Shown here one piece after another: positions 1-64,000 of a stretch of DNA of 64,000 bases. The notes below the pieces were generated by a model. The model did not search any database and was not told the DNA's origin. It saw nothing but the letters and a program-made list of their open reading frames with translations. Within the stretch, counting starts at the first letter, position 1; every line of letters starts with the position of its first letter. The stretch covers positions 248,001 to 312,000 of the forward strand of contig DATETJ010000009.1 of assembly GCA_035283685.1 (NCBI GenBank), given 5' to 3'. This DNA comes from Candidatus Bathyarchaeia archaeon. Its GTDB lineage: Archaea; Thermoproteota; Bathyarchaeia; Bathyarchaeales; Bathyarchaeaceae. Made by a program: the position numbers and the translations under genes.

Positions 1-1865
1 AGAACCAATCGGAACTCGCATGGTTCCGCTTCACCCAAAGCGATACGCCATCTGGTTGGACCGCAACTCCAGATGAGTTTGATGGCATGGGATGGCCGAC
101 AGTCATTATCTTTGATGCACGTACTGCTCCGGGCATTGATCAGACAACAGGTCCTCAGAAATTTGCAGTCAGATTCATCTTAGGCCCAGCTTTCTGCAAC
201 TATGATTTTCCCATCTACACAGTGGATACTCGTGACGTAACCAATCTCAGATGGCTTTACTTGGAGATTGACAACGTCAAGCCAAAAGTGGAAATACACG
301 CTCCTGCTGACGGACAAACTGTCAAGGCCATCTGGAACCCCTATCCTCTCAAGCATTACGTATGGATCAACATAACAGCGACCGACGACGTAGATCCCTT
401 GAAGAAGCACAACACGGGCATATCAACTGTCAAGATCTATTTTGACAATAAATTGATCAAGACGCTAACTGATGTTACCAAGCCCATATCTGAACAATAC
501 TATGGTCTTGATGGTCCGATAAAAGAAGGCACCCACACAGTCAAGGCAGAAGCTTGGGACGGAGTAGGTAATGCAGCTGTGCCTGACGAGAACAAGTTTA
601 CGTACGAAATACCTAAGCTGTTCAAGATAACGCCAGACAAAGGAACTGTTGGTCCAACGACAACTTTCGACGAGGAATCAGAGCTATACGTAGGAAGCAT
701 TTATTCTCACGGAAAGAAAACTCTTGGAACGTTGATTACTGTGGAAGGTCTACCGCCGGCACCTCCATTGTCTAAAGGTTTCACTCCGAAATCTACAGTT
801 ACCATCTCGGTTGAGGATCCAATACGCGGATCAGCCGAAGTCCTTAGATTAAAAACAGGAGACAAAGGAGAGTTTAAAGGATCATTCTACATGATAACAG
901 TGCCTTACGGCACCTACATGATCTTAGCCAGAGACTTGGGAGGCGTATCTGATTACAGCTTTTTCACAGTAGACTGGGAAATCATCTATAAGCCTGAAAT
1001 CGTAACCGGGCCAGCTGTGATTGAAGCAAAAGCCACGGGACTTACCAGCGATGGGTACATTGATCGATTCATGATTGACGACACTGACGCCTTGCTCTCA
1101 GTTGACTGGCACTCTGTGGAATATTGGACTTCTACCGAGTTTGGTGTGTTGACGACTTCAATGGCACCCAAGCCAGGTTTCCTCCTGCCACTACTTGAAA
1201 ACGGAGCATATAACATATCATTGCGGATAGTGAATGGGCGCTGGTGGGATGGAACAGCGGTTGAAGGAGGTTGGGAACCCTTCCCAAACAATGAACAAAT
1301 AGTGTTCAACATAGTGCATGTTGCCAATGACTTTGAATCGCTTCTCGACGCTATGGATTCCCTGAAGAAGACAATGGACGAACTCAAGCCAACAATCGAA
1401 AGAATTGACAATAACATCGCTGATATTGTTATTCCAGATGTTGGAACCATCAAGGCAGACGTCAAGAAGGTAATTGCAGACATGACAATACTCATGGACG
1501 GCATTGTTCAAATACTGACGAAACTTGGGACGATTGAAGGCAAGATAGATACAATCGCAGCTAACGTTATCTTGATAAAAACTGATGTTGGTCTAATCAA
1601 AGCCAAAACAGACACAATAGTCTGGGGTAACATTACAACAATAAAGACAGACGTTGGTGACATCAAGGTAAAACTGGCGGATTTCTCATCAGCCCAAATT
1701 GCCGCGATAAAGAAGACTACTGACGACACATTGGCCAACACGAACCAGCTTGTAAGTACTACGACTCTTGGCACACCTATAGCTGCGGTTCTATCAGCAG
1801 TCGCTGCCATAGCTGCCATAGCTGCAGCGGTCGTTGTCACTCGCAGGCTTAAGGTAGCTGCATAA
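1..1865 (+). CDS. Large cell-surface protein, C-terminal part (S-layer-like, membrane anchored)
   Basis: The reading frame is open to the first base of the window, so the gene begins upstream and only its C-terminal part (about 620 residues) is visible. From the visible N-terminal side it has Ig-like extracellular segments (for example IHAPADGQTV, and EGTHTVKAEAWDGVGN, typical of beta-sandwich domains). A long helical region from about codon 420 repeats the pattern IKTDVGxIKxK and is predicted to be coiled coil. It ends with an alanine-rich membrane helix and a short basic tail (TRRLKVAA). This order of ectodomain, coiled coil, membrane helix and basic tail is common in archaeal S-layer and surface proteins. 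The exact function is unknown. A T-rich run follows the stop. Confidence 0.8.
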   Translation, partial: NQSELAWFRFTQSDTPSGWTATPDEFDGMGWPTVIIFDARTAPGIDQTTGPQKFAVRFILGPAFCNYDFPIYTVDTRDVTNLRWLYLEIDNVKPKVEIHAPADGQTVKAIWNPYPLKHYVWINITATDDVDPLKKHNTGISTVKIYFDNKLIKTLTDVTKPISEQYYGLDGPIKEGTHTVKAEAWDGVGNAAVPDENKFTYEIPKLFKITPDKGTVGPTTTFDEESELYVGSIYSHGKKTLGTLITVEGLPPAPPLSKGFTPKSTVTISVEDPIRGSAEVLRLKTGDKGEFKGSFYMITVPYGTYMILARDLGGVSDYSFFTVDWEIIYKPEIVTGPAVIEAKATGLTSDGYIDRFMIDDTDALLSVDWHSVEYWTSTEFGVLTTSMAPKPGFLLPLLENGAYNISLRIVNGRWWDGTAVEGGWEPFPNNEQIVFNIVHVANDFESLLDAMDSLKKTMDELKPTIERIDNNIADIVIPDVGTIKADVKKVIADMTILMDGIVQILTKLGTIEGKIDTIAANVILIKTDVGLIKAKTDTIVWGNITTIKTDVGDIKVKLADFSSAQIAAIKKTTDDTLANTNQLVSTTTLGTPIAAVLSAVAAIAAIAAAVVVTRRLKVAA

Positions 1866-1893
1866 GCGAAACCGAAAGATCTTCTCATTCTCC

Positions 1894-1905
1894 CTTTTTT
1901 TGTTT
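1894..1905 (+). terminator. T-rich run after the surface-protein gene
   Basis: An almost pure T tract lies about 28 nt after the stop codon. Archaeal transcription commonly ends at such T-rich runs without a hairpin. Confidence 0.4.
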
Positions 1906-1948
1906 CTGCGTAATAGTTGCTTGCAATCTTTGAGAGAGGCCCTCTCCT

Positions 1949-2338
1949 TTGCTGGAACCCAGAAAGATTCTGAAGCTGATCAGCATCTTACTAGGACTTA
2001 TCAGCATTTCAGATGTTGTACTATTAGGGGTTTACATAGCTAGTTTTTGCTTGGAACTTGCTTTCCTAAGCACGTTTCTCGCGGCGGCGATCGCTGTTAT
2101 AGTTATGACCATTACCTCGACTGCTTTGATACTCTTTGGATGCGTTTTGACTTACAGAAACCATTTTGTTCTAGGAGGCATATGCAACATAATAGCTGGA
2201 ACAATAACTGTCGGAATCTATCTATACTTCACCATATATCTCCCTATTCTTCAGCGATTTGAACCACTAGGATACTTCCTTCTTCTACCAGCTCCTTTAA
2301 GCGGCCTAATTAGCATAATTACCCTAAGGAAAGAATGA
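1949..2338 (+). CDS. Small polytopic membrane protein
   Basis: The product has 129 residues and four hydrophobic segments (about residues 8-30, 36-65, 72-98 and 104-125), so it is an integral membrane protein with short loops. No catalytic motif is visible and I do not recognise the family. The start is TTG. A 13-nt palindrome (GAGAGG-C-CCTCTC, positions 1934-1946) sits immediately before it and could be an operator or simply obscure the ribosome site. The gene follows the surface protein and converges on the exosortase-like gene. Confidence 0.6.
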   Translation: MLEPRKILKLISILLGLISISDVVLLGVYIASFCLELAFLSTFLAAAIAVIVMTITSTALILFGCVLTYRNHFVLGGICNIIAGTITVGIYLYFTIYLPILQRFEPLGYFLLLPAPLSGLISIITLRKE

Positions 2339-2482
2339 GTCATAGCAACCGAATTCCCAAGGGCAGAACAAGTACTACGATAGCTGGACGCTTGTCCTAC
2401 AGATCATTCTGTTCGGACGAAAAGACAACTCTTATGCATTCAAGCTCTGTTGATTCGCGTAGCAATGCAACTAAGAGAAATC

Positions 2483-2995
2483 TTAAAATTTCCCTGGCTT
2501 CTGCGTTTTCTTGCCCATGTTCCATTCTTGCTCTACCCCAACACTAGGGATTTTACGGTTTTTGAAGGTTAAGTGAAAACTGAGTAGCAAAATGGCGAAT
2601 GTTGCGAACATAATGCCGAGTCCCATTTGCTCTTCAAAGGCTTGCCATTGGCCAAGATAGCCTGCGAAACTTGGCCCAACGCCTGATACATAGTAGATTT
2701 CAACAAACATCCTAAGAATATTCGCCAAGAAGAAAACCGGAAAACTAAGTATGCTCAGTAAAGCGTATTTGCGGACAGAAAACGTTACTCCTACCATGCT
2801 GACATAGATCCAGACAACGAAACCAAAGATAAAAGTCCACAAGCCTATGCCCACAATGTCCAGACACGTCAAAGTCACCACGAATCTGTGGTCTAGCGAG
2901 AAGACGTATATTCCATCGCCTTCAACGACGGATTGCACATTGGCAAGAGATAGGAGAGCAGAAACCAATGATGCAATCCAGCTTTCAACCGCCAA
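2483..2995 (-). CDS. Exosortase/archaeosortase-like membrane protein
   Basis: The product has 170 residues and about five membrane segments. The exosortase layout is visible: a cysteine at the head of a membrane helix (Cys44 in VVTLTCLDIVG) and the NxxR motif (Asn92 to Arg95 in FFLANILRMF). Enzymes of this family are membrane transpeptidases that process C-terminal sorting signals of surface proteins. The third catalytic residue, a histidine usually found in the next loop, is not where I expect it; the segment reads WQAFEEQMGLG. The protein may therefore be a divergent or non-catalytic member. It lies next to an anchored surface protein, a sensible context. The assignment rests on motif spacing only. 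Confidence 0.5.
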   Translation of the reverse strand: MAVESWIASLVSALLSLANVQSVVEGDGIYVFSLDHRFVVTLTCLDIVGIGLWTFIFGFVVWIYVSMVGVTFSVRKYALLSILSFPVFFLANILRMFVEIYYVSGVGPSFAGYLGQWQAFEEQMGLGIMFATFAILLLSFHLTFKNRKIPSVGVEQEWNMGKKTQKPGKF

Positions 2996-3548
2996 GTGTT
3001 TCCCTCATATAGTTTATCTTACGTCTACATATACCCTATATCGACGACTATTTGTATGTTATGTACAAGGAATTCGAATGCGGACTTTGCCTTGTCTATC
3101 ATTATGCACCATCTTGATTCTAAGGTGTGATTGATGGCATCTGAAATTCCTGTATCGGCAATTTTGATATACTTAGCCTACAACTTTGAGTCCAAAAGGT
3201 GAACTTGAATAGCTTAGTTGTGCTGTCCTTGTGCAAAATAATTCAGCCTCGGCGTTGAACTATGAAACAACAATGCAGCGGTCTTTGAACTAGTCACGTA
3301 GCCTCAGCGAAGAAGGGAATTATTGATGCAGAACAAACCATTCAAAGCTAATGAACTCTAAGATCAGGACATAGAGAGCTCGCGACTGAATGCTCCACAA
3401 ACATTCCATGCATATAGATCAAGCTTGTATGGGTTCGTGTCCCACCAAGCATTTCTGCTCTTCTCGTTGTGCTCCTCATGCAAGGGTCTGTTGAGGGGGA
3501 TAGTTTTTTTGAACCGTCTGAGCGTACCTTGATATCCTTATGTTAGAG
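2996..3548. other. Intergenic region with no recognised feature
   Basis: About 550 bases between two minus-strand genes. The AT-rich part just after 2995 can hold the promoter of the exosortase-like gene. I see no RNA gene, repeat or convincing small reading frame in the rest. Confidence 0.5.
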
Positions 3549-5783
3549 TCAGTATTCGGTCAGGGCTCTTTGTTCCCATTCTTCGCCTCTTCTGAGCTTC
3601 TTCAAGTCTTCAGTTTTGATCAAGCCCCCGACTTGGTCCTTGATCTTCTTTGCCACCTTTGGGCCTATCATGGGCAGGCTTGTCAGTTTCTCGAGTGGTG
3701 CTTTCTTTAGGTCATCTAACGATTTTAGGCCGGCGTTGTGTAGTGTGCGTGCTCTGACTCTGCCTATTCCTTCAAGTCGTACTAGGGGCAGTAGTTCAGT
3801 TTTAACGCCTTTCTCAATGCGCTCGCTGATTACGTCTAAGTGTGACAGCACTTCCTTTGGTACTCCGAACAGGCGCGCCAACTCGTGTGAAGCATGTAGT
3901 AGCCATCGAGCCGACTCGAGCACGCGGTATAGATCACCTGGCTGCACCCTAAACTGCTCGATCATGCTGTCTTCGGTTGCTTCTTCTATCCATGCGCGGA
4001 GCACTTGTGCGGTTTTAGCTTCTGTTAGAAACTCTTCGTAGGCGATGGGGTCTTCCCATTCCTCTGGCATGGGAAACATCCATTCGCTTCGGTGCTGATC
4101 CACGAACGAGGCTAGCTCGTCCATTTCGGTGGAAAAGGGGCGCAGTTTCGGGAAAATGTCTGGCGTGTGGGCGATCAATTGGAAGTAGCTGAGGTCGGTT
4201 AGAGTCGGCGGCGGTTTTTGAAGTGCGTCTCCTATGATAACTCCTGAGACGGGGTCTATGTACAGCTCGCTGACTCTGCGTCCGAATCTTGTGGCTGTGA
4301 CGTTCTCGCCGTTGGCTTCTATCATTTTCTCGTCGTAAAGATACTTTAGGATCTTGATGATGACGCCTTTGATTGCTTTTGGGTCGTATTGGTAGGCGTA
4401 GAAGGTTTTGCTGAAGAATTCGTATAGGCCTTGCTCAGTATGAGCGAAACCTGAGGCTATTGTGGCTAGTACGTGTCCGCGTAGGATGCGCTCTACAGCT
4501 AGTTTGGACCAGATGCGTTCGGGTTCAGCTAATACGTAGCTGTCCATGAGGTATTCGCGTTCGTCTTCGGTTTTTGCTATGAGTATGGCTTCGCCTGTTT
4601 TGTCGTATTTTGGTCTACCGGCCCTGCCTGCCATTTGTTTGTATTCTAGTACGGTTATTGGGTACCAGCCGTAGCCGGGTTCGTATCGTCTGTAGTCGTG
4701 TATTATGACCATGCGGGCTGGTAGGTTGACGCCGAAGGCTAGTGTTGGTGTGGCTGTTAGGGCTTTGATTTTTCCTTCTCTGAATGCGTTTTCTATTAGT
4801 CTTCTGTGGGCTCCGCCGAGTCCTGCGTGATGGAATGCTGTGCCTCTTTCGACCAAGTGTGCTAGGAGTTCGCTGATGCGGGTTCGTTCGCCTGCGGTTA
4901 GGATTTCTTCCCCGAGTCGCTGTAAGCTTCGTTTGAGTGGTTTTGATACAAGCTTGTCTACGTCGGCTGACGCTTTGGCTGCTAAGCTGACTGCGCTTTT
5001 TCTTGTAGCCGCGAAGATTAGGGCTTGTCCTCCAGTTCTGATTGTGTGTAAGGCTAGGTTGATGGCTGGGTTGCTTGCGTGTTTTTCGATTTTTTGGGCT
5101 CCGCCGTCTTTGAATTGAATTTCTGTTTGGTTTAGTACTCCTTCGCGTAGTGTTACGGGTCGCCATTCGGTTGTGATGGAGTCTGCTTTGAGCCATTCTG
5201 CGGCTTCTTGGGCGTTTTTGACTGTGGCGCTTAGGGCTAGTAGTTGAGCGTCGGGGTTGATTTGCATTAGGCGGGCTAGGACTACTTCTAGTGTGGGTCC
5301 GCGTTCGCTGTCGTTGAGTAGGTGGATTTCGTCGGCTATGACGAGTGTGGTTTCGTCCATCCATTTGGCTCTGTGGCGGAGTAGGCTGTCGGCTTTTTCG
5401 TTTGTTGTGATTATGATGTCGTAGCGTTCGAGCCATGGGTCGCTGCTGTCGAGGTCGCCTGTTGTTATGCCGATTCGGATGGGTTTGCCGTTGGGTTTTT
5501 TGATTTTGGTGTATTTTTGGAATTCTTGGTATTTTTCGTTGGCTAGGGCTCTTAGGGGTGTGAGGTAGAGGGTTTTGCCGCCTTTTTCTAGTAGGTGTTT
5601 GAGGGCGCAGAGTTCGGCGACTAGTGTTTTGCCGCTGGCTGTGGGGCTGGCTAGTATGAGGTTTTTGCCTTTTAGGGCTCCGGCTTTTATGGCTTCTTCT
5701 TGGGGTGGGTAGAGGTCTGTTATTCCTGAGTCTAGTATGACTTGCTTGGCCTCTTCAGGTACGGGTAGGTCTGTGATTTTCAA
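3549..5783 (-). CDS. hel308: Hel308-type DNA helicase
   Basis: The product has 744 residues, a normal length for archaeal Hel308. It is an ATP-driven 3'-5' superfamily 2 helicase that acts on stalled replication forks. Visible motifs are the Q motif (LYPPQ, residues 24-28), Walker A (SPTASGKT, about 46-53), DEIH, SATV and the motif VI sequence QMAGRAGRP. The C-terminal region carries two helix-hairpin-helix elements (LEGIGRVRARTL and LPMIGPKVAKKI). The best start is a TTG at 5783. The gene is downstream of mcm on the same strand, with a 22-nt tandem repeat in the gap. Its coding strand is notably rich in A and C. Confidence 0.95.
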   Translation of the reverse strand: MKITDLPVPEEAKQVILDSGITDLYPPQEEAIKAGALKGKNLILASPTASGKTLVAELCALKHLLEKGGKTLYLTPLRALANEKYQEFQKYTKIKKPNGKPIRIGITTGDLDSSDPWLERYDIIITTNEKADSLLRHRAKWMDETTLVIADEIHLLNDSERGPTLEVVLARLMQINPDAQLLALSATVKNAQEAAEWLKADSITTEWRPVTLREGVLNQTEIQFKDGGAQKIEKHASNPAINLALHTIRTGGQALIFAATRKSAVSLAAKASADVDKLVSKPLKRSLQRLGEEILTAGERTRISELLAHLVERGTAFHHAGLGGAHRRLIENAFREGKIKALTATPTLAFGVNLPARMVIIHDYRRYEPGYGWYPITVLEYKQMAGRAGRPKYDKTGEAILIAKTEDEREYLMDSYVLAEPERIWSKLAVERILRGHVLATIASGFAHTEQGLYEFFSKTFYAYQYDPKAIKGVIIKILKYLYDEKMIEANGENVTATRFGRRVSELYIDPVSGVIIGDALQKPPPTLTDLSYFQLIAHTPDIFPKLRPFSTEMDELASFVDQHRSEWMFPMPEEWEDPIAYEEFLTEAKTAQVLRAWIEEATEDSMIEQFRVQPGDLYRVLESARWLLHASHELARLFGVPKEVLSHLDVISERIEKGVKTELLPLVRLEGIGRVRARTLHNAGLKSLDDLKKAPLEKLTSLPMIGPKVAKKIKDQVGGLIKTEDLKKLRRGEEWEQRALTEY

Positions 5784-5920
5784 TGGTTGTTGGCGCCTTT
5801 AGTGAAGGGTATTAGTATGCGTGCGGAAAAAATTTTTGCGGTTGAAGTTAGACTTTTCTGTTTGTTCTATGGGTTCTGTTCTGGTTTTTGATTGGCGTTT
5901 CAGGCTCTGTTTGCTTTTGG

Positions 5921-5986
5921 TTTGTGGTGCGTTTCAACATGGCTTGTGGTGCGCTTCAACATAGTTTGTGGTGCGATTAAGCATAG
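5921..5986 (-). repeat. Three tandem copies of a 22-nt sequence upstream of hel308
   Basis: Three directly adjacent 22-nt units (5921-5942, 5943-5964, 5965-5986) share the core TTGTGGTGCG followed by TTCAACATAG or a close variant. They lie 138 to 203 bases before the hel308 start and about 40 bases after the mcm stop. Spacing of two helical turns suggests a cooperative protein-binding array, but this is inference. Confidence 0.8.
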
Positions 5987-6025
5987 TCAGGAGTGATTCA
6001 TTCGTCGTCTTTTGCGGGGTTTGTA

Positions 6026-8071
6026 CTATGTTTTCTTGAGGTATCCTTCTCGTGGGCGGTATATGGTTCCGTCTTTTTCCAGTTGTTGTAGGAGTCTTTC
6101 TGCTTCTTGGGCTGTTACGTCGCGTTCTTTGGTTAGTTTGTCGAGTAATGCTGTTTTTTCTACCATGCCTGTTTCTTTTTCCATTTCGACTATGGTTGTG
6201 AGGATGATTTGTAGTCGGTCTCTCATGCTTTTTGGTTTGCCGCTGTAGATGAGATCTATGTCGGCCTTACCTGTGGCTACGTCTATGCCGACTTCGCTTA
6301 GGGATTTTTTCATGATGTTGACGGCGGCTTCGGCGTCTTCGGCTAGGATTTCTTTTCTTAGGGCTACTCTGGCTCGGGCTTCGGCTATGCGTACTAGGCT
6401 TTCGAGTTGGCGGGCTGTGATGGCGATTGGGCTGGTTTCGGATTCGCCTCCGGCTGTGCGCATTTCCAGATAGAAGTCTTTGAGGCGCTGCAGTGCGGGT
6501 TCAGAGAGTTGGGGTTTGATGTTTTTGGCGTAGCTGATGTATTTGCGTAGTAGTTGCGGGGGTATGGGTGATTCGGCGCTGGGCATTGAGCCGCGTCTGT
6601 GGAGGTCGAGTATGTGTGCGCTCATTTTGGCGTCTGTTTCTTTATCTGGCTGGTCTCGTAGGACGAAGATGAGGTCGAAGCGGGAGAGTATGGTGACGGG
6701 TAGGGTGATGTTTTCGGCTACGGTACGGTAAGGCTCGTATCTGCCCAATGCGGGGTTGGCGGCTGCGAGTAGGCTGGTGCGCGCGTTTAGTGTGGCTACA
6801 ATGCCTCCTTTAGCGACTGAAACTGTCTGTTGTTCCATGGCTTCGTGTATGGCTACGCGGTCTTCGGGTCGCATTTTGTCGATTTCGTCGATGCAGGCTA
6901 CGCCTTTGTCGGCTAGGACTAGGGCTCCGGCTTCGAGGCTCATGCCTCCTCCGCGTTCGCGTAGGACTGCTGCTGTTAAGCCTGCTGCGGTTGTGCCGCG
7001 TCCCGATGTGTACAAGCCTCGTGGTGCGATGCGGCTTACGTATTGGAGTAGTTGGCTTTTTGCTGTGCCTGGGTCTCCGATGAGTAGTGCGTTCATGTCT
7101 CCGCGTATTGTGATGTCTTCCAGCTGTTTCATGACGCCGCCGAATAAGAGGTACATTATGGCTTCTTTGATGTGTTCATATCCGTAGATGCTGGGTGCTA
7201 TTGAGCGTATGACGTTGCGGTGGACCCATGGGTCTCGGGCTATGTCATGGATTTGTTTTTCCTCTTCGGGCGCCGATATGAGGGCTTCGGGGTCTTTGCT
7301 TTTGACGTCTATGTGGTTGGCGTCTAGGTTGAGGCGGAAGACGCGTTGTTTTCCTACGCCAGGTACGGTTGAGGCTTCGGCGCGCACCATGCCTACGACT
7401 GCTACGTGGTCTCCGGGTCGGGCTAGGTCGACTAGGTCGCGTCCTGGCATGCGTATGTTGAGCCATCGTGGCAGTTGTCCAGGTGGCAAATCCTCGGGAC
7501 GTTCTTGAATGCGAACGCGTTGGAAATCAATGAATGTGCTTTCTTCCTGTATGAAGTCGAAGGGTCCTTTGCTTCGGCAGGCTGGGTCGGTGCAGGCGAA
7601 TGGTGCGCGTAGAAAAGGCGTGGTTTGGTCGATGTATTGGATGCTTTCGCATCGTTTGCATTTGAATGCGGCGCGCATGACCATGGGGTTGACTGGGCTG
7701 GCGCGTACGATTATGCCCTCAACTTGGACCAAGTTGCCTATGTGGAGTGAGCCTAAGGTGCGGAGTTGGGTGGTTTCGGGTAGGCTTCGGAAGCGTACGT
7801 TTATGGTTTCGGTTTCCTGCGCGTATTCGGGTTCTTCGATTTGCAGTTGTGCGTAGGCGGCGCGGTTGGCATGCTGGCTGTATTCGTCTGGTTTGTCGAC
7901 TAGGGTTTCGGCGAAGTCTGTGTCTGCTGCTAGTAGGTCGTCGAAATCCACTGTTAGGCTGGTTGAGCCGTCGACTGCCATTTGGCTGAGGCGTTTGCGG
8001 TATTTGTCGGATTTTAGGAAGTCTTGGAAGCGTGTTTGAGGGTCTATGCCCGTGATGGTTTCCTCGGTCAA
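6026..8071 (-). CDS. mcm: Replicative minichromosome maintenance helicase MCM
   Basis: The product has 681 residues, typical for archaeal MCM. It forms the hexameric 3'-5' helicase at the replication fork. The N-terminal domain holds a zinc-binding set starting at Cys138 (CKRC, then two further cysteines at FACTDPAC). The AAA+ domain shows Walker A (GDPGTAKS), Walker B (CIDEIDKM) and the arginine-finger segment LSRFDLIF. A short winged-helix domain ends the protein. The start is TTG, with AAAGGAG upstream. It is probably co-oriented with hel308 but separated by about 240 bases with a tandem repeat. Confidence 0.97.
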   Translation of the reverse strand: MTEETITGIDPQTRFQDFLKSDKYRKRLSQMAVDGSTSLTVDFDDLLAADTDFAETLVDKPDEYSQHANRAAYAQLQIEEPEYAQETETINVRFRSLPETTQLRTLGSLHIGNLVQVEGIIVRASPVNPMVMRAAFKCKRCESIQYIDQTTPFLRAPFACTDPACRSKGPFDFIQEESTFIDFQRVRIQERPEDLPPGQLPRWLNIRMPGRDLVDLARPGDHVAVVGMVRAEASTVPGVGKQRVFRLNLDANHIDVKSKDPEALISAPEEEKQIHDIARDPWVHRNVIRSIAPSIYGYEHIKEAIMYLLFGGVMKQLEDITIRGDMNALLIGDPGTAKSQLLQYVSRIAPRGLYTSGRGTTAAGLTAAVLRERGGGMSLEAGALVLADKGVACIDEIDKMRPEDRVAIHEAMEQQTVSVAKGGIVATLNARTSLLAAANPALGRYEPYRTVAENITLPVTILSRFDLIFVLRDQPDKETDAKMSAHILDLHRRGSMPSAESPIPPQLLRKYISYAKNIKPQLSEPALQRLKDFYLEMRTAGGESETSPIAITARQLESLVRIAEARARVALRKEILAEDAEAAVNIMKKSLSEVGIDVATGKADIDLIYSGKPKSMRDRLQIILTTIVEMEKETGMVEKTALLDKLTKERDVTAQEAERLLQQLEKDGTIYRPREGYLKKT

Positions 8072-8185
8072 TGTTGAGGGTTGCTCCTTTCTCGTTGAGA
8101 AGTGTGAATGTTGATTAAGTGAGAAATGCTGTTTGCAGATTTAAAGGTAATAGTGGAAATGAGGGTTTCTGCACGATGGCGGTTG

Positions 8186-8512
8186 CGGAAAAGAGAATTT
8201 CAAAAGAAGAAGGCGCTGATTCCCTTTAGCCTTCTTCTACCAGGTCGGGAGCGCATTTTGCGGCAGAGGTTGTATGGATGTCGTCGTAAGACTGTTCCGG
8301 ATGACATCAACAAGTTCGAACATTGTGCTTTGGGGTCCTTTTGGGTTCTTGTATACTGCTCTGGGTTCTGTCTGACCCTGTCCTGCGTCAGGTTTAGGCG
8401 TGGCTTCGTCAACAATGGCATCGTGGAGCCAGTTTCTGTTTCAGATGTTATTAACTCTCGCTTAGAATCAGTAATAATACCGAGCTGGTTTCTGTTCGCG
8501 TAGCTGGCGCAG
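8186..8512 (+). repeat. Dispersed structured repeat, copy A
   Basis: One of five copies in the window (others near 49.9, 50.8, 53.0 and 54.3 kb), all in this orientation. It has three conserved blocks. The first is a hairpin with arms AGAAGAAGG and CCTTCTTCT after an ATTTCAAA lead-in (about 8196-8238). The second is a block near 8273-8311 with GGATGTC and GACATC as inverted arms. The third starts at about 8448 with GTTATTAAC and ends TAATAATACCGAG. No reading frame is conserved between copies, which argues for an RNA or a non-autonomous element. This copy lies between mcm and the Asp-box protein gene. Confidence 0.8.
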
Positions 8513-8514
8513 TG

Positions 8515-8703
8515 TCAGTTTCTCTTACTACGTACATTCAGGGTTTCATTTTTTGTGAGGTTTGAGGCAGTTTCTGATGGCTGTAGACAATTTTCAAAGT
8601 ATGTGTAGTGTTCCTCCACGCCATCTCCATTTTCATCCGCCATTCCCTGCCAGTTGTTGGTGACACGGGTACCACTGTTTTTAATCGGGGTTTTCCTTGA
8701 TGC
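8515..8703 (-). pseudogene. Possible remnant of a small protein-coding gene
   Basis: A 63-codon open stretch on the minus strand has protein-like composition, including WQGMADENGDGVEEHY, which resembles an acidic calcium-binding loop. There is no start codon before the methionine in this segment and an in-frame stop lies directly upstream. It could be the tail of a decayed secreted protein; evidence is weak. Confidence 0.25.
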
Positions 8704-8845
8704 TCATTTCTGTTGGAGCAACTTGATGTAGGCTGATTTGCTGGCTTTAAGCTTGAAGGAAGCTGAGAAGTTGTTGAGGTGACGGGCTTGGGACGGCCCT
8801 AAGTATGGTTGCGAGCCCCTCAAAGACAGCTAAGGGATATGTGAC

Positions 8846-8868
8846 AATATAGAGAGATTTTCTATATT
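8846..8868. promoter_or_regulatory. Inverted repeat in the promoter region of the Asp-box protein gene
   Basis: The arms AATATAGA and TCTATATT are perfectly complementary around a 7-nt spacer, and the right arm runs into an AT-rich TATA-like stretch. The site lies 40 to 75 bases before the likely start codons, so it could be an operator overlapping the promoter. Confidence 0.45.
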
Positions 8869-8907
8869 TTATTTTCCAAAAATGTTAAGTGCAGAACGCA
8901 TGGTAAC

Positions 8908-10428
8908 TTGATGTTACCGAGAAAGTTAGGAGAGAAAAAGGTATTGAAAAAGATATTGTCGGTGGTAATAATTGGTCTCCTATGCCTCTCAATGTTATCG
9001 ATACACACGATGGCTCAGGTTACCACACAGCCCGCCATAACTTGGAACAATCCTAAGCCATTTACCTCGGATGCCCCTATCGATGTCTGGCCTGCCATTT
9101 TACAGGATAGAAGCGATAAGATCTGGCTTGTATGGGGAAGGTATACGTCCTCTGGATATTATAGTAGCCTGGACATCTTATACTCTACGTCTACAGATTT
9201 TGGAAACACCTGGTCTGGACCGAAAATCTTGGTTACAGGTCTCATTAACGTCGAGAGAATCAGCCTCCTTCAAGATTCTATGGGAACCTTATGGGTTGCC
9301 TGGTCAGCCACAACCCAGTATGGAGGCGGACCTTCTGCCATCTACATTACGCAGTCTTCCGATAATGGCGCAACATGGGCTCAACCAAGGATGCTCTTCA
9401 GTGGGCATCAAGTTGGACTACCGAGCCTTGTCGAAACGCCCAGTGGGATACTGCTTTTCTTCCGGCCGTACCCGAACGTGGCTTATAGTATTACTGGAGA
9501 TTTTGGGGCGACATGGTCTGCCCCAACAGTCATTGCCTCGCCACCCTATGGTGAGAATCATTCCCCGTCCGCAATGAGGGATTCTTCTGGAAGGATTTGG
9601 TTAGCCTTCAATAGATACGTGGGAGGACAGTATCAGGGACCGGTCGACATTTATTACAAAACATCGGATGACGAGGGGACTACTTGGTCACTGGAACAGC
9701 AGGCGACTGCCATGGAAGGAACATACTGGGCTGAAAGACCGATATTCCTGGAATACCAGAGAGAGATCTACCTATTCTTCCAACGATGGGTCAGGCTCGA
9801 TGGGGGTCCCACCCCTCTATACAATGTTACTTACATCAAATACGGGACAGGGGGATGGACGGTACCAGTAGACATCGCTGGCACTACTTCATACTACTTC
9901 ATGCATGAAGACATGGGGTTGGCAGAAGTAGATAACATGGTCTGGGTGGCTTGGGACTATAGCCCGGGATCCTATTTCGCAACCAGCAGCGACATTTGGT
10001 ATATGACTGGAATAACGGCCGGTGCGCCTCCACCTTCTATAGTTTCGGCAACAGTAGATATTGACCCCGATACGCTGAACTTGAAGAGCAATGGCGAATT
10101 TGTCACCGTCTACATTGAATTGCCTAATGGCTATAATGTAGCAGACATAGACCTCACAACAGTCCAACTTGAAGGTATTTCAGCAATAACAGACCCACAG
10201 TACGGTTTCGTCACCGACCCAGCAGCATACCTTGTGGACCACGATGGAGACGGAATAATGGAGCGTATGGTGAAGTTTGACAGAGCCACAGTGCAAACTT
10301 ATCTAACAAATGAACCAGACTACGAGTCTGCACCAAAGTTCTATGACCTCAGATTGACAGTCACAGGTGAACTCTTAGACGGAACACCGTTTGAGGGCAC
10401 CGACACCATCACAGTAATAAGGCAGTAG
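8908..10428 (+). CDS. Secreted Asp-box (BNR) repeat protein with shared C-terminal module
   Basis: The protein (up to 506 residues) starts with a basic segment and a hydrophobic signal helix (KKILSVVIIGLLCLSML). Four Asp-box motifs follow (STDFGNTW, SSDNGATW, TGDFGATW and a TSDDEGTTW variant), the hallmark of sialidase-fold beta-propellers; no sialidase catalytic set could be confirmed, so the substrate is unknown. The last 120 residues (from ATVDIDPDTLNLKSNG) form a separate module with an acidic loop DHDGDGIMER, shared with the next gene. The start is uncertain: TTG 8908, ATG 8911, or TTG 8944, which has GGAGAG upstream and gives a cleaner signal peptide. Confidence 0.75.
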   Translation: MMLPRKLGEKKVLKKILSVVIIGLLCLSMLSIHTMAQVTTQPAITWNNPKPFTSDAPIDVWPAILQDRSDKIWLVWGRYTSSGYYSSLDILYSTSTDFGNTWSGPKILVTGLINVERISLLQDSMGTLWVAWSATTQYGGGPSAIYITQSSDNGATWAQPRMLFSGHQVGLPSLVETPSGILLFFRPYPNVAYSITGDFGATWSAPTVIASPPYGENHSPSAMRDSSGRIWLAFNRYVGGQYQGPVDIYYKTSDDEGTTWSLEQQATAMEGTYWAERPIFLEYQREIYLFFQRWVRLDGGPTPLYNVTYIKYGTGGWTVPVDIAGTTSYYFMHEDMGLAEVDNMVWVAWDYSPGSYFATSSDIWYMTGITAGAPPPSIVSATVDIDPDTLNLKSNGEFVTVYIELPNGYNVADIDLTTVQLEGISAITDPQYGFVTDPAAYLVDHDGDGIMERMVKFDRATVQTYLTNEPDYESAPKFYDLRLTVTGELLDGTPFEGTDTITVIRQ

Positions 10429-10750
10429 AAAACAAAAGCTGAACAAGACTCACAACCTCTTTTTCCTTTAACACTTTTTTGCCAAGTAGAGCGCGCTCTG
10501 AATTAGGCTTTTTCTAAGCTTGACGAGAATTTCTCAAGTACACGTGTCAAATCTTTTTAACTCATCTTAAGAGTATCTTTTGTAGCAAAAACGAACATGC
10601 TGCAGATCTAACTTCAGTCGATTTTTCAAATATTTTGTCAATGAGTAATTGGGGTGAGATAGAAGTTTCCTCTATAAATATATCCTACAATAATGTTTTA
10701 AGACAAACCCTGAGATAACATGATTTTACAAAGATTGGGAGATAAGTGCA
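10429..10750. other. Intergenic region between two secreted-protein genes
   Basis: T-rich runs directly after the upstream stop can end transcription. A 12-nt palindrome AGAGCGCGCTCT lies near 10488-10499. The promoter of the next gene is in the last 80 bases. Nothing else is apparent. Confidence 0.5.
10673..10680 (+). promoter_or_regulatory. TATA box of the propeller gene
   Basis: TATAAATA lies 71 to 78 bases before the ATG at 10751, a usual archaeal promoter element. It implies a short 5' leader of about 45 bases. Confidence 0.5.
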
Positions 10751-12289
10751 ATGAAGAAAGTAATACTTGGAGTAGTGTTACCATTGCTGTTAACCAGCAT
10801 GCTAATGTCGGCATTTAACATTCGGGCAACAATGTCTTCTGAACCGCCTGCAACAGATTGGAGTAAAACATATGGAGGAACAGGCGAAGACTCGGCCTAT
10901 TCGGTTATTCAAACGTCGGATGGAGGATACGCATTGGGGGGTCGCACCACATCCTATGGTGCTGGTAACTACGATTTCTGGCTGGTTAAGACCGATTCGG
11001 TCGGAAACATGCTTTGGAATCGAACCTACGGAGGAGCAAATGTTGACCAAGCTGAGAGTTTGGTTCAGACAAGTGACGGGGGATATGCACTCGTTGGCTA
11101 TACATATTCATTTGGTGCTGGTGGCTCTGATTGGTGGTTGGTTAAGACGGATTCTTCGGGCAATGAGCTTTGGAGCAGGACGTATGGAGGAACGAACAAC
11201 GACTATCCCTATTGTTTGATTGAAACGATTGATGGGGGATACGCATTGGCTGGAGCTACTGCGTCTTATGGTGCTGGCGACAGTGATTTCTGGCTGGTCA
11301 AGACCGATTCGTATGGAAACATTGAGTGGAATTACACTTATGGCGGAGAAGAAGGTGACGTAGCTCAACCAATCGTTCAGACAAGAGACGGAGGATACGC
11401 ATTGCTGGGCTATAGTGGAGGCTATGGGGATCCCGCAAAGCGGGATGTTTGGTTGGTTAAAACTGATTCGTCTGGAATCATGCAATGGAACAAAAGGTAT
11501 GGAGGAGCAGGTGAAGAAATGGGACGAGAAATCGTTGAAACAAGAGACGGAGGATACGCAATAGCAGCTTTTACAACATCATATGGTGCTGGAAATAAGG
11601 ACTTCTGGCTGATTAAGACTGATGCTGCAGGAAGTTGGGAGTGGGACAGAACTTACGGAGGAGGTGCCGAGGATCAAGCGTTTTCTTTGGTTGATACAGA
11701 CGACGGCGGATATGCATTGGCAGGCTATACTGCATCCTACGGTGCTGGTGAGTGGGATTTCTGGTTAGTCAAGACAGACCTGAGTGGAACCATGGAATGG
11801 AATCAGACTTACGGAGGAACAAACAGGGATCAAGCAATCTCTATGATTAAGACAGGAGATGGCGGATATGCAATAGCAGGCTTCACGAATTCTTTCGGCG
11901 CTGGAAGCGGTGATTTTTGGCTAATAAAACTTGCTGGACTTGCACCGCCTGTAATTTCAGCAACGATTGATGTTGACCCGAATACATTGAACTTGAAGAG
12001 CAACGGCCAATGGATTACAGCGTACATAACGTTGCCTGAAGGATATAGCGTTGAAGACATTCTTCTTGAAACGGTTGAAGTAGACGGTATTTCAGCAGCT
12101 TGGTCAGATATCCAAAACAGCGTGTATATGGCTAAGTTTGACAGAGCGACAGTGCAAACTTATCTAACAAATGAGCCTGACTACGAGACTGCACCAAAGT
12201 TCTATGACATTACATTGACGGTCACAGGTGGACTCACAGACGGAACACTGTTTGAAGGCACCGACACGATTACCGTAATAAAGAAATAA
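10751..12289 (+). CDS. Secreted seven-repeat beta-propeller protein
   Basis: The product has 512 residues with an N-terminal signal helix (VILGVVLPLLLTSMLM). Seven consecutive repeats of about 50 residues follow, each with W-x-x-x-YGG, a T-x-DGGYA core and SYGAG-x-x-DFWLVKTD. Seven such repeats fit one closed seven-bladed propeller. The C-terminal 105 residues (from ATIDVDPNTLNLKSNG) match the module that ends the preceding gene, although the acidic loop is shortened here. The function is likely extracellular binding or attachment, but no ligand can be named. Neighbouring genes also encode secreted proteins. Confidence 0.8.
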   Translation: MKKVILGVVLPLLLTSMLMSAFNIRATMSSEPPATDWSKTYGGTGEDSAYSVIQTSDGGYALGGRTTSYGAGNYDFWLVKTDSVGNMLWNRTYGGANVDQAESLVQTSDGGYALVGYTYSFGAGGSDWWLVKTDSSGNELWSRTYGGTNNDYPYCLIETIDGGYALAGATASYGAGDSDFWLVKTDSYGNIEWNYTYGGEEGDVAQPIVQTRDGGYALLGYSGGYGDPAKRDVWLVKTDSSGIMQWNKRYGGAGEEMGREIVETRDGGYAIAAFTTSYGAGNKDFWLIKTDAAGSWEWDRTYGGGAEDQAFSLVDTDDGGYALAGYTASYGAGEWDFWLVKTDLSGTMEWNQTYGGTNRDQAISMIKTGDGGYAIAGFTNSFGAGSGDFWLIKLAGLAPPVISATIDVDPNTLNLKSNGQWITAYITLPEGYSVEDILLETVEVDGISAAWSDIQNSVYMAKFDRATVQTYLTNEPDYETAPKFYDITLTVTGGLTDGTLFEGTDTITVIKK

Positions 12290-12388
12290 GCTTAAAGCTG
12301 GAAATTCCAGCAACCCCCGCTTTTTCTGTTTGAACAAAGTGACGAAGTTTCTTAAACTTGAATGCGTTAGGTACCTGGGAGGAAAAAA

Positions 12389-13003
12389 TTGGAAATGAAC
12401 CTAAAGAGCATAGCGTCGTTGGTTTTGCCTATTTTCCTGTTATCCTCAATAATAATGTTCTCAGTTGTTTCCGCTGCTGAGGAACGGAAGGTTCTGGGTC
12501 GCAGCTATGTAGGTCTCGGAGTGGAGGTTCATGCCCCTCTTCAATGCGATGCCGGAGAAATTATTACGGTTAATGTGAGAATTGAGGCTTTAGAAGACGT
12601 TAAGAACGCTTCTGTAACCCTGTTCATTTGGGGTTCCAAGTCTGAAGGCTATACTCCATGGGGCACCTCTTTCACAGTCCTTGATGTCACAGATTTTCCA
12701 ACTGGAACAATTAAGAAAGAAGCATACAACATAACGATGCCCTCAGACATCGACCTAGGCTTAACCTATGGAATATTATTCCTTGATTGGAGCATATATC
12801 GCACACTTTCCTGGGAACCACAATGGGACAAAGCCAGTTTCAGAGCAACATACGTGAAGAGCCCAGACTACGAAAACCTTCAAGACAAGTATAACCAGCT
12901 TGGAATCGAATTACAGAACTCGAGAATCACGGCATACATATTCTTAGCAACAACAATAGCGCTGGTTGTCTCAACAGTATACGTCGCAAAAAAGCGAAAA
13001 TAA
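12389..13003 (+). CDS. Secreted single-pass membrane protein
   Basis: The 204-residue product has an N-terminal signal helix (residues about 8-28), a beta-rich ectodomain with a possible CARDB/COG1361-like fold, a short coiled-coil stretch (LQDKYNQLGIELQN) and a C-terminal membrane helix with a KKRK tail. It is therefore exposed outside the cell and anchored. The start is TTG 12389 with GGGAGG six bases upstream. The family is not recognised. It follows the two propeller proteins in the same direction. Confidence 0.65.
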   Translation: MEMNLKSIASLVLPIFLLSSIIMFSVVSAAEERKVLGRSYVGLGVEVHAPLQCDAGEIITVNVRIEALEDVKNASVTLFIWGSKSEGYTPWGTSFTVLDVTDFPTGTIKKEAYNITMPSDIDLGLTYGILFLDWSIYRTLSWEPQWDKASFRATYVKSPDYENLQDKYNQLGIELQNSRITAYIFLATTIALVVSTVYVAKKRK

Positions 13004-13043
13004 GTTAAGGTTAGGTTGTTGTCGGTATTGTTTGTGTTCTGCG

Positions 13044-13313
13044 CTATAACGCCTTATACCAGAACTCGAAGAGGGCAATCAAACCTGTGCTGGTTAACAA
13101 TTGCATAAAGGCTGCTATCCACCGGTTCAGTATGGTGAGCGCTTCTGCGGGCGGAATATTAAAGGCGATTGAAATCAGGGCTACAAGAATGGTTATGATA
13201 AGGGTTTCAAGGGCTTTTCTTCCGCTGAAGCTCTCTTGCGGTGTCTGCTTCAGCCAACCGCCCAAAATGTAGACTAAGGCACCTATCAACGACCAGATGA
13301 AGACACTCAACAT
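13044..13313 (-). CDS. Small membrane protein, three hydrophobic segments
   Basis: The 89-residue product has hydrophobic segments near residues 3-20, 36-53 and 65-86, separated by a charged loop (KQTPQESFSGRKALE). The size and layout are holin-like, but that resemblance is weak and no phage genes are nearby. Function unknown. It converges with the preceding gene. Confidence 0.5.
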   Translation of the reverse strand: MLSVFIWSLIGALVYILGGWLKQTPQESFSGRKALETLIITILVALISIAFNIPPAEALTILNRWIAAFMQLLTSTGLIALFEFWYKAL

Positions 13314-13437
13314 TTCGGCTCATTCACCTCCTTTTGCGCCTATCTGTCTTGGCCATTAAACTGCTTGTTAGAGCGCGCGCTCACGTTTCGTCTTTAACCC
13401 GCCTGAGATGGGATGAGAAAGCATATGTGGAAATGCG

Positions 13438-14075
13438 GTGCATCTCGATATCAAAGGTGAAGCTGAAATGCGCCCCAGTGAACGGGTGAAATGCCCAGAT
13501 TTTCCATGTCAAGATGTGAACAAGAAGAGCTACATAATTCCCAACGTAGAGGTTGACGTCAACAAGATCACGGTGTTTATGATTTCAGAGGCGCCTCCCG
13601 ACAACCTTGGCGACTACTTCTACGCCCCTAAGAATCCATTCTACGCTGGGACAACTGTGCAGGCGTTCAATGATGCCGGCTTCAATGTTGCTAGCGTGAA
13701 AGACGTGTTGAGCTTGTGTGTGTACGTGACTACTGCCATTAAATGTGGTAAGACTGCCTATTCGATAGCTGCAGAGACCATAGATAACTGCTCTATCCGG
13801 ATATTGGAGAATGAGCTAAGCCTGTTCCGAAGTTGAAGGCTGTCTTGCTTATGGGGGACACTGCCATCAAAGCGATGAATCTGATTGCCCAAAGAAGCAC
13901 GGGCAAGAGAATCGTTCCTTCTGGTCCAACCTACAAGATCAGAAAAGGCAAGTACTTCTTTAAACAGCTCCGGGTTTTTCCTTCATACCTGTAGACGGGC
14001 AAGAGTTACTTAATCGAGAAATCGAAACGAAAGATGATAGCAGAAGACATAAAGACCGCGTTAGAGCTTCATTGA
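13438..14075 (+). pseudogene. Broken uracil-DNA-glycosylase-like gene
   Basis: The sequence resembles a uracil-DNA glycosylase superfamily protein: an N-terminal cysteine segment (KCPDFPCQDVNKKSY), the loop MISEAPPDN and the later segment LLMGDTAIKAMN. Two lesions break it. A single-base loss near 13828 changes CTG TTC CCG AAG to CTG TTC CGA AGT and gives a stop at 13834-13836. In the continued frame a TAG at 13992-13994 stands where the context (VFPSYL-stop-TGKSYL) suggests a glutamine codon. The frame then runs to a TGA at 14073-14075. The likely original start is ATG 13468 or the GTG at 13438. An assembly error could explain the first lesion, but hardly both. Confidence 0.75.
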
Positions 14076-14127
14076 CCCTTCCGATTCCTCTTCAAAACAA
14101 CCCATAAAAAGCGCTCCTGAGAAATCG

Positions 14128-14904
14128 GTGAATTGTATGAACACGCCAAAAGCCAAGCATGCGATTGTCAGACCTGTAGCTGATTCATATGACCAGTGTG
14201 TGAGGACGGGTAACGAGAGGATTGATGTTGCGCTTGCGAAGAAGCAGCATAGAGACTACTGTGAGGCTTTGCAGAGTCTTGGGTTGAAGCTGATTTGGGT
14301 TAGAGGCGATAATACTCTACCAGATGGTTGCTTCGTTGAGGACACGGCTTTCATTCTAGGCGAGAAGGCTGTAATCTGTAACATAAAGGTGAAGTCTCGA
14401 GCCAAGGAAGTGGTTGAAGTTGCCAAGGTGCTGGAAACATTGAAGAATGTTTGTTACATCAAGCCGCCGGCGACGATTGATGGCGGAGACGTCCTCAATA
14501 TTGGAAGTAGAGTTTTTGTGGGTCTTTCCAAACGGACCAACATGCACGCTGTACGTCAGCTAAGAGAAATCGTTCGGAAAGACGGCTTTGATGTAACGCC
14601 TGTTAAGGTTAGCAAAGTGCTTCACCTGAAGTCTGCGTGCACTTATCTCGGCGGCAATTATGTTATTGTGGCTGAAGGCCGCTTTGACATAGATGTTCTG
14701 AAAGGCTACAGTAAGATCGTGGTTCCTAGAGGTGAGGAACGTGCTGCAGATTGTCTGTCTGTGAACGGAACGGTTTTGACAGCGAAGGGTCATCCTAAGA
14801 CGGTGAGGCTAGTTGAAAGCAAAGGCTTCGCAGTCAAAGAGCTTGATATATCAGAGTTCCGCAAAGGAGACGGCGCCTTGACATGCCTTTCGATATTGTG
14901 CTAG
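14128..14904 (+). CDS. DDAH-like guanidino hydrolase (amidinotransferase fold)
   Basis: The 258-residue product matches the dimethylarginine dimethylaminohydrolase family of the pentein fold. The conserved pieces are PDGCFVEDTA (Glu71, Asp72), TIDGGDVL (near 117-123), LHLKSACTYLG with the catalytic His166, and ALTCLSI with the nucleophile Cys253. Family members hydrolyse arginine derivatives to citrulline. In archaea the real substrate may be arginine or ornithine-related, so I do not name it. The start is GTG 14128 or ATG 14137. It stands alone between a broken gene and a membrane protein. Confidence 0.85.
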   Translation: MNCMNTPKAKHAIVRPVADSYDQCVRTGNERIDVALAKKQHRDYCEALQSLGLKLIWVRGDNTLPDGCFVEDTAFILGEKAVICNIKVKSRAKEVVEVAKVLETLKNVCYIKPPATIDGGDVLNIGSRVFVGLSKRTNMHAVRQLREIVRKDGFDVTPVKVSKVLHLKSACTYLGGNYVIVAEGRFDIDVLKGYSKIVVPRGEERAADCLSVNGTVLTAKGHPKTVRLVESKGFAVKELDISEFRKGDGALTCLSILC

Positions 14905-14953
14905 CATATGCCACTAAACATAAAACCTCGAACCGCGCTTGAATATCTCTTGA

Positions 14954-15349
14954 GTGAGGTGTTTGGTAAAACCCAAACCTTTGAGGCGGCATAGGCTAGG
15001 ATTTTACATGTCACTTGCGGCTGGACTGGCTTATGCAGGCTTTACTTTCATCTTCGGACGCTTTCTGTCTATGACTTCGCTATTATTCCTGTTCGCTCTC
15101 GCAGTGTTGTTTGGAGCTGTCCTCGTAAGGCTTGGCGGCAAGGTCATTGGCGGATTCATCGTTGCAGGTTTTGCGTTCCTGTGGTGGTACTTTGGCATGG
15201 CTGGACCGTATGTCACATTTGGAGGCTTGATGATTAACCTCAGAAGCCCGCTCGGAATCATTTGTTCAGGGGCTCTGGTGCTGGGCCTTGCGGCAGGCGC
15301 ATTGGACGTAGCCGAAGCTGTGTTCTTAGGCTCGAGACTTCGGAATTAG
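14954..15349 (+). CDS. Small membrane protein, four hydrophobic segments
   Basis: The 131-residue product has a basic N-terminus (KPKPLRRHR) and four hydrophobic helices rich in Gly, Ala and Phe. It is a membrane protein of unknown function. The annotated start is GTG 14954, with ATG 15009 as an alternative that would begin at the first helix. It lies 50 bases after the DDAH-like gene in the same direction. Confidence 0.55.
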   Translation: MRCLVKPKPLRRHRLGFYMSLAAGLAYAGFTFIFGRFLSMTSLLFLFALAVLFGAVLVRLGGKVIGGFIVAGFAFLWWYFGMAGPYVTFGGLMINLRSPLGIICSGALVLGLAAGALDVAEAVFLGSRLRN

Positions 15350-15442
15350 TGCGGCTAACTCAAGTACGTGGATAATGTCTGCCAGATTACGTTAGAGTTC
15401 GTTTGTTTCTTTGAATATGCGTGCTTTCCATCAGCTTACCCC

Positions 15443-15505
15443 CGTGCATAGTTGGTTGCACAATGTGCGCTCCCATTTGGCTAGGGTCGTTTAGAGCTTC
15501 TGGGA
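15443..15505 (-). pseudogene. Fragment duplicated from the 3' end of the GINS gene
   Basis: About 60 bases here resemble the 3' part of the GINS gene at 16582-16643. Read on the minus strand, with one extra base removed, the fragment encodes ALNDLAKWERTLCNQL, against TLNDLAKEERTLYNQL in the gene. The extra base disrupts the frame, so this is a decayed partial copy about 1 kb from its source. Confidence 0.7.
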
Positions 15506-15532
15506 AAAGGTTATCATGTTGTTTTCGAAATC

Positions 15533-16468
15533 TTGGATACTAAGCGGGACCTTGTCTATATGACTCATCACTGGGGATATGTTGGGGCTGTATCGGCTGC
15601 AGTCTTGTTTGGATTGAGTTCAACGCTGAATAAGATCATCTTGGTAGAGGTTCATCCGCTTGTTGTCGCTGGGCTCATCTATTTCATTGCTGGTGTGTTT
15701 CTTTTTGTTGTTCGTTTTTCTCCGCTTCATGCGATAATCCTTAGCTGGTTGGAGACTCCTACGAAGGTGGAACCAACTATGGAGAAGAAAGACTATGCTG
15801 TTCTCTTGCTGGTTGCGATTTCTGGTGCGGTGGTGGCTTCTTTTCTGTTTATTCATGGTCTAAGCTTGACGACCGCTGTAAATGCGTCTCTGTTGCTTAA
15901 CATGGAGTCTTTGTTTACGGTTGTTATAGCTTTCATTTTTCTGAGGGAAAGGGGGTTGCGAAAAGATTACTTTGGTGTTCTTCTGCTAGTCCTTGGAGCC
16001 GTTCTTGTAACTACTAGAGGCGAGTTTCAGAGTCTCACGTCGGCAACAGAGTTTGCTGGAAACTTGTTGATTGTTCTTGCCTGTTTGTTTTGGGGAATTG
16101 ACAACAATCTTAGCAGGTTCTTGAGTAAGAAACGTGATTTGCCTCATCTAGTTGCTTTGAAATGTCTTTTGGGTGGTTCGATCGTGTTGGTTTCGGCGTT
16201 GCTTCTTAATGTGAACTTTAGGATTTCAGTTCTTTCTTTACCGTATTTGTTTTCTGTTGGAGCTTTCAGCATCGGGTTCTCTATTGTCTTGTTCATGTTT
16301 GCTTTGAGGGAAATAGGCTCCATGAAGACAGGGGTAATATTCTCAACTTCCTCTATTTTTGGAGCCATATTCGCGTTCATTGTGCTCAAAGAGACCTTAA
16401 CCGTTGTTCAGGTAGGTGCTGGCCTAGTAATGTTTCTCGGCGTCTACTTTCTGTATAAGGAACCATAG
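15533..16468 (+). CDS. EamA/DMT-family transporter
   Basis: The 311-residue product has ten hydrophobic segments in two similar halves, the layout of drug/metabolite transporters. Family signatures include SAVLFGLSSTLNKI in helix 1, LLLNMESLFTVVIAFIFLRE at the end of the first half and the parallel SSIFGAIFAFIVLKE in the second. The transported compound cannot be predicted. The start is TTG 15533 or ATG 15560 (TTG gives an extra 9 residues). Its coding strand is rich in G and T, unlike the replication genes. Confidence 0.85.
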   Translation: MDTKRDLVYMTHHWGYVGAVSAAVLFGLSSTLNKIILVEVHPLVVAGLIYFIAGVFLFVVRFSPLHAIILSWLETPTKVEPTMEKKDYAVLLLVAISGAVVASFLFIHGLSLTTAVNASLLLNMESLFTVVIAFIFLRERGLRKDYFGVLLLVLGAVLVTTRGEFQSLTSATEFAGNLLIVLACLFWGIDNNLSRFLSKKRDLPHLVALKCLLGGSIVLVSALLLNVNFRISVLSLPYLFSVGAFSIGFSIVLFMFALREIGSMKTGVIFSTSSIFGAIFAFIVLKETLTVVQVGAGLVMFLGVYFLYKEP

Positions 16469-16535
16469 TCCTACAAAACGGCGACCATGAGCCTTCTCGC
16501 TTATTCTAAGCCTCTAATCAACGACAGAATCAGCT

Positions 16536-17129
16536 TCATGGCTCATTTGACTCTTTCATAATTCCTGTTTTCCATTCATTTACTAGAGCGTATAGTTGGT
16601 TGTATAGTGTGCGTTCTTCTTTGGCTAGGTCGTTTAGGGTTTCATTTGTTTGTTCAGGCGAGCTGGCTAAGGAGACGATCTTGCGTTGGCGTATGTTGAT
16701 AATGTCTCTGGCTACAGCTTCAGCCTTACGGTATTCCGCGTTTCTCTCTGGACTGCTGTTGGCGCCTTTCTTAAGGCGAGATAAGAAGCGTCTCAGGCGC
16801 GGATAGAAGTCTTCTTCAACATGGCTTACCTGCCTGGCATGCTGTACTTTTTCTTTCCACAGAATCTTATCTAGCTTCCTGATGTCTAGCAGCTCTTCTT
16901 CACGGAATCTGGTAATTCCAGCACGCTCAAGCTCAGTGGCTACCCAGTATTGAACTTCGTATTCTTTGCCCTCTTCAAAAGGCCCAACCTTCATGCCGAC
17001 AAGTTGGATTTCTGGACAGTTGCGGTTGCACATTACTCTTACTGGGGCGTTTTCGAAAGCGAAGTCTGTGTCCCTTATGGACATGGATTCTTTAGCGGTC
17101 AAGGTGAGTGAACGGCTCCTTCTCTCCAA
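16536..17129 (-). CDS. GINS complex subunit, Gins23 type
   Basis: The 197-residue product has a small beta domain first (residues about 35-70, with GPFEEGKEYEVQYWVA) and then a helical domain (about 85-190, with EEDFYPRLRRFLSRLKK and DIINIRQRKIVSLAS). In archaea the B-then-A domain order marks Gins23; GINS bridges MCM and other fork proteins. The start is TTG 17129; an ATG 15 codons further in is possible. It stands alone upstream of a toxin-antitoxin cluster, and a decayed copy of its 3' end lies 1 kb away. Confidence 0.75.
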   Translation of the reverse strand: MERRSRSLTLTAKESMSIRDTDFAFENAPVRVMCNRNCPEIQLVGMKVGPFEEGKEYEVQYWVATELERAGITRFREEELLDIRKLDKILWKEKVQHARQVSHVEEDFYPRLRRFLSRLKKGANSSPERNAEYRKAEAVARDIINIRQRKIVSLASSPEQTNETLNDLAKEERTLYNQLYALVNEWKTGIMKESNEP

Positions 17130-17251
17130 GAAGTGGACTGTTTTAGAGAATTGTGGTTTGGATGATTTAAGGTTAGCAGAGGAAACTCAGGTCGTAATAC
17201 GAGCGCGGAAAATTCCCGATATCTGAAGGTGGGCAAGCAGTTTGTTGAGGG

Positions 17252-17593
17252 TCAGGTTTGCTCCTTGAGAATTTGGGAGACCTGTTTCTTCAGTTCTGGG
17301 AGTTTGTTCTCGACTATGTCCCAGATGATTTCCAAGTCGACTCCAGAGTATTCGTGGATAAGAATATCTCTTAAGCCCGATATTTTTTTCCATTCGATGG
17401 TAGGTGTGTTTTCTTTAAGTTCATTGGGTATTCTTTTTGCGGCTTCGCCTATGATTTCTAAGTTTCGAACTACGGCATCTATGACTAGCTCAGTTTTCTT
17501 GAACTGTTGAAAAGAGAGATTTCTTGTATACCTCTCTATCTTGGCTATTGCTTGGGCTATGTCTCTCAGGTAGACCTGTTGGGTCTTAGGCAT
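17252..17593 (-). CDS. hepT: HepT-like HEPN toxin
   Basis: The 113-residue helical product carries the HEPN ribonuclease motif R-x4-H-x-Y in [12 protein letters not shown]. In characterised HepT toxins the Arg and His are catalytic, and the Tyr is adenylylated by the partner MntA to switch off RNA cleavage. That tyrosine is present. The gene overlaps the 3' end of the nucleotidyltransferase gene by 8 bases, so the two are co-transcribed, antitoxin first. Confidence 0.9.
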
Positions 17594-17879
17594 ATTCTAC
17601 CTCTCTCATTATGTATGGCTTTATCTGAGGTTTCAAGGCGTCTAAGATGACCAGATCAACTTTGCATTTTAGTTGTTTCTCAAGGTAGAATTTTAGTTCC
17701 ATGTAGTTGTCAAAGGTTTTCATGCCTTTTTTGAACTCAACGATAATATCGACGTCGCTTTGTTCTTTTTGTTCATTGCGGGTGAATGAGCCAAATAGGC
17801 CTATCTTTTTGACTCCGTATTTTTGGATTTGTTCTCTGCTTTCCTGTATGTTGTGGATTATCTCCTTTTTTGTCAGCAT
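17586..17879 (-). CDS. mntA: MntA-like nucleotidyltransferase antitoxin
   Basis: The 97-residue product is a minimal nucleotidyltransferase. It has the GS-x10-DxD signature ([15 protein letters not shown]) that binds ATP and metal, followed by IIVEF. In the MntA-HepT system it transfers AMP to the toxin. It overlaps the hepT gene downstream. Confidence 0.9.
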
Positions 17880-18004
17880 TCGAATGACCTAAGAGCAGAT
17901 ATGCTGTATGCTAAATGAAGATTTTTCGGTTGTCCGCATCCATAATAGAGTTGAAGGTTAGATTTGTTGCGTGTCGAATGCGGGGAGCAAGGTTTAAGTG
18001 TTTT

Positions 18005-18022
18005 GTAAACAGTATTGTTTAC
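18005..18022. promoter_or_regulatory. Palindromic operator before the RHH/RelE pair
   Basis: The 18-nt site GTAAACA-gtat-TGTTTAC is a perfect inverted repeat with 7-nt arms. It lies 13 bases before the ATG of the ribbon-helix-helix gene. Proteins of that fold usually bind such palindromes and repress their own operon, so autoregulation is likely. Confidence 0.65.
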
Positions 18023-18034
18023 GGTGGTTGTTTC

Positions 18035-18253
18035 ATGACTCAGGTTCAGATCAGGTTGCCCGAGAGAATTGTGAAAGAGATTGACAAGTGGGTTGTGGAG
18101 AAGGGGTTCAAGAGCAGAAGTGACGCCATCAGAGCAATCATAAGTTTCTACGAGGAGCGGCAAGAAACCCGAAAGTTCTTCAAAATGCTGGTTAGTCGAA
18201 GCGAGGAGGCTAAGAAGCATCCGGAGATGCTGATTCCTTTAGAGGAATCGTAG
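18035..18253 (+). CDS. Ribbon-helix-helix antitoxin/repressor
   Basis: The 72-residue product starts with the RHH DNA-binding strand and helices (MTQVQIRLPERIVKEIDKWV, then GFKSRSDAIRAII), typical of CopG/ParD-like antitoxins. The charged C-terminal helix would bind the toxin. I choose ATG 18035 because the fold begins there; the longer open frame upstream spans the operator. The stop overlaps the start of the RelE-like gene by one base. Confidence 0.85.
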   Translation: MTQVQIRLPERIVKEIDKWVVEKGFKSRSDAIRAIISFYEERQETRKFFKMLVSRSEEAKKHPEMLIPLEES

Positions 18254-18522
18254 TGGCTTTCGCCGTTTTCTTGCATCCGAAAGCCGCTAAGACCCTCGAG
18301 AACCTCGACGAAACGTTGAGGAAGAGAATTAGAGAGCAGCTAAAAAACTTGAAGGAGCATCCGGATCGAGCTGGCAAGCAATCAAGGTACAGCAATTTCT
18401 GGAGCCTACGGATTGGTGATTACCGTGCCATCTACGAAATCGACAGGGAAAAGAGCCAGGTGGTTGTATTGTTCATTGGACATAGGAAAAAAGTCTACGA
18501 TGACTTCTCTAAGATGTTCTAA
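18253..18522 (+). CDS. RelE/ParE-family toxin
   Basis: The 89-residue product has the RelE fold pattern: FLHPKAAKTLENLDETLRKRI at the N-terminus and the conserved strand LRIGDYRAIYEID followed by HRKKVYDDF. Such toxins either cut mRNA on the ribosome or block gyrase. The GTG start overlaps the antitoxin stop, so the two are translationally coupled. Confidence 0.9.
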   Translation: MAFAVFLHPKAAKTLENLDETLRKRIREQLKNLKEHPDRAGKQSRYSNFWSLRIGDYRAIYEIDREKSQVVVLFIGHRKKVYDDFSKMF

Positions 18523-18569
18523 TCCGTGAGGACATCCGCTTCTGCGTCGTACCTGACTTTATACGCCAT
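18519..18569 (-). pseudogene. Short remnant resembling a DUF2283-type protein
   Basis: Sixteen codons read MAYKVRYDAEADVLTD, like the first strands of DUF2283 small proteins, then stop. The shared string GCTTCTGCGTCGTA also occurs in a second remnant near 19650. Very short, so low confidence. Confidence 0.25.
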
Positions 18570-18672
18570 ACTGCTCCCGCCTCACAGGATAAAAGGTGAT
18601 AACAAGCAAACAGTCTTTTTCACAGAGTGAAAAGAGCAGCCTTCAGCAGCTCTTCAGTCTCTTATTATGGTA

Positions 18673-18879
18673 TTATAGCTTTCCTTCTTTCTTCAGAGCC
18701 TTGATTTCGGCTTCAATCTGTTCAACCGTAAGTTTCTCCGTTGCTTTCCTCAGCTCGACAACAGAGTCTCCATAGCGTCTTCTGATTTCACTAATGAACT
18801 TGATCGCCCTCTTGGCTCCCAACTCCTTAACAAGCGCTTCAAAGGGCACCTCAACCGTCACAGTTCGCTGCGTAGTCAC
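18673..18879 (-). CDS. Putative antitoxin paired with the PIN toxin
   Basis: The 68-residue product begins with a beta strand (TVTVEVPFEALVKEL) and has two charged helices (AKRAIKFISEIRRRYG, then LTVEQIEAEIKALKKEG). I do not recognise a named family. Its start overlaps the end of the PIN gene by 4 bases, so it is very likely its partner. The order, toxin before antitoxin, is the reverse of most VapBC operons. Confidence 0.6.
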   Translation of the reverse strand: MTTQRTVTVEVPFEALVKELGAKRAIKFISEIRRRYGDSVVELRKATEKLTVEQIEAEIKALKKEGKL

Positions 18880-19355
18880 CTTTTAACACCCCTTCTTTCG
18901 CTTAAATAATCAAATGGATTCCTCACTTTTAACCTATACCTCTTTTCAACGGCAAGCCTCTCAACACAGACCCTGCTCCGCAAAATCTCGTCATCGCAAG
19001 TTAGAAAGAAGCTAGCCTTGACTAAGCAGGCAGCCGACACATGCAGAGCATCTAACGAGTTAAGACCGCATTTAGAGGAAAACTCTCTGGCTACAGCAAT
19101 AAGCCGCCTTCTAGCGCTAACGCTTTTTGAACTCAAAGTTCTCTCAAAGCCTCTGACATCCTTCCTCTTCAAAGAATCCAAAATCTGCTCAATCTCAAAC
19201 TTCACGTAATCAGAACTCACAATCTCAATTTCACCACGCAAAACAATCTCAGCAATTCCAAGAAACGCTCTGGACTCGACTCGAATGCGCCTAACGCTTT
19301 GATCATCAAACGGTCTGCAATAGACATTCGTATCCAAATAGACTTGTTCAACCAT
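18876..19355 (-). CDS. PIN-domain ribonuclease toxin (VapC-like)
   Basis: The 159-residue product has the PIN acidic set: LDTNVYCRPF near the N-terminus, a glutamate in YVKFEIEQIL, NSLDALHVSAA and LTCDDEIL. These bind metal ions that cut RNA. It is translationally coupled to the small gene downstream and forms the third toxin-antitoxin pair within 2.1 kb. Confidence 0.85.
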   Translation of the reverse strand: MVEQVYLDTNVYCRPFDDQSVRRIRVESRAFLGIAEIVLRGEIEIVSSDYVKFEIEQILDSLKRKDVRGFERTLSSKSVSARRRLIAVAREFSSKCGLNSLDALHVSAACLVKASFFLTCDDEILRSRVCVERLAVEKRYRLKVRNPFDYLSERRGVKR

Positions 19356-19457
19356 CTTCAGCCCGGCTAACGGAAATGCTTGAATCTACTGCAAACACGA
19401 CACTTAAAACATCCTGATTTTAGTCATCTTCAACAACCCGGTGTCTTTCGTCCCCCT

Positions 19458-19613
19458 CTTCTAGGCTTACATGTGCAAAAGTGAGTAAGTAATGCAAGAA
19501 TGAGCGAGAGAGTAAGCCACAACAGCGCTTATCTTAACGGCAAATCCACATGCGGAACCACAACCAGAGTCAAAGACTTATCGTCCACAAGCGGCGTGTG
19601 CCTTCATGAGTAG
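19458..19613 (+). pseudogene. Duplicated 5' fragment of the glutamate-synthase-like gene
   Basis: The upstream flank (TTCTAGGCTTACATGTGCAA, against TTCTAGGTTTACATATGTAA before the gene) and the first 35 or so codons match the gene at 21735. The ATG at 19500 opens a 37-codon frame reading MSERVSHNSAYLNGKSTC and onwards, then a TAG ends it at 19611-19613 just where the intact gene has its cysteine cluster. It is a partial copy 2.2 kb upstream of its source, with promoter region included. Confidence 0.85.
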
Positions 19614-19624
19614 GTGGTGTGTGG

Positions 19625-19777
19625 TTATTTTTGGACGGCTGTGTTTATGTATGCTTCTGCGTCGTATGAGATTCCTTCCAGTCCCCGATGCCTTCCGCCC
19701 TTCATGACAAGTCTCGGTTCAGAAAGCTTACGAGCAACATAAACGATGCGTTTGCCGACTAAGGAATCCTTTCTCAG
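19625..19777 (-). pseudogene. Possible small-protein remnant
   Basis: A 50-codon open stretch on the minus strand has protein-like sequence (RLVMKGGRHRGLEGISYDAEAYI) but no usual start codon before an internal ATG, and a stop lies directly upstream. The ISYDAEAYI part resembles the remnant at 18519-18569. It may be a decayed antitoxin-like gene. Confidence 0.3.
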
Positions 19778-19861
19778 TCAGCACAGCTTGCTTAGTTCAG
19801 GGAGTAAGGTTCAATAAGCTCGTTGAGCCCTCATTCTATTTTCTGGAGTACCATCAGACTT

Positions 19862-20473
19862 ATGGAAAATGATTGGTCAGGCGCACCAGACTCTCTTGGG
19901 CGAAGAGATACAAGCGTATTACACGTTATCCGAGAGGAGGAACTGACCAGCTTCACATTCGACGGTCTCAAACGACGCTTAGGCGTCCACCCAGAGACAC
20001 TGTCAAGAATCCTGTACCGCCTCGAAGAACAAGGCATCATCCAAAAAGCAACCAGAGGCTACAACGTCACACCAAAAGCCAAACAACTTCTAAGACAGCA
20101 CCTCACATACGAAACCCAACCCACAGTGCCAATCCTACAAACACTTCTATCCCCAGACATACCAATTCAACAAATAATCAGCAGCCTCAGAGGCAAATGG
20201 TTCGGCAGCCTCAGATGGGTTGGCACCTCACAGACTCTTGAAGCCACAGCGCTGAAATGGATAACTGAAGACGGCGGAACCCAAATCGAAGCCATATTCA
20301 CAGAAGGCACACTAAGCATCGAAGCCAAACCCCTCACGGAAAAAGACCTCAACAAAGCCTTGAAAGCATCATACCAACTGGTCGGCTACATAACCAAACT
20401 CTACTCAAGACCCGCCCAAACCAGACCAATAGCCTTCCTTACGGATTACAGCCCCTACCACATGGCATCATAA
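19862..20473 (+). CDS. Winged-helix DNA-binding protein
   Basis: The product (203 residues from ATG 19862; an in-frame TTG at 19823 would add 13) has a winged helix near the N-terminus: FTFDGLKRRLGVHPETLSRILYRLEEQGII followed by a wing ending in YNVTPKAKQLL. The C-terminal half (from about residue 95) is a mixed domain of unknown role, perhaps for effector binding. It is upstream of the HtrA-like protease in the same direction and could control it. Confidence 0.7.
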   Translation: MENDWSGAPDSLGRRDTSVLHVIREEELTSFTFDGLKRRLGVHPETLSRILYRLEEQGIIQKATRGYNVTPKAKQLLRQHLTYETQPTVPILQTLLSPDIPIQQIISSLRGKWFGSLRWVGTSQTLEATALKWITEDGGTQIEAIFTEGTLSIEAKPLTEKDLNKALKASYQLVGYITKLYSRPAQTRPIAFLTDYSPYHMAS

Positions 20474-20553
20474 ACCTCTGTGACTAACTTGCCCGATCAC
20501 TTAGTCAACAAATACAGCCCACTCCATCTCTCTTACTTGAGGTGAATCAAAAA

Positions 20554-21474
20554 ATGAGCAAAACAATTACACCTTTACAGATTCTACAATCTCTGTCCGA
20601 AGCCACAGCCGAAATCGTGAGCAAAACAGCACCATCGGTAGTCACAGTCAACAACGGAATGGGCAGCGGCTCAGGCATCATCTGGAGCCCAGACGGCTAC
20701 GTTGTCACCGCCAGCCATGTCATAGGAAAACGCAGCACAGTCGAAGTAAGTCTAGGAGACGGCAAGAGCCACGAAGCCAAGGTCATTGGAAGAGACCCCT
20801 ACACCGACATCGCACTCCTAAAAATCGAAGCCAAAACCCTCAAACCAATCGAACCCGGCGACCCACAAAGCCTCAAACCAGGCCAATTCATCCTAGCCTT
20901 AGCCAATCCCTTCGGTCGCCAAGTCAGCGCCACCCAAGGCATCATAACCGCAGTCCACGGCACCATCAGAACATGGGGCGGAATAACAATCGAAGACACA
21001 ATCATCACAGACGCACGACTAAACCCAGGCTACAGCGGCGGACCACTAATCGACGTCCACGGAAGAATGATCGGACTCAACACCGCATACGTGTGGAACC
21101 GAGGCATCGCAGTACCAATCGACACAATCAAACACATCGTCCAAAGCCTCAAGAACGAAGGCAAAATCAAACGAGCATACCTAGGCATCGTGTCAGACTC
21201 AGTTAGGCTACCGGAGGAAGTAGCCACACAGGCACAGGTAAATCAACACAGCGGAGTAATGATATACCAAGTAGAGGCAGGCAGCCCAGCCAAAAAAGCA
21301 GGACTAGCCATGGGCGATGTAATAATAAAATTCAACGACAAAAACATCGAAAACATAAACGACCTACACCGCTACCTAACAGAAGAAATCATCGGAAAAC
21401 CCACGAAACTTCAAACACTGCGCGGAGAAAACCTGACAGAACTAACAATCACACCAAATGCCAAAACAGAGTAA
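20554..21474 (+). CDS. HtrA/DegP-like serine protease without signal peptide
   Basis: The product has a trypsin-like domain with the triad in TASHVIG (His), YTDIALLKI (Asp) and PGYSGGPLI (Ser), then one PDZ domain (about the last 95 residues, with YQVEAGSPAKKAGLAMGDVI). Such proteases remove damaged proteins. No signal peptide or membrane helix is visible, so it should act in the cytoplasm. I choose ATG 20554 because GAGGTGA lies 8 bases upstream; the frame can extend to GTG 20542. Confidence 0.92.
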   Translation: MSKTITPLQILQSLSEATAEIVSKTAPSVVTVNNGMGSGSGIIWSPDGYVVTASHVIGKRSTVEVSLGDGKSHEAKVIGRDPYTDIALLKIEAKTLKPIEPGDPQSLKPGQFILALANPFGRQVSATQGIITAVHGTIRTWGGITIEDTIITDARLNPGYSGGPLIDVHGRMIGLNTAYVWNRGIAVPIDTIKHIVQSLKNEGKIKRAYLGIVSDSVRLPEEVATQAQVNQHSGVMIYQVEAGSPAKKAGLAMGDVIIKFNDKNIENINDLHRYLTEEIIGKPTKLQTLRGENLTELTITPNAKTE

Positions 21475-21489
21475 ACAGGAAGAAAAAAC

Positions 21490-21618
21490 ATGAAAACCAT
21501 CGAATTCTGGCCCAAACCCGCACATCCCTTCGAGCCCAGACCGTTCTGGCCAGAGCCTTCGCCATCTCCAACGCCTGAACCGACTCCACCATCACTGCAA
21601 GTCGAAGCAGTGCACTGA
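21490..21618 (+). CDS. Possible proline-rich microprotein
   Basis: A 42-codon frame starts 15 bases after the protease gene, with GGAAGA before its ATG. It encodes a proline-rich peptide (for example PSPSPTPEPTPPS) with two FWP-like motifs. The position suggests co-transcription with the protease. T-rich runs follow it. Conservation cannot be tested here. Confidence 0.4.
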   Translation: MKTIEFWPKPAHPFEPRPFWPEPSPSPTPEPTPPSLQVEAVH

Positions 21619-21734
21619 AACTCCTCTTTTTTTCAGATGTTTTTTTCAGACGCTTGATTCTACGTAATCTTTAAAAGTATGAAGGATATTCCCTCAGTAT
21701 TCTAGGTTTACATATGTAAAGGTGAGAAGGATAA

Positions 21735-23345
21735 ATGAGCGAACGCGTATCCAAAAACAGCGCTTACTTGAACGGCAAATCCACATGCGGCACCACTACC
21801 CGAGTCAAAGATGTGAGTCCTACCAGCGGCATGTGCCCTATATGCATCCGCGACTGCCCCATCCTCTGCGAAATCAGCCTCAGCGCCTTCCGCGGCAGAG
21901 AAGCACTCTACCCTGAGCCAGTGCAGTTTGGCTACAGCACAGCAGGAGCCCTCAAAGACTTCCGCCTAGACTGGAGCGACATCAACATCCACGCCAACCT
22001 ATTCGGAGTAGAAGGCATCGAAGCCAACAGCGACATCGCATTGTTCGAAAACGCCGACGTCTCAACCACAGTAGCAGGCATACCACTCAAAGTGCCAATC
22101 GTAACAGGTGCATTCGGCAGCACAGAAGTAGCCCGCCTAAACTGGGAAGGTTTAGCCATAGGCGCCGCCCTAGCCGGCTGCCTCATCACAATCGGCGAAA
22201 ACGTCTGCGGCATGGACATGAAATCCCAAATTGAAAACAACAAATTCACATACAGCGAAGAACTCAAACGCCGAGTTGACCTGTTCAGAAAATTTTGGGA
22301 TGGAAAACACGGCGACGTCGTGGTCCAAACCAACGTGGAAGACCAACGATTAGGCGTAGACCTTTACGCCATAAACAAACTTGAAGTCAATGTCATTGAA
22401 CGTAAATGGGGACAAGGCGCCAAGGCTATAGGCGGCGAAGTCCGCATACGCGACCTAGAAAAAGCCATAGCCCTCAAAAAAAGAGGTTACATAGTCATAC
22501 CTGACCCAGAAGACCCAACTGTGCAAGAAGCATTCAAAGAAGGCTCATTCAAATCGTTCGAACGTCACAGCCGAGTCGGCATGCCCAACTATAAGACATT
22601 CGTCGAGGACATCCAATGGCTCAGAGACCAAGGAGCCAAACACGTCATACTCAAAACAGGCGCGTACCGACCGTCAGCAGTCGCATGGACCATGAAAATG
22701 GCATCCGACGCCAAAATCGAAGCCCTAACATTCGACGGCGCAGGCGGCGGCACAGGCATGAGCCCCGTACCAATGATGGACGAAATGAGCACACCCACAG
22801 TCTACTTAGAAGCTCAAATGCTCAAATGCGCCAACATACTCAAAAAGAAAGGCAAGCATGTACCCGACCTCATCATGGCAGGCGGCTTCATCAGCGAAAC
22901 CCAAATGTACAAAGCCATAGCCATGAGCAACTACGGCGACGGACCCATGGTCAAAGCAGTCCTCCTAGGACGCAGCCCAATCACAGCCTGCATGAAATCC
23001 AGCTACTTCGTACAACTAGCCAAAGAAGGTCGACTGGCGCGCACATTCGCTGACCGCTACGGCACAACACCAGACAAATTCTTCATCGCAACGCCCAAGC
23101 TTAAAGAAAAATTCGGCGACAAATTCAGCGAAATCCCATTCGAAGCCATAGGCGTGTACACGTACCTGCACGAACGCATAGGCGTCGGCTTAATGCAGCT
23201 ACTCGCCGGCTCACGCAAATGGAAACTCAACCTAATCAGCCGCAAAGACCTAATGAGCCTAACAGAACGCGCCGCAAAAGTCACAGGCATACCCTTACCC
23301 GAAGACCAAGAAACAGACGAAATAGAGAGGATACTAAACGCATAA
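21735..23345 (+). CDS. FMN-binding glutamate-synthase-like oxidoreductase
   Basis: The 536-residue product matches the archaeal stand-alone family related to the FMN domain of glutamate synthase. The N-terminus has a cysteine cluster C-x2-C-x3-C-x3-C (Cys34, 37, 41, 45), likely an iron-sulfur site. The TIM-barrel part shows HVILKTGAYRPS, DGAGGGTGMSP and DLIMAGGF, which form the FMN pocket. In glutamate synthase this domain reduces 2-oxoglutarate plus ammonia; the natural substrate of the stand-alone form is uncertain. Length is close to family members. A partial copy of its 5' end lies at 19458-19613. Confidence 0.85.
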   Translation: MSERVSKNSAYLNGKSTCGTTTRVKDVSPTSGMCPICIRDCPILCEISLSAFRGREALYPEPVQFGYSTAGALKDFRLDWSDINIHANLFGVEGIEANSDIALFENADVSTTVAGIPLKVPIVTGAFGSTEVARLNWEGLAIGAALAGCLITIGENVCGMDMKSQIENNKFTYSEELKRRVDLFRKFWDGKHGDVVVQTNVEDQRLGVDLYAINKLEVNVIERKWGQGAKAIGGEVRIRDLEKAIALKKRGYIVIPDPEDPTVQEAFKEGSFKSFERHSRVGMPNYKTFVEDIQWLRDQGAKHVILKTGAYRPSAVAWTMKMASDAKIEALTFDGAGGGTGMSPVPMMDEMSTPTVYLEAQMLKCANILKKKGKHVPDLIMAGGFISETQMYKAIAMSNYGDGPMVKAVLLGRSPITACMKSSYFVQLAKEGRLARTFADRYGTTPDKFFIATPKLKEKFGDKFSEIPFEAIGVYTYLHERIGVGLMQLLAGSRKWKLNLISRKDLMSLTERAAKVTGIPLPEDQETDEIERILNA

Positions 23346-23496
23346 CCTCTCCAGCCCCCATTCTTTCTATCTCCTCACAAATTCGCCTTTTTACCCTCAA
23401 AACCATCTAGGCTTCATTTGCCCGCCGTAATGCGCTGTTTTTTATAATAGAAATCAATATTTAATTCATGCAAGCCACAGCACGAAGGCGTCAGCC

Positions 23497-23739
23497 ATGA
23501 AAGTCTGGAAAATCCTAGTTCTAATCCCATACGCGTTGATTCTCATTTTTCTCTTGATCTCAGCCAGCCTCACATTCTCCGGAGGCCTAGGAGGAATCCT
23601 CATCGGCATCATATTCCTCACATTTGGAATAGTCGCAACGTTACTCTACACAATAATTCTTGCCATTGCGCTAGTTATCAGATGGATTATCCATAGAACC
23701 AGGAAAAGGCAAGAACCCGGGAAGGCTCCCACTGCTTGA
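23497..23739 (+). CDS. Small membrane protein, two hydrophobic helices
   Basis: The 80-residue product has two hydrophobic helices (about residues 5-30 and 34-64) and a basic C-terminal tail (HRTRKRQEPGK). Function unknown. It sits between the FMN oxidoreductase and the UlaG-like hydrolase in the same direction. Confidence 0.55.
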   Translation: MKVWKILVLIPYALILIFLLISASLTFSGGLGGILIGIIFLTFGIVATLLYTIILAIALVIRWIIHRTRKRQEPGKAPTA

Positions 23740-23791
23740 ACCACAAGCCACATATTTCATTCACCGGTCCATAGTGAAACTCGGCGCTAAA

Positions 23792-24448
23792 ATGACAATC
23801 CACGTCAAATGGCTGGGGCACTCCAGCTTTCAAATAATAACCACAGACAAAATCCTCTACGTTGACCTGAAGAAATACGGCAAAGTGATTCAAACCTCAG
23901 AAAAAGCAGACATAATTCTGGTAACGCACAACCACGGCGACCACTGCAGCCCACAAAAAATCCAAAACCTCAGCAAGAAAGACACCATAATTATCGCCCC
24001 CAAAAACTGCGTCAACAGAATTACCGGAAACGTCAAGAGTCTCAGACCCGGCGAAAAGACAACCGTTCACGGAGTGACAATTGAAGCAGTCGAAGCCTAC
24101 AACACTAAGCGGTTCAAGCCTTCAGGAAAGCCTTGGCACCCAAAAGGCTACGGAGTAGGCTACTTGATCAAAGCTGAAGACAAGACTATCTACCACGCAG
24201 GAGACACGGATTTCATCCCGGAAATGCGCCACCTCAAAAACATCGACTTAGCCTTACTTCCCACGGGCGACAAATACACCATGGACAACGCTGAAGCCGC
24301 CGAAGCAGTAAAAGCAATCAAACCCAAAACTGCGATGCCAATGCACACATGGGAAACAAACCGCGAAGAATTCAAAAAGAAAGCCGAAGCCGAATCAAAA
24401 ACCAAAGTAGTGTTGCCACAAGAAGGAGAGGAATACACAGTTCGCTAG
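23792..24448 (+). CDS. UlaG-like metallo-beta-lactamase-fold hydrolase
   Basis: The product (218 residues from ATG 23792; GTG 23774 would add six) begins with VKWLGHSSFQI and has the metal-binding motif HNHGDH, then HAGDTDF and MPMHTW. This is the pattern of the UPF0173/UlaG-like metal-dependent hydrolases. The substrate is unknown. It is probably a housekeeping cytosolic enzyme. Confidence 0.88.
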   Translation: MTIHVKWLGHSSFQIITTDKILYVDLKKYGKVIQTSEKADIILVTHNHGDHCSPQKIQNLSKKDTIIIAPKNCVNRITGNVKSLRPGEKTTVHGVTIEAVEAYNTKRFKPSGKPWHPKGYGVGYLIKAEDKTIYHAGDTDFIPEMRHLKNIDLALLPTGDKYTMDNAEAAEAVKAIKPKTAMPMHTWETNREEFKKKAEAESKTKVVLPQEGEEYTVR

Positions 24449-24482
24449 AACGCCCTCAGAAAAACCTTAGTTGGCTCACACA

Positions 24483-24746
24483 TCAAAACGAGAATCTATG
24501 AGAATACTGTTTTATTGCTGTCGAGATTCTCATCGGAACGAAGACCGCTATACCACTTCTCAAACTCAGCATAGGAACTTGCTCAAGAGGCTCATATTCA
24601 TCCCCGAATTCTGAATCGTTGTTCCATTCCAACAGCAAAGGCAAGTCCTCCTTCTCCACAACCCTAAGATTCACATTCCTACCCTCAAGCAAACCGGAGG
24701 CCCTCACTGCATATTCTCCAACCTTCTCAGCTGTGTACGCGTGCAC
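24483..24746 (-). pseudogene. Truncated GNAT acetyltransferase
   Basis: The first half reads like the N-terminus of a GNAT enzyme (LLEGRNVNLRVVEKEDLPLL, then LEWNNDSEFGDEYEP). After about residue 57 the sequence stops resembling one, and the acetyl-CoA binding motif is absent; only 35 bases remain before the neighbouring gene. It is most likely a decayed fragment rather than a working gene. Confidence 0.65.
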
Positions 24747-25031
24747 TAATAACTTGGGCTTCTAGGCATCTGAATAAAATTTCTATCCCGTCCTCCAAAT
24801 TGTCAACGATGAAGCGGTGAGCCCTACACCAACAGCGGTTGATTGGAAGAACAGGCTGAGAGATTAAAGATGTTAAATCAAGACATCAGGAATAACAAGT
24901 CAGTGCGCTGATTCGAGGCATTCATGCATGCGTAAGTCTCGCCAAGATTGCCCACAGCGGGCATTCATGACGTAAACGCCTTGTATAAAGTGCGCACGTA
25001 TGTTGTAGTATCGCAGAAGGTGAAAATAGTG
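24747..25031. other. Gap with no recognised feature
   Basis: About 285 bases between two minus-strand frames. I see no reading frame, repeat or RNA signal. Confidence 0.4.
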
Positions 25032-25331
25032 CTAAGGTTTCGAGGATGCTTTTAGATTAACTGTCCCAGGCTTGCCGGTGCTTTGGAAGGAAAAACCATA
25101 GCTGCCATTCTCGGAAATTGCCAGTTCAAATTCGTGCTCTTTAGAGATACCGCCAAAGGTCTTAAGAATCTCTCCGTCAGGATCCAGAACCAATAGTTCA
25201 AATGGTCCTCCACTTTCCACTTTTGCATGAAGGCGAACAGTTTGACCACGTGCAAGCATAACTGAACGAACATCTTCTGCAACTTCGCCTACCTCGCTGA
25301 ATAATTCATCTAGAAAACTCATTTCTGCCAA
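25032..25331 (-). CDS. Small beta-sandwich protein, unknown
   Basis: The 99-residue product has a short acidic N-terminal helix (LDELFSEVGEVAEDV) followed by about 75 residues of alternating strands (QTVRLHAKVESGGPFELLVLD, DPDGEIL, SYGFSFQSTGKPGTVNL). The strand pattern recalls GOLD/emp24-like lumenal domains, but no signal peptide is present. It is divergently oriented to the SPFH cassette, with a shared 217-base upstream region, and could belong to it. Confidence 0.55.
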   Translation of the reverse strand: MAEMSFLDELFSEVGEVAEDVRSVMLARGQTVRLHAKVESGGPFELLVLDPDGEILKTFGGISKEHEFELAISENGSYGFSFQSTGKPGTVNLKASSKP

Positions 25332-25548
25332 ACCACCATTGCATTATCGATATTCAATATCTAAGAGATTTAAGTTTTTGCGCGCACATGAAACTGTGTC
25401 TGCCAACTTGTGAATTCATGACCTTTTCCAATTGGAATAATATCTGAAATGATTCCAAAAAAATTCCTCACAAGTTTTAAATAAACATAAAGCTTGAAAG
25501 ACATATAGAGAGAAAAGCATGCTTAAATTGCCATAAAAGGTTTGGAAA

Positions 25549-26082
25549 ATGTCTGAAGGAGATACCATCGAAAAAGTAAAGCAAAGACAAGGCGTTCTGG
25601 CAAAGATCGAAAACCTGTTTGGTTTCGGCTATGCTACAAAGGAAGATCTGCGCGAGCTTGACAAGAAACTTCGAGACAGCTACTATGCGGACTTCAAAAG
25701 CTTGCGCCACAAATGGGAGGAAATATACCTAACCGCTCTGAACTCTGGACTGAAGAAAGCAGGAGACGACTTCAAAAAGGTCATACAAGTTATGGACCGA
25801 GTTGCTGAAAAAATCCATCGCGCTGACTATGGATACGCAGGGTTAATGGACCGGAAGGGACAGATAGAGGAAACCGCACTCGCCAGAGTCTTCAACTATG
25901 ATAAGGTTTTGAGTAACGATATTCAAGGCATAGTTAATGTCGTCGGCGAACTCTACAATGACAGCGAAGCCGAAAGATGGGTTGAAGCAACGGCTAAAGT
26001 CAGAAACGTCAAATCCTTAATCCTTGGTTTCGAGTCCAAATGGGACGGTAGAGAAAAGGAGTTCAGACCTTTGGAGGTTTGA
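25549..26082 (+). CDS. Helical protein, first gene of the SPFH cassette
   Basis: The 177-residue product is almost wholly alpha-helical and charged (KVKQRQGVLAKIENLFGFGY, then long heptad-like helices KKAGDDFKKVIQVMDRVAEKI). No membrane segment or catalytic motif is seen, and I do not recognise a family. It is separated from the SPFH gene by only 4 bases, so both are surely co-transcribed. In Bacillus the comparable SPFH protein YdjI works with the membrane-remodelling protein PspA; whether this helical protein is a stand-in is speculation. Confidence 0.65.
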   Translation: MSEGDTIEKVKQRQGVLAKIENLFGFGYATKEDLRELDKKLRDSYYADFKSLRHKWEEIYLTALNSGLKKAGDDFKKVIQVMDRVAEKIHRADYGYAGLMDRKGQIEETALARVFNYDKVLSNDIQGIVNVVGELYNDSEAERWVEATAKVRNVKSLILGFESKWDGREKEFRPLEV

Positions 26083-26086
26083 TTAA

Positions 26087-27163
26087 ATGCCTGTAATTGA
26101 AAAGGTATCTTGGGATTATGCGGGACCGGATGAGATCGCCTACAGATTTCAGAAACTCAACCTGAAATTCGGAAGCCAGGTGATCGTCAAGGAGAACCAA
26201 TGGGGGGTGTTTTTCAGAGATGGCAAAGCTTACGACGTTTTTGGTCCCGGAAGACACACAATCACGAGCGCCAACATTCCGTTTTTGACTGCTGCCTTGC
26301 AGAAGCTAGGCATAATAGGGGACATATTTGACTGCGAAGTTGTGTTCGTGAGCAACAGTCAATTCAGGGGAAACTTTGGAGGAACAGCTTATTCCGCGCC
26401 AAGCGGAGACATAAAGTACCAGGCTGAAATCGGGTTCTTCGGATATATGCTCTACAAGGTTGAGGAGCCAAAACTTTTTGTCGTAGAATTCTTTGGCAAC
26501 AGAGGTGCCAGTACATCGAAAGACATAGAGAACTACATCCGCGGCTTCATCAATGAACGTATCATAAACGATTTCGGTGACTACGACACATTCACCCTAG
26601 TTAAGAACGTGGACATCACCACAGACAAAGTAGCCTTGAAGATCAGTGACGAAGGCGCAAGAATCGGCTTGAAAATAATAGACTGTGTCTTCGAAGGCGT
26701 CAACATCCCAGAGGAAGCAAGAAGGTTCGCATCTGGAGTCGGGGCTCAAGCCATGACGATGCAGTACATGAAAGAAACAGCAGCCGAACTTAAAGGAGCC
26801 GATGGCGGAGGCGCAGCCGCAGCAGGAGTGGGCGCTGGAATAGGATTAACCATGCCCTTCATGATGGCGCAACAAATGCAACAAGCGCAAGCCGCACAAG
26901 CCCAGCAAGTGGTCATGTGTCCAAGCTGTGGTGCCAAGAATCCAACTACAGTCAAGTTCTGCGGAAACTGCGGAGCAAGCCTCGCCCCTGTGGCAAAGGT
27001 TGCTTGTCCAAACTGCAAAGCAGAAAACCCCGCCGACTTGAAGTTCTGTGGGAACTGCGGCAAGCCTCTTACAGCGGCAACTGAAGTCGCTTGTCCCAAA
27101 TGTAGCACAAAGAACCCTCCTGGAACAAAGTTCTGCGGAAACTGCGGAGAAAAACTGCCCTAG
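26087..27163 (+). CDS. SPFH-domain protein with three zinc ribbons (YdjI-like)
   Basis: The 358-residue product has an SPFH domain of the virion-core/YdjI type (residues about 20-230, with VKENQWGVFFRDG and YDVFGPGRHTI). An Ala/Gly/Gln-rich linker follows. Three zinc ribbons end the protein, each C-P-x-C then FCGNCG (about residues 280-355). SPFH proteins form membrane-associated rings or scaffolds. GGAGG lies upstream of the ATG. It is the second gene of a four-gene cassette with a PH-like protein and a HerA-like ATPase. Confidence 0.85.
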   Translation: MPVIEKVSWDYAGPDEIAYRFQKLNLKFGSQVIVKENQWGVFFRDGKAYDVFGPGRHTITSANIPFLTAALQKLGIIGDIFDCEVVFVSNSQFRGNFGGTAYSAPSGDIKYQAEIGFFGYMLYKVEEPKLFVVEFFGNRGASTSKDIENYIRGFINERIINDFGDYDTFTLVKNVDITTDKVALKISDEGARIGLKIIDCVFEGVNIPEEARRFASGVGAQAMTMQYMKETAAELKGADGGGAAAAGVGAGIGLTMPFMMAQQMQQAQAAQAQQVVMCPSCGAKNPTTVKFCGNCGASLAPVAKVACPNCKAENPADLKFCGNCGKPLTAATEVACPKCSTKNPPGTKFCGNCGEKLP

Positions 27164-27210
27164 ATACCAGCGCGCGCTATGTTGAGGAAATGCATGAGGG
27201 ATAAACAAAG

Positions 27211-28266
27211 ATGTCACAGATTGACAGTCAAAAGCAAGCTCTCTATTCTCGACTCCGCTCGATTGAGTCTGATCTTTCAAGCGCGTCAGGCGCAATAAGT
27301 GATGCACACAGCAAGCTAGCCTACATTGAGGGAGCTATGGGTTCTCTTCCAAGCAGACTTGCAGGAGTTCGAGGGCGCGGCTACGCAGCAATGGGGCATC
27401 TCGAGAAAAGCATCGACTTGCTCACCAGAAAGTGGATGGATGTTTCTCCCGTCATTAAACAAGCGTTTCTTGCCAGCGTTGAACCGCTGACGGCTCAGGT
27501 CAATGGACTGCAAGCTGAAGCGCGAGGATTGCGGAGCCAAATAGATAGTGGAAACATTGCGTCCAGTCAATCTTTGGCAAGTCGTTTGTCAATGGACGCT
27601 TCTTCTCTTAGGACTCGAGCCACCGTTGAAGTGAGCAAAGTCAATGAGCCACTCAACGAATTAACGTCAAGTGTCAATGCCATAGATAGAGACTTGAAAG
27701 TAGCTGAAAAAACCGTAGAACTTTTTGCACAAGCGAATTTTCCACTAAAGCAAGAGGAAAGCCCTGTTTTGGCCATCGAAGGAAAAATCATGAAGGGCGA
27801 CAAAAGCGATGGAACTCTATACTTCACGAATCAAAGGTTCATTTTTGAAGGAAAAAAGGAAGTTGTCCTGGAGAAAAAATTCTTCATTGCCACCAAGAAG
27901 AAGACCGAAAGGATAGTCCAGATAGATCAGCCCATCGGCGCGTTACAGGAGATATCTAAGGGCAGAGTAGGTCTAATCGCTTGGACAGGGATCTATATTC
28001 GTTTCAAGCCGGAACGCCAACTGGAAGAGACACCGTTTGACGTGAAAGGATGGGAAGCTGACGTGATAGGAAGATTCTTCAGTTATGTTATGGGTGGAGA
28101 AGCTGACAGAGACATAGCCACTATAAAGGGAACCCCAGCTATAGCGGCACCAACCATTCAGCTTGCCCGATGCTCCCGTTGCAGCGCACCATACACCCGT
28201 GAGATCTACAAGGGACAAACCTCAGTGCAGTGCGAGTATTGCGGAACCCAAATAGTGGTCCAATAA
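27211..28266 (+). CDS. Coiled-coil protein with PH/GRAM-like domain and zinc ribbon
   Basis: The 351-residue product has an N-terminal coiled coil (residues about 1-175), then a region resembling a bacterial PH/GRAM domain (KGDKSDGTLYFTNQRFIFEG, to about residue 300). A C-terminal zinc ribbon (CSRCSAPY, then CEYCGTQI) ends it. PH-like domains of this sort often bind membranes or partner proteins. It lies 47 bases after the SPFH gene and 73 before the ATPase gene, all in one direction. Confidence 0.7.
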   Translation: MSQIDSQKQALYSRLRSIESDLSSASGAISDAHSKLAYIEGAMGSLPSRLAGVRGRGYAAMGHLEKSIDLLTRKWMDVSPVIKQAFLASVEPLTAQVNGLQAEARGLRSQIDSGNIASSQSLASRLSMDASSLRTRATVEVSKVNEPLNELTSSVNAIDRDLKVAEKTVELFAQANFPLKQEESPVLAIEGKIMKGDKSDGTLYFTNQRFIFEGKKEVVLEKKFFIATKKKTERIVQIDQPIGALQEISKGRVGLIAWTGIYIRFKPERQLEETPFDVKGWEADVIGRFFSYVMGGEADRDIATIKGTPAIAAPTIQLARCSRCSAPYTREIYKGQTSVQCEYCGTQIVVQ

Positions 28267-28339
28267 TCTGAACGGACACCCGCGCGTAAGACAACAGTAT
28301 TCGTTATCAAAGTGGGTAAGCAGATGAGGTGAGCTAGAG

Positions 28340-30781
28340 ATGCAGGACTTTGAGAAGCTGGGTGTTTTTTACTTAGGGCGCCTTTATGATGTGCGGAACA
28401 AAACATCTTTAGCAGATTTACTGCTTTATGATTCAAAAGACTTAGTTACACACGGCGTCTGCATCGGCATGACAGGCAGCGGGAAGACAGGCCTATGCAT
28501 ATCTCTTCTTGAAGAAGCCGCTTTAGACGGTATTCCATCAATTGTAATAGATCCAAAAGGAGACATCACAAATCTTCTTCTCACTTTTCCGGAACTGCGA
28601 GCCGAAGATTTCGCCCCATGGATAAACGAAGATGACGCAGTCAAGCAAGGGCTTTCTTCACAAGACTACGCAGTTCAACAGGCTCAACTGTGGAAGGACG
28701 GACTCGCCAAGTGGGGCCAAGACAGTGCTCGCATTCAGCGCTTGCGAGAAGTCGCCGACTTGGTTATTTACACTCCTGGCAGCAACGCTGGTCTGCCCGT
28801 GTCAATACTCAAATCATTCTCCACTCCGCCACCCGAAATAATAGAAGACAATGAACTCTTCCACGAACGCATAAGCACTACTGTAACCAGCCTGCTTGGA
28901 CTTTTAGGCATTGAAGCAGATCCAATTCAGTCGAGAGAGCACATACTGATATCGACCATACTGGCCACGACTTGGAAGCAGGGCGTGGATCTGAATCTTG
29001 AAAAGCTAATCCAGCAAATCCAGAACCCGCCAGTTGCGCGTGTTGGAGTGCTAGAACTGGAATCCTTCTATCCGTCTAAGGAACGGTTTGCGTTAGCCAT
29101 GCGCCTCAACAATCTTCTTGCAGCCCCAGGATTCGAACTCTGGCTGCAGGGAGAACCGCTTGATATTACTAAACTATTGTACAATTCTTCTGGCAAGCCG
29201 AAAGTGTCCATATTCTATATTGCACTACTGAGCGATGCGCAACGCATGTTCTTCGTCTCACTGCTGCTAAACCAGATCGTAGGTTGGATGCGCACTCAAT
29301 CCGGAACAACAAGCCTTCGCGCTATCGTATACATGGACGAAGTTTTCGGTTACTTACCGCCATTAGCTAATCCGCCCTCGAAGACTCCGCTTCTAACTCT
29401 TCTGAAACAAGCCCGCGCCTTTGGATTAGGCGTCTTATTGGCCACTCAAAACCCAGTGGATCTAGACTACAAGGGTTTGTCCAACGCTGGCACGTGGTTC
29501 ATTGGCCGTCTGCAAACAGACCGCGACAAGATGCGTGTCCTAGACGCTCTAGAAACTGTTTCAGCCAGCTCAGACACCCGATTCGACCGACAGACAATGG
29601 ATCAAACTATCAGCTCCTTGGGAAAACGGATTTTCCTAATGCATAATGTGCACGAAGATGCCCCTGTAGTGTTTGAAACTAGGTGGGCAATGTCTTATCT
29701 ACGTGGTCCCTTAACGCGCAACCAAATCAAGACAATCATGGATCCCATACGAACGGCTCAATGGGCGCCTTCGACAGCCGAATCTGCTATCTCACCAGCA
29801 CCATCAGTAGCAGCATTATCCATCCCAAGCGGAACCATAGGAAGCCAAAGACCAATTCTGTCACCCGAGATCCTACAGTATTTCCTGCCCACAGTTAGAG
29901 CCAAACCCAACGGAGTCTCCCTTACCTACTGCCCGATGATTCTGGGCGCCGCCCAAGTTCGCTTCGCAGACGCGAAGACCAGAATCGATGCGACGCGAGA
30001 TGCCGTTTTTCTGTCTTCAATCACCAATGACCCTGTCCCCGTCAATTGGGACAACTCAACTGAGGCAAACCTGACACTCGACAACCTAAAGAGCGCATCA
30101 TCTGAAACTGCACAATTCGCTGAGCTAGCTCCTGCAGCTTCAAACGTGAAGAACTACGACATCTGGCAAAAAGACTTCACCAACTGGTTGCTAAGGACAC
30201 AGAAACTCGAATTGCTTAGAAGCCCAAGCCTCAGAGAGCTCTCTAAACCAGGAGAGGCAGAACGCGACTTCAGAGTACGGCTGCAACAAGCCGCAAGGGA
30301 GCACCGCGACCAAAGTGCAGAAAAACTACGTTTCAAATACGCCTCAGCCTTTGCTAGGCTGGATCAACGCATTGGAAGCGCGCAAGCGGCTTTTGAGAGG
30401 CATAAAGCTAGGGATAGTGAACAGAAATATGACAGCGCCGTATCATTCGGAGCCAGCTTGCTTGGTTCTTTTCTTGGAAGGAAGTCCGCGAGGGGAGCAG
30501 CAAGAGCTGCACGTAGAATGGGTCGCGCAATGAAGGAATCCAAGTCTGAGGCGAATGCACAGGAAAAGCTAAAAGCATTACAAAAACAACGCGCCCAACT
30601 TGAAGCACAGTTCCAATCCGAAACATCCCTGCTTGAAGCGAAAATCAATCCATTGACTGAAAAACTAGAGAGCATTTCCATTAGACCCACCAAAGCCCAC
30701 ATTTCAACGAAGCTGGTTGCACTGCTATGGACCCCACACTGGATAGATGAGCAGCACAAAACAACCCCCGCTTGGCAATAA
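28340..30781 (+). CDS. Large HerA/FtsK-family ATPase with C-terminal coiled coil
   Basis: The 813-residue product has Walker A at residues 43-50 (GMTGSGKT), Walker B in AIVYMDEVFGYLPP (about residue 335) and the polar motif LLATQNPVDLDY. These are the features of HerA-like hexameric pumps. The second half has a central domain of unknown type and a long coiled coil rich in Arg, Gln and Glu (about 600-770). GAGGTGA stands before the ATG. It is distinct from the canonical HerA near 61 kb and has no NurA partner. The cargo is unknown: DNA or protein, perhaps at a membrane given its SPFH neighbour. Confidence 0.85.
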   Translation: MQDFEKLGVFYLGRLYDVRNKTSLADLLLYDSKDLVTHGVCIGMTGSGKTGLCISLLEEAALDGIPSIVIDPKGDITNLLLTFPELRAEDFAPWINEDDAVKQGLSSQDYAVQQAQLWKDGLAKWGQDSARIQRLREVADLVIYTPGSNAGLPVSILKSFSTPPPEIIEDNELFHERISTTVTSLLGLLGIEADPIQSREHILISTILATTWKQGVDLNLEKLIQQIQNPPVARVGVLELESFYPSKERFALAMRLNNLLAAPGFELWLQGEPLDITKLLYNSSGKPKVSIFYIALLSDAQRMFFVSLLLNQIVGWMRTQSGTTSLRAIVYMDEVFGYLPPLANPPSKTPLLTLLKQARAFGLGVLLATQNPVDLDYKGLSNAGTWFIGRLQTDRDKMRVLDALETVSASSDTRFDRQTMDQTISSLGKRIFLMHNVHEDAPVVFETRWAMSYLRGPLTRNQIKTIMDPIRTAQWAPSTAESAISPAPSVAALSIPSGTIGSQRPILSPEILQYFLPTVRAKPNGVSLTYCPMILGAAQVRFADAKTRIDATRDAVFLSSITNDPVPVNWDNSTEANLTLDNLKSASSETAQFAELAPAASNVKNYDIWQKDFTNWLLRTQKLELLRSPSLRELSKPGEAERDFRVRLQQAAREHRDQSAEKLRFKYASAFARLDQRIGSAQAAFERHKARDSEQKYDSAVSFGASLLGSFLGRKSARGAARAARRMGRAMKESKSEANAQEKLKALQKQRAQLEAQFQSETSLLEAKINPLTEKLESISIRPTKAHISTKLVALLWTPHWIDEQHKTTPAWQ

Positions 30782-30825
30782 CATATGAAAAGGAAAGATG
30801 CAACCTAGCCCACTGAAACATGATG

Positions 30826-31029
30826 GCCTTCAATTTGATTTGCAGCTCTTTGCGCGTGCTATGTCATCAAACAAAGAACCCGTTCTATGTCATGAACTTC
30901 CCAAGACACGGGACTCCAGGAACACCATGCGCTACATTCACCTCGAGAGAGCTCTCTTCAGTCAAGAAACCGACGAATACAATGTCAAAGTCGCTAAAAC
31001 CTTGGAAGAGGCGTGCAAACTAGTCGAGA
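30826..31029 (+). pseudogene. Remnant of a tyrosine recombinase C-terminus
   Basis: Two overlapping frames together give an integrase tail. The first reads CHQTKNPFYVMNFPRH, like the conserved helix with the catalytic His. The second, after a shift near 30908-30912, reads DSRNTMRYIHLERALFSQ with the catalytic Tyr, then TDEYNVKVAKTLEEACKLVE. The sequence ends abruptly at a GC palindrome near 31029. This is a dead fragment of an archaeal integrase left beside the ATPase cassette. Confidence 0.7.
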
Positions 31030-31080
31030 GAGCGCGCGCTTCGCATGCTTGCTATGGCTACTATGCCTTAGGCTGAGGGT

Positions 31081-31582
31081 CTTGCCATAGTTTTTGCTAA
31101 GTATGTGCAGGTCTTTGACGTCGACTATGCCGTCTTGGTTGATGTCGCTGCACTGCCAAGTGGGTTCCTTTATTACCCAGACGCGTACGCGGACGAAGTT
31201 CCAGTAGAGGGTTTGTTTTGCCACGACAGAGCATGACTGTATTATTTGTTAGGCGAGTTAAAGCCAAGCCTGTCTCAACGTCTGTCTTGGTAAGCCAAGC
31301 ATCGACATTGTTAGAACGATGAGGTTTGGTGTCGCCAGCGCGTTGCTGCGGTCAACAGTCTGAACAACAGAAAAAAACAGTTTCCTGTACCGTAAGTTTG
31401 ACTCCAAACGGGTTGCCAGACGGATCAGTCTTGACAAGCCAGAAATCCTCACCACCAACACCATAAGAGTGTGTATCTTCAGCTAACGCGTATCCTTCAT
31501 CGCTGTCTGGACAACAATTTTCTCTTTTTCTCTTGTCTTTGAGCGATCTTTGCCAAGTCGCGCGTGGCAAAATCACCCGCAA
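31081..31582 (-). pseudogene. Decayed secreted propeller/dockerin protein
   Basis: Several broken minus-strand frames fit one ancestral secreted protein. Around 31400-31513 a frame reads GYALAEDTHSYGVGGEDFWL, a blade of the same propeller type as the gene at 10751. Around 31100-31160 another frame reads DINQDGIVDVKDLHILSKNY, a dockerin-like calcium-binding repeat. The pieces are in different frames and separated by stops. It lies between the integrase remnant and the primase gene. Confidence 0.7.
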
Positions 31583-31600
31583 TGAGAGAGCCCACGAGTG

Positions 31601-32938
31601 CTATTCAATGATAGCATGCACCAACTCAAGCTTTTCCTTTCCGGCACCACAAAAGTTCAACCTTTCTCCACGGATCTTTATCCCTAATGACGAAAAGAAT
31701 TCGAAATGCGCCTTGCTCGCCTGACCCTTCAGGTCTGACTCCAGCACCCCGACCAGTTCAGGCTCCTTGCGCGCTATCTTACCGTCCAACCCTATACTTT
31801 TCCCAACACGAGTGTACGTGCACCCGTACTTGCGACACGCATTCAAGTTTATAGAACCAGCTGCGAAAAGAATCTTTTCAAGTCTTCTTCTTGAGACTGC
31901 CTTGAGGCTAAACGCGTCAAACTTGTTGCCGTCGCTGAAGACCAGAAAGTCACCAAGGTCGTACTGGCATTGAACCTTCTCAGCAACGTCAACCACTTCC
32001 TCCATTTTCTTCCAGTCCCCAAACTCTAACACAGGTATCTTGAGCAGAGTTCCAGGTACATTGCTGGTAATGAACGTAGAGTAACAAGGTCCACGTTCGG
32101 GAGCGGGCCTTACTCCCAATCGGCCCAGCCTCCCCAAGAATTTTGCCACGATGAAATCGCGTGTCATCTCCCGACGCCTCGGGATCCTGGGAGTGATAAT
32201 ACCATGCTGCTGCGCTGACTTAAGTATTTTTTCTGTGCTGGATTGAAGCTCCTTTTTTTCAAGCACAGTGCACACAAAACCAGTCTTTGAGTTTATCGTT
32301 CCAGGCAGCCTGATTATGCGCCGCGTGTCCACCGTAACCTTTTCATCGAATACAAGGTTCCCGTCTTTCGCTTCTTTCACGACTCTCTTTCTTCTTTCAA
32401 CGGCCTCTAGCTCACGTTTCATGGGGTTCTCTTCGGTTATCTCTTTATTCCACGGGTCGTCGCACACGACATGAAAGCCTTTGCTTCCAGAAAATGCGGA
32501 ATACCGCACGTTGATTCTCCTCGACTCGAGAAAATCAATCAGCGCCATAGTTTGCCGTTTCGCATCCTCCAAGGTTTTTATTTCTCCGCTGACATCAATG
32601 TCGAAGGCAAGGTCGCATGAAATCATCACATTCTTTAGAACATCCTTTTCAACTCGGCTCCCCAGTAGATGCGGGTTGAGCCAACAAGCGGTAGAATAAT
32701 ACACATCTGTAGGCACCTTCCTTGCAAGATGTTCTCGCAGGTCACTCAGCGCGCGGATTTTGCGTTCAACCTTGTAGAACGAGCCGTCGGGCAGGCGAAA
32801 TCGAAAGTGGCGGAAATTGACCTTCGGTACCACGGCTAGATCTATAGGACAGAATTTGTAATAGCACTTGAGCTGAGAGCGCTGGGAAGTAGAGAGAATC
32901 GAATCCGTTTCCATCTCTTTTTCATTTACCAGTTTCAT
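31601..32938 (-). CDS. priS: DNA primase small (catalytic) subunit
   Basis: The 445-residue product belongs to the archaeo-eukaryotic primase family. It has the metal-binding motif FDID (112-115), the nucleotide-binding stretch SGSKGFHV (150-157) and later VTVDTRRIIRLPGTINSKTG. It makes RNA or DNA primers at the fork. It is about 90 residues longer than many archaeal PriS proteins; the extra C-terminus (CRKYGCTYTRVGKSI and onwards) carries two cysteines of unknown role. Its ATG overlaps the stop of the preceding small gene by 4 bases. Confidence 0.9.
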   Translation of the reverse strand: MKLVNEKEMETDSILSTSQRSQLKCYYKFCPIDLAVVPKVNFRHFRFRLPDGSFYKVERKIRALSDLREHLARKVPTDVYYSTACWLNPHLLGSRVEKDVLKNVMISCDLAFDIDVSGEIKTLEDAKRQTMALIDFLESRRINVRYSAFSGSKGFHVVCDDPWNKEITEENPMKRELEAVERRKRVVKEAKDGNLVFDEKVTVDTRRIIRLPGTINSKTGFVCTVLEKKELQSSTEKILKSAQQHGIITPRIPRRREMTRDFIVAKFLGRLGRLGVRPAPERGPCYSTFITSNVPGTLLKIPVLEFGDWKKMEEVVDVAEKVQCQYDLGDFLVFSDGNKFDAFSLKAVSRRRLEKILFAAGSINLNACRKYGCTYTRVGKSIGLDGKIARKEPELVGVLESDLKGQASKAHFEFFSSLGIKIRGERLNFCGAGKEKLELVHAIIE

Positions 32939-33264
32939 TCGATTACTCTGACGAGGTCACCGTATTTTCTTTCACTTATGTATGCCCGAAAACCGTTGGC
33001 AATATTGGGGTATTTCTTGAAATCCTCCGTTTTCTCCAGTTCTTTCAAAAGGTTTTGGAGCTGTTTTTCAACCTCAGTGCTTGTTAAGCCGTCTCTAAAT
33101 CGGTTTCCATACGTTGTTTTGATCCATGCAGCAAGTCTACCATAGCGGCTTTGCGCCCTTGGTATGGGTGCGCGTTCCGGTTCAGGGCGGGTTGGCTTTC
33201 CCCCCCAAGTTTTCTCTACTTTCAAGCCTTTCTTAAGCTTATCCAAAAAGCCCATGCCCTCCAC
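32935..33264 (-). CDS. Unknown protein coupled to primase
   Basis: The 109-residue product has a basic N-terminus (GFLDKLKKGLKVEKTWGG), a proline/arginine-rich linker (PTRPEPERAPIPRAQSRYG) and a helical C-terminal half (STEVEKQLQNLLKELEKTEDF). I do not recognise it. The 4-base overlap with priS means translational coupling, so a role with primase is plausible but unproven. The true start may be the internal ATG three codons in. Confidence 0.6.
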   Translation of the reverse strand: MEGMGFLDKLKKGLKVEKTWGGKPTRPEPERAPIPRAQSRYGRLAAWIKTTYGNRFRDGLTSTEVEKQLQNLLKELEKTEDFKKYPNIANGFRAYISERKYGDLVRVIE

Positions 33265-33377
33265 TTTGCGCCAGTCTAAATAAAACTCTTGCGGTTACCC
33301 CAAAGATGCTTTAAGAAAAATCGTAAATCCTTAACAATCAATAGGCTAAACCACCGCAAGAAGGAAGAGACAACACG

Positions 33378-33509
33378 ATGAACTTGTTGAACTGGGCGTA
33401 CACAGGAAAGAAAGGCTTTGTCTTGCACGAGCGCAGCAGGAATCCTTCAAGCAAGGGGTACGGGGTAGGGACGACCTCTACATTTGAAATCAATGAACGC
33501 TCGAGATAA
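33378..33509 (+). CDS. Possible small reading frame
   Basis: A 43-codon frame starts at an ATG preceded by AGGAAGAG and encodes a basic peptide (LLNWAYTGKKGFVLHERSRN). It is the only candidate in a 494-base gap; the rest of the gap (to 33758) shows nothing recognisable. Conservation is untested. Confidence 0.3.
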   Translation: MNLLNWAYTGKKGFVLHERSRNPSSKGYGVGTTSTFEINERSR

Positions 33510-33758
33510 CTTCCAGTCCCTCTTTTTTCCTAGTTTCCCAAAGTATTCCGTCGATGTTTTGCGACCCTTAAACATCTTTTAGCAGACTCTCAAGCTCGCA
33601 TAAGCGGAATCCCGCTTGATGTCTAGGTAACGGCGGATCGATTCAGGCGGTAAGAGATAAATGCTCAACGTTGCATTCACAATCAATATTGCGGGACGAA
33701 TTTCCAAGTAAGACGTCTAAAAGCATTTAGACTCATGTCTCATTAAATACTTGGCACG

Positions 33759-34343
33759 GTGTTTAGTTTGCGTTTGCTTCCAAATGAAAACGTTGAGTGG
33801 ACAACACGAAAAGGTTTTTTCAGCCTTTCTCTCGTCCTAGCATTTTCTGGTACAATTGTTGGAGCTTTTCTTGCGATTTTTTGCTTCCTTGGAGGTAAGA
33901 CCGACGGTCAAGCCTTCCCACCTAACCCCACTCTTGGCTGGACAGGCGTTGCCCTGATTCTGATGGGACTCGGCTATACAGCAATCTCCTTCGCAGTAGT
34001 CAAGTCGACCCAGTATATTTTAACAAACCAGAGAATAGTTGAAACTAGATTTGATAAGATCGTTAAAGAAATCGCACTTGCAGATTTCATGGGAAAACCC
34101 ATCAGCCAGTTCCTCGACAAGCAGACCGCTGGGACAGTTAATGAACAACCAGTGTTCAATGTCCGGATTACTAACCCAAAATCATTGAGCTTCATAGAAC
34201 TTAAGTCCTTGAACGAGAGGGCAGTGGAAGCATTAGAAGGAATCTTGGAACGTGCCCGTCAAGTGGTTCGCTGTAAATACTGTAATACCAACAACTCTGC
34301 GACCAACTTTGTGTGTAGCCACTGTGCGGCTCCCTTAGAGTAA
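33759..34343 (+). CDS. Membrane PH-like protein with zinc ribbon
   Basis: The 194-residue product has two membrane helices (about residues 22-45 and 60-82), followed by a region resembling a bacterial PH domain (YILTNQRIVETRFDKIVKEI and the rest to about 165) and a C-terminal zinc ribbon (CKYCNTNN, CSHCAAP). The first part resembles proteins with the bPH2 layout. It shares the TNQR motif and zinc-ribbon ending with the protein at 27211. The start is GTG. Role unknown, likely at the membrane. Confidence 0.65.
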   Translation: MFSLRLLPNENVEWTTRKGFFSLSLVLAFSGTIVGAFLAIFCFLGGKTDGQAFPPNPTLGWTGVALILMGLGYTAISFAVVKSTQYILTNQRIVETRFDKIVKEIALADFMGKPISQFLDKQTAGTVNEQPVFNVRITNPKSLSFIELKSLNERAVEALEGILERARQVVRCKYCNTNNSATNFVCSHCAAPLE

Positions 34344-34592
34344 TCTGTCTTGTACGCGCTAATGGCTTCTTCCTCAAAAGAAGACCCATGGTGGTCGTGA
34401 GAGATTTGCTCCTCGACTGCAGTAGCGAAATCTACCGCAACTTCCTTTTTTTCTGTTTCTTAATATGTCACGACCATAGAAGGCGCCCAGATCTTTAGAA
34501 AGCCACAGTGAAGAAACCACTGCAATATACTCAAAAACGCATTGGATAGTATTTTATTCCAGTTCACAACAAGCATATAGCCTACTCTGGGA

Positions 34593-35579
34593 GTGAACGC
34601 TTACTTGAGCTACGAGATGTGGGCTGAGAAATACCGCCCCAAGACATTGAGCGAGATGATGGATCAAACCGAAATCGTAGAGCGCTTGAAAAGCTTCGTC
34701 AAGAACCGCAACGTGCCACACTGCATTTTTGCGGGTCCACCTGGCACAGGCAAGACCACAGCCGCTCTGTGCTTGGCACGTGACCTGTACAGCGAAGGCT
34801 ACCGCGAACACCTGATGGAGTTGAACGCCAGCGACGAACGCGGCATAAACGTAGTCCGGGAAACCGTGAAGACCTTTGCCCGCATCAAGTCGATAGGCGA
34901 AATCCCGTTCAAGATCCTCATACTCGACGAAGCCGACAACATGACCTCTGACGCGCAGCAAGCTTTGAGGCGCACGATGGAACGGTTCAGTGCAAGCTGC
35001 AGGTTCATTCTCATCGCTAATTACAGCGGCAAAATCATCGAACCCATACAGTCGCGTTGTGCACCTTTTAGATTCACGTACTTGAGCCGAGGAGACCAAG
35101 ACACATACCTCTGTGGAATAGCAGAAAAAGAAAAAATCAAGCTTCAACCAGACGGGTTAGAAGCCATTTTTGAAGTAAGCGGCGGCGACTTACGCCGAGC
35201 CTTAAACGCGCTGCAAGCCGCAGCCTCGTTGGGCAAACCGATAACCCACGAAATGGTTTACTCAGTTATCGGCAGAGCCAACCCGGCTGACGTACGCGAA
35301 ATGCTCAACGTAGCCATGAAAGGCGACTTCATAAGCTCACGTGAAAAACTGCGCGAAATGATGCTTAAGTACGGAGTTGCAGGCAGCGACATAATCCGCC
35401 AAGTGCACATCGAAATCTTCAAGATGAAAGACGTGCCCGAACCATGGAAAATCAAACTCGCCGATGTAATAGGCGAAGTAGATTTCCGACTAGTTCAAGG
35501 CGCGGATGAGGAAGTTCAACTTAGTTCACTGCTGGCAAGAATGGTTGAGGCAGGCTCCGACATAAGACATACACGTTAA
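34593..35579 (+). CDS. rfcS: Replication factor C small subunit
   Basis: The 328-residue product is an AAA+ clamp-loader subunit. It shows the RFC box WAEKYRPKTL, Walker A (GPPGTGKT, about 47-54), Walker B (LILDEADNM) and the SRC motif (SRCAPFRF) that supplies the arginine finger. Together with RFC-L it loads PCNA at primer ends. The start is GTG 34593; an internal ATG at codon 8 also precedes the RFC box. The large subunit gene follows 12 bases later. Confidence 0.97.
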   Translation: MNAYLSYEMWAEKYRPKTLSEMMDQTEIVERLKSFVKNRNVPHCIFAGPPGTGKTTAALCLARDLYSEGYREHLMELNASDERGINVVRETVKTFARIKSIGEIPFKILILDEADNMTSDAQQALRRTMERFSASCRFILIANYSGKIIEPIQSRCAPFRFTYLSRGDQDTYLCGIAEKEKIKLQPDGLEAIFEVSGGDLRRALNALQAAASLGKPITHEMVYSVIGRANPADVREMLNVAMKGDFISSREKLREMMLKYGVAGSDIIRQVHIEIFKMKDVPEPWKIKLADVIGEVDFRLVQGADEEVQLSSLLARMVEAGSDIRHTR

Positions 35580-35591
35580 GGTCACCTTCTC

Positions 35592-36860
35592 ATGTATGCC
35601 GCCTGGACTGTAAAACACAAACCGCGCTCGCTAAGCGAGGTTGTAGGCAACGAAGAAGCAATTCAGAAACTCGTCAGCTGGGTTAAATCATGGGATAAGA
35701 GCGTACCCAAAAGGCGAGCCGCGTTTCTCTTTGGTCCTCCGGGCATTGGCAAAACGTTAACTGTTGAAGCCTTAGCCAACGACCTCAACTTGGAGCTGGT
35801 CGAACGGAACGCCAGCGACTACCGCACAGAAGAAGCAGTTCAAAAATTCGCAGGCTTAGCCTCACAGTCTGGCACATTGTTCGGAAAAAAACGTTTAATC
35901 CTATTCGACGAACTAGATGGCTTGACAGGCAGAGAAGATAGAGGTGGCGTCGGCGCCATCACCCAAATCGCGAAAAACGCGCTCGTACCCATCATACTAA
36001 TTGCTAACAACGCCTATGACCCACGACTAGGCGCCTTGCGCTTCTACTGCGAAACCATTGAGTTCAAAAAACCCGCTGCAGGCGCTGTTATGAAACATCT
36101 CAACCGCATCTGCGACCGAGAAGGCATAAAAGCCGAAGAATCAGCGCTGAAATTCATTGCTCAACGCAGCGAAGGCGACGTGCGTTCAGCTGTCAACGAC
36201 CTGCAGGCTTTGGCACAGGGCAAACAGACGCTGACCTTCGACGATGTGTCTTGGCTGGCTTACCGAGACCGAAAAGAAGCCATATTCAACGTCCTGCGCC
36301 TAGTCTTCTATGGCAAGAGCGCAGAGCAAGCTAAGCATGCGGTTGACATGGCGGATGTTGACCCAGACATGTTATTCGAATGGATTTATGAGAACCTCCC
36401 GCACCACCTGAGCGACCCTCATGACCTGGCCAATGCCATGGACTCGCTGGCAACAGCCGACCTCTACCGTGGACGAATCGCAAAAACTCAAAACTGGACC
36501 TTAATGCGCTACGTGATTGACTTCATGACGGCAGGCGTAGCCATGGCACGAGAAAAAACGCAGCCCGCTGGATTCGTGCCCCTGAAGTTTCCAACGCGGA
36601 TAAAGACGCTGTCTCAGACTCGGGCAGAGCGCCAGATGCGGTCAGCCATCGGTTTCAAAATCAAGAAGCGCTGCCACACATCCGTCAAACTGGCGACGAA
36701 GGAAATCCTGCCCTACATACGCATCATGTTCGAAAACAATGCACAGAATGCCGCTGACCTAGCTAAGTGGCTAGACCTGGACGAAGCTATGATCGAGTGT
36801 TTGGCGGGAAGCAAGAAACAGGCAAAGACAATAGTCAAGAAGTTTTCTGAGACCGAGTAG
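35592..36860 (+). CDS. rfcL: Replication factor C large subunit
   Basis: The 422-residue product is the clamp-loader large subunit, with WTVKHKPRSL, Walker A (FGPPGIGKT), Walker B (LILFDELDGL) and a longer helical C-terminal domain. Unlike RFC-S it lacks the SRC motif, as is normal. The usual PCNA-interacting motif at the extreme C-terminus is not obvious; the protein ends KKFSETE. It is in an operon with rfcS. Confidence 0.96.
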   Translation: MYAAWTVKHKPRSLSEVVGNEEAIQKLVSWVKSWDKSVPKRRAAFLFGPPGIGKTLTVEALANDLNLELVERNASDYRTEEAVQKFAGLASQSGTLFGKKRLILFDELDGLTGREDRGGVGAITQIAKNALVPIILIANNAYDPRLGALRFYCETIEFKKPAAGAVMKHLNRICDREGIKAEESALKFIAQRSEGDVRSAVNDLQALAQGKQTLTFDDVSWLAYRDRKEAIFNVLRLVFYGKSAEQAKHAVDMADVDPDMLFEWIYENLPHHLSDPHDLANAMDSLATADLYRGRIAKTQNWTLMRYVIDFMTAGVAMAREKTQPAGFVPLKFPTRIKTLSQTRAERQMRSAIGFKIKKRCHTSVKLATKEILPYIRIMFENNAQNAADLAKWLDLDEAMIECLAGSKKQAKTIVKKFSETE

Positions 36861-36963
36861 AATTCGAGTTGAATCGCTCTCCTTCAGTGAAACCCTCGAG
36901 CTGCCAATCGTTAGTTTTAAAACACTATCCGTACACAATAGGTAGACTCAAAGTAGAGGTGAA

Positions 36964-37389
36964 ATGTTCAAAATGGTCAAGGTAGATGGCTATGAAATCC
37001 CTGAGGGTTTATACTACAGCAAAGACTGGTTCTGGGCAAAAGTTGAAGGTGACAAAGTGAGAATGGGAGTCACTGACTACTCTCAGAAGCAACTTCGAGA
37101 AATCGTGTTTGTGGAGTTGCCAAGCGCGGGCGGAACAGTCAGCGCCAACACGCCTTTCGGAAGTGTTGAGTCAGTCAAAGCAGTTTCAGACCTGATATCA
37201 CCGTTAAGCGGCACAATCGATCAAGTCAACCCAGAGGTGACGTCCAAGCCTGAAATCCTGAATGAAGACCCCTTCAACAAAGGATGGCTGCTGGTCATTA
37301 CGCCTTCAAACCTGAACGCTGAACTCAGCGCTCTGATGGACTTCAACAAGTCAGTGGAATGGCACAAGAGTCTAATCGCCAAGGGCTAA
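36964..37389 (+). CDS. gcvH: GcvH-like lipoyl carrier protein
   Basis: The 141-residue product matches glycine cleavage H protein, including VRMGVTDYSQKQL and the lipoylation site ESVKAVSD (Lys). GAGGTGA precedes the ATG. No GcvT or GcvP is nearby. It is instead 14 bases before a flavin disulfide oxidoreductase, so it could be a carrier for that enzyme or for another lipoate-dependent pathway. Confidence 0.9.
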   Translation: MFKMVKVDGYEIPEGLYYSKDWFWAKVEGDKVRMGVTDYSQKQLREIVFVELPSAGGTVSANTPFGSVESVKAVSDLISPLSGTIDQVNPEVTSKPEILNEDPFNKGWLLVITPSNLNAELSALMDFNKSVEWHKSLIAKG

Positions 37390-37402
37390 AAGGCGCATAG
37401 AA

Positions 37403-38752
37403 TTGCCGCGAAAAATTGTGATCATAGGCGCACATGCAGGCGCCGTAGACGCAGCCAGCGCTGCACGAAAAACCGATCGCACAGCCGAGATTATCCTACT
37501 TACAACTGAAAAGTACTCAGGCTATTCACGATGTGGCATCCCATTTGTCATAGGTGGACACATACCCAAACTGACCGACCTGATTGTCTATCCGTCCTCG
37601 TATTACCAAATGATGAAACTTGACCTGCGCCGAGAGACCACTGCCACAAACATCGATCCAAAGGCCAAAACAGTTGAAACCGTGGACAAAACCGGAAAGC
37701 AAGAAAACCTCCAATACGACAGCCTTGTAATTGCCACTGGAGCCAACGCGTTCATTCCACCAATCAAAGGAAAAGAAAAACAAGGCATACACACTGTTCG
37801 GACACTTGACGACGGAGAAAAGATCGATCAAGCAATACAGAGAGGCGCCAAAACCGCAGTTGTCCTAGGTGCTGGCCTAATAGGCCTCGAAGTCGCCATC
37901 GGTTTGACAGAGAGAGGCGTGAAGACAACCGTTGTCGAATTGCTGCCTCAGATCATGCCCGTTATGCTCGATGTTGACATGGCTAAGACTGTGCATGAAA
38001 TGCTGGAAGCCCGAGGCATAACCATAATGACTGGTAAAGGCGTAGAAGAATTCGTCGGAGGCGACACAGTCACTGGCGTAGTGGCTGGAGGAGAACAAAT
38101 CAACGCTGACCTGTGCGTAGCCGCATTTGGCGTGAGAGCCAACACTGAACTCGCACAGAAAGCGGGCCTAACGTTAGGCGAAACCAAAGCTGTCAAAGTT
38201 AATCCAAGAATGGAGACCAGTGTACCAGGCATTTATGCCGTTGGAGACTGCACCGAAACTACCCACATGGTGTCTCAAAGACCATACTGCCCACAGCTGG
38301 GCACAGTAGCCGTTAGACAGGGCAAAGTGGCTGGAACCAACGCTGCAGGTGGATATGCCATATTTCCTGGCGCTATGGGCTCCGCGGTTACGAAGTTCTT
38401 TGACACCGAGATCGGCGTAACAGGACTGAACGAATTCTTTGCAAGAAAAGCTGGCTTTGACGTGGTTTCAGGCGTAATCAGCGGCAAAACACGAGCGCAG
38501 TATTACCCCGGAGCTCAGCCGATAAAGGTCAAGATTGTGGTTGAGAAAGCAATGGAACGGATCATTGGCGCACAGATCACCGGTGGAGAAGAAGTCACAC
38601 AGCGGATTAATGCCATATCGATTGGAATACAGAAGAACATAACAGTGCATGAGTTGGCGAAATCGGACACTTGCTATGCGCCTCCGCTATGCGAAACATG
38701 GGAATTGATGGCGTTAGCAGCTGAAGCAGCAATAATAAAACTTGGCAGATAG
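37403..38752 (+). CDS. FAD-dependent NADH oxidase / CoA-disulfide reductase-like protein
   Basis: The 449-residue product has an N-terminal FAD motif (KIVIIGAHAGAVDAA), a single redox cysteine in YSRCGIPFVIGG, the NAD motif AVVLGAGLIGLEVAIGL and the FAD segment GIYAVGDCTE. This is the layout of the group with NADH oxidase and CoA-disulfide reductase; the exact electron acceptor cannot be told. The start is TTG. It is coupled to the lipoyl carrier gene, which hints at lipoamide-linked redox chemistry. Confidence 0.88.
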   Translation: MPRKIVIIGAHAGAVDAASAARKTDRTAEIILLTTEKYSGYSRCGIPFVIGGHIPKLTDLIVYPSSYYQMMKLDLRRETTATNIDPKAKTVETVDKTGKQENLQYDSLVIATGANAFIPPIKGKEKQGIHTVRTLDDGEKIDQAIQRGAKTAVVLGAGLIGLEVAIGLTERGVKTTVVELLPQIMPVMLDVDMAKTVHEMLEARGITIMTGKGVEEFVGGDTVTGVVAGGEQINADLCVAAFGVRANTELAQKAGLTLGETKAVKVNPRMETSVPGIYAVGDCTETTHMVSQRPYCPQLGTVAVRQGKVAGTNAAGGYAIFPGAMGSAVTKFFDTEIGVTGLNEFFARKAGFDVVSGVISGKTRAQYYPGAQPIKVKIVVEKAMERIIGAQITGGEEVTQRINAISIGIQKNITVHELAKSDTCYAPPLCETWELMALAAEAAIIKLGR

Positions 38753-38882
38753 ACTCTGCCCACAACTAGTCTGCGCCATCCCTTTTCATTCATTTTTCCT
38801 ATTGTGAAAGTTATAAATGAGGGAAGCCCTATTAGGTGAATCTCTTTACAACAAGCATGAAAAAAGATGGAGATGCGAAAGG

Positions 38883-39896
38883 ATGCCAATCAAAGTAGCC
38901 ATAAACGGATTCGGCAGAATCGGACGACTTCTCTTCAGAGCTGCAGTGGAACGCAACGCCAACATCGACTTTGTCGCAGTCAACGACATAACAGACCCAA
39001 AGACCCTAGCACACCTGCTGAAATACGATTCAGTGCACGGACGCGCACCTTTCCCAGTTGAAGCCGCGCCCGATGGCGTAATCGTCAAAGGCAAGAAAAT
39101 CAAGACTCTGAGGGAACGCGATCCATCAAAGCTACCGTGGAAAGACCTTGATGTCTACTTAGCCGTGGAATCTACAGGCTTGTTCACCGACCGCGAAAAA
39201 GCCGCAATGCATTTGACAGCTGGAGCAAAGAAAGTCCTGATTTCAGCGCCAGCTAAAAACCCCGACATAACCATCGTCATGGGCGTAAACGACAATCAGT
39301 ATGATCACGCAAAACACAACATACTCTCCAATGCTTCATGTACAACCAACTGCGTCGCTCCCGTTGCCAAGGTTCTGCATGACAGCTTCGGCCTCAAAAG
39401 CGGCTTCATGATGACAGCACACGCATACACAAACGACCAGAGAATACAAGACTTGGTTCACTCGGACCTTCGGAGAGCGCGAGCTGGTGCAGTAAACATT
39501 ATACCGACCTCAACGGGGGCAGCGAAAGCAGCAACGCTAGTGTTGCCGGAACTAACTGGACGAATGGACGGAATCGCCCTCAGAGTCCCTGTTCCAGACG
39601 TCTCTATCGTAGACTTGACCTGTGTCCTAGAGAAGAGCACAACCAAGGAAGAGATCAACGAGGCGTTCAAGAAAGCAGCTGAAGGACCGTTAAAGGGTAT
39701 TCTGGAATACACAGACGACCCAGTCGTCTCGCAGGACTTTCTGCACAGCACTTGGTCAGCGGCCTTTGACGCGCAGTCAACCATGGTCATTGGTGGTAAC
39801 TTTGTTAAAGTGCTTGCCTGGTATGACAACGAGTGGGGCTTCAGCTGCCGAATGACGGAGCTCATCGAGCTCATCGGCAAGAAAGCAGGATTCTAA
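38883..39896 (+). CDS. gap: Glyceraldehyde-3-phosphate dehydrogenase, bacterial class I
   Basis: The 337-residue product is the bacterial/eukaryal type of GAPDH, with NGFGRIGRLLFR, the active site SNASCTTNC and WYDNEWGFS. The usual archaeal type II enzyme has a different sequence around the cysteine. The residue pattern VNDITD after the second strand suggests NAD preference. The start is ATG 38883; the frame is open further upstream but the fold begins here. It is followed 108 bases later by pgk, so the pair links the two central steps of glycolysis. Transfer from bacteria is likely. Confidence 0.95.
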   Translation: MPIKVAINGFGRIGRLLFRAAVERNANIDFVAVNDITDPKTLAHLLKYDSVHGRAPFPVEAAPDGVIVKGKKIKTLRERDPSKLPWKDLDVYLAVESTGLFTDREKAAMHLTAGAKKVLISAPAKNPDITIVMGVNDNQYDHAKHNILSNASCTTNCVAPVAKVLHDSFGLKSGFMMTAHAYTNDQRIQDLVHSDLRRARAGAVNIIPTSTGAAKAATLVLPELTGRMDGIALRVPVPDVSIVDLTCVLEKSTTKEEINEAFKKAAEGPLKGILEYTDDPVVSQDFLHSTWSAAFDAQSTMVIGGNFVKVLAWYDNEWGFSCRMTELIELIGKKAGF

Positions 39897-40004
39897 GAGC
39901 CGAATTCCAACCCTCTCTTTTATTTTTTGTTGGACAAGTGATAAATACAGCAAGTTTAGACTACGCTTCTCTCAGCATCACACGTTCAGAAACAGGTGAA
40001 TAGT

Positions 40005-41231
40005 ATGCCACGAATCCTGACGATGGATGATTATGACTTTAAAGGAAAAACCGCCCTAGTCAGGGTGGATTTTAACAGCCCCATTGACCCAAAAACTAAG
40101 AAAGTCTTGGACGACACGCGCATCAAAGCGCATGGGGAATCTACCGTTAAGGAGTTGTCTCAGAAAGGCGCCAAAGTCGTGATTCTCGCGCATCAGGGCA
40201 GACCCGGCGACGCAGACTTCACACCCTTGAAAGAACATGCTCAAATACTCGGCAAAATTCTGGCAAAACCAGTGAAGTACGTTGACGACGTTTTCGGCGA
40301 AAAAGCTCAAAAAGCCATCAAGGAGCTAAAAAACGGAGAAATTCTCATCCTAGACAACGTTCGTAGCTTTGCAGACGAACAAAAGAAGGGAACTCCAGAA
40401 GACCACGCAAAGACAGAAATGGTTGAGAAACTGGCTCCGTTAGCCAATGTGTTCGTAAACGACGCCTTTGCAGCAGCACACCGCGCCCATGTATCAATTG
40501 TAGGCTTCACAGGTGTATTGCCTAGTGTGGCGGGGCGAATCATGGAACGTGAAGTCACAGCGTTGACGAAAGTTGTTCAAAATCCTGAGAAGCCATGCGT
40601 CTACGTCTTAGGCGGCGCCAAAGCTGATGATGCGCTTAAGATCAGCCAATATGTGCTGAAGAACAAGATCGCCGACCATGTGTTGACGGGAGGTGTGGTC
40701 GGTCATCTCTTCCTAGCAGCTAAGGGAATCGACTTGGGCAAGCCCAACATGGAGTTCTTGGAGAAAAAAGAACTGACTCAGTTCATCTCGGGCATCAAAG
40801 ACCTCATGAAGAACTACGCGAGGAACATTGAAGTTCCTGTGGATTTAGCTGTAGAAACAGATGGAAAACGGATGGAAATCCCAGTCAGCAAGCTGCCAAC
40901 CAAGTATCCGATCTTTGACATTGGAAGCGAAACAGCAAAAAAATATGTGGGAATTGTCAAAGGCGCCAAATCAATAGTTGTCAGCGGACCCATGGGAGTT
41001 TTTGAAAACAAACAGTTCGCTCTCGGAACCACTAAGACTTTTGAAGCCATAGCCTCGTCTAAAGCTTTCTCGCTCGTGGGAGGTGGACATTCAATCGCTG
41101 CGGTCGAAGAGCTTGGACTAGCCAAGAAAATGGGGTACGTCAGCACGGCTGGAGGCGCTCTCATAGAATTCCTCATGGGCGAGCAGTTACCAGGGGTCGT
41201 AGCATTAGTGAAGGCAGCTGCGCGAGCCTAA
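40005..41231 (+). CDS. pgk: Phosphoglycerate kinase
   Basis: The 408-residue product has the PGK signatures: VRVDFNSPID, HQGRPGD, the segment GGAKADDAL and the glycine-rich VSGPMGVFE and VGGGHSIAA. It interconverts 1,3-bisphosphoglycerate and 3-phosphoglycerate with ADP/ATP. I choose ATG 40005, with AGGTGA just upstream; the in-frame GTG at 39996 lies inside that ribosome site. Partner of the adjacent GAPDH gene. Confidence 0.96.
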   Translation: MPRILTMDDYDFKGKTALVRVDFNSPIDPKTKKVLDDTRIKAHGESTVKELSQKGAKVVILAHQGRPGDADFTPLKEHAQILGKILAKPVKYVDDVFGEKAQKAIKELKNGEILILDNVRSFADEQKKGTPEDHAKTEMVEKLAPLANVFVNDAFAAAHRAHVSIVGFTGVLPSVAGRIMEREVTALTKVVQNPEKPCVYVLGGAKADDALKISQYVLKNKIADHVLTGGVVGHLFLAAKGIDLGKPNMEFLEKKELTQFISGIKDLMKNYARNIEVPVDLAVETDGKRMEIPVSKLPTKYPIFDIGSETAKKYVGIVKGAKSIVVSGPMGVFENKQFALGTTKTFEAIASSKAFSLVGGGHSIAAVEELGLAKKMGYVSTAGGALIEFLMGEQLPGVVALVKAAARA

Positions 41232-41260
41232 GCATCTCTTTTCTTTCTATAGAAACTAGG

Positions 41261-41506
41261 CTATTTTCTTTTGATAACTGAGAGAAGAGCTACTGCGAGG
41301 AATGCTACTCCAGCCCAGAAGAAGTTGCCGCCAGTGAGGAACCACACAACCACTGCAATAATGGCTGCAGGTAAGAAGAAAAGCATGACTTTGGCGATGA
41401 CTATAATCACGATAAGGCCTATGACGAGAAGCACCAGCAGAAGAATAACCTCAAAGAGAAAGCCTAACTGAGGCAAGAGAGAAGTGGGCAACTGAATCAT
41501 CCGCAA
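41261..41506 (-). CDS. Small membrane protein
   Basis: The 81-residue product has two or three hydrophobic helices (about residues 15-40, 42-58 and 62-77) and a basic end (VIKRK). Function unknown. It converges with pgk and lies just downstream of the initiator tRNA. Confidence 0.55.
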   Translation of the reverse strand: MRMIQLPTSLLPQLGFLFEVILLLVLLVIGLIVIIVIAKVMLFFLPAAIIAVVVWFLTGGNFFWAGVAFLAVALLSVIKRK

Positions 41507-41571
41507 TCCCTTTCGGCAAATTAAGCTTAGCCTCTATTAAAGTTTTCAACGAGGGCAGAGGCTGCGATGTT

Positions 41572-41672
41572 TGGTAGCGGGGGGTAGATTTGAACTACCG
41601 ATCTCTGGGTTATGAGCCCAGCGGGTTAACCTGGCTACCCCACCCGTGTAGGACCTGCAGCTAGGTCTCGCT
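41572..41672 (-). tRNA. Initiator tRNA-Met (CAU) with acceptor-stem intron
   Basis: Read on the minus strand, D arm (GGGT/ACCC), anticodon arm (CTGGG-CTCATAA-CCCAG) and T arm (GGTAG-TTCAAAT-CTACC) are perfect, and the 3' strand of the acceptor stem CCCCGCT is followed by A and an encoded CCA. The matching 5' strand AGCGGGG is only obtained by removing 23 bases (41646-41668) between its fourth and fifth nucleotides. The spliced molecule has the A1-U72 pair and three G-C pairs next to the anticodon loop, the marks of an archaeal initiator. The anticodon is at 41612-41614. Confidence 0.92.
41646..41668 (-). other. 23-nt tRNA intron in the acceptor stem
   Basis: The flanks fold into a bulge-helix-bulge. 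The outer helix is ACC/GGT and the central 4-bp helix is GTAG/CTAC. Three-base bulges are CGA on the 5' side (cut after CG) and ACG on the 3' side (cut after AC). The intron hairpin is GACCT-AGCTGC-AGGTC. This is what archaeal tRNA splicing endonuclease recognises, and the predicted cuts restore exactly the acceptor stem. Confidence 0.88.
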
Positions 41673-41770
41673 ACGGTTTTTCCCCGCCATCTTCAGAGTT
41701 GATGGATTCGCGAGCTTAAAAGGTTTTTATGGCTGCATCGGATATGGCTATAACCCGTTTGGCACCATAG

Positions 41771-42460
41771 GTGAGTGTTCCGAGTTTGGACAAGTCTGTT
41801 TTCCGCGTGTTGTCTAAGCCTGTGTTTGAGAAGCCTGTTTTAGTTGAGGGGTTGCCCGGCTTTGGCAATGTGGGTAGATTGGCCGCTCGTTTGCTGATCG
41901 AGTTTACGCGTGGTGAGACTTTTGCTGAGTTGTATTCGCCTGCGTTTCCAGACTTTGTGAACGTTGAAAAGGATGGTGTGGCTCGTCCGCCTCATTACGA
42001 GTTTAGTAGGGCGGTTTTTGGCAAAGCGGAGTTTCTGGTTTTGACTGGCGAGGCTCAGCTTGCACGTGACGACGTTTTGGCTCATTACAGGCTTTGTAGC
42101 GAAATCTTGGATTTTGGGGAGCAGTTTGGCTGCAAGTTTCTGGCGACTATGGGCGGCGTGCCTCAACCTCGCCCAGCTGGCGAGGTTTATGTTGCGGCGA
42201 CATCGGCGAAGTTGGCAGTTGAAACCATGGAAAAAGGCGCCGTACTATATGGCAGTGGGCGGATTGCAGGCGCGGCTGGTCTAATGCTGGGCTTGGCAAA
42301 GGAACGCAGATGGGAAGGCATCTGCCTGCTCGGTGCAACGACAGGCCTGAAAGCCGATAAGAACGCGGCTTTTAACGTGTTTAAGTTCCTTATGCGACTG
42401 TTTGGTGTTGAGGCAGGGTTGAACAACAGGAAGCCTGAGACGACACAGGAGAAAACCTGA
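41771..42460 (+). CDS. PAC2-family protein
   Basis: The 229-residue product matches the PAC2 (proteasome assembly chaperone 2) family, with LVEGLPGFGNVGRLAA, LVLTGEAQL and MGGVPQPRP. Archaeal members are thought to help assemble proteasomes, but this is not well proven. The start is GTG. It is divergently placed to the initiator tRNA and upstream of the wHTH cluster. Confidence 0.82.
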   Translation: MSVPSLDKSVFRVLSKPVFEKPVLVEGLPGFGNVGRLAARLLIEFTRGETFAELYSPAFPDFVNVEKDGVARPPHYEFSRAVFGKAEFLVLTGEAQLARDDVLAHYRLCSEILDFGEQFGCKFLATMGGVPQPRPAGEVYVAATSAKLAVETMEKGAVLYGSGRIAGAAGLMLGLAKERRWEGICLLGATTGLKADKNAAFNVFKFLMRLFGVEAGLNNRKPETTQEKT

Positions 42461-42529
42461 TTCAGTCGTGTGTTGGGATGGCAAATTCTAAAAGTGTAGG
42501 TTGCTAGTATTCGTTCTGGGCGAAAGAGA

Positions 42530-43072
42530 GTGTCGACAAACGTGCCTTTCTCGCTGCGCGTTCGTTTGGGGCAGTACGAAGTTGAGGTCAGTGGCAGCAA
42601 AGACGATGTTCTACGCACATTTGAGGACCTGCTGAATCTTGTTGCCGTGGTTTCAGAGGCATTCTCGCAGGCTGACGCAGAAGCCCCGTCGAATAAGACG
42701 CCCATGCAGTCCGCATCTCCGATGCCGTTGTCTCAATCCCTGTCGCCTTCCGCTGGTGCAAGCGCTTATCCGAGTATTCAGTCGTCTGGTGGTTGTGCCG
42801 ATGCTGTTGTGAGATTGTTGGTAACTGATTGGGGTAGGGTCGCGCCTCGGACGTTGCCCGAGATTGTTGAGGCCATGCGGATCAATGCTGTTCATTATCC
42901 TGTGACGACGTTGTCGGGCGTTCTGAACTGGTTGGTTAGGAAGGGCAAGGTGAAACGTTGGAAGACCGATAAGGGTTACGTATATGTTCTGGCTCAAGCA
43001 ACCGCTATGCCAAACCAGCCACCAACGCAGACGCCGAGCGAAACAGCTGAAGCGTCAACTGAGGGAGTATGA
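42530..43072 (+). CDS. Two-domain winged-helix protein, paralogue 1
   Basis: The 180-residue product has a short N-terminal beta-hairpin/helix domain (LRVRLGQYEVEVSGSKDDVL, then TFEDLLNLV), a Ser/Pro-rich linker and a winged helix (about residues 92-152, with PVTTLSGVLNWLVRKGKVKR). The same layout recurs at 43069, 43663 and 59517. DNA binding is likely; the role of the N-terminal domain is unknown. The start is GTG and the stop overlaps the next gene by 4 bases. Confidence 0.65.
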   Translation: MSTNVPFSLRVRLGQYEVEVSGSKDDVLRTFEDLLNLVAVVSEAFSQADAEAPSNKTPMQSASPMPLSQSLSPSAGASAYPSIQSSGGCADAVVRLLVTDWGRVAPRTLPEIVEAMRINAVHYPVTTLSGVLNWLVRKGKVKRWKTDKGYVYVLAQATAMPNQPPTQTPSETAEASTEGV

Positions 43073-43551
43073 AGACAGTGGCTAAGATTAAAGCGCACAT
43101 CAGGACAGGCTTCGGCGAACTTGAAGTTGAAGGCGAATCAGCGCAGGATCTGATTGAAGCCTTGAAGACTATTACACCCGAGTTTATTGGCGAAGTTGGT
43201 GGGTTGGTGTCCAGCAGGGTCATTGTTTCTTCAAAAGCTGGGTTGGAAGGTGTAGTCGAAATAACGACTGAAGGCCCAGTGGTGACAACTCGCGAGAAAC
43301 TGAGTCACTATGAGGCCATTGGACTCATTCTGTTTGCTTCGGATAGAAAGACAGGCACAGCGACAAAGATAGCCGATTTGCTCAAGTCAAGCGGCATAAA
43401 GTCCATGGTGCCCGCACGGCTAAATGAAATGACCAAAAGAGGATTAGTGTTCAAACCTGACCCAGCAAGACCCGAGTTCAAATTGACACTGCAAGGCGAA
43501 AAATGGATAGAAGATGACGTGCTGGCTCGGTTGAAAGGCGTAACTCAATAA
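43069..43551 (+). CDS. Two-domain winged-helix protein, paralogue 2
   Basis: The 160-residue product starts with the family's N-terminal domain (IKAHIRTGFGELEVEGESAQDL) and ends with a winged helix (about residues 80-155, with MVPARLNEMTKRGLVF). It overlaps paralogue 1 by 4 bases, so the two are translationally coupled and may form a heteromer. Confidence 0.65.
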   Translation: MKTVAKIKAHIRTGFGELEVEGESAQDLIEALKTITPEFIGEVGGLVSSRVIVSSKAGLEGVVEITTEGPVVTTREKLSHYEAIGLILFASDRKTGTATKIADLLKSSGIKSMVPARLNEMTKRGLVFKPDPARPEFKLTLQGEKWIEDDVLARLKGVTQ

Positions 43552-43662
43552 TGCCAAGTAACAGGCATCTTCTTATGTGCTGTGCCGGTATCTGCGAAAG
43601 CGTTATGCCATGTTCTTGAATAATGGTGCCAGCAAGAGGGAAAGCATGACAGGTGAGCCCAA

Positions 43663-44157
43663 TTGAGTGAGGCGGAGCACACGGTTACAGTTAACGTCAA
43701 GTATCAGGGCGTCGAGCAGACGTTCAATGGAAATGTCAATGACGTCTGGATTAGTGTTAACAGGTTTTTCAGTGAAGTTGTTCCAGCTTTTGACATTGCT
43801 CGAAAGGTAACTTTGACGGTTGACTTGGCTAAACTGATCGAAGACTTTAAGGATGTCGTAGCCATCACCCCTGAAGGCCCAGAGCTACTCATATCTAAAG
43901 AGAGGCTGACAGACAGTGAAACTCTTCAACTCCACCTACTAGCAGCTCACATAGGCCATCGACTTGGAAAACTGCAGCAAGACATGATGACAAAAGAGGA
44001 ACTGCAGGTAAAACTTGGCAAGAATATGAAAATAACCACCACAAGACTGGGCGAGTTGATCAAGCAGGGAAACGTAATCAAGACGGAAGAGGGAAGCTAC
44101 AGAATAACAACCAAAGCAATAGCGCAACTGCAAAGAAAGAAAGAAATGATGTTGTAG
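43663..44157 (+). CDS. Two-domain winged-helix protein, paralogue 3
   Basis: The 164-residue product has the same N-terminal type of domain (VTVNVKYQGVEQTFNGNVND) and a winged helix near the C-terminus (MKITTTRLGELIKQGNVIK). The start is TTG. It follows paralogues 1 and 2 after 111 bases. Its middle part (VDLAKLIEDFKDVVAITPEG) resembles the region between domains in paralogue 2 (EITTEGPVVTTREKL). Confidence 0.65.
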   Translation: MSEAEHTVTVNVKYQGVEQTFNGNVNDVWISVNRFFSEVVPAFDIARKVTLTVDLAKLIEDFKDVVAITPEGPELLISKERLTDSETLQLHLLAAHIGHRLGKLQQDMMTKEELQVKLGKNMKITTTRLGELIKQGNVIKTEEGSYRITTKAIAQLQRKKEMML

Positions 44158-44171
44158 GAACTATCTTAAGG

Positions 44172-44678
44172 CTATGTGGTTTCCGCAAGATACTTCAAGT
44201 TCAGGGGCTTTAGAAGCTCTCTTCCGACCAGATTTACGAGGATAGGTTGAACATCGTCTATGGCGTCTCCCCATTCACGCCTGTACTGATACATGAATTC
44301 GTCGTACTCGCTGTAGTTTTTGTGAAGGGAAATCATGAATGAATTCGCTCCTGCCCCTCGACATCCGCCGCCCATTATTACGTTGGGTTGTTTCATCAGC
44401 CACTCCGTCCCTCGCTTACGAACTGCTTCATATTGTTCCTTTGTGGAGAGGCTAGGTTTGCTCTTGACAAGTGTTATGGCGAATATTTCGTATCCGAATT
44501 TGTCCCATTTTGGCACAAGCGTGTAACCCTCTATCAGCTGTTTTTCTAACAGAGTTCTCCTCCTTGTCACAGTGGGCTGCGACACCCCAAGCTTCCTGCT
44601 TATCTGTCTGTCGCTAAGCTTGGCGTTCTTGATTAACTCAGATATTATCCTGCGGTCAGTGTCCTTTGGTCTCTTCAT
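44172..44678 (-). CDS. Lrp/AsnC-type transcriptional regulator
   Basis: The product (168 residues) starts with a helix-turn-helix of the Lrp type (DTDRRIISELIKNAKLSDRQ, then ISRKLGVSQPTVTRRR) followed by a C-terminal alpha/beta domain that could bind an effector. I choose the ATG at 44678 because the HTH begins there; the frame extends nine codons upstream. It converges with the wHTH cluster and is divergent to the nitroreductase gene. Confidence 0.8.
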   Translation of the reverse strand: MKRPKDTDRRIISELIKNAKLSDRQISRKLGVSQPTVTRRRTLLEKQLIEGYTLVPKWDKFGYEIFAITLVKSKPSLSTKEQYEAVRKRGTEWLMKQPNVIMGGGCRGAGANSFMISLHKNYSEYDEFMYQYRREWGDAIDDVQPILVNLVGRELLKPLNLKYLAETT

Positions 44679-44839
44679 CTCATACCCTCTGAGGTACCAC
44701 TTCAATTAAGCTGCATTTAACCATTTAAGCGCGTCCAGTTCCTGCGCGGACATGCGAACTCAGGAAGCGTTCTCAATATGCCAGATTCGGTTAAATATGC
44801 CTAGAAAGCTAGTTACTGTCTTCCCTAGAGGGCGATGCC

Positions 44840-45610
44840 ATGAAGAAGAATCCTGTCATTGAAACTATGCTAAGCCACAAATCAATCCGAAAATACTCTG
44901 ACAAGATGCCTTCGGACGATGTGATAAAGGCAATTGTGAGAGCAGGTCAGCAAGCGCCTTTCGCCACTCAGTGTTACAGCATACTATTGTCGCGAGACCA
45001 GAGACGAAATCCCTACAAAACGCCTTTGTTGTTCACGGTTTGCGTTGACTGCCACAAGTTCGAGATTATTATGGCTAGAAGAAACTGGAAGCTAATCATA
45101 AACGACCTTGCACTGTTGCTCTTGGCAATTCAAGACGCGGCTTTGATGGCGGAGAACATGATTATTGCAGCAAGAAGCCTCGGACTTGGGAGCTGTCTTT
45201 TGGGAAATGCACCTTACAGAGCAGACAAGATTGCGGAAGAGTACGATTTACCACAGAGAGTATTCCCACTCGTGCAATTGGTTATGGGATTTCCAGCGGA
45301 AGACCCTCCGCCGCGACCAAGATATCCTTTGGAGTTTACTCTCTTCGAAGACAAATATCCAAAGCTGGATGAAGACACTGTCCAAAAAGCCATGAAGCAA
45401 ATGGACGAGGGATACCTTAGCCAAGACTATTACCGCAAGCTCAACGCAAAAATACCACTATCAGTCGACCGTGAAGAAGCATTCACGTACGACAACTACA
45501 GCTGGACAGAACACATCAGCCGCAAGCTAGGTCAATGGGACCCGGAGCCGAATGAACTGCTAGAACAACTTGAGAAACGAGGTTTCTATCTCACCGGCAA
45601 GAAAAAGTGA
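44840..45610 (+). CDS. Nitroreductase-family flavoprotein
   Basis: The 256-residue product has the nitroreductase start SHKSIRKYSDKMPSDDVIKA, AGQQAPFATQC, the central helix QDAALMAENMIIAA with ARSLGLGSCLLG, and QLVMGFPAE. It should bind FMN and act as a dimeric NAD(P)H oxidoreductase of unknown substrate. The Lrp regulator upstream is divergent and could control it. Confidence 0.9.
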   Translation: MKKNPVIETMLSHKSIRKYSDKMPSDDVIKAIVRAGQQAPFATQCYSILLSRDQRRNPYKTPLLFTVCVDCHKFEIIMARRNWKLIINDLALLLLAIQDAALMAENMIIAARSLGLGSCLLGNAPYRADKIAEEYDLPQRVFPLVQLVMGFPAEDPPPRPRYPLEFTLFEDKYPKLDEDTVQKAMKQMDEGYLSQDYYRKLNAKIPLSVDREEAFTYDNYSWTEHISRKLGQWDPEPNELLEQLEKRGFYLTGKKK

Positions 45611-45630
45611 ACATGCGTTTCTTCGGGAAA

Positions 45631-45981
45631 CTAATATAGAGTCTTCTCGCTCATTTTGACTCCGTCGTTCTCTATTGGTACGCCTTCTCTCTCGACGAGC
45701 TTTCTTCTTGAAGCCGCGGCTTTCTTTTCCCCTCCGAATCTTCCGTCGGATCTAACAACGCGGTGGCACGGAACGACGGGATGCAGAGGGTTCTTGTGCA
45801 AAGCGTTTGCGGCAGCCCGGTAGGCACGAGGCTTTCCAATTTTCTCCGCTATCCTTTTGTAAGTGCTGACCTTTCCACTTGGAATCCTAAACGTTGCAAC
45901 TAAGACCTTTCTTTCGAACTCAGTTTTGTCGGATAAGAAACGAATCACATCTTCCTCTGTTCTAACCTCTTCCTTTTTCAT
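45631..45981 (-). CDS. ogt: Methylated-DNA--protein-cysteine methyltransferase
   Basis: The 116-residue product is the C-terminal catalytic domain of O6-alkylguanine-DNA alkyltransferase, with GKVSTYKRIAEKIGKPRAYR and the acceptor cysteine in VPCHRVVRSDG. It lacks the N-terminal domain found in longer Ogt proteins, as in many archaea. It repairs O6-alkylguanine by moving the alkyl group to its own cysteine. Confidence 0.92.
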   Translation of the reverse strand: MKKEEVRTEEDVIRFLSDKTEFERKVLVATFRIPSGKVSTYKRIAEKIGKPRAYRAAANALHKNPLHPVVPCHRVVRSDGRFGGEKKAAASRRKLVEREGVPIENDGVKMSEKTLY

Positions 45982-46077
45982 TGGTGCTCTCCTCAGTCAG
46001 CGCAGGCTGATTGAACATCTCAAGCGAAGTACAGGAATTTTAAGCTTTCACTACACATTACAAAAGGAGTAAATTGC

Positions 46078-46485
46078 CTATGCTCTTTTGTGCCTAGCTG
46101 ATTTGACTTTCTTTCCGATTAGTTCGATCCAGACACCGTCCGGGTCTTTGACAAATGCTAGTGTGTAGCCTCTTTCGTCCCATGGTTCGATGGCTGACGT
46201 TGCGCCGCCGGCGAGTACTTTGGGGTAGCTTTTCCGAACGTCTTCGCACCAGAATGCTAGGTGGTCTAGCTCTGAGCCTTCAGCGTATTCTTCGTGGTGT
46301 TTGGCGCCCTGTGGGTAGTAGTTGAGTTCCAGTTCCTGTGGGGAGTTGTCACCTTTCAGCTGGACGTATTCGCCGCCTGCTTGCATGGTTCCTCGGTGTA
46401 TGACTTTCATGCCCATGGTTTTGGTGTAGAAGTTGATTGAACGTTTCATGTCTCTGACGCGTATTCCAGTGTACTTGAACCACAT
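46078..46485 (-). CDS. VOC/glyoxalase-superfamily protein
   Basis: The 135-residue product has the two-module VOC fold: YTGIRVRDMKRSINFYTKTM, then ELELNYYPQG, LDHLAFWCED (His) and KDPDGVWIELIG (Glu). It resembles lactoylglutathione lyase-like proteins, although the first metal-binding His of true glyoxalase I is not evident. A methylglyoxal synthase is encoded at 56.5 kb, so a detoxifying role is possible but speculative. Confidence 0.82.
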   Translation of the reverse strand: MWFKYTGIRVRDMKRSINFYTKTMGMKVIHRGTMQAGGEYVQLKGDNSPQELELNYYPQGAKHHEEYAEGSELDHLAFWCEDVRKSYPKVLAGGATSAIEPWDERGYTLAFVKDPDGVWIELIGKKVKSARHKRA

Positions 46486-46541
46486 TTCAAACCACGCAAG
46501 GTTTTTGCGCCTAATGTTTCTAATAAACCCTCACATGCCAC

Positions 46542-46655
46542 CTGTGGGAAAAGCGGCTCAATTCGAACCGAGTCAGCTTTTTGCTATGACCCTTTTTGGG
46601 TGCAAGTGCGCATGTGCGCTGTTGACTCAAGGTTCGTGAAGCTGCTTTTCCACAG
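46542..46655. repeat. Imperfect 114-nt inverted repeat
   Basis: The left arm starts CTGTGGGAAAAGCGGCTCAA and the right arm, read in reverse complement, starts CTGTGGAAAAGCAGCTTCA; both continue with CGAACC and GAGTCA. A third, direct partial copy (GTGGGAAAAAGCTTGAGTCA) lies at about 46665-46684. The gap between the VOC gene and the next gene (46486-46916) holds nothing else recognisable apart from an AT-rich promoter region near 46850. Confidence 0.6.
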
Positions 46656-46916
46656 ATGGTGCGCGTGGGAAAAAGCTTGAGTCAGTATATGATGCGCATG
46701 TTTAAGCGAGCTTAAGAGTTGTGGGACACCTACACGGGGTTTCTTGCTACGCGTCCGGGTCCATTTTGACCTCGTTTACGGATGGTTTCAGTATTGAGAG
46801 AGCTAGGGTGATTTGTCAAATGTACATTCAAGCTGGGTTCACTTAGTTGTGGTTCATAAATCTATAATCTCACTTTCAACGTAAAACGGCTATAGTGGGT
46901 GGAAGGGCAGTAGGCT

Positions 46917-47153
46917 ATGGTTGACGCGGCTTTGATAGTCTTTCTTTCATTGTTCTTTGTTATTGGCTTGCCTATGGTTTTCGTTATTATTTATTTCTTG
47001 AAGGTTCATAAGCCGTTGGAGCAGGCGCGGATCGCAACTCCTCGGGAAGTTATTGTCAAAGAAGTGGTTATGGTGCCTTGCCAATATTGCGGCGGGCTTA
47101 TGCCTACGACAGCGACAAGATGCCCTAATTGTCAAGCTCCAAGGAAAACGTGA
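46917..47153 (+). CDS. Single-pass membrane protein with zinc ribbon
   Basis: The 78-residue product has one N-terminal membrane helix (ALIVFLSLFFVIGLPMVF) and a C-terminal zinc ribbon (VPCQYCGGLMPTTATRCPNC). The segment EVVMVPCQYCGG is nearly repeated in the broken gene at 57276, so these are relatives. Function unknown. Confidence 0.65.
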   Translation: MVDAALIVFLSLFFVIGLPMVFVIIYFLKVHKPLEQARIATPREVIVKEVVMVPCQYCGGLMPTTATRCPNCQAPRKT

Positions 47154-47261
47154 CAAGCTCTTCCGTTCTCAAGCGGCCGATTGTGTTGTTTTTTCTGTCT
47201 TTTGGCTCCAGAAGTTTTTTATAGTGTTTCTGATGATAACCGTCAGCTTAAAGGTGAAAGA

Positions 47262-48227
47262 ATGAAAAAACCTATTGTGATGCTTTTGTGTTTCGCTTTG
47301 ATCTCAGCGATTTCGGTGGCCATGATAAAGCCTGCTGGAGCGGAGTTCACGTTTGGTCAGTGGCTGGCGCCTTATGCTGATATCGACGGAAGTCGAGTGG
47401 CGTATAGACACGGTGCAACGGCTTCAGCGATGGTGGGTTACGTCAATGATGTGTCTCCTACAATCTTGATGAATGTTTCCAAGATAGTCTTCGAGTTCTA
47501 TTCGTTGGGTATAAACAAGACTTTGGATCTCTCGGCGAGTCCAGTTCAGTTGCAGCATGACCAGGTGGGGACTTTCACGTTGAGCTTCACTGCTGATGTT
47601 GCTGAGTTTCCTCCTGGGAGCTCGTGGGACTTTGATTTGATTATTGAGTGGGTCAATGCTACATCTGGTCCTATGAAGATCGTTGGCTATGAGCTGTGGC
47701 AGAGAGAGTGGCTTGGCATGGAGCGGTTTGAAGTGTTCCCTGCTGCTCAAGTGGATGCTTTGGATAGTCTTCAGAAATACGAGGCGTACGAGGATTATTA
47801 CTGGTGGTACAGTTGGGAGAGCATTGCTGCGCAGGAGAAGGCAACTTTGGCCGTGGTGGAGAAAGGTTTAGGTGACACGTACTACGATCGTGGAGACTAT
47901 GCTTCAGCTTTGGCGAAGTACAATTTGGCTAATACTTTGTGGGAGGAAGCGATTGCGGCTGAGGAAGTTTGGAGGACTAAGATGGAAACTGCTGATTTGA
48001 ATATCTCTTTGACTGAGGCATCTGCTAACGCTAAGATGGCGGATGCGGCTGTGATTGAGGCAAACGCGGCTCTGTTGGAGGCAAACGCTACCAAACTTCA
48101 GGCTGAGGCAGCGTGGACCAACGCTAACGGATGGCTTTTCATCGGCATGGGCTTTGCTCTCGGCTTTTCTTTGATGGGCGTAGGCACTGTTATCTACGCG
48201 CTGAGGAAACCAAAAGCGCCAACCTGA
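47262..48227 (+). CDS. Secreted coiled-coil protein with C-terminal membrane anchor
   Basis: The 321-residue product has a signal peptide (KKPIVMLLCFALISAISVAM), a beta-rich ectodomain (to about 190), an aromatic stretch (EAYEDYYWWYSWES), a TPR-like or helical segment (GDTYYDRGDYASALAKYNLA), an alanine-rich coiled coil and a final membrane helix. It is displayed outside the cell. ATG 47262 is chosen because AGGTGA lies just upstream. A hairpin terminator follows. Confidence 0.7.
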   Translation: MKKPIVMLLCFALISAISVAMIKPAGAEFTFGQWLAPYADIDGSRVAYRHGATASAMVGYVNDVSPTILMNVSKIVFEFYSLGINKTLDLSASPVQLQHDQVGTFTLSFTADVAEFPPGSSWDFDLIIEWVNATSGPMKIVGYELWQREWLGMERFEVFPAAQVDALDSLQKYEAYEDYYWWYSWESIAAQEKATLAVVEKGLGDTYYDRGDYASALAKYNLANTLWEEAIAAEEVWRTKMETADLNISLTEASANAKMADAAVIEANAALLEANATKLQAEAAWTNANGWLFIGMGFALGFSLMGVGTVIYALRKPKAPT

Positions 48228-48239
48228 ACGCGTTGAAGA

Positions 48240-48279
48240 GCGCACGTGTGAGTGCGCGTTTCTCTCTTTCTTTTTTTTG
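48240..48279 (+). terminator. Hairpin plus T-tract terminator
   Basis: The arms GCGCAC and GTGCGC (48240-48257, 6-nt loop) are followed by a long T-rich run to about 48279. It lies 13 bases after the stop of the secreted coiled-coil gene. Confidence 0.6.
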
Positions 48280-48419
48280 TTTGCGAAGTTGTGGCAATGT
48301 AGGGTTTAGAGGGCTGAGGCTGCGTGCGTGTTAGTGTTGACGTTGTCTTAGAAACACTAACAACTGCGTGCTCGTGGAAATGTTAAAGTTGTCATTGTGT
48401 GTAGGCTTTGTGAGGCGCG

Positions 48420-49217
48420 ATGAGAAAGCGAGTTTTAGCCGGTGTACTAGTTGTCATAATGGTACTTGTGTTTGGCGCTGTTGCATTTGTTTTGCTGACG
48501 AATGGTCCTGAAAATCCTGTGCCGCTGCACTATGCTTTTGATATCGTTAATGTGTATCCTCATGACGCCGGTGCTTTTACGCAGGGGCTTGTGTTTGAGG
48601 ATGGTTTTTTGTATGAGGGCACGGGGCTTTATGGTCAGTCGTCGCTTCGCCGTGTTGAGTTGGAGACTGGTGAGGTTTTGCAGGTTTACAATTTAGGGAG
48701 GGAGTTTTTTGGTGAGGGTGTTACGGTTTTTGGTGACCGGGTTATTCAGTTGACTTGGCGGTCTAACAAGGGCTTTGTTTATGATAAGTATTCTTTTGAT
48801 TTGTTGCAGGAGTTCTCTTATCCTACGGAAGGCTGGGGAATCACGCATGATGGTGGTCGGTTGATTATGAGTGATGGGTCTGCGACTTTGTATTTTTTGG
48901 ATCCTGTGACGTTTGAGGGTGTTGGGCAGGTTGAGGTTCGTGATCCTGAAGCTGGTTCTGTGGCTAGGCTTAATGAGCTTGAGTACATCGAGGGGTATGT
49001 GTATGCTAACGTTTGGCAGGAAGAGAGAATAGCTGTAATTGATCCTCAAAGTGGGCAAGTCGTGAAGTGGATAGACTTAACTGGTTTACGAGACTTGCAG
49101 AGTCCGGGTGCGGATGTGCTTAATGGAATCGCTTATGATGCTGTGGGAGACAGGCTTTTTGTAACCGGTAAAAGATGGTCTCAGCTTTATGAGATCAAGT
49201 TGACCCCTTCACAGTAG
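48420..49217 (+). CDS. Glutaminyl-peptide cyclotransferase
   Basis: The 265-residue product has an N-terminal membrane or signal helix (AGVLVVIMVLVFGAVAFVLL) and the five-bladed propeller of bacterial/plant-type glutamine cyclotransferase: GAFTQGLVFEDGFLYEGTG, PTEGWGITHDG, ARLNELEYI and DVLNGIAYD. The enzyme turns N-terminal glutamine of secreted proteins into pyroglutamate. It should act outside the membrane. Its coding strand is very rich in G and T. The family is mainly bacterial, so transfer is likely. Confidence 0.88.
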   Translation: MRKRVLAGVLVVIMVLVFGAVAFVLLTNGPENPVPLHYAFDIVNVYPHDAGAFTQGLVFEDGFLYEGTGLYGQSSLRRVELETGEVLQVYNLGREFFGEGVTVFGDRVIQLTWRSNKGFVYDKYSFDLLQEFSYPTEGWGITHDGGRLIMSDGSATLYFLDPVTFEGVGQVEVRDPEAGSVARLNELEYIEGYVYANVWQEERIAVIDPQSGQVVKWIDLTGLRDLQSPGADVLNGIAYDAVGDRLFVTGKRWSQLYEIKLTPSQ

Positions 49218-49329
49218 TAGCCGAACCTCAACGTTAATTGTGGTGCGCGGCTCGTTGATTATGGATATTTACTTTGGCTTCATAACGCATTTGTCCCTTA
49301 GGAAGTATGTGTCTGTTTTTTGTGGAAGT

Positions 49330-49467
49330 ATGAGTGAGGGGATTGAGCAGCTTAAGCGTAAGGTGGCTAGTCTTAAGAAGGAGTCTGAGGAGCTTCAGCG
49401 TTATAGGCGGGATATTGATTGGCTTAAGACGTTGCAGAGGAAGCTGGTCCGAGATGGTTTTGATTAG
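49330..49467 (+). CDS. Small coiled-coil protein
   Basis: The 45-residue product (from ATG 49330) is a single charged helix: GIEQLKRKVASLKKESEELQ, then DIDWLKTLQRKLVRDGF. The frame is open upstream to a GTG at 49240, but that part reads like non-coding sequence. Function unknown; perhaps a dimerising small protein. Confidence 0.45.
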   Translation: MSEGIEQLKRKVASLKKESEELQRYRRDIDWLKTLQRKLVRDGFD

Positions 49468-49555
49468 AAGTATGGCGTATTTGTAGTTTTTTTGGGCGTG
49501 TTTTTGAGAGGTTATTTATATGGGTTAAGTGATAACAATCGTTTAGTGTGAGAAA

Positions 49556-49762
49556 ATGGTACACGGTTTAACTGATAAGCAGGTTGTTGAACTGTCTGAT
49601 AGTGTTGGAAAAATGCTTGTAACGGAACTTGAATCAGAAGCTGTGAAGAACAAGGTCAAGAAGCTGGTCTCGGATTACGTTAAGAAGAACAAGCTAGATG
49701 TCAATGCTGCAGGTTTGTCGGATAAGTTGCATTGGCACGTTCAGGTTCTGCTCAAGAAATAG
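49556..49762 (+). CDS. Small helical protein
   Basis: The 68-residue product is helical and lysine-rich (TDKQVVELSDSVGKMLVTEL, then NKVKKLVSDYVKKNKLDVNA). A clear AT-rich promoter-like stretch lies upstream and an ATG is present. It ends just before repeat copy B. Family not recognised. Confidence 0.55.
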   Translation: MVHGLTDKQVVELSDSVGKMLVTELESEAVKNKVKKLVSDYVKKNKLDVNAAGLSDKLHWHVQVLLKK

Positions 49763-49879
49763 CCTAGTTACTCCCGTTTCGGCTGCAAACAAGCAAGATT
49801 TCACTCAACGAGTCGTAGTGGTAAATCTCGTTTTTAGCGTGCGCCAACATTCTGTTTCTAGGGGGTTCGAGCATGTGCC

Positions 49880-50082
49880 TGCGGAAAAACAAATTTCAAA
49901 AGAAGAAGGGGATAAGCCTCTTATACCTTCTTCTACTCTGGGTTGGACAGTTGTAGTTGAACAGGCAAACGCAGACTTGTCTGTGGCTCTGTGGCTGTGT
50001 TGATGTGTGGGTTGGGGGCTGTTTTTGTTCATGTGTTATTAATTTCGGTTTAGAACAAGTAATAGTAACTTCTGGGATGTTG
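49880..50082 (+). repeat. Dispersed structured repeat, copy B
   Basis: The hairpin block (AGAAGAAGG, loop, CCTTCTTCT at about 49899-49934) and the 3' block (GTTATTAATTTCGGTTTAG, then AAGTAATAGTAA) are present, but the middle GGATGTC block of copies A and C is absent. The stretch GTTGTAGTTGAACAGGCAA is shared with copy E. Confidence 0.8.
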
Positions 50083-50192
50083 AGGGTTTGGGGTTTTCCT
50101 GGACTAGTCTGCGTTGCGTAGTGTTGGTCTTGATTTGTGGTTCACATTTTCTTTATAGCTGCTATTAGAGTGGAGTGTAATTGCACTGAAGG

Positions 50193-50807
50193 ATGATTTG
50201 CGGAATGGAGAAGGAAGCTGTGTTGGATTTGGTGCCGCAGTTGAAGCCCACGGATCATGCCATCATGTTCTATGAATATCCTGAGGACAAGTATCGTGTG
50301 CTTTTTGATTATTTGAAGGCTGGTTTGGATTCGCAGGAAGCTGTAGCCTACGTTGCCGGCATTGATGAGACGCCGAGCCAAGTCAGAAATCTTATGCAGA
50401 AGCGTGGAATTGATGCGGACCTGTGTGAGAAGAAGGGTATGTTGCAGATAATGAGTTACAAGGACTGGTACCTTATCGGTGGCGAGTTCAATGTGCAGAG
50501 GACGATTGCTCTTTGGGCTAGGCTTCTCGGCGATGCGTTAGCTGACGGCTTTAAGGGCTTGAGAGTGGCAGGTGACACTACATGGTTTTTCAAATGTGAC
50601 ATGAAAGAGAAGCTGTTGGAATATGAGAATTCATTGCACAGGGTTCTTGACGTGCCGTTGATTGCCATATGTGCTTACAGCTTGCCCGTTCTTATGCAGC
50701 AGGATCAGGTTCAACTTGTTGTTGACTTGATCAAGGCTCACAACAACGTCATATTCCTAGGGTCACAAGCAGGACTGGTTAAGGCGCGGGAAATCAGCAA
50801 TCTTTGA
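50193..50807 (+). CDS. MEDS-domain (DcmR-like sensory) protein
   Basis: The 204-residue product matches the MEDS sensory domain seen in archaeal regulators and histidine kinases: HAIMFYEYPEDKYRVLFDYL, LDSQEAVAYVAGIDETPSQV and GLRVAGDTTWFF. Here it stands alone without an attached kinase or HTH. It may sense a small molecule through a partner protein. The start is ATG 50193, or ATG 50205. It lies between repeat copies B and C. Confidence 0.75.
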   Translation: MICGMEKEAVLDLVPQLKPTDHAIMFYEYPEDKYRVLFDYLKAGLDSQEAVAYVAGIDETPSQVRNLMQKRGIDADLCEKKGMLQIMSYKDWYLIGGEFNVQRTIALWARLLGDALADGFKGLRVAGDTTWFFKCDMKEKLLEYENSLHRVLDVPLIAICAYSLPVLMQQDQVQLVVDLIKAHNNVIFLGSQAGLVKAREISNL

Positions 50808-50824
50808 CCTTACTGAACGGTACA

Positions 50825-51138
50825 TTGTCGAAGAAGAAGGAAGCCTTTCCCTTAAGGTCTTCTTCTACCTTGTCGAGATGGGTTGTGTGGCTGTGACTGT
50901 ATGGATGTCGTCGTCAGTCTGTTCCCAGTGACATCAACGAGTCTGGACGTTGTGCTTTCGGGTCTGTTTGGGTTTCTGTATGATGCTCTGGGTTCTATTC
51001 GTGCGCTGTTTTGCGTCAGGTTTTGTCACGGTTCAGGTGGGTTTTGTCAAGGACGGCGTGTGGGGCTGGTTTCTTTTTGGATGTTATTAACTTCGGCTTA
51101 GAACAAGTAATAATACCGAGCGGTCTATGTTCGCAAGC
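50825..51138 (+). repeat. Dispersed structured repeat, copy C
   Basis: A long copy with all three blocks: hairpin AGAAGAAGG to TCTTCTTCT (50830-50867), the middle block GGATGTCGTCGTC to GTGACATCAAC (about 50902-50939) and the 3' block GTTATTAACTTCGGCTTAG to TAATAATACCGAG (about 51082-51120). It aligns with copy A for most of its length and lies directly upstream of the eL22-like gene. Confidence 0.82.
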
Positions 51139-51211
51139 GCAGTCTGCGTTACGTGTTTGTTAATTATGTTTCTTGGGGCGTGTCTTTTATTCTGAGGGCT
51201 TCTTGTTGTAG

Positions 51212-51556
51212 TTGAGGTTGATTGGTGTGTTTTTGCGGCGTAGGAAGCGGTTGGAAGTTGATTTAAACGGGTTGGAGTCGGTTGAAGGAGAGTCTTTGTG
51301 TGGTTTTCTGCGTTCTGGTCTTGGTGTTGACGTTGTTTTGAGTGGTGGTAAGGTGTTCGTTGATTCTGGGCAGGTGTCGTCGGAGGAGTTGAAGCGATTA
51401 GTGAACAAGTTTGTTTACCGCAGAAATTTGAATCGAAGGTATTGGGTCGCGTTAGAGGGCGAGGTTGTTAAGGTTACGTTGCTTGAGAAGGCTAAGAAGC
51501 AAGAGAAGCGGAGGAGAGAAGGCACTCCGCCTTCGACGATATCACATGGATGGTAA
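51212..51556 (+). CDS. Putative ribosomal protein eL22 homologue
   Basis: The 114-residue product resembles eukaryotic ribosomal protein L22e in order and spacing: an acidic strand LEVDLNGLESVEGESLCGFL, a short strand VDVVLSGGKVFVDSG, the helix SSEELKRLVNKFVYRRNL, and the final strand RYWVALEGEVVKVTLLE with a basic tail. Eukaryotic L22e has the same strand-helix order with a lysine-rich helix and a DWLRVVA strand. Homologues are reported from few archaea, such as Lokiarchaeota. The start is TTG 51212, or GTG 51227. Based on sequence likeness only. Confidence 0.55.
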   Translation: MRLIGVFLRRRKRLEVDLNGLESVEGESLCGFLRSGLGVDVVLSGGKVFVDSGQVSSEELKRLVNKFVYRRNLNRRYWVALEGEVVKVTLLEKAKKQEKRRREGTPPSTISHGW

Positions 51557-51581
51557 GCAGGCGAATAAAGACAGTGAAGTG

Positions 51582-52817
51582 TCATAGTCCGCGTTCAGAG
51601 AAAGCGGTTTCCGTTACTTTTTTGGCGAGTGCTTTCGCTTTTTCCAGGTCTTCCTGTGTGGGGCTTCCTAGAACTGTGATTGGTTTTCCTACGAGTCTGA
51701 AGCCTATTGTGACAAGCTGTTCCGCTAGTTTTCTTGTGGCTTCGCCGCTCCAACTGTAGCTTCCGAAGACTCCTACATGTCGGTCTGAGAGTTTTTTTAG
51801 TTCTAGGAGGTTTATGAATTGTTTTACTTTGGGGAATATTTCGTGTTCGTATGTTGGGGAGCCGATCATCAGGGCGGGCGCGTCCAGTACTTCGGTCAAT
51901 ACGTCAACGGGCACTTGGTGTGAAAGATCAAAGGCGACTGCTTGACCCTTGGCTTCTTCGATGCCTTCGGTTATGGCTTTGACTAGTTTGGCGGTCATTC
52001 CGTACATGGAGCCTGAGGCTATGACCACTTTTCGGGTGTAGTCGGGTCTGCTCCATGAGGTCCATGTGTTCATGATTCTTTTGGCGTTGACGGTGTAGAC
52101 TGGGCCGTGGCTTGGAGCTAGGATTTTTGGTTCGATTTTCATGTCTTGGAGTTTTTTTGTGGCTTTGAGGATCCATTCTCTTTGTCCGCTGAAGACGCCT
52201 GCGAAGTATTTTTTTGAGGCGTTGTGCATGTATTCGTTGATGTTTTTGATGTCGGTTTCCATGATTGAGCCGTTGGGGAGCCGTTTGAATGAGCCGAATG
52301 TGTCGCAGGTGAATAATATGTTGTTCTCGATTAGGTGGGTGGTCATGGTTTCTGGCCAGTGGAGCCATGGTGTTTGGATGAATCTGAGGGTTTTGCCGCC
52401 TAGGTTGATGGTTAGGTTGTCGCTTTTAGTGAGGATGGTTTTGGGTTCTGTGTGGTAGTAGTGTTTGAGTAGGTTTAATGCCATGGGTGTGAGGACTACT
52501 TGCGCGTTGGGTGCGGTTTCTAGGATTCGGGGCAAGGCGCCTGTGTGGTCTGGTTCCATGTGGTTGAGGATTATGTAATCGACGTTTGAAGGGTTGATTA
52601 AGTGTTTGATTTTTTCTAGGTGCTCCTCGGCGTAGAGGTTGAGTACTGAGTCGATGAGTGCGGTTTTTTCGGAGCCTAGGATTAGGTAGGAGTTGAGGGA
52701 GACGCCTTCGGGGATTTCCCAGAGTCCCTCGAACAGTTCTATTTGTTCATCGTTGATTCCTACCCAGTGGACATCGGGGGCGATTTTTAGGGGTTCAGTG
52801 TTTGGCGTGTTGGTCAA
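51582..52817 (-). CDS. fprA: A-type flavoprotein (FprA-like)
   Basis: The 411-residue product has a metallo-beta-lactamase domain with the diiron motif HMEPDHTG and later HWPETM, followed by a flavodoxin domain (VIASGSMYGMTAKLVKAI, GSYSWSGEATRKL). Such proteins reduce oxygen to water or nitric oxide to nitrous oxide. In methanogens the electron donor is F420H2; here it is unknown. The protein helps an anaerobe survive oxygen. The start codon may be GTG or TTG near 52817. Confidence 0.94.
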   Translation of the reverse strand: MTNTPNTEPLKIAPDVHWVGINDEQIELFEGLWEIPEGVSLNSYLILGSEKTALIDSVLNLYAEEHLEKIKHLINPSNVDYIILNHMEPDHTGALPRILETAPNAQVVLTPMALNLLKHYYHTEPKTILTKSDNLTINLGGKTLRFIQTPWLHWPETMTTHLIENNILFTCDTFGSFKRLPNGSIMETDIKNINEYMHNASKKYFAGVFSGQREWILKATKKLQDMKIEPKILAPSHGPVYTVNAKRIMNTWTSWSRPDYTRKVVIASGSMYGMTAKLVKAITEGIEEAKGQAVAFDLSHQVPVDVLTEVLDAPALMIGSPTYEHEIFPKVKQFINLLELKKLSDRHVGVFGSYSWSGEATRKLAEQLVTIGFRLVGKPITVLGSPTQEDLEKAKALAKKVTETAFSERGL

Positions 52818-52988
52818 ACTCCTGGGAGTTGAATAGGGAGTAACGGGTCGGGGTTAGTGGACTTAATTCTTTTGGTTTTTTTAGAGTTGTGTCATGTTTC
52901 AGCTGGGTTGAGGCTTTGAGGTGGGGCAGTCGGGGTAGCTCTAGATGTTGTGGGGGTTGTTATGTTGCTTTTGACCGTTGCTGTCTTT

Positions 52989-53055
52989 GCGGGAAAAAGA
53001 GATTTCGGAAGAAGAAGGTGACATACTCTTAAGGTTTTCTTCTACCCTTGTTGCG
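52989..53055 (+). repeat. Dispersed structured repeat, copy D (short)
   Basis: Only the hairpin block is kept: a GCGGGAAAAAGAGATTTC lead-in, GAAGAAGG, loop, and TTTTCTTCT. The arm changes keep partial pairing. The middle and 3' blocks are missing or eroded. Copy D lies between the fprA start and the next minus-strand gene (gap 52818-53136); nothing else is seen there. Confidence 0.65.
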
Positions 53056-53136
53056 GGCACGTTTTGCAGTTGAAGGTTGTGTGCCTGTGGGCTGTGGGCG
53101 GTTTCGAAGTTGTTGTTGCCTTCAGTAGTTACAGTG

Positions 53137-53538
53137 TCACAACAACAACTCTTGGATGTTGGGGTGAATGGGTTCAGAAGTCGTGGTCTTTGCTGTGCGT
53201 TTGATTCTGTCTTTGAGGTAGAGGAGTGATGCGCAGATGAGTGCGTAGACTGCTGTGTCTGTGAGTATGCCTTGCCATATGAGTTGGTATTCTGTGTAGT
53301 GGCTTACGATGGGTCCGCAGCCGTATTTGTAGACGCCTTCGATTGTGGTGAGCCATGGAGTTGGCAGACCGTAGCTGGTTTGTTTTAGTGGAACTTTGAA
53401 AATTGAGTATATGCATGGCTCTGCGCGTTGAGGGAAGACGAATTCGGACCTGTACAATGCTGATGCGAATGTTAGAAGGAATCCTAGGATTATTGGACCT
53501 ATCAGGAATTTCCTGATCGTGGTTTTGTTTCTCAGCAT
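53137..53538 (-). CDS. Membrane protein with extracellular loop
   Basis: The 133-residue product has an N-terminal membrane helix (FLIGPIILGFLLTFASALY), a loop of about 65 residues with two cysteines (EPCIYSIF, YKYGCGPIV) and a second helix (TDTAVYALICASLLYL) before a basic tail. The cysteines may form a disulfide outside. Function unknown. A palindromic element shared with the gene at 55471 lies about 50 to 80 bases upstream. Confidence 0.55.
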   Translation of the reverse strand: MLRNKTTIRKFLIGPIILGFLLTFASALYRSEFVFPQRAEPCIYSIFKVPLKQTSYGLPTPWLTTIEGVYKYGCGPIVSHYTEYQLIWQGILTDTAVYALICASLLYLKDRIKRTAKTTTSEPIHPNIQELLL

Positions 53539-53586
53539 GCCAAGGTTACCATTGTGTTATGGGGCGAGATTGGGACTTAATTCCAT

Positions 53587-53618
53587 GCATTCGAACAGGG
53601 TGTTCTGCGATTCGTACA
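53587..53618 (-). promoter_or_regulatory. Palindromic promoter element, copy 1
   Basis: The block GCATTCGAACAGGGTGTTCT continues with GCGATTCGTACA and is almost identical to 55744-55775. Its core GAACA-ggg-TGTTC (53593-53605) is a perfect inverted repeat. It lies directly before a TATA-like AATTAAG on the minus strand and upstream of the gene ending its 5' side at 53538. Confidence 0.6.
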
Positions 53619-53656
53619 GGTAGAATTATCGTAGGGGTCGAGTGTCGATGCGGGTG

Positions 53657-54115
53657 CTATGGAGGTTGGGTTGCGCTGATGATGGCGTCGAAGCTGAATG
53701 TTGTGATTCCTCGAGTGTTGGGCTCTACGTTTAGGATCAGGGTGGTTTTGAGCAGTTGGTTTGGGCTTAGTGTTTGGCTTTGGTAGTCCCAGCTTAGTGT
53801 TATGTTTTCTGAGGCGTTTGTCGGGGTCCAGTTTGTTGTGTTCATTGAGAGCCTAATGTTCGTGTTGCCCGTGTTAAGCACGTAAATCGTGATATTCTTT
53901 GTGGTGCCTGCTTCGATGTTGCCCCAGTCGATTGCTGACACTTTGTTTGTGTGGTTGGTGTCCCAGTAGGCTTCAATGTCGATGGTTTGGATGTATGTGA
54001 CGTTTCCTGGGTTTTGTAGCATGACTGTGTAGAGAGCGACGACGGTTATGAGGATGGTTATTACTGCGACTGCGATTAGAACAACGATTTGTCTATTTTG
54101 AGAAGGGTATGCCAT
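53657..54115 (-). CDS. Membrane-anchored extracellular beta domain protein
   Basis: The 152-residue product has an N-terminal membrane helix (IVVLIAVAVITILITVVALY) and an outside beta-sandwich with many potential N-glycosylation sites (NTTNWTPTNASENITLSW). It resembles archaeal proteins with a type IV pilin-like or signal-anchor start. I choose ATG 54115 (MAYPSQNRQ) over the TTG/ATG six codons upstream. Function unknown. Confidence 0.55.
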   Translation of the reverse strand: MAYPSQNRQIVVLIAVAVITILITVVALYTVMLQNPGNVTYIQTIDIEAYWDTNHTNKVSAIDWGNIEAGTTKNITIYVLNTGNTNIRLSMNTTNWTPTNASENITLSWDYQSQTLSPNQLLKTTLILNVEPNTRGITTFSFDAIISATQPP

Positions 54116-54271
54116 TTCAGGAGCCAGAATCATATGTCGTAAGACTTAATATTATATCTTTTCTGGCATCTGCTCGACGCTTGTACAGGTGTTGCTACTT
54201 AGTAGATTGAGCTTGCTTCGATGAAGTAGACCCAATTGCCAGGATGATCAGGATGGATCCATGGGTAGTTG

Positions 54272-54530
54272 TGGGAAGAGAAATTTCAAGAGAAGAAGGG
54301 GACAATCGCTTAGGGCCTTCTTCTATCTTGGGTGTGGCTGAAGCTGTGTGGACATCGTCGTCAGAGTGTTCCGGGTGACATCAACGCCCGGCACGGCTGT
54401 GTTGGCTTGGACGGTTGTAGTTGAACATGCAAGCGCAGGACTGTTGTAGCGGGTCTGGATTTTCATGGGTCGTTAACTTTTGCTTAGAAATTGTAATAAT
54501 ACCGAGGCGATTTTTGTTCAGCAGTAGTGG
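54272..54530 (+). repeat. Dispersed structured repeat, copy E
   Basis: It holds the hairpin block (AAATTTCAAGAGAAGAAGG to CCTTCTTCT, 54282-54324), a middle block GGACATCGTCGTC to GTGACATCAAC, the stretch GGTTGTAGTTGAACATGCAA shared with copy B, and the 3' block CGTTAACTTTTGCTTAG to TAATAATACCGAG. It fills most of the 465-base gap between two minus-strand genes. Confidence 0.8.
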
Positions 54531-54598
54531 TCTGGGTCGCGGGAGAGATTCTTCTTTTTCGTGCTTTTCTCAATGTAGTCGTCTTGTTTTGTGCTATG

Positions 54599-54937
54599 CT
54601 ATTTCTTTCGTGTTTTCAAGACTTCTGTGTATATCGGGTTGGTTTGGGCTTCCCGCCATGTTACGAGGTGTATTTGAACTGGGTGAAACGGTGGGAGACC
54701 AGTTTCTTCCTCTATTTTGCCTATGATTTGGGCTTTGCGCCAAGCGCTTTTGGGGAGATCTTTGGCTATGATCAAGACGTCTATGTCGCTTGCTGCTGCC
54801 GCGTTTCCTGCGACGACGCTGCCGAAGGGCACGACTTCAGCTTCACCTAGAACCGCTTTAGCTGCGTCGCTCAATTTCCTAACTATGTTCTTCCAGTCTT
54901 GTCTGATTTCATAGATGGACGGCGACTCGCTTGACAA
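54599..54937 (-). CDS. MNT-type nucleotidyltransferase
   Basis: The 112-residue product has the GS-x10-DxD motif (GSVVAGNAAAASDID) of minimal nucleotidyltransferases. Its start overlaps the end of the HEPN gene by 29 bases, the usual HEPN-MNT pairing, here with the HEPN gene first. It may modify the HEPN partner, as in type VII toxin-antitoxin systems. Confidence 0.85.
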   Translation of the reverse strand: MSSESPSIYEIRQDWKNIVRKLSDAAKAVLGEAEVVPFGSVVAGNAAAASDIDVLIIAKDLPKSAWRKAQIIGKIEEETGLPPFHPVQIHLVTWREAQTNPIYTEVLKTRKK

Positions 54938-55322
54938 GCTGTATCACTTTCTTGGCGATCTCAACACACTCGTGTGCATCCTGCCTATTATATTCTTCAC
55001 CTGAATAGCGCGATTTCAAATATGCGACCTCAAGCATGACTAGGTCGCTGCGGTGTTCAGATCCAAACTTGTTTAGTGTTTTCCTGTCTATTTTTGGAAC
55101 AGACGCTAAGTGGCTGAACAAGGTTCGTATGCTATGTGTTCTCGGCACGTATCCAAGATGCTTCAATATGTGCGCTTTCAGAAACAGTTGCGTTGCTTGC
55201 TCAGCGTCGAAACATGTCACATCGTACAATCTTCTTTCAATGTTGCCTTCGGCTGACCTCATAAACATTTTTGATTTTTTTAGAAGGATGTTTACGGATT
55301 CAAGTGAGCTGATGGCGATCAC
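54909..55322 (-). CDS. HEPN-domain protein
   Basis: The 137-residue helical product matches HEPN proteins (DVTCFDAEQATQLFLKAHIL, PRTHSIRTLFSHL). The R-x4-6-H ribonuclease motif is not evident, unlike the HepT protein at 17.3 kb, so it may act as a binding partner or carry a variant site. It is coupled to the MNT gene. A 40-nt copy of its internal sequence sits at 56349-56388. Confidence 0.8.
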   Translation of the reverse strand: MIAISSLESVNILLKKSKMFMRSAEGNIERRLYDVTCFDAEQATQLFLKAHILKHLGYVPRTHSIRTLFSHLASVPKIDRKTLNKFGSEHRSDLVMLEVAYLKSRYSGEEYNRQDAHECVEIAKKVIQLVKRVAVHL

Positions 55323-55470
55323 CCGCTTATCTTGAAAGCAAGGCTTTCTGCACTTAAGATTTAGCGTGAACGCGCCGAATCAGGTCAGAGCCGTCGTCAG
55401 TTGGGCAGTGCTTTGCGCCGACTACTTCTATGTCAAGGTTGAGGGGTCGCGGGTGTGTGTTGTGAAGAGA

Positions 55471-55680
55471 TTAGGTTTTTGATGTGGCTTCTTTCAATTT
55501 GCTGAGATCCTTTATTATTTGTCGCATGCGTCTTGTGGTGAGTTTCTTGTTTTCTTCTTTTAGACTGATGAGGAATATGTCGTAGGCTATGTCGGCTAGA
55601 CCTAGCATGACGTCTAGGCTGGAGTTTTTGCTTAGGACCTTGTCGATGCATCTTGCGCGGTATGCTGGGTCTTTCATCAA
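55471..55680 (-). CDS. Small helical basic protein
   Basis: The 69-residue product is helical and lysine-rich at its end (YRARCIDKVLSKNSSLDVML, KKLTTRRMRQIIKDLSKLKE). The family is not recognised. Its promoter region has copy 2 of the GAACA-ggg-TGTTC element. It could start at either of the first two methionines. Confidence 0.5.
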   Translation of the reverse strand: MMKDPAYRARCIDKVLSKNSSLDVMLGLADIAYDIFLISLKEENKKLTTRRMRQIIKDLSKLKEATSKT

Positions 55681-55743
55681 GGACCGTTCTGCTCGAATAT
55701 CCAGTAAATGGCCTATAGGATTTAAGCTTGATTTTTTGCTTGG

Positions 55744-55775
55744 GCATTCGAACAGGGTGTTCTGTTATTCGTACA
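55744..55775 (-). promoter_or_regulatory. Palindromic promoter element, copy 2
   Basis: This block is nearly identical to 53587-53618, with the same core GAACA-ggg-TGTTC (55750-55762). A TATA-like GCTTAAATC follows on the minus strand at about 55718-55726, and the gene start at 55680 is about 40 bases further on. The matching layout at two genes points to one shared regulator. Confidence 0.6.
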
Positions 55776-55944
55776 TCAACCGCTTGAATGTTGAAGTCAA
55801 ACTTGGCTCAGAACCATCATCATGCCGCAAACGAGTCTCTGAGTTCTAAGGTTCGTTTGTCTTTGGCAGAGAGGTTTCCACGGTCACCAGCGGTTTCTAG
55901 CTATTATGGATTAAGCCTTTGAGACTTCACGTGTAAGTTGCGGT

Positions 55945-56199
55945 TTAAGTGGGGTATTTCGTCAGTTTTATCATTCCGTAGATGAATAGGAATAATGCGA
56001 TGTGTATTTGGATGAAGGATATGAAGTATGCTTGCCATGGGCTTGTGACCACGTCTATGGATGTGAGGGGTATTTGTATTAACCAGAGTTCGGTCATGCC
56101 GCGGTAAACTGAGTAGTTCAAGACCCAGTCGATGCTTATCCAGCCTGTGACCCACGAGATTAATCCCAGAAGAAGAGCGAGGCGACCTTTATTGTTCAA
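55945..56199 (-). CDS. Small membrane protein, two helices
   Basis: The 84-residue product has hydrophobic segments at about residues 7-26 and 55-78, with a loop between them (YSVYRGMTELWLIQIPLTSI). Function unknown. It resembles in style the membrane protein at 53137 but no clear sequence likeness is seen. Confidence 0.5.
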   Translation of the reverse strand: MNNKGRLALLLGLISWVTGWISIDWVLNYSVYRGMTELWLIQIPLTSIDVVTSPWQAYFISFIQIHIALFLFIYGMIKLTKYPT

Positions 56200-56348
56200 T
56201 ATGCGTCACAACCGCAGCGTGATGTCATTTTATTGTTTTGGCATGATTTGATATAGACGTTATTCCATGGAACGCCACATTACTTTTGCCGAAATGTCCG
56301 AAAACCGAATAAGAAACTGCATAATGTTAGATTTCGAGTTTTTTTAAG

Positions 56349-56388
56349 GTCGCTGCGGTGTTTAGATTCAAACTTGTTTAGTGTTTGT
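56349..56388 (-). pseudogene. 40-nt copy of an internal HEPN-gene segment
   Basis: It matches 55042-55081 with two C/T differences in 40 bases. That segment encodes TLNKFGSEHRSDL in the HEPN gene. Here it stands in an otherwise unrelated gap (56200-56499), so it is a remnant of a second HEPN gene or a small duplication. Confidence 0.65.
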
Positions 56389-56499
56389 TGAATTGTGGGT
56401 GAAAGGGCGTTTTCTGTTTTGTGAGGATGTGCGCGGTCGATTGGTGTTCAGAAATGTTTAAGCTCCTAGAGAATATTGGGCTTGGTTTGGTGTGAGATT

Positions 56500-56886
56500 T
56501 TGATTCCTCGTAGAAATATTGCGTTGGTGGCGCATGATAATAAGAAGGATGATTTGGTGGAGTGGGCTGATTTTAACAAGGGAACTTTGGCTGTTCATAA
56601 CTTGTATGCGACTGGGGATACTGGGAAGAGGATAATGGAGAAGACTAGTCTGAGGCTTACTTTGCTTAAAGGCGGGTCTTATGGCGGCGACATGGAGCTT
56701 GGCGCTTTGATTGCTAATGAGAAATTGGACTATTTGATTTTCTTCTGGGATCCTTTGCAGTCTCTTCCCCACGACGTCGACGTTAAGGCACTTCTTAGAA
56801 TAGCTGTCTTGTACAATGTGCCCACTGCCTGTAACAGGGCGACGGCGGATCTAATAATTTCCAGCCCATTGTTTCACAGTGCATAG
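56500..56886 (+). CDS. mgsA: Methylglyoxal synthase
   Basis: The product (about 128 residues from TTG 56500) matches MgsA: NIALVAHDNKKDDLVEW, ATGDTGKRIME, the active-site stretch LKGGSYGGDMELGALI with its catalytic Asp, FFWDPLQSLPHDVDVKALLR and ACNRATAD. It turns dihydroxyacetone phosphate into methylglyoxal and phosphate, a bypass of lower glycolysis. The family is mainly bacterial. In-frame TTG codons further upstream exist, but family members begin close to 56500. Confidence 0.93.
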   Translation: MIPRRNIALVAHDNKKDDLVEWADFNKGTLAVHNLYATGDTGKRIMEKTSLRLTLLKGGSYGGDMELGALIANEKLDYLIFFWDPLQSLPHDVDVKALLRIAVLYNVPTACNRATADLIISSPLFHSA

Positions 56887-56936
56887 TTACCATTATGACC
56901 GTACAATTAGATGTAGAATGCGTACACTGCTAACTA

Positions 56937-57089
56937 TTATTGCTTCTTAGGTTGAAGATCTGCTCCACATTCTGGGCAGAACTTTGAACTTACTGGAATA
57001 CGAGTTTGGCATTTAGGACAGATGAGCACCACTGGTCTATACGGGGATGTCTGAATTGGAACGAAAACAGCAATGATTCCGAGTGTCAT
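56937..57089 (-). CDS. Small zinc-ribbon protein
   Basis: A 50-codon frame encodes a short hydrophobic start (TLGIIAVFVPIQT) and a zinc ribbon (LICPKCQTRIPVSSKFCPEC). The four cysteines and their spacing are intact, so it is probably a real gene. It starts at ATG 57089; an in-frame stop lies directly upstream. Confidence 0.6.
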   Translation of the reverse strand: MTLGIIAVFVPIQTSPYRPVVLICPKCQTRIPVSSKFCPECGADLQPKKQ

Positions 57090-57275
57090 GTTCTGCCTTC
57101 AATAGAAACGATGTATGTAACGTGGTATATACTTATGCCTTTTTGAACGCGAGTCGATTGGGGAAATCTGCGCGTGCATGGTAGGTTGGAGGTCTGAGGC
57201 GGCAGCATAGATTGTCTTTGCGGTGCTGATGGTTTTTTCTGTGAGGCTTCTTGCATAAACGTGGTATGAGACCTT

Positions 57276-57692
57276 ATGTCAAGATACGCCAAACAGTGTG
57301 ATAGCGGCTTGGACGATGTAAATGAGCTGTTGCTGAAGCCTGAAGTTAAGGAGGTCGTGATTGTTCCTTGCCAATACTGCGGCGGACTCATTCCTCAAAC
57401 AACGGCCCCTGGTCACATTGTCGAGTTCCAAGAGAGACATGACCTCTCTCATGAAAGACTAGGAGAGATGTTCTCCGCGAAACCATTCTTGAACTCGTCA
57501 AGAAGGGTCATGTGCACTATACGGATATTTGAGAAGAAAGCGGTTGCAACATGCTTACGCTTCGCAACATCAAACACCGTTAGAAAACAGTTTTATCACT
57601 ATCTGCTTATCAATGGCTATGTTGAACGAGTCAGCCGAGGCGTCTACATAATCACGCAAAAGGGTGAAAAACTCTTAGAAATTCTGATTTAA
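57276..57692 (+). pseudogene. Frameshifted zinc-ribbon/winged-helix composite
   Basis: The frame starts with half a zinc ribbon (EVVIVPCQYCGGLIPQT, a relative of the protein at 46917), whose second cysteine pair is missing. It ends with a convincing winged helix (NTVRKQFYHYLLINGYVERVS). In between, the better protein sequence lies in another frame (RRDVLRETILELVKKGHVHYTDI at about 57440-57530), and dropping one base near 57530 rejoins it to the C-terminal part. It is probably a gene damaged by frameshifts and joined to a ribbon fragment. Confidence 0.55.
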
Positions 57693-57783
57693 CGCGCACA
57701 TCACATAAAGTGTAATCCGCTTTAGTAGTCACAGAAAGGCATATTTTGCTTGTCCATGAATGTCTCTGACAGAGGAATGGATA

Positions 57784-58482
57784 GTGAGCAAATTCAAATT
57801 GATTTTTGTAGGGAGCTTTATCCTCATTGTACTGTTGGGCATTTCAAATATTTGGTTTTTTACCACGTTAACGGGTCAAGTAAAGGAGTCACAAACCCAG
57901 CTGGACCAGAAGAACGACCAAGTTCAAACTCTCCAAAGCCAAGTTGACAGCCTATCAAATCAGCTGAACCAGAAAAACAGCCAATTAACAACGCTTCAAA
58001 ACCAAGTTGAAAACTTATCCAGTCAAATCAACGTTTTGAATCAAAATTACCTCGCTCTAAACCAAAGTTACACCGAACTTCAAAGGCAATATGAAGATTT
58101 GCTTTTCCATTATAATATCCTGAACAAACCCGCATCGAACTTCACCACAGTCAAAGACCTAAATATCTCACTTGCCATCGACCGTACAATCTACTACTAC
58201 AAAGATCCAGTTTCTGGCAATGCCACAATAAGATACCTTAACGGAACGGCTTTTGAGGGCGAGTTCATCCTACGCGTTTTTGCTATTCAGACTGAAGGAC
58301 CTGGATTGGCCGTATATTTTATATTTAGGCTATCGAATGGATTCGCAGACTTTGTGTGTCCACCGCCAGTTTTTCGTAGTGGACCGGGTTCCTACGGTAT
58401 AGAAATATCACGGATTAACACAGCAGATGGCTATATTGTGGCTGATGAGCCAGGACCAAGGGTTCTCGTAGAGGCAAAATAG
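57784..58482 (+). CDS. Membrane-anchored coiled-coil surface protein, copy 1
   Basis: The 232-residue product has an N-terminal signal anchor (LIFVGSFILIVLLGISNIWF), a coiled coil with repeated QLxQKNxQLxTLQ heptads (about residues 30-110) and an outside beta domain (FTTVKDLNISLAIDRTIYYY to the end). I choose GTG 57784 because the duplicate gene has its only start at the same aligned position. It is likely displayed on the cell surface; function unknown. Confidence 0.7.
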   Translation: MSKFKLIFVGSFILIVLLGISNIWFFTTLTGQVKESQTQLDQKNDQVQTLQSQVDSLSNQLNQKNSQLTTLQNQVENLSSQINVLNQNYLALNQSYTELQRQYEDLLFHYNILNKPASNFTTVKDLNISLAIDRTIYYYKDPVSGNATIRYLNGTAFEGEFILRVFAIQTEGPGLAVYFIFRLSNGFADFVCPPPVFRSGPGSYGIEISRINTADGYIVADEPGPRVLVEAK

Positions 58483-58613
58483 AATTGGCATAACACGCAC
58501 AGGCAAGAATTATTTCAACACAGTTTCTCCCATGATTTTTCCAGAATTCCTTAAATTTGGCACGGAAACGCATATCTTGTCTCTTCCAGAATGTTTCGGT
58601 AGGGGAATGAGTA

Positions 58614-59297
58614 TTGAGCAGAGTCAAAATTGCTTTTGCAGGAAGCCTTGCACTCATCGTTTTATTGGGAGTTTCGAATTTTTGGCTGTTTACTACGGTG
58701 ACGAGTCTGCAAGCGGATAAGACCGCATTAACAAGTCAGGTAAATGACTCACAAACTCAGTTAAATGCGAAAAATAACCAAATTCAGACGCTTCAAAATC
58801 AAGTTTATAACTTGTCTGACAGGATAGAAGAACTTGATGCTCAACTCCAGAGCAAACTAACTCAAATCAATGCTTTGAACGAAAGTTACACTGAACTGTT
58901 AAGAGAATATGAGGACTTGCTTTTTCATTACAACCTTCTCAACAAACCTGTATCGAACTTCACGACGGTCAATGACTTGAATATCACGTTAGCTCTTCAT
59001 CGCACAACTTACTATTATAAGGATCCCGTTTCGGGGAATGTTACAATAACCTATCTTAATGGAACAGCGTTTAGAGGTGCATTCATCCTCTATATCAGAC
59101 ATCTAACTAAAGAGGTTATGAGTACTACAGCCTGGATTGCAATTGATGGATTCACTGAACTCCACCTGTCGCCACCTGTCTTTCAATTCGGTTCTGGAAA
59201 CTACACAATAGGGATAAGCAGTCTGTCCAACGCTGACGGCTACATAATAGAATCCAGATGGCAGGTTTTTCCCAGTGTTCAGGTAGAGGCAAAATAG
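58614..59297 (+). CDS. Membrane-anchored coiled-coil surface protein, copy 2
   Basis: The 227-residue product is a close relative of the preceding one: signal anchor (IAFAGSLALIVLLGVSNFWL), coiled coil, the shared YEDLLFHYNLLNKPVSNFTT and beta domain. The last part of the beta domain diverges most between the copies. The start is TTG 58614, with GGGGAATG upstream. Confidence 0.7.
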   Translation: MSRVKIAFAGSLALIVLLGVSNFWLFTTVTSLQADKTALTSQVNDSQTQLNAKNNQIQTLQNQVYNLSDRIEELDAQLQSKLTQINALNESYTELLREYEDLLFHYNLLNKPVSNFTTVNDLNITLALHRTTYYYKDPVSGNVTITYLNGTAFRGAFILYIRHLTKEVMSTTAWIAIDGFTELHLSPPVFQFGSGNYTIGISSLSNADGYIIESRWQVFPSVQVEAK

Positions 59298-59398
59298 AAT
59301 AGGCACAACGCATACACGCGAATCATTTTCGACACAGTTTTTTCGACATGATTTTTCTAGCCAAAATTCCTTAAATTAGGCTTTCTTCTCGTTTCTGT

Positions 59399-59515
59399 TT
59401 GGGGCCAGAGCCAACAGCGGCAAGCGTGCCCGTTGATGATGTACGTGACGTGATTAATGTTAGCTCTGCTGAGGTTCCAGACGCTAAGGTTTTGAAGATG
59501 ATTGAGCGTGCTTAG
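59399..59515 (+). CDS. Possible small reading frame
   Basis: A 38-codon frame from TTG 59399 encodes an acidic helical peptide (VPVDDVRDVINVSSAEVPDA, then KVLKMIERA). It ends two bases before the convergent wHTH gene. The sequence looks coding but may be the start of a truncated gene. Confidence 0.3.
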   Translation: MGPEPTAASVPVDDVRDVINVSSAEVPDAKVLKMIERA

Positions 59516-59516
59516 A

Positions 59517-59933
59517 TTACTGGCGAGTTGCTAAAGGCGGTCTTTTCTGCACGTATTGGTAGCGTCTTGGTCGTCCCTCTCTGTTCAGGACTCCATCCTT
59601 GACCAAATCAATCAGTGCGTGTGCTACTGCTGTCCTGTCATAGTGGAATCCTCGTCTTGCCATTTCACTGTGCACTTCCCCAAGTCCTCGTCCAGAAGAG
59701 AACCATCCTTCCTCCCAGAGGCGTTGTATGATTACTTTGCATGTTTCTGCTCTGGGCGCTGCTGCTTCCTGTCCTGATATGAGCGGTGTTTCCTTCAGTT
59801 TCTCCGTTACTGTTTGCAGGAATTTGCCCACCGCTTCGTTGGCTTGGTCCACTGTGCCTTCTATCTCGAATTCCACGTTGCCCACTTTCATCTTAACCTT
59901 AATCGGCTGAGCACTCTGGGGCTGTTCTGTCAT
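59517..59933 (-). CDS. Two-domain winged-helix protein, paralogue 4
   Basis: The 138-residue product has the same layout as the three genes at 42.5-44.2 kb: an N-terminal domain (IKVKMKVGNVEFEIEGTVDQ, then AVGKFLQTV) and a winged helix (about residues 65-130, with YDRTAVAHALIDLVKDGVLN). Its divergent neighbour is nurA, so it might regulate the nurA-herA operon. Confidence 0.7.
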   Translation of the reverse strand: MTEQPQSAQPIKVKMKVGNVEFEIEGTVDQANEAVGKFLQTVTEKLKETPLISGQEAAAPRAETCKVIIQRLWEEGWFSSGRGLGEVHSEMARRGFHYDRTAVAHALIDLVKDGVLNREGRPRRYQYVQKRPPLATRQ

Positions 59934-60029
59934 GATGGTTCCTTATTGCATATTGTATTGCGCAACTTGCACATGCGCAATTCTTAAATACTCACCAACA
60001 TACCACATATTGCCTATTGGTGAATTCAA

Positions 60030-61160
60030 TTGATTCAACAACCACAATATACGCCAACAACCAGCAAATATAACTTTCCACTAATGAGACTCGAAGACAC
60101 ATCAGCCCTACCACAACGCTTCATGGAACTCAGCCTAAGAACAATAAAAAACATCCACAACAACACAGCCCACACCCCGCCTCCTCAGCCCACCGCAGAA
60201 GAAGCAGACGAAACTCAACAGGAATTCACGCCAGCCTTCCTTGGACAAACAATACTACAACACAAACCAATCCCACTCCAGCCCAAGCCCGATCAGACAC
60301 CAGTCATAGCGATAGATGTGTCCAGCATAAGACTAGGCGAAACAGACACAGGCATCCTACTCGCCTTGAGAGCCGCAACCGTGTGGAAACAAAGAGGCAC
60401 AGCATATCGCTACATGCGCTTCGGACCATTCCCAATACACATAACAGACCAAAACCAACACGACATCCTCAACCTATTCCACGAACCCAGCCCAACTCAA
60501 CGCACAAACAGCCTACTCAATCAACTAACTAGCATACCAGAACTCAACCAAACACAAACCCGCATAACAGCGCTACTAGAAAAATGGCTCCAAACCCAAA
60601 CCGCAGCCCAAGCCAGAAACAGCCTCATCCTCTTAGACGGCAGCCTCACCGCAGGAACCAACGACAACCCACCCAGCGCAGTCACACACCTGCTAGAAAC
60701 AGCACGCAACAACCACAACACAATACTAGCCCTAACCAAAATCACAAGGCTACGCCTAAACGGACACAACATAACCAACCTAATCCAAGCAAACCAGAAA
60801 CCATGCCTACTCCAACTCGACGGCTACCAAACAGCCCGAGCCTACAACCACATACGCCTAATGGGCGCCATCTACGTAGCCAAACTCAACCACACCCCAT
60901 ACACATTCCGCCTCGACATAGACGCAGACACACCCAGCCAGCAGGCGGTTGAAGCAGTTGAACACCTCATCGCAAACGACCTCATCACAGACGGCTACCC
61001 CGAAACCCTCAGGCTAGCCCACATTTACGCCACATTCACAGCCAACGAAGTCATAGGCATCCAACGCTTTCTCAGCCAAGCCTACGGCATCAAAATAGTC
61101 CAGAGACCCAACATACGACGCCTGTTATTCGGACCATACGGAACCAGACACGACAGTTGA
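60030..61160 (+). CDS. nurA: NurA-domain nuclease
   Basis: The 376-residue product matches NurA 5'-3' nucleases, with VIAIDVSSIRLGE (Asp96), LILLDGSLTAG and the later FRLDIDAD. The acidic residues bind manganese. NurA works with HerA to resect DNA ends. The ORF overlaps herA by 4 bases. The N-terminal 90 residues are rich in Pro, Thr and Gln. The coding strand is extremely rich in A and C. Confidence 0.9.
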   Translation: MIQQPQYTPTTSKYNFPLMRLEDTSALPQRFMELSLRTIKNIHNNTAHTPPPQPTAEEADETQQEFTPAFLGQTILQHKPIPLQPKPDQTPVIAIDVSSIRLGETDTGILLALRAATVWKQRGTAYRYMRFGPFPIHITDQNQHDILNLFHEPSPTQRTNSLLNQLTSIPELNQTQTRITALLEKWLQTQTAAQARNSLILLDGSLTAGTNDNPPSAVTHLLETARNNHNTILALTKITRLRLNGHNITNLIQANQKPCLLQLDGYQTARAYNHIRLMGAIYVAKLNHTPYTFRLDIDADTPSQQAVEAVEHLIANDLITDGYPETLRLAHIYATFTANEVIGIQRFLSQAYGIKIVQRPNIRRLLFGPYGTRHDS

Positions 61161-62632
61161 AGGAGCCACCCAACATGCGGCTGTACAAAAAAGAAGGCAA
61201 CACGATTCAGATCTTAAGCTTCCCAAACGAAACAGTCGAAAAAAGCGACTACCTACTCATCGAAGACCCTCAGCAGAACCGAGCTCAAATCGTCCAAGTC
61301 ATAGACATCCAATTCGCCAACATACCCGGCTTAATCGAAGACCTACTACGCGACTCATCAAACGGCGAAAGCGAAGCAACAGGCTCAGACTACGACCCCT
61401 TAGAAATAGCCAGCCAAATCACCATCATACAAGACAGCCGCATACTCATATGCAAAATAAGAGCCAGCCTAGAAAAAGCACGCCTAACCACAGGCGGCAC
61501 ATGGCTACCCAGCAGAACACAATCAACCATAAAGCGCCTATCGACAACGACCCTGCTCAACCTCATCAAAATCAACCACGCATTACCCATCAACCTCGGC
61601 GAAACCAAAGACAACACCCAACTCAACATCGACGCCACAACCTTAGACGGCGCACTCAACATCGTCACAGGAAAAAAAGGCACAGGCAAATCACACCTGT
61701 CAAAAATCCTTGTCTTAGGCTTGATCCAACACGGCGCACCCACAGTCGTACTCGACCTAAACGGAGAATACGCACAAATAGGCTACGAAGCCAACGGCAC
61801 AAAAAACCAGCACCACAACAAAATCCATGTGCTCACACCCGGCAGCAACTTCAAAGTAACCTTAGCCCAAATGAAACTCCGCGTCATCATGAACATACTC
61901 ATCCACGCATTGAACCTGCCCGGCACATCAGCCAGAGAATTCAAACGCATCTGGCAAGTGCTCGATGAAAGAGCCGAACTAACCCTAAAAAACCTAGGCG
62001 AAGCACTACGCAACCTCAAATGCAACCAACACGTCAAAGACGCCCTCCACTCACGCTACTACGCACTCATCAACTCAGGCTTCTTCACAGACAACCCGTC
62101 ACAAGCCTTGAACCTAGAAGACCACTTCTATAGCATCCGCAACGGCGGCAGCCTAGTCATCAACCTACGCGACACAGCATTACTCGACCGCCAAATCGTA
62201 GTAGAATACATGCTAGGCAAACTCACCGACCTCCTAACCCAACACAAACTCAAAGCTGTCTTCCTATTCGCCGAAGAAGCCCACCTCTACCTACGCGAAA
62301 CCTACTGGGACGACATCGTAACCCGCATGAGACACCACGGCGTATTCACAACATTCATCACCAACCAACCCGACACCATAAGAGAAAACATCTACCGCCA
62401 AGCAGACAACATATTCCTCTTCAACTTCACCAACGAACACGACCTCGAAACCGTAAGCCGCGCAGCCAAAGTCGATGCAGAAACCGTCAAATCCATAGCC
62501 GCAGACCTACCACCCCAACACTGCATACTCTTAGGCAACGCAGTCAAAGACTTCCCACTCGTAGCCAGAGTACGCAGCCTAAACGTGCAAACAATGGGAC
62601 AAACACGACTATTCTTTACCACGAAGGGCTAG
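61157..62632 (+). CDS. herA: HerA DNA-translocating ATPase
   Basis: The 491-residue product is a canonical HerA: Walker A GKKGTGKSHLSK (about residue 172), VVLDLNGEYAQIG, Walker B AVFLFAEEAHLYL and the arginine-finger region NLRDTALLDRQIV. It forms a hexamer that pumps DNA into NurA during end resection. It overlaps nurA by 4 bases. Mre11 is encoded 1.3 kb downstream in the same direction. Confidence 0.94.
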   Translation: MKEPPNMRLYKKEGNTIQILSFPNETVEKSDYLLIEDPQQNRAQIVQVIDIQFANIPGLIEDLLRDSSNGESEATGSDYDPLEIASQITIIQDSRILICKIRASLEKARLTTGGTWLPSRTQSTIKRLSTTTLLNLIKINHALPINLGETKDNTQLNIDATTLDGALNIVTGKKGTGKSHLSKILVLGLIQHGAPTVVLDLNGEYAQIGYEANGTKNQHHNKIHVLTPGSNFKVTLAQMKLRVIMNILIHALNLPGTSAREFKRIWQVLDERAELTLKNLGEALRNLKCNQHVKDALHSRYYALINSGFFTDNPSQALNLEDHFYSIRNGGSLVINLRDTALLDRQIVVEYMLGKLTDLLTQHKLKAVFLFAEEAHLYLRETYWDDIVTRMRHHGVFTTFITNQPDTIRENIYRQADNIFLFNFTNEHDLETVSRAAKVDAETVKSIAADLPPQHCILLGNAVKDFPLVARVRSLNVQTMGQTRLFFTTKG

Positions 62633-62736
62633 AGCAAAACAATGAACTCCATCGCTCATCCCGCCCTTGCCTCTAAGAGGCGACACTCCGAGAAAGCGTA
62701 ATAAGGTTTCCTGCCTCATAGATTGGCAAGACTACC

Positions 62737-63018
62737 ATGCCCGAATCATTTGAAGTTATACGGTTTGCTGGAAAGGCGCCTACCCAGATCTCTCAGCACA
62801 TAAAAGATGGCATCACAGAAGATTTTGTCAGGCGAAGGGTTTTGTTGGCTCTAGAAAAAGAAAAGGAGCATCTTGCAGACGGCTCATTCAAACTGACCTA
62901 CCTTGTAAGAAAGGGCAAGGCTTCACCTCTTCTAGTCGAAATCTACGTCAGAGAGAAATGGCACAATAGGTTAATACACGAGTACATTGTCTATGGTTTA
63001 CACGTGAGGAGAAAATAA
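62737..63018 (+). CDS. Unknown small protein downstream of herA
   Basis: The 93-residue product starts with a strand (SFEVIRFAGKAPTQISQHIK) and continues with charged helices and strands (VRRRVLLALEKEKEHLADGS, LLVEIYVREKWHNRLIHEYI). I do not recognise the family. It lies between herA and mre11 and may belong to the repair cluster. A palindrome GCCTC-TAA-GAGGC at 62669-62681 separates it from herA. Confidence 0.55.
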   Translation: MPESFEVIRFAGKAPTQISQHIKDGITEDFVRRRVLLALEKEKEHLADGSFKLTYLVRKGKASPLLVEIYVREKWHNRLIHEYIVYGLHVRRK

Positions 63019-63037
63019 CCTGACCCAAATCATAAAG

Positions 63038-63328
63038 ATGGAAACCAACGAAGTAGAAATACCGAAAGACATGCTATCTCAGGTTCCCAGAGTTAGACAT
63101 CTAAGGGCATACGCCTTGTCAAAAAACACAATAGCATTAAGTTTCCACCCCGTTCACGAATGGGCTAAAAAAGCGCTTTGGCAAGGCGAAGTAGAGTTTA
63201 AAAAAACCGACGACTCCATCATAGTTCACCTGCCTCCTCCACTAAGCAGTTTCTACAACATCACGCAAGATAACATAACCATCTCAACCTCTCAAAAAAC
63301 AAACACCATACAAATCGACATAACATAA
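63038..63328 (+). CDS. Unknown small protein in the repair cluster
   Basis: The 96-residue product has an alternating strand-rich sequence (LRAYALSKNTIALSFHPVHE, GEVEFKKTDDSIIVHLPPPL). No family is recognised. It starts 19 bases after the preceding gene stop, so both are probably co-transcribed. Confidence 0.5.
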   Translation: METNEVEIPKDMLSQVPRVRHLRAYALSKNTIALSFHPVHEWAKKALWQGEVEFKKTDDSIIVHLPPPLSSFYNITQDNITISTSQKTNTIQIDIT

Positions 63329-63363
63329 CATCAAACAACATGCAAACAAAGAGAACAAACCGA

Positions 63364-63819
63364 CTATTTTTCACCACTAAGAGCAGCTAACTCCATAATC
63401 CTTTCACGATGCTTCGCATAAAACTCCCGAAAAGACCTAGTCAAATTAACTTTCTCCACTTCATCCAACGAAACCCACTTAGCCTCTAAGATGTCGCTAG
63501 CCGTCTTCAACTCCCCGCCCACAATGCGCGCAAAAAAGTTAACCACCACAAAATGATACTGAATCCGCCCGTTATCGTCCAACGTAACGCTGTCAAACAC
63601 ATCCATAAGCTTCACAGCCTCAACATCAAAACCCACTTCCTCCTTTGTTTCACGCACCATTGCATCCTGCACGTTCTCGCCTAATTCCACCATCCCCCCA
63701 GGAATACTCCACTTGCCTAAACCCGGCTGAGCCCCACGCCGAACAAGCAAAAGCCTACCCTCCCGCAGAATCAAAGCGCCAGTGCCCACCAAAGGGCGAG
63801 TCGGATACTCCCTACTCAC
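63364..63819 (-). CDS. Nudix hydrolase
   Basis: The 151-residue product has the complete Nudix box G-x5-E-x7-R-E-x2-E-E-x-G (GGMVELGENVQDAMVRETKE, then EVGF). It should cleave a nucleoside diphosphate linked to another group; ADP-ribose or damaged nucleotides are possible. It is divergently placed to mre11. Confidence 0.9.
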   Translation of the reverse strand: MSREYPTRPLVGTGALILREGRLLLVRRGAQPGLGKWSIPGGMVELGENVQDAMVRETKEEVGFDVEAVKLMDVFDSVTLDDNGRIQYHFVVVNFFARIVGGELKTASDILEAKWVSLDEVEKVNLTRSFREFYAKHRERIMELAALSGEK

Positions 63820-63922
63820 GCTTCAATCTTCCCCCAAAGAGCTGCAGTAGTTTCACAATGCTCTTATATTTAAAAGGAAACGCCTCAACTAGAATACAGC
63901 AAAAAGAGAGGAGACGCCCGGC

Positions 63923-64000
63923 TTGAAACCCTTCAGCTTCGTCCACGTTGCCGACATACACCTGGGATACGCACAATACAACTTGGACACGCGTCGCCAA
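63923..64000 (+). CDS. mre11: Mre11 nuclease, N-terminal part
   Basis: The last 78 bases open a frame with TTG and encode KPFSFVHVADIHLGYAQYN followed by LDTRRQ. The DxH motif (VADIHLG) is the first metal-binding signature of Mre11. The gene continues beyond the window. Together with nurA-herA this marks an archaeal end-resection cluster, normally completed by rad50. Confidence 0.85.
   Translation, partial: MKPFSFVHVADIHLGYAQYNLDTRRQ

Follow-up and report, generated by a model that had tools for sequence, protein, structure and literature searches.

A copy of the acceptor strand in the leader of archaeal initiator tRNA genes with an acceptor-stem intron: a candidate placeholder during splicing

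Introduction

How can an intron occupy a stem that forms only when its two strands meet? The question is raised by the initiator tRNA-Met gene of a Candidatus Bathyarchaeia archaeon, in which an intron of the bulge-helix-bulge (BHB) type separates nt 4 from nt 5, inside the acceptor stem. Archaeal BHB introns in tRNAs have a 4-bp central helix and two flanking 3-nt bulges, with each cut placed after the second bulge base. Archaeal initiator tRNAs carry an A1:U72 pair, three G-C pairs in the anticodon stem and the anticodon CAU.

BHB introns are known at many tRNA positions, and the available text of PMC4090602 includes 3/4 in Thermoproteales among them. A sequence-only reading of this DNA had stressed the unusual site; an acceptor-stem intron as such is not unprecedented, given the 3/4 report. 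Pairing leaders are known from split tRNAs (available parts of PMC4090602 and PMC4033280), and mobile elements have been proposed to duplicate 5' fragments of tRNAs (available part of PMC3293823). The striking part of the present locus is not the position of the intron. It is a duplicated acceptor strand in the leader, absent from the sequence-only reading and lying beyond the coordinates that it covered.

Results

The sole initiator gene detected is interrupted after nt 4

The gene lies on the minus strand of the window (the whole stretch of 64,000 nt that was analysed, G000:C9:248001-312000), with nt 1 at 41672 and the CCA at 41574-41572. Its features, in the order of transcription, are:

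41716-41721, minus strand: TATA-box-like TTTTAA, centre 30 nt upstream of the leader copy
41682-41688, minus strand: leader copy of the acceptor 5' strand, GGCGGGG; with the preceding U (41682-41689), 8 nt pairable with the 3' end CCCCGCUA; proposed placeholder
41675-41677, minus strand: 5' strand of the BHB outer helix, ACC, in the leader; partner GGU at 41642-41644
41671-41674, minus strand: 5' strand of the BHB central helix, GUAG, made of leader -2 and -1 and tRNA nt 1-2; partner at 41648-41651
41669-41672, minus strand: exon 1, nt 1-4 (AGCG)
41646-41668, minus strand: BHB intron of 23 nt, AGACCUAGCUGCAGGUCCUACAC, spliced between nt 4 and 5
41652-41667, minus strand: inner intron hairpin GACCU-AGCUGC-AGGUC, arms at 41667-41663 (GACCT) and 41656-41652 (AGGTC)
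41648-41651, minus strand: 3' strand of the BHB central helix, CUAC, within the intron
41575-41645, minus strand: exon 2, initiator tRNA nt 5-73, anticodon CAU at 41614-41612 (ARAGORN, Rfam)
41576-41582, minus strand: acceptor 3' strand CCCCGCU; proposed partners are the leader copy before splicing and the spliced AGCGGGG after it
41572-41574, minus strand: genome-encoded CCA end

The hallmarks of an initiator are all present (A1:U72, a GGG/CCC anticodon stem, CAU). Excision of 41646-41668 joins AGCG to GGG, and the resulting AGCGGGG forms 7/7 pairs with CCCCGCT (41582-41576), restoring a standard tRNA; the splice point is unique, because a shift in either direction alters the product. The bulges are CG^A (41670-41668) and AC^G (41647-41645), with the cuts at the standard bulge positions. 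The sequence-only reading had proposed this intron, the completed acceptor stem and a canonical BHB (GUAG/CUAC, bulges CGA and ACG, inner hairpin); its placement of the intron proved correct to the base and every element was found where it had been put, with pair changes in relatives. The exons lie in order, 23 nt apart and behind one predicted promoter, so that a split or permuted gene was rejected. Free folding of the window precursor is modestly better than that of shuffles (z -1.9).

On the unspliced gene, ARAGORN returns only a truncated tRNA-Met (41572-41644) and Rfam a tRNA at 41575-41649 with 48.2 bits and three acceptor pairs broken. Both programs thus detect the gene and misplace its 5' end. 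tRNAscan-SE 2.0 extends candidates by 60 nt for terminal BHB introns, according to the available part of PMC8450103, so the gene might well be annotated correctly, contrary to the sequence-only reading, by which an annotation tool would probably miss it or call it defective.

The genome is archaeal, 2.28 Mb in size and 98% complete, and the initiator sequence is matched in it once. A second CAU initiator, suggested as a check, was not detected in this genome; its other CAU tRNAs (L003, L024) have G1 and different bodies. The genome also encodes one RtcB, RNase P RNA and two splicing endonuclease genes, L237 (G000:C2) and L238 (G000:C4). One endonuclease is closest to chains 3p1z/3ajv and the second (L238) lacks the catalytic His by eye, which suggests a heterotetrameric enzyme, a type that we infer from these two features.

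The 4/5 intron recurs in two archaeal classes

Comparison with related genomes, also suggested by the sequence-only reading, placed the 4/5 initiator intron in 25 genomes, 18 of Bathyarchaeia and 7 of Thermoplasmata. The former come from a search of 257 Bathyarchaeia genomes for an interrupted initiator and fall into three families; the latter are the true cases among 80 Thermoplasmata genomes searched by the same criteria. Neither search required anything upstream of the gene, so the 25 loci were collected without regard to a leader copy. Intron length ranges from 16 to 42 nt, position 4/5 is common to all, and this recurrence in 25 genomes argues that the intron is not due to chance. The four central-helix positions are paired in 23, 25, 25 and 24 of the 25 loci with exchange among GC, AU and GU pairs (G021, G022 and G023 have one mismatch each); the first two pairs of the inner helix, represented by up to five pair types, are kept in 24/25 and 25/25 loci, and outer-helix pairs one to three, between leader bases and nt 6-8, are standard in 25/25. 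Conservation, these pair changes and the presence of the required enzyme genes support a BHB intron in the sole initiator detected.

A scan of GTDB 220 in which the leader copy was required returned, false matches aside, only members of Bathyarchaeia (one of them labelled uncultured archaeon) and of Thermoplasmata. The pattern also matched Meiothermus, Hymenobacter and Chloroflexi (L151, L153, L159, L160); these matches and the phylum matches L189 and L190 were discarded, having no tRNA body downstream, as were matches such as L183-L188, which are intact initiators with a chance AGCG upstream. An RtcB tree, poorly supported at its root and at several forks, shows intron-bearing genomes interspersed with intron-free ones within the family, so the intron has probably been gained or lost several times.

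Two same-family initiators without the 4/5 intron (L071 in G015, L072 in G026) have an unusually long leader ending in CACC(G/A)U plus one base; this end resembles the outer helix of intron-bearing relatives and is maybe a footprint of intron loss. The leader of a Thermoplasmata initiator without the 4/5 intron (L196, G591:C116:1484-1534) keeps ATAGCG...CTAT, like a BHB central helix, possibly as a relic. Initiators of related genera have T-arm insertions, accompanied in several by one in the anticodon loop (L111-L116, L138-L140), or an insertion in the D-loop (L119), and some initiator genes (L075, L174) combine the 4/5 intron with further introns.

A copy of the acceptor strand in the leader is tied to the 4/5 intron

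A leader strand pairing with the 3' acceptor strand (CCCCGC) is found at 25/25 loci with the 4/5 intron and at 0/93 uninterrupted initiators, although the loci are related and the counts are not independent events. The comparison set consists of 93 distinct initiator genes with an unbroken acceptor strand. Where the intron is present, the best duplex of the leader with CCCCGCUA lies between -9.2 and -16.1 kcal/mol, and where it is absent the value never falls below -8.6; at least 6/7 bases are identical to the acceptor 5' strand in 23/25 leaders with the intron versus 0/93 without. Since 44 of the 93 copy-less genes carry other introns, in the anticodon loop, the T-loop or both, the copy is tied to the 4/5 intron and not to introns generally. 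The copies in G190 and four Thermoplasmata are exact; those of the Thermoplasmata genomes G597 and G601 are degenerate. As judged from the sequences, pairing of the leader with the 3' acceptor strand is well supported.

The distance from the TATA-like box to the copy is about 28 nt in most Bathyarchaeia, 27-30 nt in most loci of f1, f11 and f13, and 30 nt in the window; for Thermoplasmata the automatic TATA search is unreliable. At about 28 nt from such a box, the copy probably forms the extreme 5' end of the transcript, and transcription should begin at the copy or just before it, the TATA-like box serving as the guide to the start site. A general promoter element was rejected, as the copy is missing at other genes of the same genome and its sequence goes by isotype.

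The same arrangement in tRNA-Gln and other isotypes

Three other low-scoring tRNAs of the window genome, both tRNA-Gln and Arg(CCU), have a copy of their own acceptor sequence:

L209, G000:C11:227722-228194: tRNA-Gln with a 10/11 intron, leader copy AGCCCGG
L210/L240, G000:C9:545936-546392: tRNA-Gln with a 10/11 intron, leader copy AGCCCGG
L211, G000:C4:18380-18853: tRNA-Arg(CCU), intron with a relaxed BHB near 8/9 or 9/10, leader copy GGGCGG

A degenerate tRNA-Ala(UGC)-like copy also lies in this genome (L208, G000:C10:119060-119134), some 0.9 kb from the intact gene (C10:120017); it is possibly a pseudogene or an attachment-site remnant.

The central helix of the Gln 10/11 intron is formed by nt 5-8 (CGGU), so this intron, too, borrows the acceptor strand. 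Among 35 distinct Gln loci, gathered by a class-wide search with the intron pattern alone together with order-wide loci, AGCCCGG or GGCCCGG stands in the leader in 35/35, as against 0/26 Gln genes without the 10/11 intron. Intron, BHB and copy thus occur together in both main isotypes. Ten Gln genes belonging to other families of the phylum have a leader strand that has diverged in part (AGCUCGG, CGUCCGG, CGCCUGG and AGCUCGU are among the forms outside the class) and that still forms 6-7 of 7 pairs; one pair is lost in several of the copies outside the class. Another family of the phylum has a Pro(UGG)-like tRNA with a 10/11-type intron (L340, G422:C34:12698-12728); its acceptor stem is GGGCCGG/CCGGUCC, and its leader GGACCGG is the exact complement of the 3' strand and not a copy of the 5' strand.

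When 71 loci are pooled, with the Gln loci outside the class entered by hand, 36 of the 47 substitutions in the copy preserve pairing, as changes from A to G facing U or from C to U facing G; seven pairs are kept in 60 loci and six in 11. G015 and G026 bear the copy on their intron-containing Gln and none on their own initiator, which is without the 4/5 intron. Pair-keeping substitutions, the L340 complement and this contrast together argue that the leader strand follows the 3' strand of its own gene; judged by the sequences, the copy goes with the gene and not with the genome. Within an isotype the support consists of one-sided pair-keeping changes, because the 3' strand is nearly invariant there, and two-sided pair change is seen only between isotypes. 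The proposed rule that a leader carries a complement of the 3' strand if, and only if, the BHB borrows the acceptor 5' strand holds for the initiator, for Gln, for the further cases and for one Arg.

Folding predicts competition between acceptor stem and splice motif

In ViennaRNA runs with the tRNA arms fixed, and with every leader and intron joined to one common tRNA body, the leader copy occupies the 3' strand with a probability near 1 in most loci, and native pairing of nt 1-4 has a probability of 0. When the copy is replaced in the initiator, native pairing returns and the mean BHB probability decreases from 0.44 to 0.19; in Gln it decreases from 0.78 to 0.11, while the native stem rises from 0.08 to 0.93. 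These shifts imply that acceptor stem and BHB compete and that the copy decides against the native stem; a switch between two stems is thereby predicted. For the window gene, the BHB probability is 0.04 with the copy and 0.03 without, so that in the model the copy clearly blocks the native stem, but formation of the BHB would depend on the enzyme. In 14/25 initiators the leader copy remains favoured over the native strand in the model of the spliced RNA, and the exchange would therefore need trapping by RNase P, coaxial stacking or a helper.

Discussion

A placeholder strand that may permit splicing

The BHB uses tRNA nt 1-2 and 6-8 together with five leader bases, and acceptor stem and splice motif are therefore mutually exclusive. 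We consider it probable that the leader copy serves as a placeholder, which fills the 3' strand, permits the BHB and keeps the short 5' exon attached until both splicing and cleavage by RNase P have restored the true stem. The initiator pre-tRNA would be made with the BHB intron inside its acceptor stem, and the copy at the transcript 5' end would pair with the 3' acceptor strand to give a stand-in acceptor stem, leaving the real 5' strand free for the BHB. The splicing endonuclease would excise the 23 nt; after cleavage the leader helix would hold the 4-nt 5' exon to the body, and RtcB would ligate AGCG to GGG. The restored AGCGGGG would then displace the leader copy, and an RNase P cut at 41672/41673 would make the exchange irreversible. 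Splicing must precede RNase P, because the BHB includes leader bases. The tethering, the order of the steps and the action of the enzymes as named are what we infer from this arrangement; tethering is a likely second benefit, as the 4-nt exon would otherwise be held by little after cleavage.

The alternative that deserves most attention is a passive scar, whereby the insertion that created the intron duplicated the acceptor strand and left a direct repeat without a role. Direct repeats near the borders have been reported for many introns (PMC11782384), and mobile-element integration that leaves tRNA fragments has been proposed for Caldiarchaeum tRNA-Thr (available part of PMC3293823). The spacing from the TATA-like box fits a copy that represents the former nt 1-7, and the exact copies noted above would also be expected of a repeat. 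However, the copy persists in different genera and families whose spacers differ in both length and sequence, most substitutions preserve pairing, the L340 leader is closer to the complement of the 3' strand than to the 5' strand, and relatives without the intron are also without the copy. We therefore regard a scar without function as unlikely, although a scar may be the origin of a copy that later turned functional.

Quality control as the main role of the leader helix is less probable still. Here the leader helix would cover the 3' end and prevent charging, or an early RNase P cut, of the unspliced initiator. In several f1 genomes the cover would extend to the discriminator and CC, and in many the leader GGUGGCGGGG is pairable with CCCCGCUACC; the order of splicing before leader removal agrees as well. 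This extension is not general, however: the window gene has only UGGCGGGG and Gln copies mostly UAGCCCGG, and the same rule applies to the elongator Gln. A further reading, very improbable, takes the leader copy for the true acceptor strand and the stretch from the copy through nt 8 for a larger intron. The copy does pair over 6-8 nt with the 3' strand and sits at the position expected for nt 1 of an ordinary gene, but no BHB forms at such borders, the BHB cuts exactly at 4/5 in all loci, and position 1 of the copy is G or U in 20/25 loci, which would lose A1:U72, whereas the downstream strand has A1 in 25/25. A decaying or inactive gene, to which the interrupted stem with its truncated ARAGORN call and broken Rfam pairs might point, is hardly credible for the sole initiator found in a 98%-complete genome, with promoter-like box, BHB and body intact and conserved.

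Relation to known tRNA genes

Taken alone, the intron belongs with the known BHB introns. It shares with the non-canonical introns of Thermoproteales and Thaumarchaeota the 3-nt bulges, the 4-bp central helix, the short length and EndA-type cleavage, and differs from them in its 4/5 position in an initiator, in a BHB built partly from the leader and in a leader that complements the 3' acceptor strand. In the split tRNAs of Nanoarchaeum, Caldivirga and Aeropyrum, a leader outside the mature tRNA likewise pairs, holds the exons and presents the BHB; unlike these, the present gene yields one transcript in cis, and its leader pairs with the mature 3' acceptor strand and not with another leader. 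The permuted tRNA-iMet of Thermofilum pendens (PMC3218864) is another unusual initiator in which tRNA sequence separates the promoter from the 5' half. That gene has its 3' half upstream, with the junction at 59/60, whereas here only a 7-nt spare strand is present and discarded. In Caldiarchaeum tRNA-Thr, too, an intron was gained and a duplicate of the tRNA's 5' part lies upstream, yet by the available part of PMC3293823 this fragment lies 1.8 kb off in a polymorphic population, while the copy here is conserved, within 30 nt and in the predicted leader.

The available text of PMC4090602, PMC4033280, PMC8450103 and PMC3293823 does not mention a leader strand that pairs with the molecule's own mature 3' acceptor strand, and no description of a leader placeholder strand was found in the open-access literature searched. 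As judged on that literature, what is new is the intron together with its placeholder strand. With its occurrence in separate lineages and isotypes, we lean towards seeing the placeholder as a general, previously undescribed cis-splint in tRNA maturation, a disposable helix that would give the precursor a tRNA-like fold, and a possible route for introns into the acceptor stem.

Such a spare strand would answer the question posed at the outset, and the placeholder reading predicts the order of processing, splicing and then RNase P. Annotators could also use the leader copy to recognise tRNA introns near the 5' end. If the two copies recombined, an intron-free gene would result, suggesting how such introns arise or disappear. 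The start tRNA of these archaea, in turn, should depend on splicing.
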